Part shown: positions 1 to 64,000 of the stretch, piece after piece
Position numbering within the stretch: the first letter of the stretch is position 1
Layout of the letters: every line of letters begins with the position of its first letter
DNA from: Antedon mediterranea
Lineage: Eukaryota; Echinodermata; Crinoidea; Comatulida; Antedonidae
Length of the DNA stretch: 64,000 bases
Reading direction: 5' to 3'
NCBI RefSeq assembly: GCF_964355755.1
Contig: NC_092674.1
Span: 27,702,001 to 27,766,000 of the forward strand
Notes under the pieces: generated by a model
What the model was told of the DNA's origin: nothing
Database searches by the model: none
What the model saw: the letters and a program-made list of their open reading frames with translations, nothing else
Made by a program: the position numbers and the translations under genes

Positions 1-698
1 TACCGTTAACGCTCGTCTGTGCCAATTAGGATTTACTGAAGATATCCAACAATCACACTAGCATCTCCTTTGAAACAGCACAACCGATACTTGTGTCATT
101 TCCCCTTTAGCCATTTGTTAGGACAGCAATTCTCTGCAAAAATTTAATTTTTTAGACCTATTTCAGGTTGCAGTCATCATGAATTCACTAATTATATGAA
201 CTTAATAGTTTACCCTAAATTTAATTTAATGTCATATAGAAAGATTTAAAAACAAGTTTAATTCAAATTATGTGTGGGTCCAATATTGTTTATACTTGCC
301 GAGTATACACATTTATTAAATGGCGTTTTAAATATTAAATGTTCTATTGACTGTATAAGCTAAAAATATGACGCATGTGAAAATTCAATTTGATAAAGGA
401 TATTTAAAATTGTTTTGTATTTGTTAAATGATCGGTATAGTATTTCATTAGATGAAAGATCAAATGTTCTATTTAACAAAGCAGAGTCAAGTGAAACAGA
501 CAAATAGTGAGTTAGAGGTTAAAGGTCATTATAAACATTTTAACCTCTAAAATCAGCATGGATTTCCTCTCATTCATTTCATGTATTATAGTATTAACCA
601 TTATTCAATTGCATTCTATATAGTTAGAAGTTACTTAAAATATTTTTTCTATTTATAGTATATACAGTACCCTTTAAATTTATTGAATTTTTTTTTAG
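1..698. other. Non-coding sequence upstream of the first visible sialyltransferase exon
   Basis: AT-rich sequence without a recognisable coding exon. It ends in a T-rich tract and AG at 697-698, the splice acceptor of the exon that follows. It is most likely an intron of the sialyltransferase gene, whose 5' exons (cytoplasmic tail, membrane anchor, stem) would lie to the left of the window. Confidence 0.6.
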
Positions 699-3600
699 TC
701 TTTTGAAAGCCACTGTAAAAAATGTGCAATTGTTTCAAGCTCCGGCCAGCTACTAGGAAAGAACCTTGGCTCTGAGATCGACAGTTATCCTTGTGTGTTG
801 AGAATGAACACCGCCCCCGTAAGGGGCTTTGAGAAAGAGGTTGGACACAAGACGACTGTTCGTGTATCATGTTTTATATCCACGAAAGGCTTAATGTCGA
901 CATCGTCCTTATTTGCTGGTACGGGGAAGCCAGAGAAGGTCCTTATATGGGGCCTACATCATAGGAAAAATGCATGGGCTATGAGAAACGCTAAAGCTTT
1001 GAATGCAAAATATAAAGATGTTGAATTCTTTGCGCAAGAAGAATCTGGTGAGACATATGCAGGAGAAATATTCAAACAAGAAACCGGTCAGGATAGGTAT
1101 GTATCGTAGCGCTTTTCAACACTACAAATTATACATTTAAAAATAATAATAATTAAGAATTTCAATCTTATATACTGTAGCGCTTATTGCACAATACTTC
1201 TAAGCGTGCGCTTCACAACACATTATTACCTCTGTCATTTTTTTTTAATAAAAACATTTATGGAAACACACTCCCATATGATAGTGCAGCTAGTAATAAA
1301 CACTAAGTTGTGTCTTGATCTAACTGAGTGCCGATATAATAATGTTATATTGCATGATAATGCATATAACCTAATTATAGCATTGTTTCAAAGCATTTAT
1401 GTACAACAATTCTATAATGTAATGCATTTCCTACTTGAGAGAGGCCAACCTCCCCTAGGCTCTGACTTTAGTAATCAGGTTATTTCCCCAAAGAAGCCTA
1501 ATTTATCAAGGTCTGTTGATTTCCCTAATTTCCACTTTGAAACGTTTCTTCAGTTTAGATGTGATGGCATTTAGCCATACAAAGCCTTATAGTAATACAT
1601 TAATGTATTTCTGTTCATTATATGAAATTTATTCTTCCAATTGAAAAAATCTGGGTAATGAGAAAGCTGTAGAGGATCAAATGAATGAGTGAATATATTT
1701 TGCTAAGACCCGCTGTTCTTTGGTGCATTTATTATGTATAACAGCTGAACATATATAAAAATATACTAATTTTAATTTAAAAAAAAAAAAATTACTAGAA
1801 AAAAAAAAATAGGTAAAATGTTATTCAATAAAAGAATTGTCCATATCATGAAGATTTTCTGTTCTTTATGAATGAGACTTTTTTTATAACAAATTTCATT
1901 AGTGATATTAAAATAACATTAGATTTTATTATTTAAAAAACACATGATTCATGTTTACAATCTCAACACCATCTGCCGTTAAAGTCAAATTATTGATATT
2001 TTCCCTTGTGATTAAAATTGTTGATAATAATATATTAATAATTAATTTAAAAACTGTAACTTGTTGACTGATATGTTTTCTACCATACCTGTGTCATAGT
2101 ACACCACAGTTATTCCTATACTTTTCACATTCTTAAAACACAACAATTCAGCTGTACTCGGTGTATTTGAAATAGAATTGTCTGAGCTTACGTCTTGAAA
2201 TTTAAAAAGCTATGGTGTGCTATTTCATCATATTCTTTTAGTTTAAAGTTTGTTGAATCTAGTTGGCACACAGCCAGTGTTTACTAAGAACACTTTGGAC
2301 TTTGGACTTAATGGTAATCCATATTGAATGGTGAACCTTTAGTTCTACAGAATACAGTTTGTTTTCACATTTCTGAGAATGAATTGGCAATGGCTACTAA
2401 TAATATAATCGTACTATTAGAACATTAGTAGACATCAAATGGCTCAAAATATTTACAGTTTTTTGTAACAGTAGAATTCCTCTTTTTGGAAAACTTTGCC
2501 AAGACATGAATAATGAGCATTATATTATAATGTTAATGCTACAACCAGCTCATATTCGGGAAGTGGGATGTCCCTTTTATATACATTCTTCTTGGTTAGT
2601 TTTTCTCTGTGTTTAAATAAAATACATTTTTTCATATAAAACAGATGTTTACAGTTCAGGAAATGATAGTGTTATGTGTGTAGTTTGTAGCCAGAAACAG
2701 GATACTAAGGATTACTCTACATGACATTTCTATTTGTTACTAAATATGGTACAGACATGGCCAAATATGGTAGAGCTACGACATCATCATGTACATATAT
2801 GGGCAAATCACATAAAGTTTGATAGTGTAAACAGAGCTTTAGAGAAAGATTCTAGCCATTTAAATTGTGTATGCTTCTTTCAGAGCAAAAACAAACACAT
2901 GGCTGTCTACCGGCTGGTTCACCATGATGGTGGCGCTTGACATGTGTGATGAAATTCATGTTTATGGCATGATTCCTGAAGACTTTTGCGCGTGAGTATA
3001 CTATTATGAGTTTTTTTATTTCCAAAATTGATGTTTACAAATTACATCATGTTGAGGCTGAAACTTGCGAGAGATGAGTGTGTAATGATAGACTACTTGA
3101 CTGTCGTGCAGAAAGACCTGGATTCGATTCTCCTAGTCCACTCGGCTGTAAATAAGTACCTTGTTGAAAAATACTAGGGGATGATGAGGCAGCATGGAGA
3201 GAAAATGTCCACCCTACCACTTCAATCAAAATCAACATTTATTTCCAAAATGGTGGTGTCACCAAAAAAGCAAAGCTTGTGTCAGGGACGCCAAAACAAA
3301 ACAATCAAAAGCAAACAACACATATAAATAAAACATAGAAATGAAAATAACAATAAAACGCCAAGGCTTAGTACAATGAGCTGTTAGCAGGTATTCACAT
3401 ACTCTACCTTATATGCATATTTTTGTATTGATTATACTATAGATTATTTTTTACAATTTTTATTTGAACCATATTTAAGGAGGGTGATCTACCCAGCAAT
3501 TGCTGATCATTTGGGACCCTCAGAACAGATACAATACACAAAATACAACAATAACAGTAAAGTTGAATAACAATTTTATTTTATAATTTTTTATAGGAAG

Positions 3601-3849
3601 AACCCAGGATCACGAGTAAAATATCATTATTACCAATGGAAAGCAAACCCAGCTGAGTGCAATTATTACAAATCACAGGAAGGTAGCTCTAAGGGAAGCC
3701 ACAGGCTAATGACCGAAAAAGCCATATTTGAACGTTGGGGGCGACGTTACAACATGACATTCCATAACCCATCCTGGGACCTAACACCTCAAAAGACAGA
3801 ACGAAAAATCGAAACGCCGTTTATGAAGAAGTACGCTAAGACAAGGTAG
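699..3849 (+). CDS. ST6GALNAC: Alpha-N-acetylgalactosaminide alpha-2,6-sialyltransferase (GT29, ST6GALNAC3-6 type), 3' exons
   Basis: Three exons join in frame (699-1096, 2884-2991, 3597-3849; 252 residues, stop TAG at 3847). All have AG/GT boundaries (donors GTATGT at 1097 and GTGAGT at 2992). The first exon carries the sialylmotif L: CAIVSSSGQLLG, then EIDSYPCVLRMNTAP and GHKTT. It ends FKQETGQDR, as in ST6GALNAC3-like proteins. The second carries motif S (WLSTGWFTMMVALDMCDEIH). The third has motif III (KYHYYQW) and the VS-like HRLMTEK, then a basic tail. Enzymes of this family move sialic acid from CMP-sialic acid to GalNAc in O-glycans or gangliosides in the Golgi lumen. The N-terminal anchor is not in the window. 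The subtype among members 3 to 6 cannot be fixed by eye; motif wording is nearest to ST6GALNAC3/5. Confidence 0.93.
2738..2844. repeat. Degenerate MITE-like family B copy in a sialyltransferase intron
   Basis: It ends with AAGTTTGATAGTGTAAACAG followed by AGCTTTAG, the right end shared with better copies at 31530, 34512, 37011 and 42501. It also holds the internal words CAAATATGGTAG and ACATCATCATGT. It lies 40 bp upstream of the acceptor at 2883. The left terminus is not clear. Confidence 0.55.
3055..3240 (+). repeat. tRNA-derived SINE-like remnant
   Basis: Around 3117-3132 is a box-B-like stretch (CCTGGATTCGATTCTCC), preceded at tRNA-like spacing by a weak A-box-like region near 3070-3085. 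The body that follows contains AGTACCTTGTTGAAAAATAC. It lies inside the intron between sialyltransferase exons 2991 and 3597. No intact tRNA cloverleaf is seen, so this is a SINE relic rather than a tRNA gene. Confidence 0.45.
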
Positions 3850-4055
3850 CAAAAAATCGGCTTATATAATGCCTAAAAATACTTTTTCCAACTCCAGCCA
3901 TTCAAAATGCGTGTTCAGTTCAATTATTGGCACTTCTTTCTACCCATCCCTCCATATTTTATCGCCTTCCTAAGGCTTAATATAGGTAATGTTGGTGAAG
4001 TGAAATGTACCCTTCAATTATTCAATATTTATCTAATTAATATAGACTACTGTCA

Positions 4056-4061
4056 AATAAA
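4056..4061 (+). terminator. Candidate poly(A) signal of the sialyltransferase gene
   Basis: AATAAA about 205 bp after the stop codon at 3849, in AT-rich sequence. It is the first canonical hexamer after the stop. The cleavage site is not visible, and later signals could be used. Confidence 0.35.
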
Positions 4062-4167
4062 TATTAAAGTTCAACAAAATATTATATTATATGTATATTT
4101 ACTTCCAGCGTATACCAATTTTTTATTTATACAGTTAATGTTGTTCATCTAGTTTCTGCTAAAGTGA

Positions 4168-4640
4168 TGTGAATAGGTTTAGAAACTAAAGTTAATTCCA
4201 TAATTTGCTGGAAACCAGGGGCGGAGCGGAACGGGAAGGCTAACATATAATATATATAAATAGATATTAAATAAGTACAGTAAATCATAATTTTATTTCA
4301 GCTTTCAAAAGTGGGGAGTGTGAATAGGTTTAGAAACTATAAAGTTAATTCCATAATTTGCTGGAAACCAGGGGCGGAACCAGGATTTTCCAACGGGAAG
4401 GCTAACATATAATATATATAATATAAATATATATAAGTACAGTAAATCATAATTTTATTTCAGCTTTCAAAAGTGGGGAGTGTGAATAGGTTTAGAAACT
4501 ATAAAGTTAATTCCATAAATTGCTGGAAACAGGGGCGGAACCAGGATTTTCCAACGGGAAGGCTAACATATAATATATATAAATAGATATCAGTAGATCA
4601 TAATTTTATTTTAGCTGTCAAAAGTGGGGAGTGTTCTCCC
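4168..4640. repeat. Three-unit tandem repeat of about 150-160 bp
   Basis: Three successive units begin TGTGAATAGGTTTAGAAACT at about 4169, 4319 and 4479. Each contains GGGGCGGA, GGGAAGGCTAACATATAAT and ATCATAATTTTATTT, and ends AAAAGTGGGGAGTG. Unit 1 lacks the ACCAGGATTTTCCAAC segment found in units 2 and 3. The array probably amplified a transposon-derived segment. Confidence 0.8.
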
Positions 4641-6218
4641 CCATGATCATGGAATATATTTATTGGTTAAAGTAAAATTAAAAGAAAATATGCTTAGTAT
4701 ACAGCATAGGCATTGTTGTGCATGCTCCATATGCCAATAAACTTGTGTAAACACCTGTTGATTTTGTAAAATTACCGTAGCAAATATATCATATTTATTG
4801 TCAACATTGCAGTATCAGTTTATCAGAATGTAGAGTCATTTGCAACTCACTGTGTTTTAACTTTTATATGATTGTATTACATTGGTGATGATTTTTGTTA
4901 AGTTGAAAATTTATATAATTGTGATTGAATATGTATATCTCATTTTAAATTGTTTTAAATATAGATATTATAATAAAATGATTTTACTTTACATAAAATT
5001 GAACGACAAAAAATATCCTGGTTCCTAAAGGTTTAGTCTCCTTCACTATTGTAATATGCTACCATTTAAAAAAATTAAATGGTACACATATTTACAGGAA
5101 AGGGAAGCGACAAGGTTCAAACTAAAAGGCCACAGTCAGACATAATGTGTTATCTGTGACTAGATTATTCCAATTGGCTAATGTTTACTGCTAGAGGGCA
5201 GTATACATTTTTGAGTCAATTCAATGTGATAGTATCACATTGTTTTAATGTAAAACCAGCATAATTAACATAAACATAATTATAGCTGATAGGTGTTATC
5301 TGCCAGTATACTGTACAATTTTTTTATTTTTGGCATAGCAATGTACAATTCTGTTTGTAATTTTTATTTATGTAGGCCTAGTCTATCAAATTATACCTAT
5401 CCATAGTATACAACCATGGACTTTTAATCTTGTGAATTTTGTACACAGTTTTACAACTCCTTCTACATGGTGTCAACTATATTTTCTACTAGCAGCTCAA
5501 CAGTATGCTATGCTCGAGCTAGCTGCATGTAAAACGCTGACAATGGAGGTCTCCGTTTTGTATGCTTTTGAAAATGTTAATAATTTAGTGGACAACCCCT
5601 CAACAGTTATGTTACGGTTGTGTAGTTGCCCTATAATAATCATTTTATAACCATGTAAAATGATATGAAAAATATTTTTATACAATAATTCTAAATTATT
5701 TCAATGAAATGTTTAAATTGTGTTCATTATTTTAAGACTGATCTGCAATACTGTAGAATAAGAATGTTAAATTGTAATGAGACAAATTATTTTCGTATGA
5801 GGACAAATTAAGACAAAATGTATCCTTTTTGTTTATGTTTACATATTGTATTATGCAAACTTTGAATAGGCAAGTTTTTAGTTATTCACTTTAGCAGAAA
5901 AAAAAGAGACAAAATAAATGGTTAAATTTAACCAAAAACCAGTTGTCTGACAGACAGTAGGCTTCCAGTTGACTATTTTTTCCTTGAAAATTTCCAGGTG
6001 AATCATTTTTTGAAAGTGAATAACTGTTATGTGAAATGAACATGGTACAGTATATTCAATGGGACTATTATATATCTTTAGAGGTACTCTATATAAACAA
6101 ATTGTATCAACAGTGTTTGATTTTTTTTTTTAAGGCTAGTCTAAAATTAATTCCAATGCTAACATGCAATCATTAATAAAACAAACAAAAAATACATGGT
6201 TTTGTTTTTTTGTCGAAA
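4641..6218. other. Intergenic AT-rich stretch between convergent gene ends
   Basis: No coding exon recognised. It lies between the 3' end of the sialyltransferase gene (+) and the 3' end of DCTD (-). A degraded family C element is visible at about 5906-6046 (AAATGGTTAAATTTAACC, then AACTGTTATGTGA). The short open frames at 5432-5685 look like chance. Confidence 0.5.
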
Positions 6219-6224
6219 TTTATT
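6219..6224 (-). terminator. Candidate poly(A) signal of DCTD
   Basis: Reads AATAAA on the minus strand, about 135 nt past the DCTD stop codon. T- and GT-rich sequence follows in the minus-strand direction (6180-6215), as expected of a downstream element. Confidence 0.5.
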
Positions 6225-6358
6225 AGAAAATGCTAGATGTGCGAGTGTATGTATTACCCACTGAAATGAACTATTATGGTCGACAGAGTTCTGTATTAAC
6301 ATAATCACACCTTTAGGTGTACTTTTTACACCAAGGAAGGAACAAAGAGTGAAGACTT

Positions 6359-7621
6359 CTATGGTGAAGCAACTGAGGTAAAAGGGCTTGGAACAATATT
6401 TGGTTCGATAGAGTTGAAATCAATGGTGACCTTTGACATTGATGGTGTAAATTGCCTGTAAAAAAAAGGAAATAATACCACTATTTAATGTCTGAAAAAA
6501 AGTATAATATTATCAATGAATCCTCTTTGTCATCTTTACCCAAGAGTGATGGGATAATGACCATTTACTAAAAACGAAGCAATTATGGGACTGACTTACT
6601 CCATGGCGACCAGAGGGATTTCTGAATCGGTAACAGTAGCCAGGCGGATTCCATTAATTCCTCCCGCATATAATGTACATGAATGGATGTAATTGATTTC
6701 CCTCACACCAACTTACATGTTGGTCTGGACGTACCTATATTTTACACCCGCTAATTGCAACAGTTTCCTTGAGGCAATCATTTTGTCATCATTGTGGTAT
6801 TTGTCGGACAAATATATGACGGTCTTGATCCCTGATTGGATAACAATTTTTGCGCATTCGTTGCACGGAAACAAAGCGACGTACATGGTACACCCTTTTA
6901 AATCGGCCGAGTTCTTATTCATTATTGCGTTTACTTCTGCATGGCATACTGAAATTAAAACATCAAATATTATATATGTATAAAATAACATTCATAATAA
7001 TAATACATATCTGTCTTATGGTTATATTTGTTAATCATGCATTTAATATTTTAATAAAGTGCAATACACACAATACAATGTTTTATTTACAACTTTAAAA
7101 CCTAAGCTGAAAATGTTCCTGGTCGTGTCTAAAAATGAATATACAAATTTATCAAGAGGTAATTGGCTCATTTGAGTTACAACAATGTACTTGCTTAAGC
7201 TGGCCAGTATTTTAAAAATTTATTTTCGTCATATTGTTTGGAGATTTACCGTAAGGATACTTTGTTTCCAGCCAATTGTCTGCGTTCCTTTTCCATGGGA
7301 GCTTTTCGTCGTCGCATCCGGTTGGCATTCCATTGTAACCAATCCCAACAATTCTTTTATCATTATTTACTATACATGCACCCACCTATATGGAAACAAT
7401 TTTTTTATGTGAATGTAGGCCGATTGCGTTTTGAGAACATGTAAGTAAAACAAGTACCGTTTTACCATGTACTTAAATACTCAGTTACGACGTGAAAGAA
7501 AAGTAGTTTGACCTGAGAACTTGGATCTTTACTTCGTTGTGCAGACAGGAATGCTATCGCCATAAAATAGTCATCCCAGCTTAAATAGTCATCTCGCTTC
7601 TTGTTTAAATCTTGCTGGCTG
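6359..7621 (-). CDS. DCTD: Deoxycytidylate (dCMP) deaminase
   Basis: Minus-strand exons, in coding order: about 7621 or 7614 to 7513, 7385-7250, 6948-6735 and 6455-6359 (stop TAG at 6361-6359). The joins are in frame with AG/GT boundaries. The product reads [37 protein letters not shown] (dCTP-effector region), [11 protein letters not shown] (zinc ligand His and catalytic Glu), [10 protein letters not shown] (zinc Cys pair), YLSDKYH, then VTIDFNSI near the C-terminus. It converts dCMP to dUMP for thymidylate synthesis and is normally an allosteric hexamer in the cytosol. Visible length is about 182 residues, against about 178 in human. The start is uncertain: a possible ATG-GGT-AAG mini-exon at 8090-8082 (minus) would splice in phase to 7614, but its donor (GTACCG) is weak. 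The gene is divergent from KIBRA. Confidence 0.95.
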
Positions 7622-7689
7622 CTGCTTGTGGGTTAAAAAAAAGAAAAATTCAATAATTATTAATAATTTTATTAAATAAAAATATTTAT

Positions 7690-8060
7690 AAAATAATATT
7701 TTTGCCTACTACTATAATACAGTTGAGTGTGCCTAACAGTTGAGTATAGTCTACCCCCTTTCTCCAGGAGAGGCAGGCTATAGTTCGCCTAGTCTAGCTA
7801 GATGCTAAAGCTAGCTCTATGTATGCCATGGGCCGGCTCTGCCTGGTTAGCCCAGCTTGCCCTGTCTGTGTACTGTAACAGGCCTACTACTACTAACTAC
7901 TAGAGTAGTACTACTGTACTGATTGCTAGCTCTATTATTAGTCAAGGGCGGCTAGTAGTAGGCCCCCTACTCTAGTCCACTCTAGTCTAGAGTCTAGCCA
8001 GGCCTGGCTCAAGAAGGCCTAGCCTAGCCTAGGCCTCCTCAAACACAAAATGTGTGTTGT
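7690..8060. repeat. CTAG/CCTAGGC-rich simple sequence
   Basis: Dense in CTAG, TAGTAGTA and AGGCCTA words, for example GACTCTAGTCTAG-like strings around 7975-7998 and AGCCTAGCCTAGGCC around 8018-8034. It holds many short palindromes but no clear single period. It occupies the 5' intron or leader of DCTD next to the divergent promoter. Confidence 0.6.
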
Positions 8061-8099
8061 AGCCTGTAGGAGGACCGGTACCTTACCCATTGCAAATTT

Positions 8100-8669
8100 T
8101 AATTATATGCCTAGAGTTACCTCATATTGTGTAGACCTACTTCACCTGATACCGATCTTTTTTTTAAAGGTGGTGATCCAGCGTCAAACAATTGCTGATT
8201 GAAGTTGACCGGAATCCGACCATCACCCATGTTTATGTTTTTTTCATTCGCGCGTTTTCCAACCAATCATATTACGTCATCGACATATCTTAAAATTCTT
8301 ATTTGTCGCCCCCTGTTTTTCCCTAAAGCGCGCGTTCATTGCCTAGCCTGATCCGCTAATGCAACAGTTTTTCTATGGTTTCGTTATATTATTACTACAG
8401 ACTGACAGTGGTTAGGTCACGTTTTTGTTGATTGCTGCCCGCTTAAAACTCCTTCGAATTGTCGGCATACTTTTCTCACAACGTAATCCAGCTACCGCTG
8501 AGCAGGTCCTTATTATGCAAATTACTGTTCCTCTGTTATGCTAATTAGCCGACCAGAAACGTAAACGTCGTTGGAGTGTGTACACAAGATGGCGTTAGTT
8601 TGGTGCTGTGTGGTACTCAAAATCAGACGTTAGTTACCTCAATTTAATGGAAATTAATACTTGGAAAAT
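8100..8669. promoter_or_regulatory. Shared promoter interval of divergent DCTD (-) and KIBRA (+)
   Basis: It separates the 5' ends of two genes on opposite strands. It holds the only cluster of CpGs nearby: CGCGCG at 8249-8254, CCAAT at 8263-8267, a CRE-like TTACGTCAT at 8272-8280 and GCGCGCG near 8330. An AAGATGGCG element (YY1-like) lies at 8587-8594. No TATA box stands out. The dual role is inferred from layout and composition; transcription start sites cannot be read from sequence. Confidence 0.55.
8589..8633 (+). other. Short upstream ORF in the KIBRA leader
   Basis: ATG at 8589 in strong context (A at -3, G at +4) opens 14 codons and ends at TAG 8631-8633, before the main start at 8670. 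A second upstream ATG at 8647 is out of frame with the main ORF and overlaps it. After splicing it would end at TAG in exon 3 (19335-19337). They matter only if transcription starts upstream of 8589. The same bases could instead be a YY1-type promoter element. Confidence 0.4.
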
Positions 8670-11600
8670 ATGCAACAAAGAAGCTATGCTGAAATGCCAT
8701 TGCCACCAGGGTGGGAAGAGGCAAAAGCTGCGGATGGAAAGACATTTTTTATCGACCATAACACTCAACGAACTTCGTGGGTTGACCCGCGCGACAGGTG
8801 AGTGAAAAGCGAGTTTTAGTCGATACGGAAACGATTCGGCAACCAAAACAATAGTCTGTTTTAACTAGATTAGGGCCTAAGTCTGTGTCAGTAAAACATC
8901 GAATGTTATCGTTCAGTTTCTTTAGTTTGTATTTAAATTACGATTACGTTTTCACTTAAATTTAATTAAGTTAATCCTAGCATTTTTATCAGAAATGTCG
9001 AGTTGATGAAAATAACCTGTTGATTGTTGTTTTTATCAACAGTTTATTTACCGTTACAATTCATTCAAAATAAATGTTGGTGGCATGGCTTCTGTGTACA
9101 TACCGATCATGTGGTTTTTTACACAATTACAAACTTGCATACTTGTGGCATGATTAATTTAAATGTCATGTATAAATACTGCAGGAAGTGAAAAGATGAA
9201 TTTATTATAATGGTTTTATTGTTTGTTGGCTTCAGTGTTTTTATTTTTGTTTTTTTATATATTTCCAGAATCTTTTTTTTAACCTTTTATTTTTTTCACT
9301 AATGTTTATAGCTATACAATTGTATGATTTAAAGAGAAAAATAAGGGATTTTTTTGATTGTGTACTTGGCCTGTTCCAATAACCAATGTATATTTTAAAA
9401 TAATACAACATTTTAAATTAATTAGTATTACATTAATACATAATAGTGTACAGACAGTACAGTGTTGTTTATACTTCTGTACAGTAGGTCCATAATTTTA
9501 GTACAAGTGTACACAGTATATCTTGTCAAATTCTGTATCATCTTTACGTTTAGGTCATCATGATTAATCAAGCAAGAATGTTCAAATAGTGCACATATGG
9601 CGTGTCATTGACCATTTATTTTCCTAATTGTATCAATTTTATTTGTTTTTGTTGTTTTATTTTAATGGTATATTTTACTCATCTATTTAATTGATTGTTA
9701 TGCATCATCACAATACTTAACTAACAATAATAGTTTTGATTTCATGTTATTGATAGTATGAGTATACATTTCACTAATTTGGGTGAGATAATATAACTGT
9801 TAAAATTAGTTACAGTACAGTGCCATATCTGAGGAAGAATGTACAAACAATACATTATCAGTATATTACTACAAAGTGTATAAATAGGCCTATTGTATAA
9901 TAGTTGTGTATAATACAATATGTTGTACAGTATTAGATTAGAAATTGTATATCAATCATTTCTAATTAAAACACTCCATGATTACTTATAGTAAATAGTA
10001 TACATTCCTTGACCATTCACTGTAACAATTTAATTATTTATTTCAATGACCAAAAGTACAAATTCCATTGACCATTGTGTCTGGTCATTCATAAACAAGC
10101 ACTTGGCATCTGATGTTACTGTTGTATCACATTTCGTGGTCCTGAATTGGTACTACAGTATACTATACTGTGTGTGTACTGTATATTCAAAATTAATATT
10201 TTAAAATTCTGTAAATTATTCAGTAATCTAATCAGTTATTTGGTACTATATTATTTAGGCCCACTTATATACTACAAAATTACACATTCATGCACAATGT
10301 ACATTAAAGTAGGCCTACAGTAAAAACAAATTGCTTTGGCCTTCCACAGACAAATTATATTGACCTCACTACAGTATACTTTACATTCCATTGACCAAGG
10401 TTCAAGACTGATTGACATAGTAAATATTATACACTCTGACCCAAATATTTAGTAAGGTACATTAAACATCAACACATACCTGTACAGTTTCTCTGTCTTG
10501 TACAGTAGCACATAAACAGTAGTCAGTTTATGATTCAACTAATGAGGTGCTTAGCATTTACTGTACAGTAGTACTGTTATGCAAACATTCCTACAGCAGA
10601 TATTAGACCAGCTGAACCCATGTATTGATGAGTTCATTCCACCAGAAGACATTGTTTTATTTATTGAAAGATATGTTGGAAGAATTCTAAGCCTTCGGAC
10701 CTTACTATGCCGTAGTCTCTAAAGCTTGGTTCCCACTAACGGTGTAACATAAGAAAATGCCCTTCCAATAATTGTGTTTCCCCTCTCCTGCGTGAAGTAA
10801 AAATTGTCAGCAATGTTGTGTCAATGCGATGTTGAGTTGCTAGTGGAACCACACTTTAAGTATTACTGTGGTGGACTGTATTTCACAGTACAAATAGTAC
10901 TGTAGTTCAAACTTATGTCCGTTACTGTATCTTTAAGATCAAGAAGGTGGATTCCCAAAAGTTAAGGGCAGGGTGGGTGGGGAATGATCTTTGTGTACTA
11001 CTACAATACAGGGTGTAAACAATTCGGATTGATACATTGTTTGACTTTACCAACCCACCCTAACATTCCAATATATACTACTGTAAATAAAGTCATTTTT
11101 TTACCAAGGAAAGTAACTAATGCTAAAACCCACAACGGAAATGAAAGTTCACATTTTTTACAGGCCTACTTTACATAATTTATGGGATACTCACTAGGCT
11201 CATGTTTCAACAATATCAACTTGTTGGAGTTTGTTCAATTAATGAATGTTTCATACGTTATTACAGTACAAAACAACAGTGTATTGTAACAGGTCAACTA
11301 CTGTAACCATTAAAGTTGATGTGTGTAGATATTGTTATAGTTTGGTTCTATAGCAACTATACACATTTATTTAAAGCATAAAAACCAGTAGAACATAATA
11401 ATACAGTATTACCATGGACATACATAGGTCCATGATATCACGATTACAGTATGCTAGCCTATCCCTTGTATCTGAAAGGACAAGTCCCTTCTTTAATGTT
11501 TCTGATTAGTAGATTAATATATATTGCTGGGAATTCCTTGACTAGACCTTCTCATGCATAGGCTTCCTGAGGAATTTTGATAATTTGTCTTGTTGTAGAC

Positions 11601-14600
11601 AACTGAGTTATAGGAATTCTAAAGTCAGAATTCCAAAGTTAAAGGAATGTTTGTTGATCAGTTCACTACATTATTTAATAATATATAGTTGAATGATATT
11701 ACAGTTAATACTAATAGAAGAGTTTTTATTTAAAAATATTTGTTTTCTAATTTTATACTGATTATGTACAGTAGATGTACTACTGTACCTGAGTAGAAGC
11801 TGACCAGGTGAAAAAATGTTTATATACTGAAAACTGTCTATACTTCCTATGTGAAACATCTGAGTCTACAGTACTGTAAATGTTTAAAACATTAAATTGG
11901 GTAATTTCTACTGACTTCTTGTATCACTACAGTAAATCCCACAAACCAAAATAAAAAAATAGCAAACCTTATCAAAAGTAAATTTAATGTAAATCACACT
12001 GGTGAATATGCCTTATTCATTATTGCATGAAAAAAAACTTATTGCATACAAAAAAAATCTTGGAATTTTCCAAAAGTGAGTGATGCCTGCAGGGTGACTC
12101 ACTTACTGTACAGTCTACAGTACTACTAACTGTATATTGTACACAATTAATAAAATGAAAAATATCCTACTGTATGGTATTTGTATAAAATAATGTCTGC
12201 AATTCAATATGCATTGCAAGTCTGTACATTGGTACCATTTATTAAAATATACAGTATTGCATACTGCTGTACTGTAAAAGTGAATTTCTGTAGCAAGTGG
12301 TTTATTGTGCTTTTCTGTAGGCAATGGAGTATTCTCTATCCTTATTAACAGGATCTATCTGCTCCTCCATGTTTGTGATTTATGGCTCTAATAAAGACAT
12401 TCCTAAAATGTATACAAACAATAAGATTTATGTACTATAGTAGTCATTTTTAAAGTGCTTTGTGTAAAGTGATTGTTGTATCAGAAAAGAAATTGTTCAA
12501 CTTTTAACCTTGCTTTACAACTTTCCCATGGGCTTTTCAAAGGAAATTTCTTGGCCATAAAAGATCATTTTCATTACCCTTCTTTTATATGGAATGAGGC
12601 TTTAATTTCAGCATGGTAAACTAAGATAATAGGCCTACATAAATTAATTGTAACAACTGTTGAGAAATGAGTTTTGTAAAGTGAATATACAGTAATCTGG
12701 TGTGAAAATAGAAAGATGAATGAATTCTATGAATTTTAACATCTGTCTCGCTTAATAAATCAATTTAATCATAATAAACTCTGATTAATCTGGTCTTCAC
12801 ACAACTGATGTCAATAAACTTGGGAAGAAAATAATAAATAATGTTTTCCTTTATTTCACTATTTATTATACAGATTTTTTTTTTATTTGATTATTTTGTT
12901 ACATTTTGTACAATTGCATTGTTAATTTTTTTTTAATGCTTACACAGTTATATACTTACTGTAGTACTGTACATTTTGGTACATGCTTCTATTCTGTTGG
13001 CTATATATAGTATAACACAATCAGTTTAATGTACTGTACAGTCCTAACAAAAGTTAATTTTTTGTTTATTTCTAGCTATATTTTTTACCTTTTGTTTAGA
13101 TTATTATTAATTAGTTATTCAATAAACTAATCAACTTAGTTTTACAGTATTTTATTATTGTATTACATTTAAACAGTACAGTATTTTTTAATTGTTGTGC
13201 TGTACCGAATAGATTTATAAATATAAGAAAGTTTTTAAATTTATATTTTGTTACCCATAGGTCAGAAAAAAATGTTGTTTTGTGTCTTGTACTGTAGAAT
13301 ATGGTGGTATACCGCTAACTATAACAACAGTACTTATTGTAACACTACCAATATAATGGCTACTAGAGCAAGCTGTGAAACTTTTAAACATTTTCATTGT
13401 TTATTATTTAATAAATGCTTCCTTTTTGTTTATATTAATTTAAGCATGTAAAGTTTCCTGTGGTTATTGTTCTTTTAAAAATGAATTGCCCTAAATATTG
13501 ATCAATAAAACCAATTAGTTGTGATTTTTACAATTAACAGTTGTTTGTTGAACAGATTTTGTTCCAGTAAAAATATATTTAATATGTCTTGTACATAAAA
13601 TAAAGGATTCATTTAATTTTTTAAATGCAGTTTATTATTTTTAATCTTTACAATGGTCTTTTTCACAATTTGCCACTTAATCAATGTAAACAGGTCATTC
13701 TGTGCATGAACAGAAGGACTTTTTAACTCGACAGCTGTATCTGTGAAGTTTAATTTGTTACTTTTCATGAGTTACTGTTGAATTTGTTCTTATCTGAAGA
13801 TGTTTATGTTTTTGCCCAGCTTTGTTTTTATTATTGATGGACACTTGACCATTACCACCAGGATATTATTCCTACCCTCTGGACATTTGTCAAGGCTGGT
13901 GTCCTTATCATTGGAAACAACCTGTAGCTACTGTAAAATAAAAACACTGCAGTAACAAGTAGTACTAATTGTAGTTCTGTACACAGTACAGGTACTTTGT
14001 TACAGTACAGTAGCTCTACCAACCAAATACAGAGATGCTGGGACACCAACCTTTTAAAGACTTCCACCCACCCTAAAGCTTATTTTAAGTCCCAGCCTAA
14101 TTTCAACAGCACCGACGACCCAAGAAACCTCTACTACTACTGACTGTACAGTACTTCTCTATCTACCTACTGTACAGTACCTGAAAATGCTTAGGAGAGG
14201 GGCCAGTCTTACTTACACATCAGAATGTATACATGTACTGTACTTTTGTGTCCTGCTGTAGTAAATGAACTTTCATGAATCTACTGACACATTGGTGACA
14301 CAAGTAAATCACCAAAGACAATAGATCACATTACTGTCATCACATAGATCACATGACAGTCATCACATAGATCACCTGACAGTTTACAATGACCTTCCAC
14401 ATTGATCTTATTGACCTCGATTTCACAGACTTTTGCAAGGTTGATGTACTGTACAGTACATTATAAATGTATTATTTGATTTCTCTTCAATTGTATCTAC
14501 TGTAACAACATTCTATACCAACATTCTGTAAATCTCTGTCTACACTATCAAACTAGTTTAACAAAAAAATGTTCATTCATTGGCACATTTTTTAAAAATA

Positions 14601-17600
14601 AAGTTTGATGGTGTAAACAGAGCTTAATAACATTCTGTACCAATATTCTGTACCAACATTCTTTACAGTACAGTATGAACAATTTGTATATTGTTGTAAA
14701 ATAATATTGTTTTAAAAGTCTTGAAAATTAAATGAATGATTATAAAAAATGTAAAACAGAAAATAATTAAACATACCACACATATAATATTCCCTGTACA
14801 TGATCACAAGTTCTTAATTTTATTAGAGAGAAACTACTTTTAGAACGGAAGTATTTCAGTGAACCTGCCAAGCTCATAATCAACTATTTCACTGAATTTA
14901 ATCAGCGTAAAAATAAATAAATAACATGTTTTTATTGCCAATTTTGTATCAATGGGTTCCTTCAATGTGGGTGGTTATTTCTTGTTTCGATTCTCGGTAA
15001 TAACAATTACACTGGACAAATCTGTAATTCAAATAGTTTAAATAAAGTGAAAGTTTATCTAATATTACTGTAAATATACATTTAATACTGTACATTTAAT
15101 TAAAATATTTCTGATTTATTTTTTGACAGTTTTAAACAAGCTCTGGCATTGAATGATTATTTTCTGCTTTCTCGTACAAAAAAAAAATTCTCCACTACTG
15201 TAATTCCCATTGATTTCTTGTCAGTGATATTTCTTTATTCAACGCTTAATGCATTTGTTGCCATAGTTACTGTCAACATGGTATACACCAAATTTGTTTT
15301 CTACGATGATGCGCGTACAGTAAATATTCAAATCGGCTAAAATTAATTTATGTTGGATGTGATGAATTGTATTGTACAGTAGTATTACTAGTATGCTCTG
15401 GTTTCTCTATAATGAGAGGTAAATTGATTGTGGTCTATCAAAGTTTGAACGCAAAAAAATACAGTACTGTAGTTAAACATCCATTTTATTGAGATGGAAA
15501 GAGTCATTTTAAACATATTAAAAATATTATCGTTCCTTTGTACGTGTAACCTATCCAAGTTACAGTAGAGCGTCTATTAAGGAGACAGCTTCATGCCCAA
15601 AATAGGGATTTCCTCTGAATATGGGTTGGCTGTAGTGTTAAAACAATTTCAATGTTTGAGGATGTCCCCTGAATAGAGATGTCCCCCTGAATATGGATGT
15701 CCCCCTGAATATGGATGTCCCCCTGAATATGGATGTCCCCTGAATATGGATGTCCTCTGAATATGGATGTCCCCCTGAATATGGATGTCCCCTGAATATG
15801 GATGTCTTTGAATAGGGATGTCCCCTGAATATGGATGTCTTTGAATAGGGATGTCCCCTGAATATGGATGTCTCCTAAATAGGAATGTCCCCTAAATAGG
15901 GATGTCCCAAAGAAGGGCTTTCAATGTATCGAGGTTAAATCAAGTACTGCATATTTAACTTGAATATAATTTGAGTCTGCTTAAGCGTGCATAGTGTAGA
16001 ACTGAGTAACTCTACTGTAGTGTGTGTGTAAACACAGCATGTTGAATAAAACAGTTCCCACTTTATTAAAGCAATTTGTGGTAGCATCAAATTTCATACT
16101 AGAAAAAAATGATTAACAAGTGTATTGAAGAACACTCAGGTGTAGGCGACCACAGTAGGTTTCGGAAGGTGCGTCCAATCATGGAATCATTCATAGCTCC
16201 ATGGTCCAATTAAACAACCGGAGGCAATGAAGGTGTGTCAAAGGTTAACATCATTGCTGGAAACCACAGGGATTCTGGGATATTTTTAGAAATAGGTTAA
16301 CCTTGCAACCTCAGACAGTGATTTTATTTTGGGACCTCAGGGGTGGCTTGAACAAAGAAGCCCAGTTATGTGGTGTTTATGTAGCTCATTGAGCCAGAGG
16401 TGTTTTTATTGCAAAATACTGATTACTTATTGGTATAAATTGAGAACATTTGGAAATGAACTTGCAATGTAGCTATTTTTATTACTTTGGCATGAATTTG
16501 ATATTTTGATCTAATTTATATATAAATATCTTATCTTAAAATAATCTTAGGGGAACTGGTGGTGTTCTACTTATTAAATGGGGTCGTAGTGACAACAACC
16601 AAGATGATTTGTAAAAATGACATTGACTTTATTATTGTTAAAACATTTGATAACCTTTAATATGTTGAAACCATACGTATGAAAATAAAAAAAATATATA
16701 AATATTATAAAAATAACAAATAAAATAAAAATGTTAAAAATAAAATTTAAAAAAGGAATACTGTATTTAAAAAAAGAATGGAAATTGAATGCATAACATT
16801 GTTATTATGGGCCTCTGTCACTTCAATTTTAAAACGTCACCTTTAATTTAAATCAGGCCAAACGAATGACCTTTATTGTTATAATTTACTACGGAATTTC
16901 TCCAATAAGAATAATAATAGTATTGTTTTGTATCCCTAGTATAATTTATAATAATCCTGCATAATTTACGAACAATGCTTAACATTGTTTATATAACAAA
17001 GGTCATCAACCGTATTATCATATTTATTAGTATTAATACGTATTATTAATTCCAACTCACAGGTCAGAGTGAAAGTCGTATAATCAACTACGCTTAAAAA
17101 TACAACGGCATAAATGATTAATTGAAATTTACTAGTACTGCAGTATACTATACTGTAGTATTAGTAGTAGATTTAGATTAATTGCAATTAATTGACATTA
17201 TTTTTTGTTGACAACTTGTTTATAATAAGGCTTCATTGATTTACACAATTGCCATATTGCACAGCTTACGGATTTACCCTGTAAAAGGAAACTATAATTA
17301 CTAAATCATAAATCATATTTATTTTCCCATAAAAGCAAGCATACTGTTGGCAAAATTACAAATAAAAATGTTTGAATATCTATAATTCTAATTTCCTTGG
17401 GGAGATTGTTAATTTATGTGCTCAACAATAATGGTTTAAAATGAGCAGATTGTGTGAGGAATGTAGCCTGTTGTTCTCGTTCTATTGTTCTATAAGCCAG
17501 CCTACTCAATGATCTTTTCTAGGATTTGAATGGAATTACTCTAGAATACGCCCTTTTATTTCAGTTTTTAATGTATTTTTGTGTTGTTAATTTGGGTTTT

Positions 17601-20600
17601 TTTTCTGCATTCATTCTGGTTAAAGTTATTCTATTCAATTAAATCAAAATTAAAAAGTTTATATAATTTCTAATTGGACATTTTGAAGAAAAATATGTCA
17701 AGTATAATAAATTTGTATTTGCTTTTTAAAAAGTAATACTATTGCTTCTATAAAGTCTAAAATGATGTTAATCATTTTTTTGATAAAATTTTATGATGTC
17801 AATAAACTTGCTTAGAAATGTTAAGGTACCCATATTTTTACAAATAATAGGTTTTAATTGATTTCGTAGATGGTAGAGTAGATATTCCATAATCAGTCAA
17901 TCATATCAGTTTCAAGATCACATGGTGTGGAAATAATTTAGGGTTAATAGCTTCCTGAAAAGATTAGATGCAACAGATTACAGTAGTTACAAAACATTCC
18001 AATGAATTCTACTTTATTAAACATCTAAACATTAATTTGTTAAATAATTCTGCCATGGTTACTATACATACACTACAGTAAGTTTGAGCATAGAGATATT
18101 ATGAAGCTTTGGCTTTTGGCCGACTGAAGACCAAACTATGTCATTTAGTTTATTGTATCGCTAGGTCCAGACCGAAGACAGTGTCATTTGACATGACCTA
18201 GGATTCGGTATGTACTCGGTTGTTGCAAATCGAATGCTATGGCTTGAGCAACCCACAAGAAATACTGTTATCATTATATGGAGAGGTACAGACGTGTGAC
18301 GCAGTGTGTTGGACGTTGGACTACCGATCGTCAGACCTAGGTTCGAATCCAACTCTCGCCACATTGCTTGTATCCGTAGGCAAGATACTTTACTTACGTT
18401 GCCTCTCTCCACCCAGGTGTATAAATGGGTACCCAGTTAGATCTAGACACAACTTTGCGCTGGTTACCGGCTGCATTATGGGAGTATGTTTCCATACGTG
18501 TTTGATCCCAAAAAATACTGGGGTAATAATGCTTGTAAAGCGCCTTTGAGCATGATTACTCATGAAAAGGGCGCTATATAAATGTGGTATTATTATTATT
18601 ATTACAGACAAAGAGTTGTCTCTGAACAACTAAATTCTAAAAAATAATTACATCATAACTATTTCGCAAACAAAGTTGTATCATACTGTATGCAGTAGTA
18701 TCATTTGCATTATTGAAGAATAAGAGCTATATCACTTATCAGTCAGTATACTATTATTACAATGTAAATTGGTACAGTTTTCCTAAGTAACTCAACAGGT
18801 ACAGCACTATAAATTTATCATTAATAATTATTGGTGTTTTTTTTTGCAGGGACACTAAACCATATTCCTTTGCTGACTGCAGTAAAAATGGTAAATATAA
18901 TTTTATTTTGTTTAAATAAATCGTTTTTTTTTGTGTAAAAATAAACCAGCATCAACGCTAAGTTATGCACCAAAGTGACTCATTTAAGTTTAACGTCCAC
19001 GATGAGCATGTGATCAAAGATTTAATTAATAATGCTCGTCACACTGTTGGACGAAGCCGCCCTTTGTATACAATAGATATTTTATTATGCAAATAAGTGG
19101 AGATTTAACACAATCTGAAATGCGTTGCCAATTAAATTTAATAGCTTTCTTGTTTATTATAATGATGCTGTGTTTACATTATTGTTTTGTTACAATGCTT
19201 GCGCCTTTGCTACTCTAATAAATCATAGAGTTTCAAAATCATTATTCTCCATTAAATACTTTTGATTAAAACGCATAATGTAATTAATTAAAAGTTCAAT
19301 ATCATAATTTAAATTTGTTTTTCAGAGCTGCCAATAGGATGGGAGCAAGGATATGATGATCAATTAGGAGTTTACTACATTAACCATATCCATAGTAAGT
19401 ATGTTCTTCAACCCTAACACTACAGAGCGCCCATCTAAGAAACTGGATATCTGTAATTACTGTTTTTTTTTCAATCAACCAGTAATGTTGATATCCCCCT
19501 CCCCTGACTCTTCTAACAGCATATTGATTGAACAGTACCATTTCATTTTCTTATATTCAATCAATCACGTTAGCGGTAGTATAATTGTTGATAGAATTTA
19601 GAAACTATTTTTTTCAAACCACCTGTTACTTATTGTTGTTACTACAGAACAGTAGTTTCTTTAATTTAAAAAAAAACAAATTCTCTGTATTTTGCCGTTT
19701 TTATTCACTGAAATATTGTTCTCATTGACAACATAGTAACCTTCTTTTAAACATCTAATAAGATTATTCAATTAAAATTGATGTGTTCCCTTAGGCCTAA
19801 ACTCTTTCTCACCATTTCACTGCATGTAGTGACACCTAGGTGATGTAAGATATGACATTACAAAGTTATAATACACTCTACTGTAGGTATAACATTATGT
19901 CGTTTATCTAAGTACATTCCAAGGAGTGGTAATTTGGAATTTTAGTTACGTACTCAGTACGTGCCCAGTTGAACGAATGTACTAGATTTTGCAATATGTT
20001 TAGATTAGATATTTCTATAAATAAAGGCTTATGTCTTTTTCTTTTCTTGCTTGTAAATTTCATGACAAGTAAAATTAGGTTTCAAAATAAAATTACAGTA
20101 CTGAATATTCCGAAAACTGTAAAGAAGATTTATTTTTAAATATGGTAGTAGAAAAAAAAAAAAAAAACCAAAAAGGTGAAAAATGGGCCATGTTTAAAAA
20201 ACCTCTTTGCTGTAATGTAGGTGAAATTAATAATTATTTTATAAGTGTAAATTTAAGGTTACAGTATATTAATTATAAAATAAACTAGGTGGGAACGCAT
20301 TTTAACCACTCCACACTCTTTTTTTCAGGACAACATCTTTAATATTAATATTTGTAATAATTTATTCCAAGTATTCCTACTTGCTAAAATAGTTTTATTA
20401 AAACTGTATTTTTACAAAAAAAATTCCATATATAGTGTAATACTAAATCTCAACTTTACTACTGTATAGCATTCCTATTGTTATAAAAGCGAGAAAATAT
20501 TTCGAGTATTTTGTTGATTAGTTTATGGTTACAATTAACAATAGATAATTAATGACCCATGTCCTATAGTCTGTTTAATTTGTCACACCTGTCTGCCATC

Positions 20601-23600
20601 CAATAGAATTCAACTTTTTTTATCACAAAATTTATTCCATTCACAAAGGTGAAATACCTTTCCATTGGAAAACAATTCTAACACTAATTAATGTATTGAA
20701 TTTGCAATTTTAACTATTTAAAAAATTAATTAGTTGATTTAATGCAATGTGTTTTATTATTGCAATCATTTAATAATAAGCCCTTGTGGCTATATTCACC
20801 ATTCACACTACTTAGTCTAAGGAAAATAATCACCCTTAAAAATTAAAAAAATTAAAGTACAATTTAAGGGAAATATTCAATATTTATTGAGTTAAGCGAA
20901 ATACTAATATTTAAAGGAAATACTGTATTTTACTTACCGTAAGTGTGATTGGTGAATATAGCCACTGGAACCTTGATAGTTTGTTGCCTAAAATTTAGTT
21001 TTTCAAAATTTATATTAAAATCATTAAAAAGGCTTCTTCATTGATTTTCTGAACGTTTTTACATCCATTATGTTTCTCTTTTGTCCCTTAGAATCAAATC
21101 AAATTGAAGATCCACGATTACAATGGCGTCATCAACAAGACCAGATGCTCAAAGATTATTTACAATCGGCATCGAGAGAATACGAAACAAAACAAGAAAT
21201 AGTTAACATTAAACAACAACGGTTACAGCTTGCAGAAGCAGAGGTAAAAACTGGGGTTTTTTATGATATTTTGTTTAAAAAATGAAATGAAAAATCTAAA
21301 TTATTTTATAAGAATAAACAACTATGAGGAGATGGAGAGTGATAATCAACTTAGAAAAAAAACCTCTTCTATATACTTACTCGTTTCCGGAGCTCAGTTG
21401 TGTTGGATCCAGAGTCGAGGCTATGCCTATAAGCCCCTCTTGAAAATGACATATCTCGAATGTGCCGCAAATTTTAAATACATGTATAGGTTTGATTCTA
21501 TTCTGTGTTTCAAATGTGTGTGTGTGTGTGTGGACACATATTTAAGATTTTATGAAACCTTAGTTTTTGATAAATATGAATGTGAAGTTACTTTAGCTGA
21601 TACTTGTAATTGACAGTAAAAAAACTACAGAAAAACAATTTTTTTTTATATTTATTACTTTTATTTTTCAGTTTGATCATCTGAATTACCATTTAAATGG
21701 TTGGCAATCTCGATCAAGTTGTAAGTACACTGTAAAATATGTTTTATGAATGAGAATAACTATTATAAACAACAGTACCTTGTAGAGACTAACATTTGTA
21801 CAGTGGTAAAACTTTAGATGTAATAAAATATTGTGTCTTATTTATTATTCAACAACACTAAAAACTAGCCTCAGACACTTAAATATTCACAAGCAACACT
21901 ACAGTAGGCTCACAGACAAAGAAAATCAGCCATAATTTACAGCTATTCGGCCTTGGTAAAGTCTTGTGATTTCCATGGGTGGAAACAAGCCTCTAAGCAC
22001 CTCCTATTTTCAATGGATTATTGCACAAACAAAAGCCCTACCCATTTCAGAATGCTAGGAATGTCTTTTATTTAAAACTGTGTAAACTGTTTGCCTTATC
22101 TTTACTAGTCAATTCTCTTATCAGGCAGGTGTTCCATTTGTCTGCGTCTGTGGTTTTCATATTCTATTATTATGTATTTCACTCGCAGAAAACGATTACT
22201 ATTATTATAATACTCCAGAATTCTTAATTTGTATTTTTGTAATCTAGAAAAAAATTGTGTAATCTATTCTTATGCAATTCAATTCTGGTGAAAAAAAAAA
22301 TGAAATGTTTCAGGTGAATAATTAAAAGAATGTAGCTCTTTTGTCGTATGTGTGACTTTATTTAAATTAGTTGGTTTCTGACTTATTAGTGTTCTGAAAA
22401 GAATTTATCAATTATTTGTAAAAATGTTCTGGGCGTAAAAACAAGTACAATTTATTGGAGTTCAGAAAGAGAGAAGCAGAGAGTACTACAAGTGGTTTAT
22501 TCTTAACCTTTTTTTCGTGTGCTGCTGGTAAACTAAGATACTATGATTGGAATAGGTTTTATACAAATTAATATTTTTCCACAACATTCCACAAGTGAGT
22601 AACTCATTTCATTTTTTAAATACCAATATCATCTAATATTTTCTTTTATTTTAAATATTTAATGTAATTTTCTTTTTTCTACAGTAAATTCAACAAGTTC
22701 AACAGGAAGTACAAAGTATGACCCTGACCTTCTCAAAGCTGAGGTTGATAATGCCAAGAGAAGAGTTGCCATGCTGCAAGACCAGCTTCAGAAAATCCAG
22801 ACGGAATTACAATATCATAAACATGGAATCGAAACCTTGTCAAAGTAAGAATACCGTTAAGTGTAATTTGAACCCTACTCCTTTTTATAATAAAGTATTT
22901 TGTGTCTGCAAAAAAAAAAGAATCAAATAATAGGCATCACACAATTATCATTACGGACGTTTTGATTTGCGGTGACTAACCGCCAAACTACGTCGCGACG
23001 TGTTAGTTCATTGTGCGCATGCAGAAATATTCCGAAACAGGTTTGATGGTTTCTAGGTCCAGGCGACGACCGACAGCACATCGATTGACCTGACCTAGGT
23101 TGATCGTCGGTCCTCCTTCGTAGCAAATCGAAAACTCCCTATTGTTTGGTGTAGAACTGATCTGTAACATACACACAATATATCATTCATGTCAAGTCTT
23201 AAGATTGTGGTTAGGAGCTAATTTCCAATGAAATAAAAAGTCACAACCAAGAAGAAAGTTAATACTTCCAATTATGTCTCAACAGCTATAAAACATTTAA
23301 CATTGTTAGAGTAGAATAGTATACAAGTATTTGAAAAGTATCATTTTGGTTGAGGTCACTACCCAAGAGTTTGTGGTCAGGAACAAAAATGTTTATTAAA
23401 TTTATAAGTAATAGTCACGTAAAAATGTGACATTTAATAAACCCAATTTAGTATCAAAATACAGATTTATGATTGGAATTTGATTTGAACAATTTGTCTG
23501 TATTTTATTGTTTTTTCTGAAATATATTATAGGTTGGTTAAGAATTTTTTCATTATTTTGATTGTACTATTGAACCAGAAGTTTGCACTTAAATGTTTGG

Positions 23601-26600
23601 TTATTACAAAAAAACATCAAAATTATTGTAGTTAAAATAAAAACTATGATGCAAAAAAAATTAGTGATGATTTATTATTATTTACGATTGGTTCAGAGTT
23701 TAATCGTTTAAATCCTTTTTTTTTCCTGTAGTGTGGACAAGAAAATGTCAGCAGGGCAGGATGCTGTAACATACCAAGTCGATGATGTGAAAGCTATTAT
23801 AGATGAAGTCACCTCAATCAAACAATCACTAGCTGTAGGAGAGAAACAAAAACAAGACCTATGTGAAGTATGTACAACTTTGTGTGAAATATATAGTCGG
23901 TAGCATGTTATTAAGGGGTGCATTTTAAAATATGTTCTGTTGGCTGGCCTTGGCAAGCATTGCTTTTGGGATTTAGCACCTCTATATAGGTTGCTGTATT
24001 AAAAAGAATGTTTATTATCCGTTTATCCTCTTCAGTTCCAATCCCAATCTTAATGTCTGATTTCACAGTCATATCCCTGGGTATAGTCCCAGTATTGACT
24101 GGATGGATGTAGGTCTCTTTCTCTCTCTCTAGCCAGTTAGGTGACTTTTTACAACAAATGCCTACCAATCATTTTTTTCCTGAACGAGGGTTTTCTCGGT
24201 TATAGTCCCACCCCTCAAAGTCGGGCCAATTTCGTGTTCTTGAGGGTAGGATTGTACCAGAAGTAGGATTATTACTAAATTGTAACAAGTGAAATTACGT
24301 TAATTTAAATTGTTTTTAAAAAAAGCTTTATATTCAGTGTGTTAAATACACAAAGGTAGCATAAGCATAGAGCAACCAACAACATCCTGAGTAGCACCCT
24401 TAATAATTAAACTACAGTAAACCTATTGATTTTGTTTGTTGTAACAATATTGAATTCCTAGTGCTAATGAATGAAGCATGATTTTCTACTACCAAGGTCA
24501 CTTTTTGACAAAATAAAACATTTTACATATCAAAGGAATTTGTACAACATCCTGTTTTATGTTCCTTAACATGTGATCATAATTACTAATTAGTCAATTT
24601 GTCCTCATTTTGATTTACTATGTTTATTTTTTTGTCAAACTGATTTCCTCCTCAGTTTCAGTAAAATTTATAATTGGCATTTTAATCGGAATGTCACTAT
24701 AAAGGCCAACATTTTGATGGAAATTGGAATGTCTTTAAAAAAATTGAATGCAACCATTGTTTTGTAAAAAAAGTAAATGAAAAAATAGTTATTTTTTATT
24801 ATTTTTTTTTTTTAAATCGCAAATCTAGCATTTCTTTTAACTACTGTAACGCATCTTAGTTAAGGTTACCTAATCGTAAACAGATTTACAAATTTTTTTA
24901 TTTATAATAATTCCCCCTTTTTTTTCCCACACATGCATTCAATTAATATGCATTTATATCTATACATATTTTTATAAATATTTTGTTAACCATTCAAGTG
25001 AATTTCAATAGGTTATACAAACTATAGAATATTGTTCTTGGATAAAAATAAATCTTTACTGATTATTATCGTACGATAGCTTGGAGACTTTCCGTTTTTA
25101 ATTCAGCGGACCATTTTTAGTAGTCTTTCTTGTCAATGGTTGTTGTCCAGATTTGTTTGTTTGTCGCGGTTGAAAGGTGTTTTTGTTTAGTAGGACAAAA
25201 GTGCGCTTATAATTCCAGGTGCTAAAGATAGACCAGTTATATACAACAAATACTTGTGTCTTTTTTCACAAAACTGGAATGTGGCTCTTCATATTGTTTA
25301 GCATCATGTGAGATTTCTGACATGAAAGAAATAGAACTGGTTATTGTTGTTAAAGAATTCATGTATTTTATATTATAGTAGTGTTGCTTTATAAACTCTG
25401 CTTAATAGATACTTATTCATTTATTTATCAGTTGAAAATTACTTCCATTCAATGTCATTTACATATAAAATATACATAGAAATTATGTTTACTAGTAATA
25501 GTATACTTTATAAAGGATGACTAAGATAAATTAAATTTAGAGTTATTGTCTGTTAATTTCTACCATTTACATTTATACATTTGTGTTTTTACTTTAGGTA
25601 GATTAGAAATAAATATCAATTTTATTTTCGATCTTGCCACCTTCATTTTGACCACAAGCATGTCTAGAAGTTCTTTATACTATTGAAAATCTTTATTGTA
25701 GATACACCCCTGTATATTTTTGAATAAATACAGTGGGACCTCTATTAATTGGACACATTTGGGACCCAGCTACTGTACCTACCCAGTCCCTGTATAGGAG
25801 TTGTCTGTAGTGTAAAAATATATTTCCCCTTGTTCAATTCACAAGAAAATGTCCTCTAAATAGTATGAGTGTTCCAAAGGATAGGTTCTACTGTATCATT
25901 TTCTAATTCAATTGAGATATTTTTTTTTGGTAAATAACATTTGTTTTTTCATTTACAGTCTGTGGTACAGTTAAAAAAAGAATTTGCCAGCCAAGACTTC
26001 AACCCGCATTTATTATTGTCACAGAGTGTGGATGCTTCGTCACAGACGGACCTGTCCAGTCGTATTCTAACGAACTCTAGGCTAGCGGAGAAAGCTAAAT
26101 TACGTTTCCAATATGAAGAAGTCAATAGAAGGTACATATATTTTGTTTGATTGTTTATGACAGATTTGTTCTCATTTGGCGATACAAGTCAGTTGACCAA
26201 TCACAAGCGACAGTTCAGATGATCTGTTGTGTCATGATTGGTCAAATGCTCGCAGTGCACTTCCGGCTTTGCGTTGCATCCAAGTAAAAACCAAGCTTGA
26301 TAGATTTTTATACTGTGTTGTGGTTACTATCACAAACATTGCCATCATAACAAAAATTTGTATATGACGATTTTGTTTAGCATTTTAATCATTGATGAAA
26401 GAGTGGAAATAAGCCTTTTTGTGTGCTCCCAGGGTAATCCATACCTCAATTTATAAGATCAGATTGGACAATCTCCTTATGCCATTAACGTGCAACCATA
26501 GGATAATCTTACATTCAGGGAGTGTTTAAATCGCTGGATTACAGAGTTTGACTCTTCGACATACCTTTTGTAACCGGGCCACGTCAATAAAAAAATGCGT

Positions 26601-29600
26601 AACTAGAGTACCGTATTGTACACTTCCTAAACATAGGTCTGTTAAACAATAAAGGTGATTTTGTACAATACAATGAAACGCATATTTGTTAAATTCCAAA
26701 ACCTTGTTGAATAATGAGTATCGTCTGTACTTAACCTAATGACTAGGGACTTAGTAATGATTATCTTCATGTGAATAGCTACGATAATCAACTGAACAAC
26801 TTTACTAATCTCGCATAGTTTAAACCACTGTCACACATTTTTACAGATTAGAAGTATTGAATAAACAAAACTTTATTCTACAATTGTTTTCTTAATCTTA
26901 ATTTTCTCATGGAGTTGGTTTTTTATTTGTGCAAACTTTATTTTTTAATAAATTAATATTTTAACATTTTATTCTCATATAATACAATGCATGTAGGGCT
27001 AATGTCTATTTTAATTTTGTTGTAATTACATAAGATTTTAAGAAATTAATTGTTATAAAAATATTTTCTAAAGATTTTGGATAAATGAAATATTAATAAT
27101 TTTAAAAGTGGCAAAAAAAACCCCCATAAAATATAGGATTTGACGATATTAGTGATGTGTAGTGGAAAGCACTACAATCTTTGTGATTAAAATTAATATG
27201 GACATTTATGAGGTCGCATTACCCTATTTTTTATTTGAATACCAGGTATATTTATGAGGCCAAAATATGCATTTCCACTCCTTCTTGACAATGCAATTGA
27301 CAGTTAGATAAAACGCTTTAGAATATCACTATGCCATAAACTGTTCAACATGGGAACAATATATCGCAATGAATTCTACCTTTGGTGTGTCTGACTGATT
27401 TTGTAGTTTATGTATACCATTATACATTACTGTAAGAGTTTTAACAATGTATTGCTAAGCCATCTGACATGCACTTCAATAGTTCTCAGTTCTCAATAGG
27501 CTGCATATCTTTGTACTGACTCATTTGCTCATTGGACCTTGATCATTGGCTAACTTGTTTGAACTTTGTAACTGCAGGCTTGTTAAATATAACCACCAAT
27601 GTCATTAGAATGTGCTAATTGCTTTGTATATATTTTGTTATCAAATGCATTAAAATATACTACAGACTTCAATGGTATGTTGATTTATAGATATTAAACC
27701 GCTTAAATTAATATCAGTAAGGATCGATCTTGGTGTAAGCCTACCCTGGAGAATAAGCCAAACATTTTCCGTTAAATATGACTTCATTTCACTACTTTTA
27801 AGCTTGCCACCACTTCTCCCTATTTCAAAATCCTGGATCTGTCACTAATAAAAACAAAATAAAAAAACTAGAATTTAATGAAAGCAATCAAAATACAAAT
27901 AAGATGTTATTTCTTTCCAAACCAATAGTATACAACAACATATAAAATATATACCAAACTACTAATATTTATTACTGATTATACTAGGTATTTCTGCACT
28001 GTATGTTACTATAATTAACATAATTTTTTTTTAACTTATTTTCAGAATCAATAGAATACAAAAAGATTTAAGTCATTTAGAAAACCAGGCAGCACCGCAC
28101 AATATAAAAGAAGATAAAAATCGGTTACTGCTCATCAACGAAAAAGAAGACCTTTTGCGTGATCTACGATGTACGAATCCACGGAAACGCACCAAGGAAG
28201 AAAAACAAAAATTAGAGGAGGAAAGGAGTAAACTAGCCAAGGAAATTTACGATGCTCGCGAGGAGGCCCAACAGGTGATTGGAGACAGGTAAATAATTCT
28301 TAAACATATAATATTGTAAAGGTCTGTCTACACTATGAAACATTATGTGACAACAAAAATATGATGTGCCTATATATGGACACGATGATACCATATTTGA
28401 GCATATCACTACCATATTTGAGCACATTGCACTTTTTTTTTGTCAAACTAGTTATAGTACAGTACTAATAGTTTAGTCACAAAATGTGCACTGCAAATCA
28501 CAACCATGATATTGCCATTTAAACAGAGACATTTGAAATATGTAATTTATAAAATGATAATTGATGATATTATTAAATATAGTTACATAGATTTAATTTT
28601 AAAATTTTTTTCTTCTTAATTAAAATTTTTCATAGAATTCGCAAGGAAGAGCGCAAGAATCAGCTGATGAAAGAGTTGGCAGAAATGACAAAACTCGCAA
28701 CGCATCTCCAAAACCAAATTAAAACGTGAGTGGACTCGAGTGAACTCTGAATGTTTTGCATTCTGCATTCGCAAAATAACTTTGGAAACGTTAAAGTAAT
28801 ATTTCAACTTCGTTTACATGTCATAATTTAGCGTTGCGGTGTTGAAGGTGATGTTTTATTACAGTACAGTAACTGGAATTTGTTCTGCATGATTTGAGGG
28901 TGCTACAGATAGCTGACATACCATAAACACAACTTCTTCATATATCATTGTGAAATATTTATGTTATATCAAATGATAATTTCATGGCTGTTTGAAAAAT
29001 TATTAGCTTGTCATTTCATGGACCTATAAATTAGTGAAATAAATATCCAAAATGTAAAATTTAAATTAGGTCTTCCACCTGGTATGCAAATGCACTATAT
29101 TTGCATTATTTTATGTATAAATATTTTTCTTTTTTTGTAGTGTTTCAATCACAACATTGTCTTCGGGATCCAGTAAGGGCTCTTTAGCAGCTTCCAGTCA
29201 AGGCTCGTTAACATCTAGTCGAGGGTCATTGACCTCAAGTTTTACTGACCTTTATGGGTCATCTCATACCAAGTATCTGAGTGATATATCGGTCAGGGAG
29301 ATGCAGCGTAAGGTACGTTTAAGTACACTAACTTATTTTGCATGTTAAATTTATATGAAAAGAAAAGTTGGTTTGTTAATAGCTGTATTACTTGAATATA
29401 TCTTCACAATACATTTATTCATCCCATTTTTGCAGCTTGAATCTCTTTTACCAGGATGTCGACTTGGAAACGTAAAACCAAATAGCATTACACCAATACG
29501 TGAGGTGCTAACACCAACTAACACTTTAGACCGAAACCAAAACCCGCAGCTTGTAAGCCAAGATGGACTTTCCGCTCAAGGAACCCCAAACACGAACATC

Positions 29601-32600
29601 TCCTTATCTCCAAGATCATCTCTGAATTCACTCTCCCCACCAGCATCACCTAGTGGCGGAGACGTTGATTCAAATGCGTTGGAACCAGGCACGGTTCCGC
29701 CACCAAGTTACAAAGAACATATTGTTCAGAGACTGAAACCGGACGTGGACACAAATACGTCGTCAGCACAAACTTTAGACGATCTTGAATCGTCGCTTGC
29801 GAGTTTACAAATTGGGAAACGTGAAGTGTGCAACTCGCATTCAGCATTTTTGTATGGACTTGGAAACGGAGATAGTAATTCACAACTTACATTTTTATCT
29901 AATAGTAAAGGAGGGCTAGCATTAGATTTAGAAACAAGAGTTGATAATGGAGTAGAATATACCACACCACTGTCACCGATACGTGAAAATGCACCTGGTA
30001 ATTTAGTTTACTTTTTATCAATGCTACTTTATTACACAGTTCATTTCTGTATAATGTACTTGTTGTTGTTAGTTAAAGATGTATTGTCCCCCAAAACATG
30101 AAAATGAAGATTAATTAAATCAGACTTTGAATAGATTAATTTGTGGTTTTAATCAAGTTAATCCCTTCTGTTTAAAAAATAAAATGCAGAAAAAAATAAT
30201 GTTTTCTCGTATAAAATTACAAAAATAATTGGTCACATTTAACCAAAACCCCAGTAGATAACTATTATGTGACATTTAAATGACATAAAACAATACATCT
30301 TTAATATTTCAATGGATTTCAATTGATTTATATTATGTAGTGTACACCTCCATCCATCCATCTGTGTGTATTGATGAGTTTTCCTTATTATTGGTTTGTC
30401 ATAAATGCTTGGTAGTTTACATTCTAAAAAGGAATCATTAGAAATACTCAAAGATCAGGACCGTATCCAGGATGAGGCAGTTTACGCACGCGCCTCATCT
30501 AAAATTGTCAATTTTCACTACTTGCCCCAATTCACCAGCAGAGATTGTCATATTTTATATTAATAATTATATTGAAAGCATCTTTGCCTAGGTGTCTATT
30601 TTTAACCCTTCATTACAGCATTGAAGATGTTGTGAAATATCACTGCAAGTAATAATGTAATAGCCATAGCCTATATGTTTGATACATACTTCAGCATATT
30701 TATATACTAGTAATACTTCCTAACAATATAGCATCATATACACAGAATATAGCGGTAACTTTGAAGAATTAATGATTCGCTGCCATGCACGCTATTTAAA
30801 CATTTTGTAAAGAAAGAAAATTACTATTGATTATTGCATGCGTGACAGAGCAACTGAAATACAAGAAATTTAATTTGATTTTATCTTCTCTTTATAAATT
30901 ATTCATTGCGATTGATTGGTAATAAATGTATTTTCTTTTAGATTTAACAACGCAAGAGAATGTGTCATCGTCCGCGTACACACAAAGCGTATCGGCAGCT
31001 GTGTCAAACGAATCAGTCGCTGGTGATAGCGGCGTGTACGAGGCGGTCACTAGAAGGTGAGAGATTGTTACTAAAACGTTTTAAATTGTTTTTGATATCT
31101 GCTTTGAATTTATTTCCTTCATAATTGTAATATAAAAGTTTGATTTTTTTTTAAACACTGCTTGCTAATTTTATTCACATTTATCTAGAATGTTTAGATA
31201 TAGCTATAATAAAAAAAAACATAAGAATATGTATTTTTACAGACTGACAATAATTGGAAATTTTTTATTTTTTTTGGGTCGAAACTTTAAATAAATATAT
31301 GTAAATATGTTACATTATATCAAATAAATAAACATATTTACACCATATTGTTTCTCAATTTAGACATGAATTAGATCCTGGTATTGAAGCCTACATTGAC
31401 TGTGCTCAGCTACAGGTTCTGTTCAACTATAATACAATGGAAGGGTGTCTGTACATCAGCCTAGAAAAGATAGTGAATCTACAAGGCCTAGGCTTACAGG
31501 AATGTCCAGCAATGTAAGTAAAAAGTGTATCTGTCTACACTATCAAACTAGTTTGACAAACAAAGTGTGATGTGCCCAAATATGGCAATGATATGCCCAA
31601 ATATGGTGGTGATATGACTATGACTATGTGTAGACAAAGCTTTAGTGTCATTGAACATAAATTTGTGTTTTCTATTCAGAGGACACTTGTAGGTGACCCT
31701 CTGTTGGGTTCGACTTGTAGTAACATTACAGATTTTAGTATTTGCATATTTCAAAATTTCAAATATATTTATATAATTAATCATTTATTTTGTTGTTACC
31801 TATTTCAGGTTTTTTAAAGGAGATTTAACACCATGCCCATCTTCTCTAAACTGGTGCTTCCAAACTGGAATCCCGCCTGACCTTGTACAAGGGTCAATCG
31901 GCATTACGATCTTGAAAGAAGTACCCAGCAGTATCCTAGCCAATCTCACATTGCATCTGTTAGCTTTCACACACAATGAGAAAAATGAGGAGGAGTGTTT
32001 AGTAAGTGTTTATAATTTATAACTGTACAGCGGTGCAACACAGAGGCTGTAAACTCCGGGACCCCTGGGTTTAGTGTTTAGTGCTTATAGCTGTATGCCA
32101 CTGTAACTGTATATCTTCTTCGCTTCTGGATATCTCCTAAAACTAACACGACTTTTTTGTTTTCTAGGGTGTGGCTCAGATACCACTGTCTGCTTTCAGT
32201 ACATCACTACAACCTTGGATCACATGGTGTAATCTCACCAACTACAAGAAATTAAGATCTTTAGAGTCGTCTAAAGCACAGACCACAAGATTATATGTAA
32301 GTTGACAATTTATGTTAAAGATGTATTGTCCCCCAAAAACATGAAAAATGAAGATTAATTAAATCAGACTTTGAATAGGTTATTTTGTAGTTATAATAAA
32401 GTTAATCACTTCCGTAGAAAAAAAAAAGAAAAAAATCAATGTTTTCACTTATAAAATGACAAAATAAATGGTTAAATTTAACCAAAAATCCATTGGCTGG
32501 CAGCCAATTTGACAATTTTTTGCTTTAAATTACAGTTTTTTCAGGTAAATACATTTTTTTTTCGATCTAATTTTTGGTCAAAGTGGAGAACTATTATGTG

Positions 32601-35600
32601 ACATTAAAATGGTATATTTAACAAAAAAAATTTTAATAATTATTTTTTCAGGGGACAATACATCTTTAACTTTAAAATTGTTACAGTTTATACATTCTAT
32701 GGATACAGTTTTTTCATTTGATAAACTTTAGTTTATAATTTCTTGTAATTTATTTGTTTTTTTATTATTAAATAGGCAAGTGAAATGGACATAAGCCGAC
32801 TTAATTCATGTACAAATCATCGAAGGTCTTCCATTGGTACTGTAGACGGTGCCTATCCTGATGCTATTGCTAGGTAAGGCATCTCAATTTTATTTTATTC
32901 AATTTTCAGGTACAAACAACAACATGAAATTCATGACAATGGTGCAGCACCCTGGGGATTGCCAAGAGTGATAAGCACTATCGAATCGGCTCTCCATAAA
33001 ACTTCTTTTTCATTTATTTTTTTCTGAAAAGGATAAACATGATATGAACTAAATGTAATGCTTTCTATGATTGGCTTAAAGTGTAAGGTGTCATGTCAAC
33101 ATGATTGTACTGCAGTTTATTCAGTAACTAAATATTTTTACTACAGTAACTGCATGCATGTCAGGCAGTCATTGCAATAGGAAATGTGTTTAGTTACCCA
33201 AATATTTACTTCAGTAACTGCAGTAGAAAAATGTTGACGTGGTCCCTTAAATGTTGATGTGGTCCCTAATATTGACTGGTAAAATATGCAAAATAAATAC
33301 ATTATTAAAAAGAGACCGGCTAAATATTTTCGTTTCAATGTTTTATATATTTCATTGATTTTTTTTTCAGATTAAGGTCTTTCTCGTTTGACAGCGCTCA
33401 CCTCAAGCAGCAAAAGAACCTAACGTCTTTATCGATCCATTCCGTTAACATTCCTACAGCGTCCGGCTTGAACCATTTAGATCCAAGAGTACGCAACCAG
33501 AGTCTCAGTTTACACTCGTTGAACGGTGTCAAGATCGATAAAGAGATTAACACAGAAATGTCAGGCCCAGAAGTAGCTAAGCAGCTTCAACCTGGGATGA
33601 GGCCTAGATCTATTCAAGATCTACACACCCCTACCACCACAGTCACAAGGTCTAAAACCTTCTCTGCTCATCCTGGAACCCATTACATTTGTCAGGTATT
33701 TATACTAAAAATATATTTTGTATTTTGCTATTTTAGTAATTGTGATAATTGGATCAATATCACTAGACTACCTCACCCCAACCACTGACAAGGTACACCA
33801 CCCCAACCACCGACAAAGTACACCACCCCAACCACCGACAAGGTACACCACCCCAACCACCGACATTGTACAATACCTCAACCACCGACAAAGTACAACA
33901 CCCCAACCACCGACAAGGTACAGCACCCCAATCGCCATCAATGTACAACACCCCAACCACCACCAAGGTACAACACCCAAACCACCACCACCAAGGTACA
34001 GAACCCCAACCACCTCAAAATGTTAGTCAGAAGAGAATAAACAATTTACTAAAAATGTTTTTTTTATATAGCTAAATCGTAGTGATAGCGACAGTGCGAT
34101 GCCGTTGTACAGAAAGCCATTTACCAGAAACTCAATAGACAGAAGAAGCATTCGATGGAAGAAGGTTTGTAATACCTCTATGTTATTTTCTTAAATAAGA
34201 AAGTGAAACAGATTGCAGTGGAGTCTTATATGCTTCAATAAAACCCATAATCTTATTCACCCTATTCTTCTTACAGTATCTCCACATATCGCATTATATG
34301 CCCAGTATCTTGGCAAATTTTGTAATACAAGGTCACATATGTATCACATGTATTTATGTATTGTTATTTGGCCTATTATACAGGCATCACATATGATAAA
34401 TATTTTACACTGTATCACAGAATTAGCTTACGAAACTGTATAGATTATTGATACAGTACCCAGAATCTGCTAAATTGTTGATTCTGAACCTCATTCTAAT
34501 AGGCTAATACATTAAGCTCTGTCTACACTATCAAACTTTATGTGACAACAAAAATATGATGATGTCATATTACTACCATACTTGGGTATATCACTAACAT
34601 ATTTAAGCATATCACTTATGTGCACATCAATTTTTGTCACATAAAGTTTGATAGTATAGATAGAGCTTTAGTTCTAAGGAAAGATGAATATCATTCCTAT
34701 TTCTTAAATGTATATGCTACTAACCTCTTAGTAGTTCATGATTTTTAAACTTTAAACATGAACTTAAACATGAACATACATACCAGCATGTAATGAGGAT
34801 GAGTCATGCCTTTGGATTGAATGTCATTTACCTTTCATGTAAACTCCTTACGGTATCATAACATTCTAAGTAAACCCACTCCATAAGTTAAACCGGTGTT
34901 ATCATGCCATTCCTTTGAAATCGCCTCTCTGTGACATAGTGACAAGCTTATAAATGTCACCATGATAGTGGTGAAAGATAATAGTATTATTCATATCTAG
35001 TCATTCCTCTTTTATATAAACCTGTTTAATTCATCACCACTATCATGGCATACCAATGAAATCCCTCTGTCTTTCTGTCTGACATACGTGACATTTTTTA
35101 CAAATGTCACTGCGTAACATTTTTTACAAATGTCACTGTGACAAAGGTGACAGGAGATGTTTTGTTGCCAGCCCCCACCCCTTTAAAAAATAAAATTCAT
35201 AAATTATTATATTAAGTCAGACAAATTTCCTATCATTGACAAAATATATCTATCTGCACTACAAATAACAACACTGACTAGTTAGTCAAATGTTATGAAA
35301 TGTTGTTTTAATTTATTTTGATCAATACTTATAATTTTAATTTCTGAATTTGTATCAATAATTGATACTGTAGTCCTAAATTTAAACAAAGAAAAATAAG
35401 CCTCTCTCAGCCTGTTTGTTAGTGGAGGTTTTGTCTCTGCTTAAAATAAAAAACGCACCTTAAACCATAGTTATTTTTTTTGTTATAGAGTAAAATTATT
35501 GAACCGCAGCAACCAGTATCGAGAGAGTCGTATCACAAAACATCATTGGATCTTGAGATGGACCTTCAAGCGTCACGTGTAAAACAGTTGAAGCTGAACG

Positions 35601-36770
35601 AGGAAATCGACAAACTACGGGAAATTAAACGATGTATGGAAGAAGCAAAAGTAAAAGGTATTATCATATAATTTTTTTTTTCATTTCATTTCTTCATTTT
35701 TTATATTTAGGTAAATTGTCAAGGATAACCATAAGCGAATTAATTCACTTGAAGATGGCAATCCTGTTCACAAGACAAACATATACACAAGATGCTCTAC
35801 ATAAAGTCTTGTTACAAGTCGTCTTTGGGAGTTGTAATTTAATCCTGACATGTGACAGGACTTGAACCCAGGACCCTTGGATTGGTGACCAAGCATCATA
35901 ACCACCAAACCACAACTCCACTTCAATATATTGTTTGATACAGGCTTTGAAACCATTTTAAGGATTGAAATGACACTTTATAGAGATGCTGTCGAGGATT
36001 TGCAATTGCCTTTGCAGCATATTTTGTGATACTTCAGCCACTGTATAAATTAAATTAAAACAGTAAATTAAAACAAAATATTAAAGATAAATATTAACTT
36101 TATTTTTCTATAGGTGAAGTTAAAATGCCCGAAACAGTCAGCGAGAACAACCTAATGAAAAGGCTTCTTGTGGATGCGGAGATGGACGTGCTGCGGAGAC
36201 ATCAAAGTCACGAGGTAGTCCAGCAGGAGAAGAAGACGGATAGGTTAATGAAGAAAACCATTCAGGGAATGCATCAAATGACAAAAGATCCTAATAGTAA
36301 TGCAGATATCACTAGGTTTAGGTAAGAAATCATTAATTAGCTACGTAACACAAATTAAGACTTTTATTGCATTAGTACCTCATCCTTCAGATGAGATGTA
36401 AAGTTGTTGGTCTTGAACACATAAAGCACTACCAAACTAGTTCGCACAAAAAGTGCGATGTACCTAAATATGGTAGTGATATGACATCATCTTGTCCATA
36501 TATTGGGACATCAAATTTTGTCACATAATTTTGATAGTGTAGACAGGGAGAAGGGAATTGTTTCCATTGTGTTCCCGATGTGTACTGCTGGCTGCTATGG
36601 GTATGCGGAAGGCCTAATCCGAATTGCTTCAGTTTCCAGTTAAGCTTGGTGTGATTATGATTAAATTTAAAAAATAAAAAATTGTCACCACTGTTATTTT
36701 TATTCCTTTCAGAGAAAAGTTGGAATTCTTCACATCAACAGGGGGACAAGCATTGCCACAGAAATATTAG
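8670..36770 (+). CDS. WWC1: KIBRA/WWC family scaffold protein (WW, WW, coiled coil, C2), complete
   Basis: Twenty-two exons: 8670-8797, 18850-18890, 19326-19394, 21092-21243, 21672-21720, 22685-22844, 23732-23867, 25959-26131, 28046-28288, 28636-28725, 29141-29312, 29436-29997, 30942-31056, 31364-31513, 31809-32001, 32168-32296, 32776-32873, 33371-33695, 34072-34164, 35489-35657, 36114-36321, 36713-36770. They total 3513 nt, in frame (1170 residues; human KIBRA about 1113). The start has A at -3 and an in-frame stop at 8655. WW1 (10-41) has W15 and W37. WW2 (57-88) has W62, but Ile84 replaces the second Trp, as in vertebrate KIBRA. Then come coiled coils (about 90-420), a Ser-rich block ([17 protein letters not shown]), a C2 domain (about 700-850), [15 protein letters not shown] and a basic aPKC-type segment. 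The family activates LATS/Warts with Merlin (Hippo pathway) at the apical cortex. Paralogue (WWC1/2/3) undetermined; probably a single pre-duplication gene. Confidence 0.95.
10721..10858. mobile_element. MITE-like family A, degenerate copy
   Basis: Left end AAAGCTTGGTTCCCACTAAC; right end CTAGTGGAACCACACTTTAA, its inverted complement with changes. The interior has diverged from the copies at 43-57 kb. It lies in KIBRA intron 1. Confidence 0.65.
14533..14625. mobile_element. MITE-like family B copy
   Basis: Begins CTCTGTCTACACTATCAAAC and ends AAAGTTTGATGGTGTAAACA followed by GAGCTT. These are imperfect terminal inverted repeats. At about 95 bp it is internally deleted relative to the 130-180 bp copies. 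Confidence 0.7.
15561..15928. repeat. Minisatellite (17-18 bp, GGATGTCCCCCTGAATAT) within a family E element
   Basis: From about 15660 to 15912 roughly fourteen units of GATGTCCCC(C)TGAATATG follow one another, with drift to TGAATAGG and CTAAATAGG at the right end. The array is flanked by TTACAGTAGAGCGTCTATTA at 15560 and CCCAAAGAAGGGCTTTCAAT at 15906. A related element without the expansion lies at 25731-25893, so the array probably grew inside a dispersed element. Confidence 0.75.
18112..18242. repeat. Dispersed element, family D (degenerate)
   Basis: The block at 18161-18233 (CTAGGTCCAGACCGAAGACA, GACATGACCTAGGATTCGGT, TTGCAAATCGA) matches 23050-23131 in order and spacing. It abuts the SINE to its right. 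The terminal repeats are weaker than in the 22959 copy. Confidence 0.5.
18283..18604 (+). mobile_element. tRNA-derived SINE with ATT-repeat tail
   Basis: The head is tRNA-like: an A-box-like region near 18293-18312 and box B GGTTCGAATCC at 18341-18351. The body holds GTTGCCTCTCTCCACCCAGG and GTATAAATGGGTACC. The 3' end reads AAAGCGCC then GGGCGCTATATAAATG, with a TATTATTATTATTA tail. This layout matches SINE2-class elements common in marine invertebrates and lower vertebrates. It is inserted in KIBRA intron 1, about 245 bp before exon 2. Confidence 0.85.
22959..23135. mobile_element. Inverted-repeat element, family D
   Basis: Ends GTTTTGATTTGC (22959-22970) and GCAAATCGAAAAC (23123-23135) are near-perfect inverted complements. 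Inside, GGTCCAGGCGACGACCGACA and CTAGGTTGATCGTCGGTCC form further inverted symmetry. It is about 177 bp, CpG-richer than its surroundings, and lies in the intron between exons 6 and 7. Family D by comparison with 18112-18242. Confidence 0.6.
23868..25958 (+). other. KIBRA intron 7
   Basis: Starts GTATGT and ends TTTACAG. The 2.1-kb interior shows no coding exon. The last 230 bp contain the family E element at 25731-25893. The rest is AT-rich unique sequence with poly(A)/poly(T) runs. Confidence 0.7.
25731..25893. mobile_element. Inverted-repeat element, family E
   Basis: Left end TACAGTGGGACCTCTATTAA; right end ATAGGTTCTACTGTA, its imperfect inverted complement. The interior includes GTCCTCTAAATAG. 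The left end resembles 15560-15580. Confidence 0.55.
26132..28045 (+). other. KIBRA intron 8 with a degraded family A copy
   Basis: Donor GTACAT and acceptor TTTTCAG. At about 26175-26302 are TTGACCAATCACAAGCGACA, ATTGGTCAA, GCGTTGC and ACCAAGCTT in the order seen in family A, although the left terminus is lost. The rest is AT-rich without recognised features. Confidence 0.6.
28320..28452. mobile_element. MITE-like family B copy
   Basis: Begins GGTCTGTCTACACTATGAAA 32 bp after the exon 9 donor and ends near TTGTCAAACTAG. The interior has the family words AAAATATGATGTGCC, TATATATGGACA and ACCATATTTGAGCA, the last unit twice. Confidence 0.7.
29436..29997 (+). other. KIBRA exon 12: Ser/Pro-rich linker with a PPxY motif
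   Basis: The largest exon (562 nt). It encodes residues 472-658, low in predicted fold and rich in Ser and Pro. [17 protein letters not shown] corresponds to the mitotic-kinase site region (around Ser539/Ser542) of human KIBRA. PPSY at 29700-29711 (residues 560-563) is a class I WW-domain ligand. [15 protein letters not shown] near the middle parallels a conserved short acidic/hydrophobic segment of the family. Confidence 0.8.
30073..30304. mobile_element. MITE-like family C, internally deleted copy
   Basis: Begins TTAAAGATGTATTGTCCCCC and ends CAATACATCTTTAA. The left 170 bp follow the full copies at 32315 and 47840; the middle is shortened. Both ends include TTAA. It lies 75 bp after the exon 12 donor. 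Confidence 0.75.
31364..32296 (+). other. C2-domain exons of KIBRA (exons 14-16)
   Basis: Exons 31364-31513, 31809-32001 and 32168-32296 encode about residues 697-854. Segments such as [30 protein letters not shown] and [10 protein letters not shown], then [12 protein letters not shown] with a following W-x-x-W, match the beta-strand order of the KIBRA C2 domain. In vertebrates this domain binds phosphoinositides. It is clearly more diverged from the vertebrate sequence than the WW or coiled-coil parts. Calcium-ligand aspartates are not evident; the family is known for atypical lipid and calcium binding. Confidence 0.75.
31530..31644. mobile_element. MITE-like family B copy beside a splice donor
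   Basis: Begins TCTGTCTACACTATCAAACT only 16 bp past the exon 14 donor and ends TGTGTAGACAAAGCTTTAG. The internal unit CCCAAATATGG is present twice. Confidence 0.75.
32315..32669. mobile_element. MITE-like family C, near full-length copy
   Basis: 355 bp with ends TTAAAGATGTATTGTCCCCC and GGGACAATACATCTTTAA, which are inverted complements. The interior has paired inverted words (AAATGGTTAAATTTAACC; GTGGAGAACTATTATGTGAC). It has no coding capacity. Inserted 18 bp after the exon 16 donor. Confidence 0.85.
33776..34018 (+). repeat. Minisatellite of 22- then 25-bp units in KIBRA intron 18
   Basis: About ten units of CACCCCAACCACCGACAAGGTA. The first four are 22 bp. The next are 25 bp by gain of CAA/CAG at the unit start, and the last ones degrade (CATCAATG, CACCACCAAGG). 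The array sits 80 bp after the exon 18 donor and 53 bp before the exon 19 acceptor, so it makes up most of this short intron. It is open in several frames on both strands only because its period has few stops. Confidence 0.9.
34072..34164 (+). other. KIBRA exon 19: aPKC-type substrate segment
   Basis: Encodes [20 protein letters not shown] followed by [11 protein letters not shown]. In human KIBRA the matching FVRNSLERRSVR stretch is the atypical-PKC binding and phosphorylation segment. Both serines and the flanking arginines are kept here, so aPKC coupling is likely conserved (inference). Confidence 0.75.
34512..34670. mobile_element. MITE-like family B copy
   Basis: Begins TTAAGCTCTGTCTACACTAT, ends GTTTGATAGTATAGATAGAG plus CTTTAG. 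The arms are inverted complements over about 40 bp (TTTATGTGACAA against TTGTCACATAAA). About 159 bp, in intron 19. Confidence 0.85.
35780..35930 (-). repeat. tRNA-derived SINE remnant, minus strand
   Basis: On the minus strand: GTGGTTTGGTGGTTATGATG (A-box-like), then CTGGGTTCAAGTCCTG (box B), then AACTCCCAAAGACGACTTGT. A similar head occurs on the plus strand at 55592-55680. It lies in intron 20. Confidence 0.6.
36423..36550. mobile_element. MITE-like family B, degenerate copy
   Basis: Left end ACTACCAAACTAGTTCGCAC; right end TTTGATAGTGTAGACAGGG. The interior has AAATATGGTAGTGATATGAC and CATCATCTTGTCCATATA. It lies in the last KIBRA intron. Confidence 0.65.
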
Positions 36771-37010
36771 TAAATATATTGAGAGGTAGATAGCAGACAG
36801 TATAGGTGCTTTGATGGAAATCTCGGGGACAAATTTGTTGATGCCTTTTCTCTTTATCCTCACCACATCATGTCTATTGGTACAGTCTCCCAAACTTCAA
36901 ATTCATTTGCTAGCTACATCTACATAGAAAACGTCATTGGGTTTAGATAGGACATACATGATTCCATCATATATTTTTTTTTTAATGTTGGTGTACATTA
37001 TTGTTTTATG

Positions 37011-37154
37011 TTAAGCTCTGTCTATCTAGTTTGACAAAAAAGTGTGATGTGCCCAAATATGGTAGTGATAGTGATATGACATCATCATGCCCAAAAGTGG
37101 GCACATCACATTTTGTTGTCATATATTAGGTTTGATAGTGTAGACAGAGTTTTA
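37011..37154. mobile_element. MITE-like family B copy
   Basis: TTAAGCTCTGTCTATCTAGT at the left and GTTTGATAGTGTAGACAGAG plus TTTTAG at the right. GATGTGCCCAAATATGG and GGGCACATC form inner symmetry. It lies 240 bp past the KIBRA stop, so it may be part of the 3' UTR. Confidence 0.8.
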
Positions 37155-38572
37155 GGAAAATTATTCTATGCCAACATTTTTACTAAATCTTCATGTCAAA
37201 TATTGGTTGTAACATTCCAAGAAAAATGAAGTGAATTATTTTTACAATTCCTGAATTTAGGACGTTTTGACAAAAGTAATTTATACTGGTATCCAGTATA
37301 ATTTACAGTACATTGGATATTTCATTTATTTTTCTTTACTAAGCAAAGTAGTCAGTGCTTTCATTTTTTGCCAATCACTTTTATATAAATAATAATGTAA
37401 TTTTAATATAACGTTGTACATGGATGTATCTAAAAAAGCTGCAGATGGGTTACAAATAATTACTTATTAGTTGAAAGATGTTTAAATAATACTAGCTGTT
37501 TACAAGAGGCTTTATTTAGTGGGAAATTAAGTGATACGCCTTAAGGTTGTGTGAAATATGTTTAGGGTGGATAACCACGTCCATCCATCTGACACACCTA
37601 TGCCCATATAATAATTATTAATACTGTGTTAAAATATAAAACATTCATGTTTAATCAATTTAATAAATTTTAATATTATTAGTAAATTACAAGCTAAAAT
37701 AAATTTTCTGAAAATTTTAATATTTAAAGATTTAGAAGATTACAAGTAAGAAATCATCTTAAATCCATTTGTAACCATTTATGATATATTAGTTTCATTT
37801 TAATTGTTTTTTTAATAATATTTTGCTACTTTTATTAGTGAAACTTGTATAGTGAAATAATTTGTTTAATTTAATTGTTTATATTTTTACTTGTATAACA
37901 AACTTTGTCTGGTACAAAGAAATCAAATTTGCATAAATGTAAATGAGGCTAATGAATAAATTTAAACATTTTAAAATAATTTAGATGATAAAATCACAAT
38001 TTAGAAGAATTAGAATTAGTAACATTAGATGTTGAATCAATATTACATATTTTATCATTTTTCCCACATTTGCCATTTTTAGATTAAAAACACATTTATT
38101 TAACATTTATTTTTCACCAGTTCTTCAATCAGCTATGTAAAAATGTTACAGCAATTACTGCAGTAACTAAATTTTAAGTTATGTTTATCCAATTATAAAA
38201 TCATATGTTGTCGCAATAACACAATGTATTAGAAAATAATGTAATAATAGATCACCCAAATGAGGGTTTTTAATCTGTAAATAATGTATACTTACGCCTC
38301 AAAGACAAGCATTATGTATAAGTACAAAATGTAATCATATTTTAAGTATATTACGGTACATCACCTTGAAGGATAAACCTTTTAAATTACCAAAGTTTAA
38401 AATGCTTTAATAATATCTTTCCTTAAAGATTTTTAAAAGTTCAACTTGCTGAATCAAAACAACTTGACAGTAATACCTTTATGCATTCCCAATATTGTGT
38501 ACATTGTTATCATAATGTATTATTTAATGTTAATGGTCAAACAATGTAGCAATTAATATAGTAGAAAGCTGA

Positions 38573-38999
38573 TTGCAGAAAACGATCTGTAGAAACCTAG
38601 CAGAACGTGGTCTGACAGAACGCTATCTGTAGAAACCTTGCAGAACGCTGTCACTCTAGCAGAACGTGATCTGACAGAACGCTATCTGTAGAAAACTTTT
38701 TTCACGAACACTGTCTGACAGAACGCGATCTGTAGAAACCTTGCAGAACGTGGTCTGACAGAACGCGATCTGTAGAAAACTGCTTTCAGAACGCTGTCTG
38801 ACAGAACACGATCTGTAGAAAACTACTTGCAGAACGCGATCTGTAAAAATTGGTTTGCAGAACGCGATCTGTAGAAATCTGTTTGCAGAACGCGATCTGT
38901 AAAAATTAGTTTGCAGTAGGCTACGCGATCTGTAGAAATCTGTTTGCAGAAAACGATCTGTAGAAATCTGTTTGCAGAACGCTGTCTGTAGACCTTTCT
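38573..38999 (+). repeat. Minisatellite built on GCAGAACGCGATCTGTAGAA
   Basis: About 17-20 short units alternating TCTGACAGAACG, GATCTGTAGAAACC and CTGTTTGCAGAACG. The spacing is about 21-27 bp with higher-order variation. The array is the most CpG-dense DNA between KIBRA and the first GPCR. Units are imperfect and contiguous, with no unique spacers. Confidence 0.85.
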
Positions 39000-39150
39000 G
39001 TTCTTAATGTAAAGAAAATACCTTAATGTCAGTTTAGAATAAGTTTTTAGAAGAATTTTAAAATATGAGGTTGTGTAACCAGTATTGGCAGGCCCAACAC
39101 GAAATTTATGTAAATACTTTGACTATTCACTTTTAAATCAGACAGTTGAT

Positions 39151-39257
39151 AACCACTGTTCGGTAGCTTGTATTCATACGGAGTTGGGAGGGTAGAGAGG
39201 GGTAACCACTGTTCCTTAGCTTGTAGTCATACGAAGTTAGGAGGGTAGGGATGGGTT
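39151..39257 (+). repeat. Two-unit direct repeat of about 58 bp
   Basis: AACCACTGTTCGGTAGCTTG and AACCACTGTTCCTTAGCTTG start successive units. Both continue with TCATACG(G/A)AGTT(G/A)GGAGGGTAG. Confidence 0.7.
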
Positions 39258-39526
39258 AATGGCACAGGCAACAGCTAAAATATACTTTTTTGCGTTGGCA
39301 TTGTAATAAAATTATGTTAACAAATATCACTAAAACAAGAGGGGTAAAAAGTATAAATTATGTATGAAAAATACTCCCTTTTAAAATAAGTTTGTATAAT
39401 AACCTTAGATATAAACAGAAGACTATTTTGGTGTACAGATTATATTTAAAAAGCTCTTCTAGTTGATATGGGTGTTTTTCCACCGATTTGACATCTTTGT
39501 AATATTTTGTAAAGAAATTCTGTAAT

Positions 39527-39532
39527 AATAAA
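39527..39532 (+). terminator. Candidate distal poly(A) signal
   Basis: AATAAA followed within 40 bp by GCGCGCGTCCGTGTTTTTTT, a GT/T-rich downstream element. It is the best-formed signal between KIBRA and the first receptor gene. Confidence 0.4.
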
Positions 39533-39540
39533 TTTCAAAA

Positions 39541-41233
39541 GTAAATGCGCGCGTCCGTGTTTTTTTTTATTTGTTTATTTATGTTTAGTTATTTACCTGG
39601 GTAAGTTACTGTATAGCTAATTTTGGTATGTAGATCACCAATTTACCCGGATGATCTGCGCTTGCGAGCCGGGCATGTTCGTTGGTTTCACGGGCATATT
39701 ATCGCTAACTTAGGTGGGTGCGTATCACTTTGCGCGGGTAAATATCTAAGCCTGATTTTGAAATGACAAATGCGAATCGGAACAATACACAATACGTCGA
39801 TGCTGCTATAGTTCAATGCGATTATGTGACGCGGCGCCCTCGGATGATTTAAAATTTCAATACCGTGGTCAGTTGATCCGAATGATGACACACAATTGAT
39901 AATTTACTTGTGTCTGATGCATAAGCAATGAGTGTAGTTATTGGAATTAACAAGAACTTGATTAATTTTGAAGCATGATTGAAGTAAAATCAAACGGAAA
40001 CCGGCTGTGATTTCAACTTTATTGTATTTTGGTCGTTTGAGAGATTACACACGCGCCTATATCGGACCACAAGCATTTCGTTGTTAGTAGTGTATTTTTA
40101 ATGTACACAAGCATTTTGTGATTACAATTTTGTAATGAAACTGGTATTTAATTGGTTTACCAGATACTTTTACATGTATATGATATTGATCTTTGCAACT
40201 GTGTGAAGTGAATGTTATATTCAAGTATTATATTACGGTGCATTACTGGATTTTAATTTAATGGTTTTCAACAATATTCGTATGTATTTAGTTATTTACT
40301 GAATTCTATCTTCGTGTACGATGTTTAAATTGTTTACATAAGCGCATTGTAGGAAGTGCTGACGACATCCAACTGTTTCGATTGTATCGGTTTAAAAGTA
40401 CAGTGTAATGTCTAAAACCTAACAGGCTTGCTAGGCCTAACAATGCTGATGTTTATGCTTTTGTTTCAATTGTTTTATTATTCAATCATGCCAGATAATT
40501 AATTGACTTTCTGTACCAGGATATAACTTACAAAAAATAAGAAACTTTGAACACAATACAAGAATAATATACAGGACTGAAGACTTCAAGTAAACTCAAT
40601 ACAAAAGTCATTAATATCCTGTATTTTTTTCACAACGCAATTGCTGAGAACTGTTTCGTCTCTGTGATAATATGTTTACATTAGTGTGTTTATAGAGATA
40701 TATACTACAATATCTATATGGATTGTTACAGGTAGTTTAGTTCAGTGATTTAAAACGTGCCTGAATAATTTCTGAATGAAAGAACGATAGAATATTACTA
40801 ATAGGAAACTACTCTCCTTATCCGTATAATCCATGCAATATCCGGAATACATTTGAATTAAGGAGCTATTTCACTGATATGAAGAAAAATTACGAAATAC
40901 AACCTGATTATTATTTTCAAGATGATTAATTAGTATTCATTTTTATGATTTTGTCAACCAAAAGGCATGAACTTCTGTTCCGGGTGTCTTGACACGTCTA
41001 CGATCGATCAAACACAACATTGTTATTTACTTATAATTCACGGCTTAGATGTTTTTAATATATTCTCAAGAACCTAGGTGTTGTTGAATATCGTTATCAA
41101 TACGTTTTTCCGGGTCTATGACATTTTTACTGTCGTAGCAAACGTATTGCTGGTTGCAGTTTGATGTTAACTATGGAATTAATAAGACTATATTCTTAAG
41201 AGGCGCAATTATCTTACAACTTCCTTCACAATA
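39541..41233. other. Intergenic flank upstream of the first GPCR
   Basis: AT-rich with a slightly CpG-richer patch at 39650-39850. No exon, SINE or MITE recognised. It should contain the promoter and any 5' non-coding exon of the receptor gene, but no TATA or initiator can be assigned. Confidence 0.4.
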
Positions 41234-41320
41234 GGGAACTGTGGCGCTTGGCCTTCACAAACATTTTACAGGGAACTGTGTGGCACTTGGCCTTTACAAA
41301 CATTTAACAGGGAACTGTGG
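41234..41320 (+). repeat. Short tandem repeat (about 39 bp) just upstream of the first GPCR
   Basis: GGGAACTGTGGCGCTTGGCC with TTCACAAACATTTTACA is repeated at 41271 (GGGAACTGTGTGGCACTTGG) and begun a third time at 41311. It ends 37 bp before the receptor ATG, so it falls in the leader or core promoter. Confidence 0.7.
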
Positions 41321-41356
41321 TCACACTTATAAGAGCAATTGGAACCAAGGCCTACT

Positions 41357-42412
41357 ATGGACGCGGTAGGATTGGAAATAAACTCGACAGAACTGGAAGA
41401 TGATGAATACCATGTAATTTCCATAGTCTTCCAGGCTGGGATAATGCTACTTATTATTATAGCAGGGTTGGTAGGAAATGCTGTCACGCTTTGCGCTTTG
41501 ATGATAAACACTACACTGCAAACCAAATCTTACGTGTTTGTGGCTAATTTAGCCGTTGCGGATATATTAAACTGTTTACTAGGAATGCCGGTGATTTTTG
41601 TGTCTTCAATTCTGAATAAGTGGGTTTTTGGTGACGCGTTGTGTGTCGTCATGGGTGCAACAACAGTATTATTTTGTTTAGCAAGTTTGCTGACGCTATG
41701 TGCAATATCAATTGAACGCTATGTGTGCATTACGGCTCCATTAAAATACGAAGCAATATTAACAGAAAACAGGTTAAAGTTGTTAATTTTCTGGACATGG
41801 TTTCAAGCGTTGATCTTCGCGCTTTTTCCAATTTTTGGATGGTCAGTGTACGTTTACACGCCAAACGAATTTTTGTGTACTGCGGCGTGGAATAAAAATA
41901 TATCGTACACTATCCTTCTGTTTATTACATGCATTATTGGACCATTCATATTTATGGTGTTTGCCTATCTGAAAATATTAAAAGTTGCGCGTACGCAGCT
42001 TCGTAAAGTAGCGGCGCAAGATCGCGGACTATCTTCTGCCGCAGACAAAACCAAGTTACGTAAGGAGACAAAAGCCGCGTTCACACTGTTAATCGTGATC
42101 GGAACATTTCTCGTTTGTTGGATACCGCACGTGATCAGTATGGCGTGCGTGATGTTTGAGAATTGTCCTTTGCCCGATTGGTATTTTACGATAAGTACGT
42201 GGTTAGCTATGGCTAATTCTGCGTGCAATCCACTCATTTACGGCATTCTTAACAAAACATTTAGAACCACGTGCATTGCGATATTCCGAAGGCGGCGTCT
42301 AAATCGAATGCATATAATTTCAAAGAGTGCGTGCAACAATTTATCACTTCGAAATAATTCATGTAGGCCTAAGCAATTTGATAAAGCTATAACTGGAAAT
42401 AAAAACATTTAA
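41357..42412 (+). CDS. Intronless class A (rhodopsin-like) GPCR 1, orphan
   Basis: 351 residues from the ATG at 41357; no ATG lies upstream in this open frame. Seven membrane segments. Landmarks: an N-glycosylation sequon (N9), GLVGNAV in TM1 (N41 = 1.50), LAVAD in TM2, C96 at the top of TM3, SIERY at its base (R121 = 3.50), FGWSVYVYTP and FLCTAAW in loop 2, VCWIP in TM6 and NSACNPLIY in TM7. A basic tail follows (FRRRRLNR). It is a plasma-membrane receptor coupled to G proteins; the ligand is unknown. Position 3.32 is Thr103 and 7.43 is Met, so the aspartate and tyrosine that bind amines are absent. The loop-2 pattern C-x3-W resembles GPR161-like receptors. It is paralogous to the receptor at 49802. 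Confidence 0.92.
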   Translation: MDAVGLEINSTELEDDEYHVISIVFQAGIMLLIIIAGLVGNAVTLCALMINTTLQTKSYVFVANLAVADILNCLLGMPVIFVSSILNKWVFGDALCVVMGATTVLFCLASLLTLCAISIERYVCITAPLKYEAILTENRLKLLIFWTWFQALIFALFPIFGWSVYVYTPNEFLCTAAWNKNISYTILLFITCIIGPFIFMVFAYLKILKVARTQLRKVAAQDRGLSSAADKTKLRKETKAAFTLLIVIGTFLVCWIPHVISMACVMFENCPLPDWYFTISTWLAMANSACNPLIYGILNKTFRTTCIAIFRRRRLNRMHIISKSACNNLSLRNNSCRPKQFDKAITGNKNI

Positions 42413-42500
42413 GAATTTCTTCAATGTCGTGCCCGTCACAATCAACTGTATATTCTAAATATATAGATCTCGCTTTTATTTTGTAAAAGATATTTTACAA

Positions 42501-42684
42501 AAGCACTATCTATCTATATCAAACTTTATGCACCGGTGCTTTATGTGACAAAAAATGTCATGTGCCCATATATGGACGTGGTGTTGTCATATCACTACCA
42601 TATTTAAGCATATCACTACCATATTTGAGCACATCACACTGTTTTGTCACATCAATCGAGTTTGATAGTGTAGACAGAGCTTTA
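42501..42684. mobile_element. MITE-like family B, longest copy
   Basis: 184 bp between CACTATCTATCTATATCAAA and GTTTGATAGTGTAGACAGAG plus CTTTA. The arms pair: TTTATGTGACAAAAAATG against TGTTTTGTCACATCA. The unit CATATCACTACCATATTT is tandemly doubled. It begins about 90 bp after the GPCR 1 stop. Confidence 0.75.
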
Positions 42685-43581
42685 TAAAATACAACAACGT
42701 TAGACGTTGTAAACAGTTGTCGTGATTTTAAAATTGCTAATCTTGGTAAACAACGGTCAATGCCAAATTGTATATATGAATCATTGTACTTTTCCTGTAT
42801 CATCATTGATTTAATGTTGAATTGTATACTATATAGGGGTCTCCAAGTTCCGGGAGATATTTTTAGAAAGTATGTTAATAGATAAAATTTACACACGATC
42901 AACTAATTTAGGCACCCTTTACAGAATTAATCCTGGGCGTTTTCGAATAAATATGGTATCTGTAAAAAAAAATTCTCAGTGAATCTTATCTAATAGCAGC
43001 AGACGCACAAATATTTACATTAAATAGTAAAATAATATTTACAGTAAATGGTAAAATAATATTTACAATAAATAATAAAATGATCAAATTAATTAAAGTC
43101 TCGTTCAATTGTGTGTTCATGTCTTTTTGATTTGTTTACAGTAGGCTATACAAGCTATTGTCTGTAATTAATTACAGTTTTATCACATTTGAATAATCAA
43201 TAGGACAATCAACGTTATATAAATAATATATCATTGCAGATGTGCTGCTTTTTAACTACTGTGCTGGCCAAAGCCTTTGATCGCGACAATATGTTTTCGA
43301 TAGTTCTCTAACATATGGTATTCCAATCGTGTTTTTTTTCTTGGATATTGTTTATTAACCCAAGATTATGGCAAGATGAGACGGTCAGTCTGTGTCTCCG
43401 TATAGAACTTAAGACAAAATCTTATTTAATTAGTTAATTAAATAACACGTATAAAGCGAGTCAGAAGGGATCGGCCGTGTATTAATTATTTTTCAACAAT
43501 CATGAATTAAGGAACGTCGTTAAGTTTATATGGACAAAGCTTACAATACATGATCAGGGGAACATGGTTACGGTCGAGTAT
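42685..43581. other. Intergenic AT-rich sequence
   Basis: No gene or repeat family recognised apart from a short run of AATAATATTTACA-like units at 43010-43080. Confidence 0.4.
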
Positions 43582-43725
43582 AATGCTTGGTTCCCACTAG
43601 GACGCAACGCTAGCGTGTGTTGACCAATGACAAGCGACAGCGCGAATAATCCATCGCTTGTGATTGGTCAAATCACTTACGTTGCGTTACGTCCTTGTTT
43701 TGCGTCTCTAGTGGGAAGCAAGTAT
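43582..43725. mobile_element. MITE-like family A copy
   Basis: Ends GCTTGGTTCCCACTAGGACG and GCGTCTCTAGTGGGAAGCAA. Inside, TTGACCAATGACAAGCGACA faces CTTGTGATTGGTCAAATCAC. This is a self-complementary element of about 144 bp without coding capacity. Confidence 0.85.
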
Positions 43726-45382
43726 AACGAAGAATATCGTTAATTTCTCATGAGGATACGATGATCGATATCCTATCAGAAAATTGTATTTCAATATGAT
43801 AGTAAAGCAGATTTGAAGTGTGTACGTGATCTAACTAACAGTAATTATCAATAGCAAACGTCATAATGGTCAGTACATTACTTAAAAATAAACACTCAAG
43901 TATATACATATATATACTTAGATGATTCAGTTCCCAGCCAATTAGATCAATCAAAGTTGTGCGAGCAAAGTAATAAACAAACAAGATTTTTCAGGGGCCG
44001 CGGATTTATGCGCGTACTGCATGCAATATTATTACTTTGCCGCCGCCCGAAATGTCCTGTTTTTTTTTCCCCATTCAGTTGTAATTGTCGCCCGAGATTA
44101 AACAAAAGAAAGACATACGGTTACTGTGACAACGATCATCGTCGAGCGATACGTGCCTGTAAATAAAGAGTTGCGAACTTGAATTGCCTATTTTCACCTG
44201 AAAAATAAACGCATTTTGGTCCCTGGCTGTAACATGATATTGACGCGTGTATCGTACTCATACAGCGAGCTGGAGCACAAAAAAATACGTACAAAGGAGA
44301 CCGCCAGACAATCGCGTATATTGCGTATTATTATACGTAAACAATAAAACGCCTTGGTGTGGCTATATAGTATCATCATCAATAGAGGATATGTTAATAT
44401 TAATTAACTGGCTGTGGTAACTGTACTGTAGTTACATTATAACAACCGATTTTTTAGGCCACCCACTGATACGTACTCAACTGTATCAATACCTATTTAT
44501 ATTGATATATTTAATTTCTTCAACAAATTGATGTAAATTAATGTTGAGCTATAAGCATTGAATTTCGGGGCTTCCCCAAGAGGTACGTTGAACTTGAACG
44601 CAACGCAATCAAAACAAAATAGTGACTGAATGAAATCAGCAACAAAATGTTATATCGTCCTGTAATTAGTCACGTGTGTTTATTGGAGTGAAGTATGTTC
44701 GTTTTGCTCATTGGTAGCATGCTATATATGAGTGTCTTTTCCTGCAAATTAAAGGTGCCATTTATCATGAATTTTATGTGCGAGAGCACCATTTCCGGCC
44801 ATCTGGGGCGTCATTAAAGTTCGCTTCGCCACACAGGTCCTGTCGACGGCCCTGGACAAACACTTTTTCAGCCGTGTGCAAACGCTGACTTGCGCGAAGC
44901 GCCCTGTTGTGACGCTTTTACTCAAAATAAGCCTATGGGGGAAAATGTCACCTTTTAGTAGGCCTACCTCAGTTTTCATATTTAAAATATCAATTTTTAA
45001 TACATTTATAATAACGTGAGAGTGCCATTTCTAACCATCTAGGGTTGTTATATTTTCAAACTCGCCTCGACTCGGCCCCAACCATGATTTTGGTGTGGAC
45101 TCTCTACAGTTGCGAGAGAAAGACCTGAAAACAAGTTACCGTCCTTTTGCTGAAGAATATACCGTATTACTTTTATGATTGTTTGCAAAATAGCGTCCTC
45201 AATTTTCAAGTTATGATTTCATTTATTTCAAATAACTTAGGGTACCATTAGACCACGAATTTTGATTTTAGGAAAATCTATTTTTGACGTCACAAAATCT
45301 CGAGTTTTCTATAAATTCAGTATGGTCCGAAATACTGAACAGCACGCCCTCTGTCGCTATCTGTATTTTGCCAAGTATTATT
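43726..45382. other. Intergenic sequence with a weak two-copy motif
   Basis: No exon recognised. A segment GAGAGCACCATTTCCGGCCA at 44781 recurs as GAGAGTGCCATTTCTAACCA at 45019. Both are followed by TCTGGGG/TCTAGGG and a CpG-bearing stretch, suggesting two diverged copies of an unnamed repeat. Confidence 0.35.
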
Positions 45383-45753
45383 AAGGCCCATTTACATTTA
45401 GGGCGATGATGATCGACGATAAATCGAAAAATATGCATTTTTCATACCTGAAACAAAGGAAATTTAAAAAGTTCATCCTAGAACTATAGGATAACCATCT
45501 CTGCTGCCTTTGATGAAAATTATATTTTCACACATCCAATCAAATGACGTCATGATTGGTTAGACAATACAAGGATTGTATTGATCATGACGTCATTTGA
45601 TTGGATTTAATAAAAACTCAACTATATCAAAGATAGCATAAATGATTATCCTATAGTTCTAGAATAAAAACTTCACAAATTTCTATTGTTTTTGAAAAAT
45701 GTATGTTTATCTATTTATCGTCGATCGTTATCGTTCTAGTGTAAATGGGCCTT
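45383..45753. mobile_element. Long inverted-repeat MITE, family G
   Basis: About 371 bp. Left end AAGGCCCATTTACATTTAGG, right end TTCTAGTGTAAATGGGCCTT. The arms stay self-complementary through GATCGACGATAAAT / ATTTATCGTCGATC, CCTAGAACTATAGGATAACC / GATTATCCTATAGTTCTAG and AATGACGTCATGATTGG / ATCATGACGTCATTTGATTGG. The whole element could fold into one long hairpin. It has no open frame. Confidence 0.85.
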
Positions 45754-46265
45754 TAGTCCAGAGAGTTGTAAAATAATAATACTGTATTTTTACAACTCCC
45801 TGATTAGTCTGCCCATGGAAATCCTAATTCTCCATGTTCTGCCAGTGTGTTGTTGTTGTAAACCCTCCAGGTGTTTCTTTTATTAAGAAGATTTATATCA
45901 AACGGTAATTGATTCAAATAGCTTATTTTAAAGCAATATGCCTTTGTTGACTCGATCAGGCCTACATGATATTGCAAATTGAAAAACATCAATATTTCTT
46001 CATTTACATAGATTAAAAATACATGTTGTAATATTCGATGATAGGCCTGCTCATAGTATTAATTGACGTAAAGAGAATGCATTAAAACATGCATATGTAA
46101 ATGTGTTATTCTAAGCAATAACACTGTCACTAAATGATGGCCATATTGTTTTTTTATGAGGGAAAATTCGGGAAAATTGAGAACCCAAAAATCCTAAAAT
46201 GCTATATACGTAGGCCTACAAACTTGTTTTCACCTAGGCGAACCTAACGCGCGCTAAACCCTCCC

Positions 46266-46597
46266 TTAAAGCGTGGTTCCCACTAGCGACGCAACGGAAG
46301 GACGTAACGCAACGCAAGTGAATTGACCAATCACAAGCGATGGCTTATTCGCTTGTGATTGCTAACTGTCTATAACTTCGCTTGTCATTGGTTAAAACGC
46401 TTGCGTTGCGTTTACGTTCTAGTGGGAACCACGCTTTAGCTTGGTTCCCACTAGGACGTAACGCAAAGACGTAAACGCAACGCAAGCGTGTTGACTAATG
46501 ACAACTGACAGTTCGAATGATTCATCGCTTGTGATTGGTCAATTCAATTGCGTTGCGTTACGTCTTCGTGTTGCGTCTCTAGTGGAAACCAAGCATA
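46266..46597. mobile_element. Two back-to-back MITE-like family A copies
   Basis: Copy 1: 46266-46438, TTAAAGCGTGGTTCCCACTA to GTGGGAACCACGCTTTA. Copy 2: 46437-46597, GCTTGGTTCCCACTAGGACG to CTCTAGTGGAAACCAAGC. They share the TTTA junction. Interiors carry CCAATCACAAGCGA and TCGCTTGTGATTGG in opposite orientations. Confidence 0.85.
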
Positions 46598-46600
46598 ACT

Positions 46601-47002
46601 CTTATTGATAACAAACTTAAACAGCTAAATTTCAAACTGTTGCATTGTATTATTCGTACCAATAGAAGGCTCTTTAAATGGAATATTAATAATACAGACA
46701 CTTGCCTGCAATGTAATGTAATAGAAGATGATAAACACTTCTTTTACCAATGTACTGAAGCAAATGAGTTATGGAAATACATTAATGTTTATACCACATA
46801 TAAGTTTGGAATTGAGGCAAACTTTCAAAATATTGTACTCGGTACCGGAAACAGATATGTTGACCACATGTTCTCTCTTGGATGCTTCTGTATCTATAAA
46901 GCACACATTTTGAAAAAAGTAAAGAAATGGAATTATGGTTCACTTTCTCGCCTCTTTTTGGCAGAAAAAAATAATAGGTTATACCTTAACCGACTATTAT
47001 AA
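46601..47002 (+). pseudogene. 3' fragment of a non-LTR retrotransposon ORF2 (zf-RVT region)
   Basis: An open frame of 133 codons without an ATG at its natural left edge. It reads KLKQLNFKLLHCIIRTNRRL followed by FKWNI, then a zinc-knuckle-like C-x2-C-x8-H-x4-C arrangement (DTCLQCNVIEDDKHFFYQC), then ELWKYI. This is the C-terminal zf-RVT pattern of L1/Tx1-like LINEs. The frame ends at TAA 47000; an A-rich tail (47069-47100) follows. Reverse transcriptase and endonuclease are missing. The fragment starts 4 bp after a family A element, so its 5' side is truncated. Confidence 0.75.
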
Positions 47003-47839
47003 TACGGTATATTCAACAGAGGTTTATATAACGCTGTGCAATGCCAATAGGTGGTTAAATCTTTATATAGAATTATTAAAAAAAAAAAAAATGAAAATAA
47101 ATGAAATAAATATTAAAAACAAAACGAAACGTAACATATAAGTAAGCAACAAATATAACCATGAGACATAAAACTAAAACACAAGAGTAAGGAAAGAATT
47201 TTTTTTTTTTAAGCTTACTATAAAATTATTTGAATTTTATATTTTTATTTATGTTCTTATTGTAAAAAAAAGAATTAAGAATAATAATTTTATTGCATTT
47301 TATATATTGTAAATATTTATTTATTTATATACCTTTGTCGTGGGTATGTATGTATGCATGTGTGCAATCATGTACTCGAATATATGCACTTGTGTGTTTT
47401 GTACAGAGACATAGACCTATTGTAGAAAGGAATAGTTAAAATAAAAGAAAATAATGAAAAAAGTGGATAATACATATAAAAGTATAAAGTATATATATAT
47501 ATATATATATATATTTGACCGAATTGTTTCGATCAAATCGTACTAAAGATAAAAGAAAGTACAAGAAAATAACAGAACAGAATAACAAGGGAATATATAT
47601 TTGGATGAAGTGTAAAATCATTGTATTGATCATTTGAGAATGAAATGAATAAAATAGTGGTTAACGCCACAAAAGAGAAAAAAAAAAACTCTTATTGGCT
47701 GTGTATTTTTAGTACTGTGCATAATTATGCGCATAGAACAAACGCTTTGGATTCCTGCGAAAACATTTGGCATTTAAAACATGAACTACCAGTAACTAAT
47801 AAATATGACATGAATTGCGGTGGATTTTGTTAGCATTCA
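47003..47839. other. LINE tail and low-complexity AT-rich sequence
   Basis: A-rich and T-rich runs, plus a (TA) microsatellite at about 47490-47514. No gene recognised. The region 47003-47640 may be the LINE 3' untranslated part. Confidence 0.4.
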
Positions 47840-48192
47840 TTAAAGATGTATTGTCCCCCAAAAACATGAAAAATGAAAATTAATTAAATCAGACTTTGAA
47901 TATATTATTTTGTAGTTTTAATAAAGTTAATCACTTCCATAGAAAAAAACGAAAAAAAAAAAATTATGTTTTCACTTAGAAAATGACACAATAAATGGTT
48001 AAATTCAACCAAAAATCCATTGGCTGGCAGCCAATTTGACCATTTTTTGCTTTAAATTACGTTTTTTTAGGTCAATACATATTTTTTCGATCCAATTTTT
48101 GGTCAAAGTGGATACCTATATGTTACATTAATATGGAATATTCAACAAAAAATGTTATAAGCACTTTTTTCAGGGTGACAATACATCTTTAA
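47840..48192. mobile_element. MITE-like family C, near full-length copy
   Basis: 353 bp from TTAAAGATGTATTGTCCCCC to GTGACAATACATCTTTAA. It aligns by eye along its whole length with 32315-32669, including AATCCATTGGCTGGCAGCCA. TTAA is present at both outer ends. Confidence 0.88.
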
Positions 48193-48334
48193 TTAGTCTT
48201 TATGGAAGCAATCTAATAAACTGTATTGTAAATAAACAGTAAATTATTAAAATATAAATTGGAATCGATGTTGATGCTACTAAAACTAGATAATGATTAA
48301 TGATTTCGGTCCGGTACAGATTCGTCTCAACTAG

Positions 48335-48502
48335 CCATAAACCTATTTTTCATTAGGCGAATGTGTTTGCGTGCGAATCGACAGCGTCAGCCTATACGCC
48401 TGCGCAGAGAAGGATTTGGAAGATGAATACGTATTCGATTTCGTTTAAGCCCACGCTTCAGACTCGCGTGAACAAATTTGGCTAGTGAAAAATCGGCTTT
48501 AT
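48335..48502. mobile_element. Inverted-repeat element, family F
   Basis: CATAAACCTATTTTTCATTA with GGCGAATGTGTTTGCG at the left is the imperfect inverted complement of CGCGTGAACAAATTTGGCTA with GTGAAAAATCGGCTTTAT at the right. About 168 bp, CpG-richer than its flanks. A possible half copy is at 46215-46255. Confidence 0.55.
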
Positions 48503-48930
48503 TAACGGTTTTATGAAAGAATGAAGAAGTTCGTGTCTTGGCAGAACATCGTACCAAAATTCATTTTCATTGGTTTTTCGACATTGCACTTTAAGTTCTA
48601 CTGTTCTGTTCATTAAATTGATTTTTTAAGTCTATTAAAAACTAATTTCGTATTATGTTTACAATTTAGTTCGTGTTAAAACATGAGGGAATTATTTAGG
48701 CCTTCCTGGTGTAATAGTTAACATGTAATTAAGCCTATCGCAAATTGGAACTCGTTAAATGCTCGTTAAAAACTAAATATTGCCAGTATAACATTTTTAG
48801 TCGTGTGCAAACGCGACTCTACAGCTCTCTATGTCGGTCGGTTTATCGGTAAACAATATTAATAACTCAAATTTAAGCACACGACTGCAGCCATGTATAT
48901 GGCCTTGTTATTATTTAGGAACATTGCCTC

Positions 48931-49299
48931 TAACGCGTGGTTCCCACTAGAACGCAACGCAGTGACGTATTGCCGAAAAGTGCTGTATTGCGTAATCACA
49001 AATGGGAACCGACGACGCAACAGTGCTGCAAACATCGTAGGTTTGATTTCACGCAGGCGGGGTGCAAAAACAATTATTGATAGAGCATTTTCTTACGTTG
49101 CGTAGGTTGTTTGCGCTACGTTGCAACGCTAGTGGGAATCAAGCTTTAAGCTTGGTTTCCACTAGGACGTAGCGCAAGTACGTATAAACCCCAACGCAAG
49201 TGAGTTGACCAATGACAAGCGACAGTTGGAATAATCAATCGCGCGCTTTTGATTTGTCATTTCCTTATACGTTGCGGCGTTTGTGGGAACCAAGCTTTA
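48931..49299. mobile_element. Second pair of back-to-back family A copies
   Basis: Copy 1 (48931-49149): ACGCGTGGTTCCCACTAGAA to CTAGTGGGAATCAAGCTTTA. It is longer than usual and carries an unrelated interior. Copy 2 (49146-49299): TTAAGCTTGGTTTCCACTAG to TTGTGGGAACCAAGCTTTA. The boundary reads AAGCTTTAAGCTTGG, so both share a single TTAA. Confidence 0.8.
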
Positions 49300-49801
49300 T
49301 TGCGCCCTCGCAGTATCTATGAGTTTGCTTCATAAATATGCATGAAATTCTGTGACGACACAGTTTTCACTTTTTACGTCGCTTTCTATTCTAAGAATGA
49401 ATTCAGGTGGAAATTTAATACTAGACTTTCCCACTGTGGCGCCCCCTACAAATGTAGTCTTTGTAACAATCGAATTATCGGAAGTGAGACTATTAATACA
49501 CTTTAAAGCATGAAGATGTCCAGTGCATAGGTATCCTGTATGTATGCCTTGGTACTATATTTCACTTCTGGAAATTCTACAAGGTTACAGCTTGAATTTT
49601 TAAAACTATACAAAGTGAAGCTAGACCAATAATATAAGCTGTCGAGAAATGTCCGTAAGCCTAGTAATAGGCCTGTCTTCGTAAGTTTAGTAGCGGTTTA
49701 TGTTATTCATGTGATTGGGGATTATGTTATTGCCTTGTATACGTGTGTTACTAGGACATGAATGCTTTTCAACTGTTCCTGTTGTTGTTTAAACTTGAAG
49801 A
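49300..49801. other. Immediate upstream region of the second GPCR
   Basis: About 500 bp without an element or exon recognised. It should hold the promoter and leader of the receptor gene. A 5' non-coding exon cannot be excluded. Confidence 0.35.
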
Positions 49802-50728
49802 ATGAATTCTACGGATATTGAGTCATCGGCAACGGTGACTACAATAAGAACGCTAATACTCTGTATTATTATGCTACTTACAATTATTGGAAATTCGTTT
49901 ACGCTTGCCATGATTTATTTGAACGAATCGCTTCACACGAAAACGTACATCTTCGTCGTAAATCTAGCGATTGCTGATCTTTTAAACGGTCTGCTAATCG
50001 TGCCTATCATGTTCACTGCTTCTGTATCTGGCGAATGGCCATTCGTGTTATGGTTTTGTCAAGTTTCAGGAGTTATCACAGCTCAACTTTGTCTGACAAG
50101 CATCGCTACATTATGTGCAATTGCCCTTGAACGATATCATTCCATTATCAATCCTTTGGTTTACGAATCCAAAATGAGTAACACAAATGTTGTTATTTTA
50201 CTGAGTTGGACGTGGGTTCAACCTTTTATATTTTCAATGCTACCGATATTAGGATGGGGTTCGTACGTTTATGTGCCGTTTATTTTTACCTGTGTGACCC
50301 CGTGGGGAGAAAACCCAACTTTTACAATAGCTTTATTTCTGTCATGCATGTTTATTCCGTATGCAGTGACGGTTAAAATATATTACCATATAGGTAGATT
50401 GACATTCCGTCAACTCAAACAAGTTAATCTGACTAATTCCGTACCAAAGTCGACAACAAATGATAGCAGTCGATTGAAAGCCGAGTTTAAATCCGCCTTA
50501 GTGTTTGCAATTGTACTCGGAACATTTACCATATGTTGGTTCCCGTACCAAATCATCATGGTTTGCCAGTTAAGCAACGCGACGTTACCTAACTGGTTCT
50601 TGACCGTTGCCGCGTGGTTAGCGGTACTAAACTCGTCATGTAACCCAATCATTTACTGCTTAATGAATAGGCAATTTAGAAACGGGTTTCGGAAATGTAT
50701 GCGACAATTAGGTCTACGCTCAACATAA
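49802..50728 (+). CDS. Intronless class A (rhodopsin-like) GPCR 2, orphan
   Basis: 308 residues, ATG 49802, TAA 50726-50728. Landmarks: an N-terminal sequon (N2), IIGNSF in TM1 (N31), LAIAD in TM2, C86 at the top of TM3, ALERY (R111 = 3.50), GWGSYVYVP and FTCVTPW in loop 2, ICWFP in TM6, NSSCNPIIY in TM7, and a short basic tail (RNGFRKCMRQ). It is the paralogue of the receptor at 41357: same strand, no introns, same loop-2 YVY and C-x3-W pattern, same ERY, and again Thr (T93) at 3.32 instead of the amine-binding Asp. The third intracellular loop is short. Ligand unknown; GPR161-like or amine-like orphan is the closest description possible by eye. Confidence 0.92.
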   Translation: MNSTDIESSATVTTIRTLILCIIMLLTIIGNSFTLAMIYLNESLHTKTYIFVVNLAIADLLNGLLIVPIMFTASVSGEWPFVLWFCQVSGVITAQLCLTSIATLCAIALERYHSIINPLVYESKMSNTNVVILLSWTWVQPFIFSMLPILGWGSYVYVPFIFTCVTPWGENPTFTIALFLSCMFIPYAVTVKIYYHIGRLTFRQLKQVNLTNSVPKSTTNDSSRLKAEFKSALVFAIVLGTFTICWFPYQIIMVCQLSNATLPNWFLTVAAWLAVLNSSCNPIIYCLMNRQFRNGFRKCMRQLGLRST

Positions 50729-50850
50729 AATGACAGACATGATAACATTTTGCCAGTGTGACATTTTACAAGATCGTAGAAACGTAGAAGAACGAAACTG
50801 AGTTATTTCGTCGTCAACATGTACGTCAACGACGTAACGAAGAATCTTAT

Positions 50851-50856
50851 AATAAA
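50851..50856 (+). terminator. Candidate poly(A) signal of GPCR 2
   Basis: AATAAA 123 nt past the stop codon, the first canonical hexamer after it. Confidence 0.45.
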
Positions 50857-51273
50857 TAAGAAATAATATATAACAAATACAAATTTTACGCTAACATTTA
50901 AACGTTGATATTTTACGCACAGGTTTTGTACGCGGCCGTCTTTGGCACAACGCATCTTGCTAGTAAAATAGTTTTTCCTGGACTAAATTTTAGTTTTTAA
51001 AATGTTTCGTAGTAGGCCTACTGTGATAAGTATTTATAGTTGTTTATAACTTGTATTCTTCATAATTATATAGGCCAAGGCCTAATTTCTATTATTACCG
51101 AAATGCATTGTAGTAATGTATATGTACCGGTATTAAGGAAAGTCAAATTTCCAGTTACTTGATCAATGCAAAATCTTTGTATAAATGTAGTCCATGACGA
51201 GCTCCAATTCCACCACTATCGATCATATCATTTTATCATTGAAAGAGCATAATATAGTATCCTATTACACATA
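50857..51273. other. Intergenic flank after GPCR 2
   Basis: Unique-looking AT-rich sequence with AGGCCTA words and no recognised feature. Confidence 0.4.
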
Positions 51274-51582
51274 TTAAAGATGTATTGTCCCTATGAAAAA
51301 ATAATTATTTACATTTTTTGTTGTTGAATATGCCATTTTAAGTTCACATAATAATTATCCACTTTGAACAAAAAATAGGTCAAAAAAATTATTTGCCTAA
51401 AAAAAATGTAATTTAAAGCAAAGATTAGTCAAATTGGTTGAATTTAACAAGTTATTTTGTCATTCTATAAAGGGAAACATTTTTTTTTTCTACGGAAGTG
51501 ATAACTTCATTAAAACTTCAAAATACAAAGTGTGATTTAAATATTCTTCATTTTTCATGTTTTTGGGGGACAATACATCTTG
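51274..51582. mobile_element. MITE-like family C, opposite orientation
   Basis: Begins TTAAAGATGTATTGTCCC and ends GGGGGACAATACATCTT. The interior words (GTTGAATATGCCATTTTAAG, CATTTTTCATGTTTTTGGGG) run in reverse order relative to 32315. The final TTAA has changed to TTGA. Confidence 0.8.
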
Positions 51583-51924
51583 AAGTGTCTATAAACTTAA
51601 TGTTGATCAATTAGTTATTTTGGTTCATAATATATGGCCTATGGCCTAAATGCCTTGAAGCCTATGCTTATTATTTAATCTTATGTATCACGTTAAAGTA
51701 ATTACATTTTTTTTCAACCTCGTCGAGCATCCTGGTAACAATTATATTTCAATCTGTTAGGATATGTACGGAAATCCTATCACTGATAGCAAAAATTAAA
51801 ACTATATTGAAATTATATTGAAATATTCTTTTTTCCAAACCAATAATTAGTAAAAACTAACCTATTGACAGTTTCGCTGTCCTGATCGGACAGCTTCTTC
51901 AGAAATAATGACGATCTATCATCA

Positions 51925-51968
51925 TATATTATATATATTATATATATATTATATTATATATATTATTA
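51925..51968. repeat. AT/TATTA microsatellite
   Basis: Alternating TATATATTA units. Confidence 0.7.
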
Positions 51969-51996
51969 TATTGTTATATTGAAATTACAATAACAA

Positions 51997-52262
51997 TTAA
52001 GATATATTGTCCCACTGAAATACCGTTTATTTAATTTGTTTAATAGGCCTATGCCATTTTAATGTCACGTAATAGTTGAGCACTTTGACCAAAAATTGGA
52101 TCAAAAAAATGATTTTTTTTTTATAATTTAAAAGTTAAAAATGTTTTCCCGTTTTTTTTCCTATAAATTATGAATACATTTATTAAAACAAAATAATCTA
52201 TTCAAAGTCTGATTTTATATATCTTCATTTTTTTATGTTTTTGAGGGACAATAACTCTTTAA
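51997..52262. mobile_element. MITE-like family C, diverged copy
   Basis: TTAAGATATATTGTCCC at the left and GGGACAATAACTCTTTAA at the right. The interior retains GCCATTTTAATGTCACGTAA and CAAAAATTGGATCAAAAAAA. It is the third TTAA-bounded copy of the family within 4.5 kb. Confidence 0.75.
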
Positions 52263-52284
52263 ACAAAATATCTGTTTTGCCAAA

Positions 52285-52380
52285 ATGTTCGTTCCCACTT
52301 CGACACAACGCAACGACGTAGGCTCACCCTGAGGTAGTTGACCAATCATTGCGTTGCGTCCAAGTGGAAACCAAGGTTTA
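52285..52380. mobile_element. MITE-like family A, short copy
   Basis: GTTCGTTCCCACTTCGACAC at the left and GCGTCCAAGTGGAAACCAAG at the right, with TTGACCAATCATTGCGTTGC inside. About 96 bp. Confidence 0.7.
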
Positions 52381-54056
52381 CAATGGTAACATGTATTTTG
52401 TTTTAAAAGTCAACGAATCATCTCTCAATTTTAATCATATAATTTATATTTCAAATAATTTGCAAATTGGCAGATTGTATAATTTAAGGTCTGTTTAGAT
52501 GAGAAGGAATTAATTTACGTATCAATCCGCCTTTTTACCTTAATTGCAGCAAATAATGTAATTGCAATGAGAAAACGCTAATGATACAATCTTTTATTAA
52601 TTCATTATTGTTTAGATAAATTGTCATATTATTATTGTTTCAATTTGTCTGGAAATATTCATGATTATTCCACCAGATTCCGCTCTAAGAATAGGAATGT
52701 ACTTCCTGTCGAATATATTCCCGCGAATTTTTGATTTAATATTTAATTTATCTACTTTTTGTGACGCGAAAAATTGCACTAAAGAAATATTTGATTCGTG
52801 CGAATATATTCGCTAAAGAAAAACAGGCTACATCATAGTAAGCAATTTGATTATATGGTTACATAAAGAGCACTTTTTCCGTTTCACGGAACGTATAATA
52901 AACGATGCCGTCTCTGTTCCCTGAAACGGAACAATTGTGAATGCTAAACTTAAGAAATTTGGAAAGCGGTTTTTTTTTCCAAAGATTTGTAATGATCACA
53001 AGATACCGTTATTGTATGGTTGTGTTAGCGTCTTTGGATGTGACCGTTTTTAAGTATTGTTCTCCCCCGTCTTGTGAAGAGGTTTACAACCAGTATTAAA
53101 CAAAGAAATAAATAACATTTAAAATGAACTGATTATTGCGTATCCTAATTTTTAAAGAAGATAAAAATTCACTGGACTGTATTTTTGTATGTTATACACT
53201 TATTTTTATATTTTTAATATTTATCATTATTGTACAAGCTTTTTTCATCTTTTTAACCATGCCCTTTTCATGTTTATTGTACTTTTTAATTGTTTAAATT
53301 TAAAGAAAATAATATTTTGTTTGATTTATTGATTGCTTGTTTGAAGGCCTTACAATGAAATGCATTATGTTAACCACTAACCGAAAGTGGCACTCCTTAT
53401 TATTTCAATTCCATTACCTGAATTTTCTCATTCTATGTTATGCAAATAACTGTTTTTTTTCTTTCTTCTTTGTTCTTAAAAGGGTTCCTAAAGTTTTCCT
53501 TTTAGTGTGTTAATTGGTGGAAGTATAACCAAGCAAATATCAATGCAATTTCTATAAACAAAAGAATATATGATGTATTATGACAAGTATTAATTATGGA
53601 ATGTAAAAACAATGGAAATATATGTACCTAACTAAATTGACAGCTCTATACATGGTTTGTTTGCTAACCATTAGGCCTAAATGTGAAACGATTCAATAAA
53701 AGTTAATTTTAAAATGAACATTCTACTAAACACTTAAATAGGACTGAAATGTTTATTTGATTTGATTGACAATCCAAGTGCCCTTAAAAAAGTTAATTAG
53801 ATATACTATCATTATAATTACAGAAAGTAATTACACAACCATTAGAAGCTTTGAGATAACCTTGTGAGTATACGTTATGGGAATTCATTTTGCATATTAT
53901 CACTTATAGTTAAGTTTCAATCAATCTTTTGTTCCAAATAATCGATTTGTATAATTAGTTGTGTTTTTAAAACTAAATTGTGTCTATTCATGTCCTCAGT
54001 GACATTGAGACAAGGCGTTGACACGCGCGTACAAAAGCTGTACGATAGTTATCAAC
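52381..54056. other. Intergenic AT-rich sequence
   Basis: No gene recognised. One small inverted repeat at about 52878-52933 (TCCGTTTCACGGAAC facing GTTCCCTGAAACGGAAC). Confidence 0.4.
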
Positions 54057-54135
54057 GTTTAAACGCGTGCGCATCATATTTGAACGCGTGCGTATCATAT
54101 TTGAACGCGTGCGTATTATATTTGAACATGCGCGC
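54057..54135 (+). repeat. Short minisatellite, 21-bp unit
   Basis: Three to four units of TTGAACGCGTGCGTATCATA in a row, the last diverging to ATGCGCGCG. Confidence 0.8.
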
Positions 54136-54282
54136 GTCTCTTTGAAAAGAGTTTGAAATGTGTTTTCCATAGTAGTTACTTGGTTTTGTTAATGGGAATG
54201 GTATCATTAAATTTAATGTGTATGCATCTAGTTTTTTGAAAAGATTGATTGCCAAGCGAAACCGTAGAGATAGGTTAATTTA

Positions 54283-54401
54283 CTTTATTCTATTAACATT
54301 TTTATTAATGGAGTATATAGATTGGAAAAGTAGACATGTATCTTTATTCTATTAACATTTTTATTAATGGAGTATATAGATTGGAAAAGTAGACATGTAT
54401 T
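54283..54401 (+). repeat. Exact-looking 59-bp tandem duplication
   Basis: TTTATTCTATTAACATTTTT with GGAGTATATAGATTGG and AAGTAGACATGTAT occurs at 54284 and again at 54343 with no difference that I can see. This points to a very recent event or an assembly duplicate. Confidence 0.85.
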
Positions 54402-55290
54402 AAATTATTAATATATATAGGGCCAAATCATTTAATATCCCAACGATATACTTACTTACTAGCCAATTTAAAACATGATGCACTTTGTATAAATTAATAT
54501 AAATTTTAAAGGGAATCTAATTAATTTGTAGGCCTACTGACAAGGACAAGTATATGCATGTACACACTTCATTTAATTCAAACAAAGTGTACAGTAATTT
54601 ATTCACTAGACCTATTTTTCTGTTACTGTGTTGTTTCCAAAACATTGTGTGTTAATTGATGCATAAATATGCTACAAATAGAATACAGTGAGTAGGCATA
54701 TTGTTTTGTTAAGGGAACTTTTCCGTGAAAAGAAAGATGGCAATATAATTATGTTGATAAAGGTTTGCGGTACACCACATGTGTTAGTTCTGAAAAGAAC
54801 TGTTGAGTTTCTCGACGTTTCGATCAATATGCTCAGGAGTGAGAATATAATATTATGTATACCCCTATTCTGGGGAGAAATACCTATTAATGGGACATTT
54901 TGTCCCGAAAGTGTCCCCTTCATACGGGTTCTTGCTCAACATCAGTATGTTTCAATCAGGGATGGATATATTACTATATTTATATCAATAAAACGTACGT
55001 TTTAGTTGTTAGGCCTATTACTTATTTTAGCCCCCGTGTGTGATTCATGTCTGATGGATTTTAATTAAAACGCAATCTCTCAAGTGCCAAAGTAAGACTT
55101 ACATGATTTTCATATGTCCAGATCATCTCAGCATAGGCCTATACATATTTTATGAAATATAGATTTCTAAACCGATAAGAAAGTTAATTGTGTTATAATA
55201 ATCACATCCTGATTATGATGACCTTGGAAATAGACTTGATTAATGTATCGCATTTCGAATATTGTTTGGTCATACTCTTCCTTGCTTTGT
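54402..55290. other. Intergenic sequence
   Basis: The open frames here (54688-55005 on + and 54672-54923 on -) show no family I recognise and overlap on opposite strands. They are best treated as chance. Confidence 0.4.
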
Positions 55291-55480
55291 GTTTTTAAAT
55301 GTGTTGTAGGCAATACTTCTTGTACCAAGGAGTTGAGCCTAATTGTTTTGTGTATCTGATTTTAAATGTGTTGTAGGCAATACTTCTTGTACCAAGGAGT
55401 TGAGCCTAATGTATCGCTTTTCAAATATTATTTGGTTTTAAATGTGTTGTACACTTCTTGTACCAGGGATTTGAGCCTAT
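55291..55480 (+). repeat. Three direct copies of a 40-50 bp unit
   Basis: AAATGTGTTGTAGGCAATAC followed by TTCTTGTACCAAGGAGTTGA occurs at about 55297 and 55364. A shortened form (TGTGTTGTACACTTCTTGTA) follows at 55443. Confidence 0.75.
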
Positions 55481-55591
55481 ATTATTAAATGACTTGCAAT
55501 ACTGAAGAAGGAAGACATAAATAAATATGTACGTCCCGTACATTTTTTGTTCATAATGTTTGTTTACTTTTATTTTAATTATATGGAGTGA

Positions 55592-55680
55592 GTAGTGTGG
55601 TGAAGCTTGGTGGTTATCGTGCTTGCCATCCAATCCCAAGGTCCAGGGTTCAATCCTGACCTAGTGCCAGGGATGTAACT
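55592..55680 (+). repeat. tRNA-derived SINE remnant
   Basis: GTGGTGAAGCTTGGTGGTTA (A-box-like) then GTCCAGGGTTCAATCCTGAC (box B). It resembles the minus-strand head at 35780-35930. No intact cloverleaf and no CCA. Confidence 0.55.
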
Positions 55681-55959
55681 CGCAACTCTTTCAACTTTCA
55701 AATGAGACTTAGTTTATAAGCACGATAAATTATAAAATAGTTTATACATCCTGTAATTGTTAAGGTACCGTACTCGCTGTTGGATGCGTATGAGAAAAAA
55801 AAGAATCTGTTGTTTAGGCTTTACTATTTTTGGTGACCGAATAAATATTTGTTATAGAACCGATCCTTTTGGACAACCATCTTTAGAGGATAATTTCTTC
55901 AGAAATGAACTAGAAGCAATATATTCTTTTACACTAAGTCAATCCATATGAGACGCCCT

Positions 55960-56595
55960 TAGTATTATTAATATGAGTTTTTACTGTTTCTTCAATTTCA
56001 CTCAAAGATTACTCATTTAATCCTTTAATCTTAAGTCAGTCTCGATGAGCCTCTGCTGTGAACAAACTAGGCGATGTTGACTCTTCATGCCTTGTATCTC
56101 TGGTAGTTTTCCGGGTGGTAGTTGTCCTAGCGGGGTAGTTGTCCGGGGGTGGTTGTCCTTTAGAGGGGAATTGTCCTAGGGGGTAATTGTCCTAGTGGGT
56201 GATTGTCCTAGGGGGTGATTGTCCTATGGGAGTAGTCCAGGGGGTGGTTGTCCATGGGGTTGTTGTCCAGGGGGTGGGGTTGTCCAAAGGGGTGATTGTC
56301 CTATGGGGTAGTTGTCCGAGTGGCTGTTGTCCAGAGGTCATGGTTGCCCGGGGTGGTAGTTGTCCAGGATGTAGTTGTCCTGTTACCAGTTTTATCGTAT
56401 TATCATATTAATGGAATCGGACGAGTTTAGTGTTAGTGTAAATTCTATACCTGCATGATATATAGTTTCATATCGTTACTAACCTTTATTTCTTTCAATT
56501 ATGCAATATCAACCCACTCTTATCTGGTAATTATGTAACTAAAGCTTTTAATTACAGGTTCCTTAGAAGTTTAAATAATGGATTTTATAATTATA
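55960..56595 (+). repeat. Local duplication, copy 1
   Basis: Shares ordered landmarks with 57105-58165: AATATGAGTTT, GAGCCTCTGCT and ACAAACTAGGC; then CGGACGAGTTTA, GTGTAAATTCTATACCTGCA, TATAGTTTCATAT, TTATGCAATATCAACC and CTCTTATCTGGTAATTATGT; then AGAAGTTTAAATAATGGATT. Copy 1 carries the G-rich minisatellite but lacks the family C element and the hairpin of copy 2. Confidence 0.75.
56119..56385 (+). repeat. G-rich minisatellite, TTGTCCTAGGGGGTGA type
   Basis: About 16-18 imperfect units of GGTNGTTGTCC-type sequence, 14-17 bp each, with frequent GGGG runs on the plus strand. G-quadruplex potential is plausible. The open frame across it is a by-product of the period. Confidence 0.8.
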
Positions 56596-56706
56596 TGATG
56601 TTAAGTATTTTTCGTTATTCAGATGTTTTGTTTTGTGTATCTATTTTTTTTAATGTCTTCATCTTCAAAGGACAATTTCACCCTGAAATGAACGAGAATC
56701 AAAGCA

Positions 56707-57063
56707 AAATGCTTTTACATTAGCCAATTACTTGGTTCCCACTAGAGACGCAACGCAAAAACGAGATGCAATGCAAGCCAGTTGACCAATAACAAATCAC
56801 TTATTACGTTGCGTAAAGCTTGGTTCCCACTAGAACGTAACGCAAGGACGTAAACGCAACGCAAGCGTTTTAACCAATGACAAGCAAAGTTATAGACAGT
56901 TAGCAATCACAAGCGAATAAGCCATCGCTTGTGATTGGTCAATTCACTTGCGTTACGTCCTTGTGTTGCGTCGCTAGTGGGAACCACGCTTTACGTCGCG
57001 TTATACGTACTTGCGTTGCGTCTCTAGTGGGAACCAAGTAATTGGCTAATGTAAAAGCATTTT
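56707..57063. mobile_element. Nested family A elements in a 357-bp palindrome
   Basis: Outer arms: AAATGCTTTTACATTAGCCA with ATTACTTGGTTCCCACTAGA (from 56707) against TCTAGTGGGAACCAAGTAAT with TGGCTAATGTAAAAGCATTT (to 57062). They are complementary over about 52 bp. The inner element, about 56815-56993, runs from TAAAGCTTGGTTCCCACTAG to CTAGTGGGAACCACGCTTTA and has a complete hairpin structure. It is inserted in the middle of the outer copy, after TTACGTTGCG. Confidence 0.8.
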
Positions 57064-57308
57064 CAGGATACACCCTTATTTATAGTTACTAAGGCGATAA
57101 TGTCCCCTAATATGAGTTTCTTTTATTGAAAGATGTTTTTTTTTCTTCAATATTTTACTCAGAGGTTCTCACAAGGCACAGTCTTGAGACGAGCCTCTGC
57201 TTCAACAAACTAGGCTACAATTGGTAGACGTCCTGTAGTAAATATTTATATTTGTTGGTGCAAAAAAATGAAAACAATCATAAATGACGATACTCCCGCT
57301 CTTCATGA

Positions 57309-57387
57309 TTCAAAGTCTGATTTGATTAATCTTCTTTTTTCATGTATTTTTTTTTGGGGGGGGGGGGGGGTGGGAATACATCTTTAA
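57309..57387. mobile_element. Family C end fragment with a G15 run
   Basis: TCAAAGTCTGATTTGATTAA to GGGAATACATCTTTAA matches one end of family C. The usual TTTTGGGGGACAATACATC has become a T-run plus fifteen G (57356-57370). Confidence 0.7.
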
Positions 57388-57678
57388 TATATTTTGTATG
57401 TTATAATGTATTTGCCAGTGGAAAAGGTTTATTCACTCTGAAAGTTATGAATTATTATGATTATTATTAATATAGGGTAGGCTGAACAATAAAGAAGATG
57501 TTAGTTAAGCATTGTATGTCGTATGTTATCGTATCATAAACAAACGTAGGCATTAATAAATGATCGGACGAGTTTAATGTTAATGTACTCTGGTTGTAGA
57601 TCCGGTTTTCTAGTGTAAATTCTATACCTGCATGAAATATAGTTTCATATTGTTACTGACCTTTATTTCTTTATTTCT

Positions 57679-58028
57679 TTAAAGATATATTGTCCCCCTA
57701 AAAAAAATGTTTTACATTTTTTGGTTGAATATGTTATTTTAATGTCACATAACAGTTATTCACTCTCACAAAAAATTGGGTCTGAAAAAATGTATTTACC
57801 TGAGAAAAATGTAATTTAAAGCAAAAAATTGTCAAATTGTCTGGAAGACAATGAGTTTTTGGGTAATTTAACTGTTTATTTTGTCTTTTTATAGGTGAAA
57901 TAATTTGTTTCACTCGTTTTTTTTTCTTATGGAAGTGAACAACTTCATTAAAACTGCAAAATGGCCTATTCAAAGTCCGATTTTAAAAATCTTTATTTTT
58001 CATGATTTTGGGGGACAATACATCTTTA
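57679..58028. mobile_element. MITE-like family C with a preserved empty site
   Basis: 350 bp, TTAAAGATATATTGTCCCCC to GGGGGACAATACATCTTTAA. Flanks TTTATTTCTT and ATTATGCAATATCAACC correspond to continuous TTTATTTCTTTCAATTATGC at about 56487-56506 in copy 1 of the duplication. So the element is an insertion, and TTAA is the likely target duplication. Confidence 0.88.
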
Positions 58029-58071
58029 AATTATGCAATATCAACCGACTCTTATCTGGTAATTATGTAAC

Positions 58072-58118
58072 CATGGAGAAATAAGTTAGGAACTAACTAA
58101 CTAACTTATTTCTCCATG
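58072..58118. mobile_element. 47-bp perfect hairpin insertion flanked by a 7-bp duplication
   Basis: CATGGAGAAATAAGTTAG (58072-58089) and CTAACTTATTTCTCCATG (58101-58118) are exact inverted complements around an 11-nt loop. ATGTAAC sits directly on both sides (58065-58071 and 58119-58125). The paralogous segment near 56534 has a single ATGTAAC and no hairpin. Confidence 0.85.
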
Positions 58119-58377
58119 ATGTAACTAAAGTAACTTAGAAGTTTAAATAATGGATTTTATAATTGTTTGTTTGTTATTACAATTTATTTTTATAGGCCTA
58201 CCAACTTTTATTGGAGAATTTATAAAAGAACAATCGCTATTGTTATACAACTAATACCCGCCCATACACGTCCAATGTGGTACCATGGAAAATGGCCTAT
58301 CGATATGCCGTATGGGTGTTACCATCCGTTAGTTTGCACTTAAGTTCGAGTACTTAAAGTGATACTTATACAGTTAC

Positions 58378-58476
58378 ATAATATATATATATATATATAT
58401 ATATATCGTTACAAATTAATTAATTAAATTTCAGTATATCACCGGGCGGTTTAGAATTAATGTTCTGTGCCTGATT

Positions 58477-58551
<75 letters not shown>
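58378..58551. repeat. Two (TA)n microsatellites
   Basis: TA runs at 58379-58406 and 58478-58551. About 70 bp of unique sequence with CACCGGGCGGTTTAG separates them. Confidence 0.9.
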
Positions 58552-58552
<1 letters not shown>

Positions 58553-58555
<3 letters not shown>

Positions 58556-58880
58556 CAGTTATAAATCAAAGAGCTGTATAAGCAGGATATAGAAAAAAAT
58601 CAAGATCCAATAAGTTAAAACTGCTTCAATATAGATTTATTTTTACGACATGTTTCGGGCATAGCCCATCATCGAGGCTTATACTGGTGCTGCCTAAATA
58701 CTAATACTATACTAATTTTGATCAGTATTATTATTATTATTGTGAATTACTCATTATCGATGATGGGCTATGCCCGAAACATGTCGTAAAAATAAATCTA
58801 TATTGAAGCAGTTTTAACTTATCATTGATCTTGATTTTTTCTATATCCTGCTTATACAGCTCTTTGATTTATAACTGTAT
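58553..58880. mobile_element. Large fold-back element with GGGCATAGCCC arms
   Basis: Left arm 58553-58675 and right arm 58758-58880 are inverted complements over about 123 bp. They contain CTGTATAAGCAGGATATAGA, AACTGCTTCAATATAGATTT and CGACATGTTTCGGGCATAGC. The 82-bp spacer (58676-58757) also recurs inverted at 59062-59147. It has no coding capacity. The arm core GATGATGGGCTATGCCCGAA followed by ACATGTC resembles terminal motifs of Penelope-like elements. Confidence 0.8.
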
Positions 58881-59061
58881 ATCATCATAATCATTATACA
58901 GTTATGCATTTATATAAACTGTAAAAAAAGTGGATTAAATTGTTCATTATAGATAAGTAGCCTAGATCATCTGATAAACATTCTCATATGGTACTTCTCC
59001 ACCCCCACCCACCGCCCACCATCCACCTCAAAGAAACAGCTTCTTTCATTTATAAGTAATG

Positions 59062-59147
59062 AGTAATTCACAATAATAATAATAATACTGATAAAAATTA
59101 GTATAGTATTAGTATTTAGGCGGCACCAGTATAAGCCTCGAATTTCA
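59062..59147 (-). repeat. Inverted third copy of the fold-back spacer
   Basis: GAGTAATTCACAATAATAAT to GCACCAGTATAAGCCTCGA is the reverse complement of 58672-58755 with few changes. It shows that the element exists in more than one arrangement. Confidence 0.75.
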
Positions 59148-59854
59148 CTCGAATGCCTCTCGTTAGTAGTCCTGTATTTTAGTAAGGTATAGCCTACAAC
59201 GCGCGTATTATTTCATGGACTAAATTTTCCCTTAAGTCTAATTTCGGGGCTTTCGATGTTTTTCTGAAATGCAAGCTCAAGTAGTACACAAGATGACAGG
59301 CTATACTGTATGTGCCAAAATATGTGTCTTTTAACTAATATTAAGTCAAAACTCCGTTTCGAACCCAGATTAATTATTTCACTGTGTAACCATTCATACT
59401 CCACGAAATTATTCATAATTGAATAACTTATTAAATTACATAAGTGATCGATGGTACGATATCATGTTTGATAAATTACATAATATTTTCGATTTACATA
59501 ATTTTGTCACGCATCTGTTATAAAACGCATTCGTGACATTAATACATTTAATCTTGATTGGTAATGTTGCGTGCGATACCGAATATTAACTCACTGTGAA
59601 CTGTGAAACGACTTTAAAATGTAGTACGTAATGTTATTACTTGTGATAGCACTAATGGAAAATAGATGTCATGTTACATGGGTGAATTTGTCACTATACT
59701 CATTAAGTTGAGTCGTATGTTATTTGCAACGCGTTTAACAGTTTAAAATTCCCGTATGTAGCATCGTTTCCTACACTACGTGTACCATATTTCCTTTCTA
59801 CTTTTCTTGATAATAACCTGTACTCAATTGGATACTAATATCAACATTTATAAC
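59148..59854. other. Intergenic sequence
   Basis: No gene or repeat family recognised. Confidence 0.4.
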
Positions 59855-60450
59855 AGTACCAATTGGTTACCATACCAGTAACAATTTGCTTACCATGTTA
59901 ATAACAAATTGGTTACCATCTTAGTAACAATTTGGTTACCATGTTAATAACAAATTGGTTATCATCTTAGTAACAATTTGGTTACCGTCTTAGTAACAAA
60001 TTAGTCACCATCTTAGTAACAAATTGGTTAACAGTACCGAATTGGTTACCATGCCAGTAACGAATTGGTTACCATGTTAGTAACAAATTGGTTACCATGT
60101 TAGTAACGAATTGGTTACCATACCAGTAACAATTTGGTTACCATGTTAATAACAAATTGGTTACCATCTTAGTAACAAATTGGTTACCATCTTAGTAACA
60201 AATTGTTCACCATCTTAGTAACAAATTGGTAAACAGTACCGAATTGGTTACCATGCCAGTAACGAATTGGTTACCATGTTAGTAACAAATTGGTTACCAT
60301 GTTAGTAACAAATTGGTTACCATGTTAGTAACAAATTAGTTACCAGGTTATTCAAAAATTGGTTACAGTACCGAATTGGTTACCATGCCAGTAACAAATT
60401 GGTTAATGGTATCGGTACCGAATTGGTTAACAGTACCGCGTTGATATTAC
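59855..60450 (+). repeat. Minisatellite of about 23 bp, AACAAATTGGTTACCATGTT
   Basis: About 25 units built on AATTGGTTACCAT(G/C)(T/C)TAGTAAC. A higher-order repeat is visible: the block running from CAGTACCGAATTGG through several TTAGTAAC units recurs at about 60030, 60235 and 60366. Diverged units continue weakly to about 60700. Confidence 0.9.
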
Positions 60451-61632
60451 CGAATTTGTTACAAATACTGAATTGGTTATACGTTACCGTGCCGAATGTT
60501 TACAGTACCACATTCGTCACCATCGAACTTGCTACCAGCTAAATTGTGGTTGAGAGTACCGAATTCGTTAACAATACCAAGTTTGTTAGCGTACTGAAAT
60601 GGTTAACAGTAACAAATTCGTTACCATGCTGTAATGAATCGGTTACCATGCCTGTACTGAATTGATTGGTACCGAATCGGTCACCAATCGGTCTACTGTT
60701 AGGCCTACCAATCTGCCATCTAATACCTGTGCTATAAGAACATTTATTTCATAAGTTTATCTTTACGACATTCATGTTTGTTCTTTATATTTGTCTAATG
60801 TGAATCTTTGACCTGTGTTGTACTTCTATTGTATGTGTGATGACCCTTATTGCATTTATCTAAACAATCATGTTAAGTGTTTGATATTATTACTTTACAA
60901 TTATGATACGATACGGGGGCGAAGGGAAAAAATAGGCTAATAATCCTAATGATGTTTCATGCCTGCAATCGGAACAGCTTTTGTGTACATCTTCACTATA
61001 TAAATTATTGTTTGAACGAATTCATTATCAGGAAAGACCTATGACGTAGTGGTGTTTACTGTCGGAACATGATTAATCACAGAAATGAACAGGTAATTCA
61101 ACTTCTCTGAACGTAAGAAATATTGCCATACCGCCCTCTATAACTATTGGTAAAATGACCAGCCCAATTTCTTTTCATTTGGAATGATTCACTTGTCACA
61201 GTCGGTTGCAGATCTACATAAGTTTGTTCTGCTATTGTTGTTTTCTCCCGGGCCAACCAACCGGCTTTTGGACCTCAAAGATTTGTTAGGCAAAGTACCA
61301 AGTAAGATTATAACACACTTATGTATTATTGTAATGTTGAGTATAGTTTTGACTAGCAGGGACCATACAGCTGTGACCTGCACTGACTTACTTTACAGTG
61401 TAAGCAGGTACTTAGTACCTCCATGGTTACAGTACCAGGTGCTTGAGCCTAGCCTAGTAGGTGTGGTTTGTAAGCCTACAATTTGTCTCCAACTTTCTTG
61501 ACAAATTCAACTTTTTCTGCATTAGGTAGGCCCACTGTAATGCTTGTGTAATTTTAGAATTGTTACCGCCAGCTACCTTATTTCAAATAATTTTTTTTAA
61601 AAGTTTTTAATATTTTTATTTAGACCAAACAG
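60451..61632. other. Upstream region of the doublecortin-like kinase
   Basis: Diverged minisatellite units fade out by about 60700. No coding exon seen. A T-rich tract ends TTTATTTAG at 61623, a good acceptor 10 bp before the ATG, so an upstream non-coding exon is likely. The short frames at 61184-61501 are not convincing. Confidence 0.5.
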
Positions 61633-64000
61633 ATGGCAGATTATACAGTATCAGAACTTGAGCATTTTCATGCAGATAGACGCAAGTTGCGCTCTATTCA
61701 CAACGGCCTTCCAAGTCCTGCACACAGTGCACATGGCGTGCTCATCCGAACGTCTCTCCGTAAACTTACAACTGACAAGAAAGCAATAAAGGTCCGATTT
61801 TATCGAAATGGTGATCGTCTCTTCAAAGGAATAACGTATGCAGTGTCGCCAGAAAGATTTAGAAATTTTGAGGCACTGTTGGCTGATCTTACACGCACAT
61901 TAGCTGACCAATCACATCTTCCACAGGGCGTGAGACAAATATTCACTGCAGATGGATCACGCCGAATTCACTCGCTGACCGAATTGCTTCCAGGTGAAAG
62001 CTATGTGTGCGCTTCGCAAGAGGTGTTTAAGAGAATAGACTATACAAAAATTAGCAACCAAACGTGGAGTCACGGTACGCCTCCACGCGAGAGTAAAAGT
62101 TTATACGAAAACCGGTCGTCATCTCCCGCTAACAGAGGGGTAGAAAGTGCGCAGGAAGATACTCGAACATTCATAAAACCTAAACTAGTAACGGTTATTA
62201 AAAGCGGTTCAAAGCCTCGTAAAGCAGCTCGTATTCTTCTGAACAAGAAAACCGCACATTCTTTTGATCAAGTTTTAACGGACATTACCGACGCAATCAA
62301 GTTGGATTCTGGAGCTGTTCGCAAACTTTACACAATCAACGGCAAACAGGTACGTACCGATAGCGTACTCTGCGTGAATCAGGAGTTCTAACTTGTGGTG
62401 CTCAACTTAACCCAGTGTTCTATATTAGTTGTTGTTTTTTATAATTTAGGTAGAGGAGAATGTTCCCGAAAACACTCTCTCGTGCCTAACAGCCGGGTCG
62501 GGCGAATCCCTCTTGATCTGTCCGTGTAATAGTATTCATGTTGTCTTGTTCTTAATGAAATGTCTATTCACCATTTTGAGTTTAATTATTCAATCTTTCA
62601 AATGCACAGCTGGATATAAATAAGATCAGTAAAGAGGTAGATTATCTACAAAAGACAATTACTAAGATATCGCAGTCAATCTAATTAAGGCAATTTAAGC
62701 TGAAAAGGGATTATGTTGATTAACCAAAACTAATTACAAATTAAATTTATGTGCTATGCAAAATCTAAAGTAAGCATGTCCACAAAATCTGCTTGTTCTA
62801 AAATACAGTATTAAAAAAAATGCTAATGTCAACTTTTTTTAATAAGTTTTTAAAGAAAATATCACAATGATGAGTTATTGAAATACTGTACTAAATTATT
62901 ATACAGTATTTATTCATATTGGATTCAATATAAACGTGATTCATATTTTATTGTTTTCACCTTGAATAAATTTGGAAATTGAAAAAAAATATGCATTCAA
63001 TGATAAACAGTATGAAACATAGTGTGATGGAAACTTGACATTAGATATGAGCACGTTGTCCATGGTAATCTGTTATCGACAGCCATACCGGATTTGGTTT
63101 GGTGCGGATAAAAAGTGAAAGTTTATTTTAGATACCGGTAATGTGCTCATAAATTATATAGCTACCACATCATGATCTCTGTTTTGAATCATAGAACATT
63201 TATATAAGGACAATTTATTCAATATAAATACTGTTGTATATGAATAAGTATACGCCAAGCAACCCTCCTGTGTACAAAATTTTGGAAAAATTAGGGTTGA
63301 GATTAATTATGTAATAGTTAATAATTATAATAATAATAATTTTCATGCAATGTACTGTAGGCCTACAGTAATAAATATTAATATTATACTGTAGATATAT
63401 TAGGTGGAAGTTCCATTGTTTTGAATACATTTTTTTTGTAGGTCACTTGTTTGCAGGATTTTTTCAAGGACGACGAGGTCTTTATTGCATATGGACAGGA
63501 AAGACATTCCCATGATGATTTCGATTTGGCAAACACTGGTATTTAATTTTACCTTAATTTATTAGCTGTTGTTTATAATTACCAATATTTGACAGTGCCA
63601 CCATAGCACTGAACTTAACTAAACTATATACAATATTGTTTACTGTCTTCACAGAATTCCACAACATTTCGGCGTACCGAAAGTCGGCGAGGCGGGACCG
63701 TGCGATGCTGAAAAGTCCTGCTCCAATGCGGCATAGTATGTCGCCAAGTAGCAACAGTAAGAAGTTCTATTCTTTAATTCTATTGAAAAACTAGTCAAGA
63801 GATATAACACAATATAACATTTAAACTAACTGTATGTTGGAACAAAAGAAAGTATAACAGTTCATAGTATAGCACCAATAACAACATTTTGCCACAGAAC
63901 GTATTTTACGAAAAATCATCCTTATTTATTATTTTGCAGTGAATGGTCGACCAAGCTCAGGTGCGAGAACCAAAACACCTGAACATCCATTCTCGCCTAA
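61633..64000 (+). CDS. DCLK: Doublecortin-like kinase (DCLK), N-terminal exons; runs off the window
   Basis: Exons 61633-62349, 63442-63538, 63655-63756 and 63940 to the window edge join in frame (donors GTACGT, GTATTT, GTAAGA). First DCX domain: [12 protein letters not shown], then [50 protein letters not shown]. Linker: a Ser/Arg-rich stretch. Second DCX domain: [40 protein letters not shown], then [18 protein letters not shown]. After it comes a basic Ser/Pro-rich segment ([16 protein letters not shown]), as in DCLK before the kinase. The DCX pair binds and stabilises microtubules. The kinase domain is not reached, so a kinase-less doublecortin cannot be excluded. The first coding exon carries DCX1 and most of DCX2. 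Confidence 0.93.

Follow-up and report, generated by a model that had tools for sequence, protein, structure and literature searches.

A hairpin between two 7-bp repeats in the Antedon mediterranea genome is very probably the excision footprint of a P-superfamily transposon

The window analysed here is a 64,000-nucleotide stretch of the Antedon mediterranea genome. At positions 58065-58125 it reads ATGTAAC-CATGGAGAAATAAGTTAG-GAACTAACTAA-CTAACTTATTTCTCCATG-ATGTAAC. Direct reading confirms the first-pass annotation, which described an 18-bp stem, an 11-nt loop and a second 18-bp stem between copies of ATGTAAC: CATGGAGAAATAAGTTAG occupies 58072-58089, GAACTAACTAA 58090-58100 and CTAACTTATTTCTCCATG 58101-58118, and 58072-58118 form a perfect hairpin. 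The two ATGTAAC copies, a 7-bp target site duplication (TSD), lie at 58065-58071 and 58119-58125, both on the forward strand. The folding energy of the hairpin, computed as DNA, is -16.9 kcal/mol (z = -8.7), which none of 200 shuffles equalled, and the 18-mer of the arm has two matches in the window, both at this locus, where 0.07 would be expected.

A paralogous segment of the window carries the same site without the hairpin. Ungapped repeats, on which this comparison is based, align 56491-56539 with 58023-58071 (96% identity) and 56562-56597 with 58134-58169 (94%). The hairpin-free site, placed near 56534 in the first-pass annotation, proves to lie exactly at 56533-56539: a single ATGTAAC continues directly into TAAAG, with no insert or scar, so that both the filled and the empty states exist in the window. 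Several other repeats are found nearby. A MITE-like insert of about 350 bp with inverted ends TTTAAAGATRTATTGTCCCCC (57673-58022) is missing from the paralogous copy at 56495, and a palindromic element at 56706-57063 has 58-bp arms that are 97% complementary, with the repeated motifs GGTTCCCACTAG and GCAACGCAA inside. Overlapping inverted repeats (58610-59141; 66-nt arms 100% and 85-nt arms 98% complementary) stand beside AT dinucleotide arrays, and an array of 16-bp units at 56100-56380 is built around GTTGTCC/GGGGGT.

The 354-Mb genome contains 96 exact copies of the 18-mer arm, and 701 when up to two mismatches are allowed; reversed controls give 0 and 20. The pattern CATGGAGA-N5..19-TCTCCATG was found at 268 places, against six for its reversed control; such scar counts are lower bounds, set by the pattern length, and the genome was read in pieces. 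Nearly all exact copies belong to small structures, mostly of 25-51 bp, with a constant order of 7-bp TSD, arm, junction, inverted arm and the same TSD; about five of 92 places could not be clearly assigned. Our sample comprises all places holding the exact 18-mer plus some others (a few of the 76 scars), and the 76 distinct scars are those with both CATG ends recognisable. Perfect 7/7 TSDs flank 59 of the 76, with 53 different sequences among these 59, and only 14 of 5,700 comparisons of 7-mers across loci agree; their consensus shows a palindromic preference, GTwnwAC. The first-pass annotation had suggested a genome search for copies flanked by different duplications, and had counted a scarred empty site or a single occurrence as arguments against transposition. 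Many copies with differing 7-bp duplications are indeed present; the empty site is free of a scar, and the exact 18-mer occurs 96 times.

Could a replication error have created the palindrome at this one site, as the first-pass annotation had also considered? Template switching is able to produce a perfect inverted repeat together with a short direct repeat. However, the same arm is found at hundreds of sites, each with its own 7-bp duplication, and it matches the terminal inverted repeat (TIR) of a real transposon, described below. Copy number and parental TIR already refute this origin, whose probability we regard as vanishingly small.

All exact copies of the 18-mer were screened for the parent, and every clearly readable one was a scar. 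The parent was located through a second TIR subtype, CATGGAGAAATCAGTTAG, which has 33 exact copies in the genome; two of these lie 6.1 kb from each other in inverted orientation. The element at this pair (L120) measures 6,097 bp. Its TSD is GTTTGTG, its 32-bp TIR, CATGGAGAAATCAGTTAGGAAGGAGTAACATC, is perfect, and one of its fragments matches PF21789, the P-type RNase H C-terminal domain (E = 9.4e-9). Another copy, L122 (C3:13478500-13483200), has the AAATAAG subtype of the TIR (CATaGAGAAATAAGTTAGGAAGGAGTAACATC, which differs by one substitution), and part of its transposase matches PF21787 (E = 1.4e-13); its N-terminal ORF gives a sub-threshold match to zf-AD and no match to THAP. An obviously intact transposase is found in neither of these parents, and the nearest solved structure to the transposase is that of P transposase (6p5a), a weak match (E = 0.07). 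With the terminal 736 bp of L120 as query, only L120, L122 and L121 were recovered; L121 is a 197-bp element (L121:54-250; C8:7825603-7825799) with TSD GTTATAT, in which a 20-nt TIR tail is joined to about 180 bp from an end of the element.

Bounded by TIRs, flanked by 7-bp TSDs and carrying P-type (TNP-like RNase H) transposase domains, the parent is, judged by its sequence, a member of the P superfamily. Of the first 17 positions of its TIR, 13 agree with that of Drosophila P, the start of which was used as printed in PMC2895639 and PMC11368186. At the other P-type transposase loci that were read (L115, L116/L117, L118 and L119), no intact element ends in the scar-family TIR. A search for scars with the second TIR subtype of this family gave 22 places, against 0 in controls. 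The genome holds at least about 250 such scars and three recognisable copies of the transposon, a ratio of roughly 100:1.

The parental TIR redefines the arms at the window locus: a left tail of 21 nt, CATGGAGAAATAAGTTAGGAA, ending in TTAGGAA (58072-58092, forward strand), is separated by an 8-nt filler, CTAACTAA (58093-58100, no strand assigned), from a right tail of 18 nt that reads CATGGAGAAATAAGTTAG on the reverse strand (58101-58118). When the left tail is compared with the outer 21 bp of the subfamily TIR, it is identical apart from one substitution in L122, the sole surviving copy of this subtype. The filler repeats CTAA from the right arm beside it, and 7 of its 8 nt are present in the arms or flanks, which 2.4% of shuffles match or exceed. 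What had been described as a tiny insertion, shorter than MITEs, resolves into 47 bp made of two cut TIR tails and a repair filler; another option of the first-pass annotation, a DNA-transposon footprint, is the one upheld.

We are confident that the structure at 58065-58125 is the footprint that a DNA transposon of the P superfamily left on excision. A P-like element of several kb, with a 32-bp TIR beginning CATGGAGAAATAAGTTAGGAAGGAG, would have inserted at ATGTAAC and duplicated this target. Transposase would later have excised the element with staggered cuts, one strand being cleaved at either tip and its partner some 18-21 nt inside each TIR; the donor chromosome would have retained two 3' single-stranded tails with the same TIR sequence. 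Because such tails are not complementary, the break would have been closed by microhomology or by polymerase-theta-like end joining, which in the window would have copied the 8-nt filler from the CTAA of the right tail. The resulting scar, two TSDs and two TIR stubs, would be inert and would pass through the germline. The sequences themselves show the anatomy, the parent with its TIR and TSD, the limit on arm length, the types of junction, the templated and single-copy fillers and the inheritance of scars of this family through segmental duplications; how and where the DNA was cut, and by which enzyme it was repaired, we infer from the products. Tc1/mariner, hAT and piggyBac elements, which leave small footprints or none, are not known to leave 18-21 nt of TIR, and we rejected them as sources.

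The scars have the composition expected of such a footprint. At the window locus, as at the 59 scars with perfect TSDs, both duplications enclose two outer TIR tails, and these tails stop well within the 32-bp TIR: the longest arm is 22 nt in the 76 scars and 21 nt in a sample of 47 scars collected with a lax arm length. This limit is sharp, with TIR positions 1-18 having 96 (subtype S1) and 33 (S2) exact matches in the genome and positions 13-32 only four, all in L120, L121 and L122. The junctions are of end-joining types, with microhomology and templated fillers. In the lax sample (n = 47), 13 are blunt, 19 have 1-3 nt of microhomology, 9 a filler of 1-3 nt and 6 a longer one, a mix that is not far from that of random joins, so that microhomology by itself is weak evidence. 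Fillers of at least 5 nt resemble the arms or flanks with a mean longest match of 7.3 nt, compared with 4.9 nt in shuffles (0 of 500 as good).

Are these palindromes instead mobile micro-MITEs of 30-50 bp, inserted by a transposase acting in trans? Their many copies with differing, perfect 7-bp TSDs would be in keeping with this, as would the recurrence of some interiors at unrelated sites, the 27-bp class being present at 33 places, the 30-bp class seven times and the 35-bp class five times. However, the recurrent classes contain no more than 1 nt of filler, the commonest showing 1-3 nt of microhomology (the 27-bp junction uses the TTA/TAA repeat within the tail), as expected if the same tails were joined repeatedly and independently. 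In contrast, all 25 classes with a filler of at least 3 nt are single-copy, and no homogeneous family sharing an interior at many sites was found. The arms, moreover, end at 21-22 nt of a 32-bp TIR, and these small structures do not have the internal transposase binding sites that Drosophila P elements possess (PMC7776569). With fillers that derive from the arms, and with each of these 25 classes present as a single copy, we conclude that the small structures do not transpose. Self-insertion of the palindromes is very unlikely. The new class of micro-palindrome envisaged in the first-pass annotation is not supported either; we found no scar with a filler of at least 3 nt at two unrelated sites.

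Hundreds of scars against some three copies of the element in the assembly might also suggest somatic or programmed excision, in which the germline would keep transposons that the assembly, made from body tissue, shows as removed. Paralogous segments, however, carry identical junctions: L057-059, which are 99.7-100% identical, share the same rare 33-bp scar, and scars are likewise shared by L006/L026/L106 (about 97% identical) and by L048/L049 (99.5%). Since segmentally duplicated loci have the same scar, the scars were inherited through germline duplications, and we consider somatic excision to be extremely improbable.

Excision footprints were also found for a second P-like family, which provides an independent check. 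This family (L116/L117) consists of a 5.55-kb element with TIR CTGAGACAACAATCAAAGAG and 7-bp TSDs CGGACAC and GCTAGCT. Its copies L116:1499-7050 and L117 (C1:2.82 Mb and C3:37.95 Mb) are 99.5% identical, with an equal score at C8:6.21 Mb, and the element has an open transposase frame of 794 aa, with CTGAGACAACAATC as its TIR and TSDs of 7 bp; the family was probably active recently. We found 16 small palindromes of the form TGAGACAAC...GTTGTCTCA, against 0 in controls. Seven have perfect 7-bp TSDs (a single duplicated locus accounts for three of them), and in another three the TSDs agree at 6/7 positions. Their arms never exceed 17 nt. The second family has left scars of the same kind as the first. 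We also compared L115 with L116 as a possible second filled/empty pair; L116 has 4 extra bases.

How do these scars compare with those of known elements? Drosophila P transposase cuts one strand 17 nt inside the TIR, leaving 17-nt 3' tails, and its transposition is GTP-dependent, the protein having a GTP-binding domain (PMC7776569). Excision junctions of P{wa} have the same layout as ours, with two complete TSDs, outer TIR tails and 1-3-nt microhomology, blunt joins or arm-templated filler (PMC2895639); fillers longer than 3 nt make up 13% of P{wa} junctions (PMC2895639) and 6 of 47 here. Unlike the P{wa} footprints, the present scars are natural, inherited and spread over hundreds of loci. 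Their arms reach 21-22 nt instead of the 17 nt of Drosophila P, and the TSD is 7 bp, as opposed to 8 bp in canonical P. In the latter respect they resemble the Galileo/1360 branch: Galileo, a member of the P superfamily, has a 7-bp TSD with the palindromic consensus GTANTAC (PMC4168063), close to our GTwnwAC, although the TIR here is short (32 bp), whereas those of Galileo are long and internally repetitive. Like P-type MITEs the scars are short, TIR-bounded and TSD-flanked, but they have no common interior, their fillers are unique and their arms break off where cleavage is presumed to occur.

P elements presumably restore their donor copy by template-directed repair. In wild-type flies, most recovered P{wa} products include template synthesis (PMC2895639). 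L121 looks like the outcome of interrupted template repair followed by end joining, a type of product described for P{wa} (PMC2895639), and such products appear rare here compared with pure end joining. This difference from flies, if real, would help explain why the family disappeared. We lean slightly towards a form of transposon self-erasure, in which this P-like family left nearly all of its germline insertions by end joining and not by template-directed gap repair, so that inherited scars number in the hundreds and hardly any element is left; the stagger of the cut may be longer (about 18-21 nt) than that of Drosophila P.

P-element excision scars are already known from fly crosses, and in the literature searched we found nothing comparable described as a natural archive across a whole genome. 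With hundreds of germline end-joining events at one defined break, a natural repair spectrum becomes measurable in terms of microhomology, filler templating and tail length, and, with scars outnumbering elements by roughly 100 to 1, the loss of a P family can be put to the test. Repeat annotators could take such scars for a micro-MITE family.
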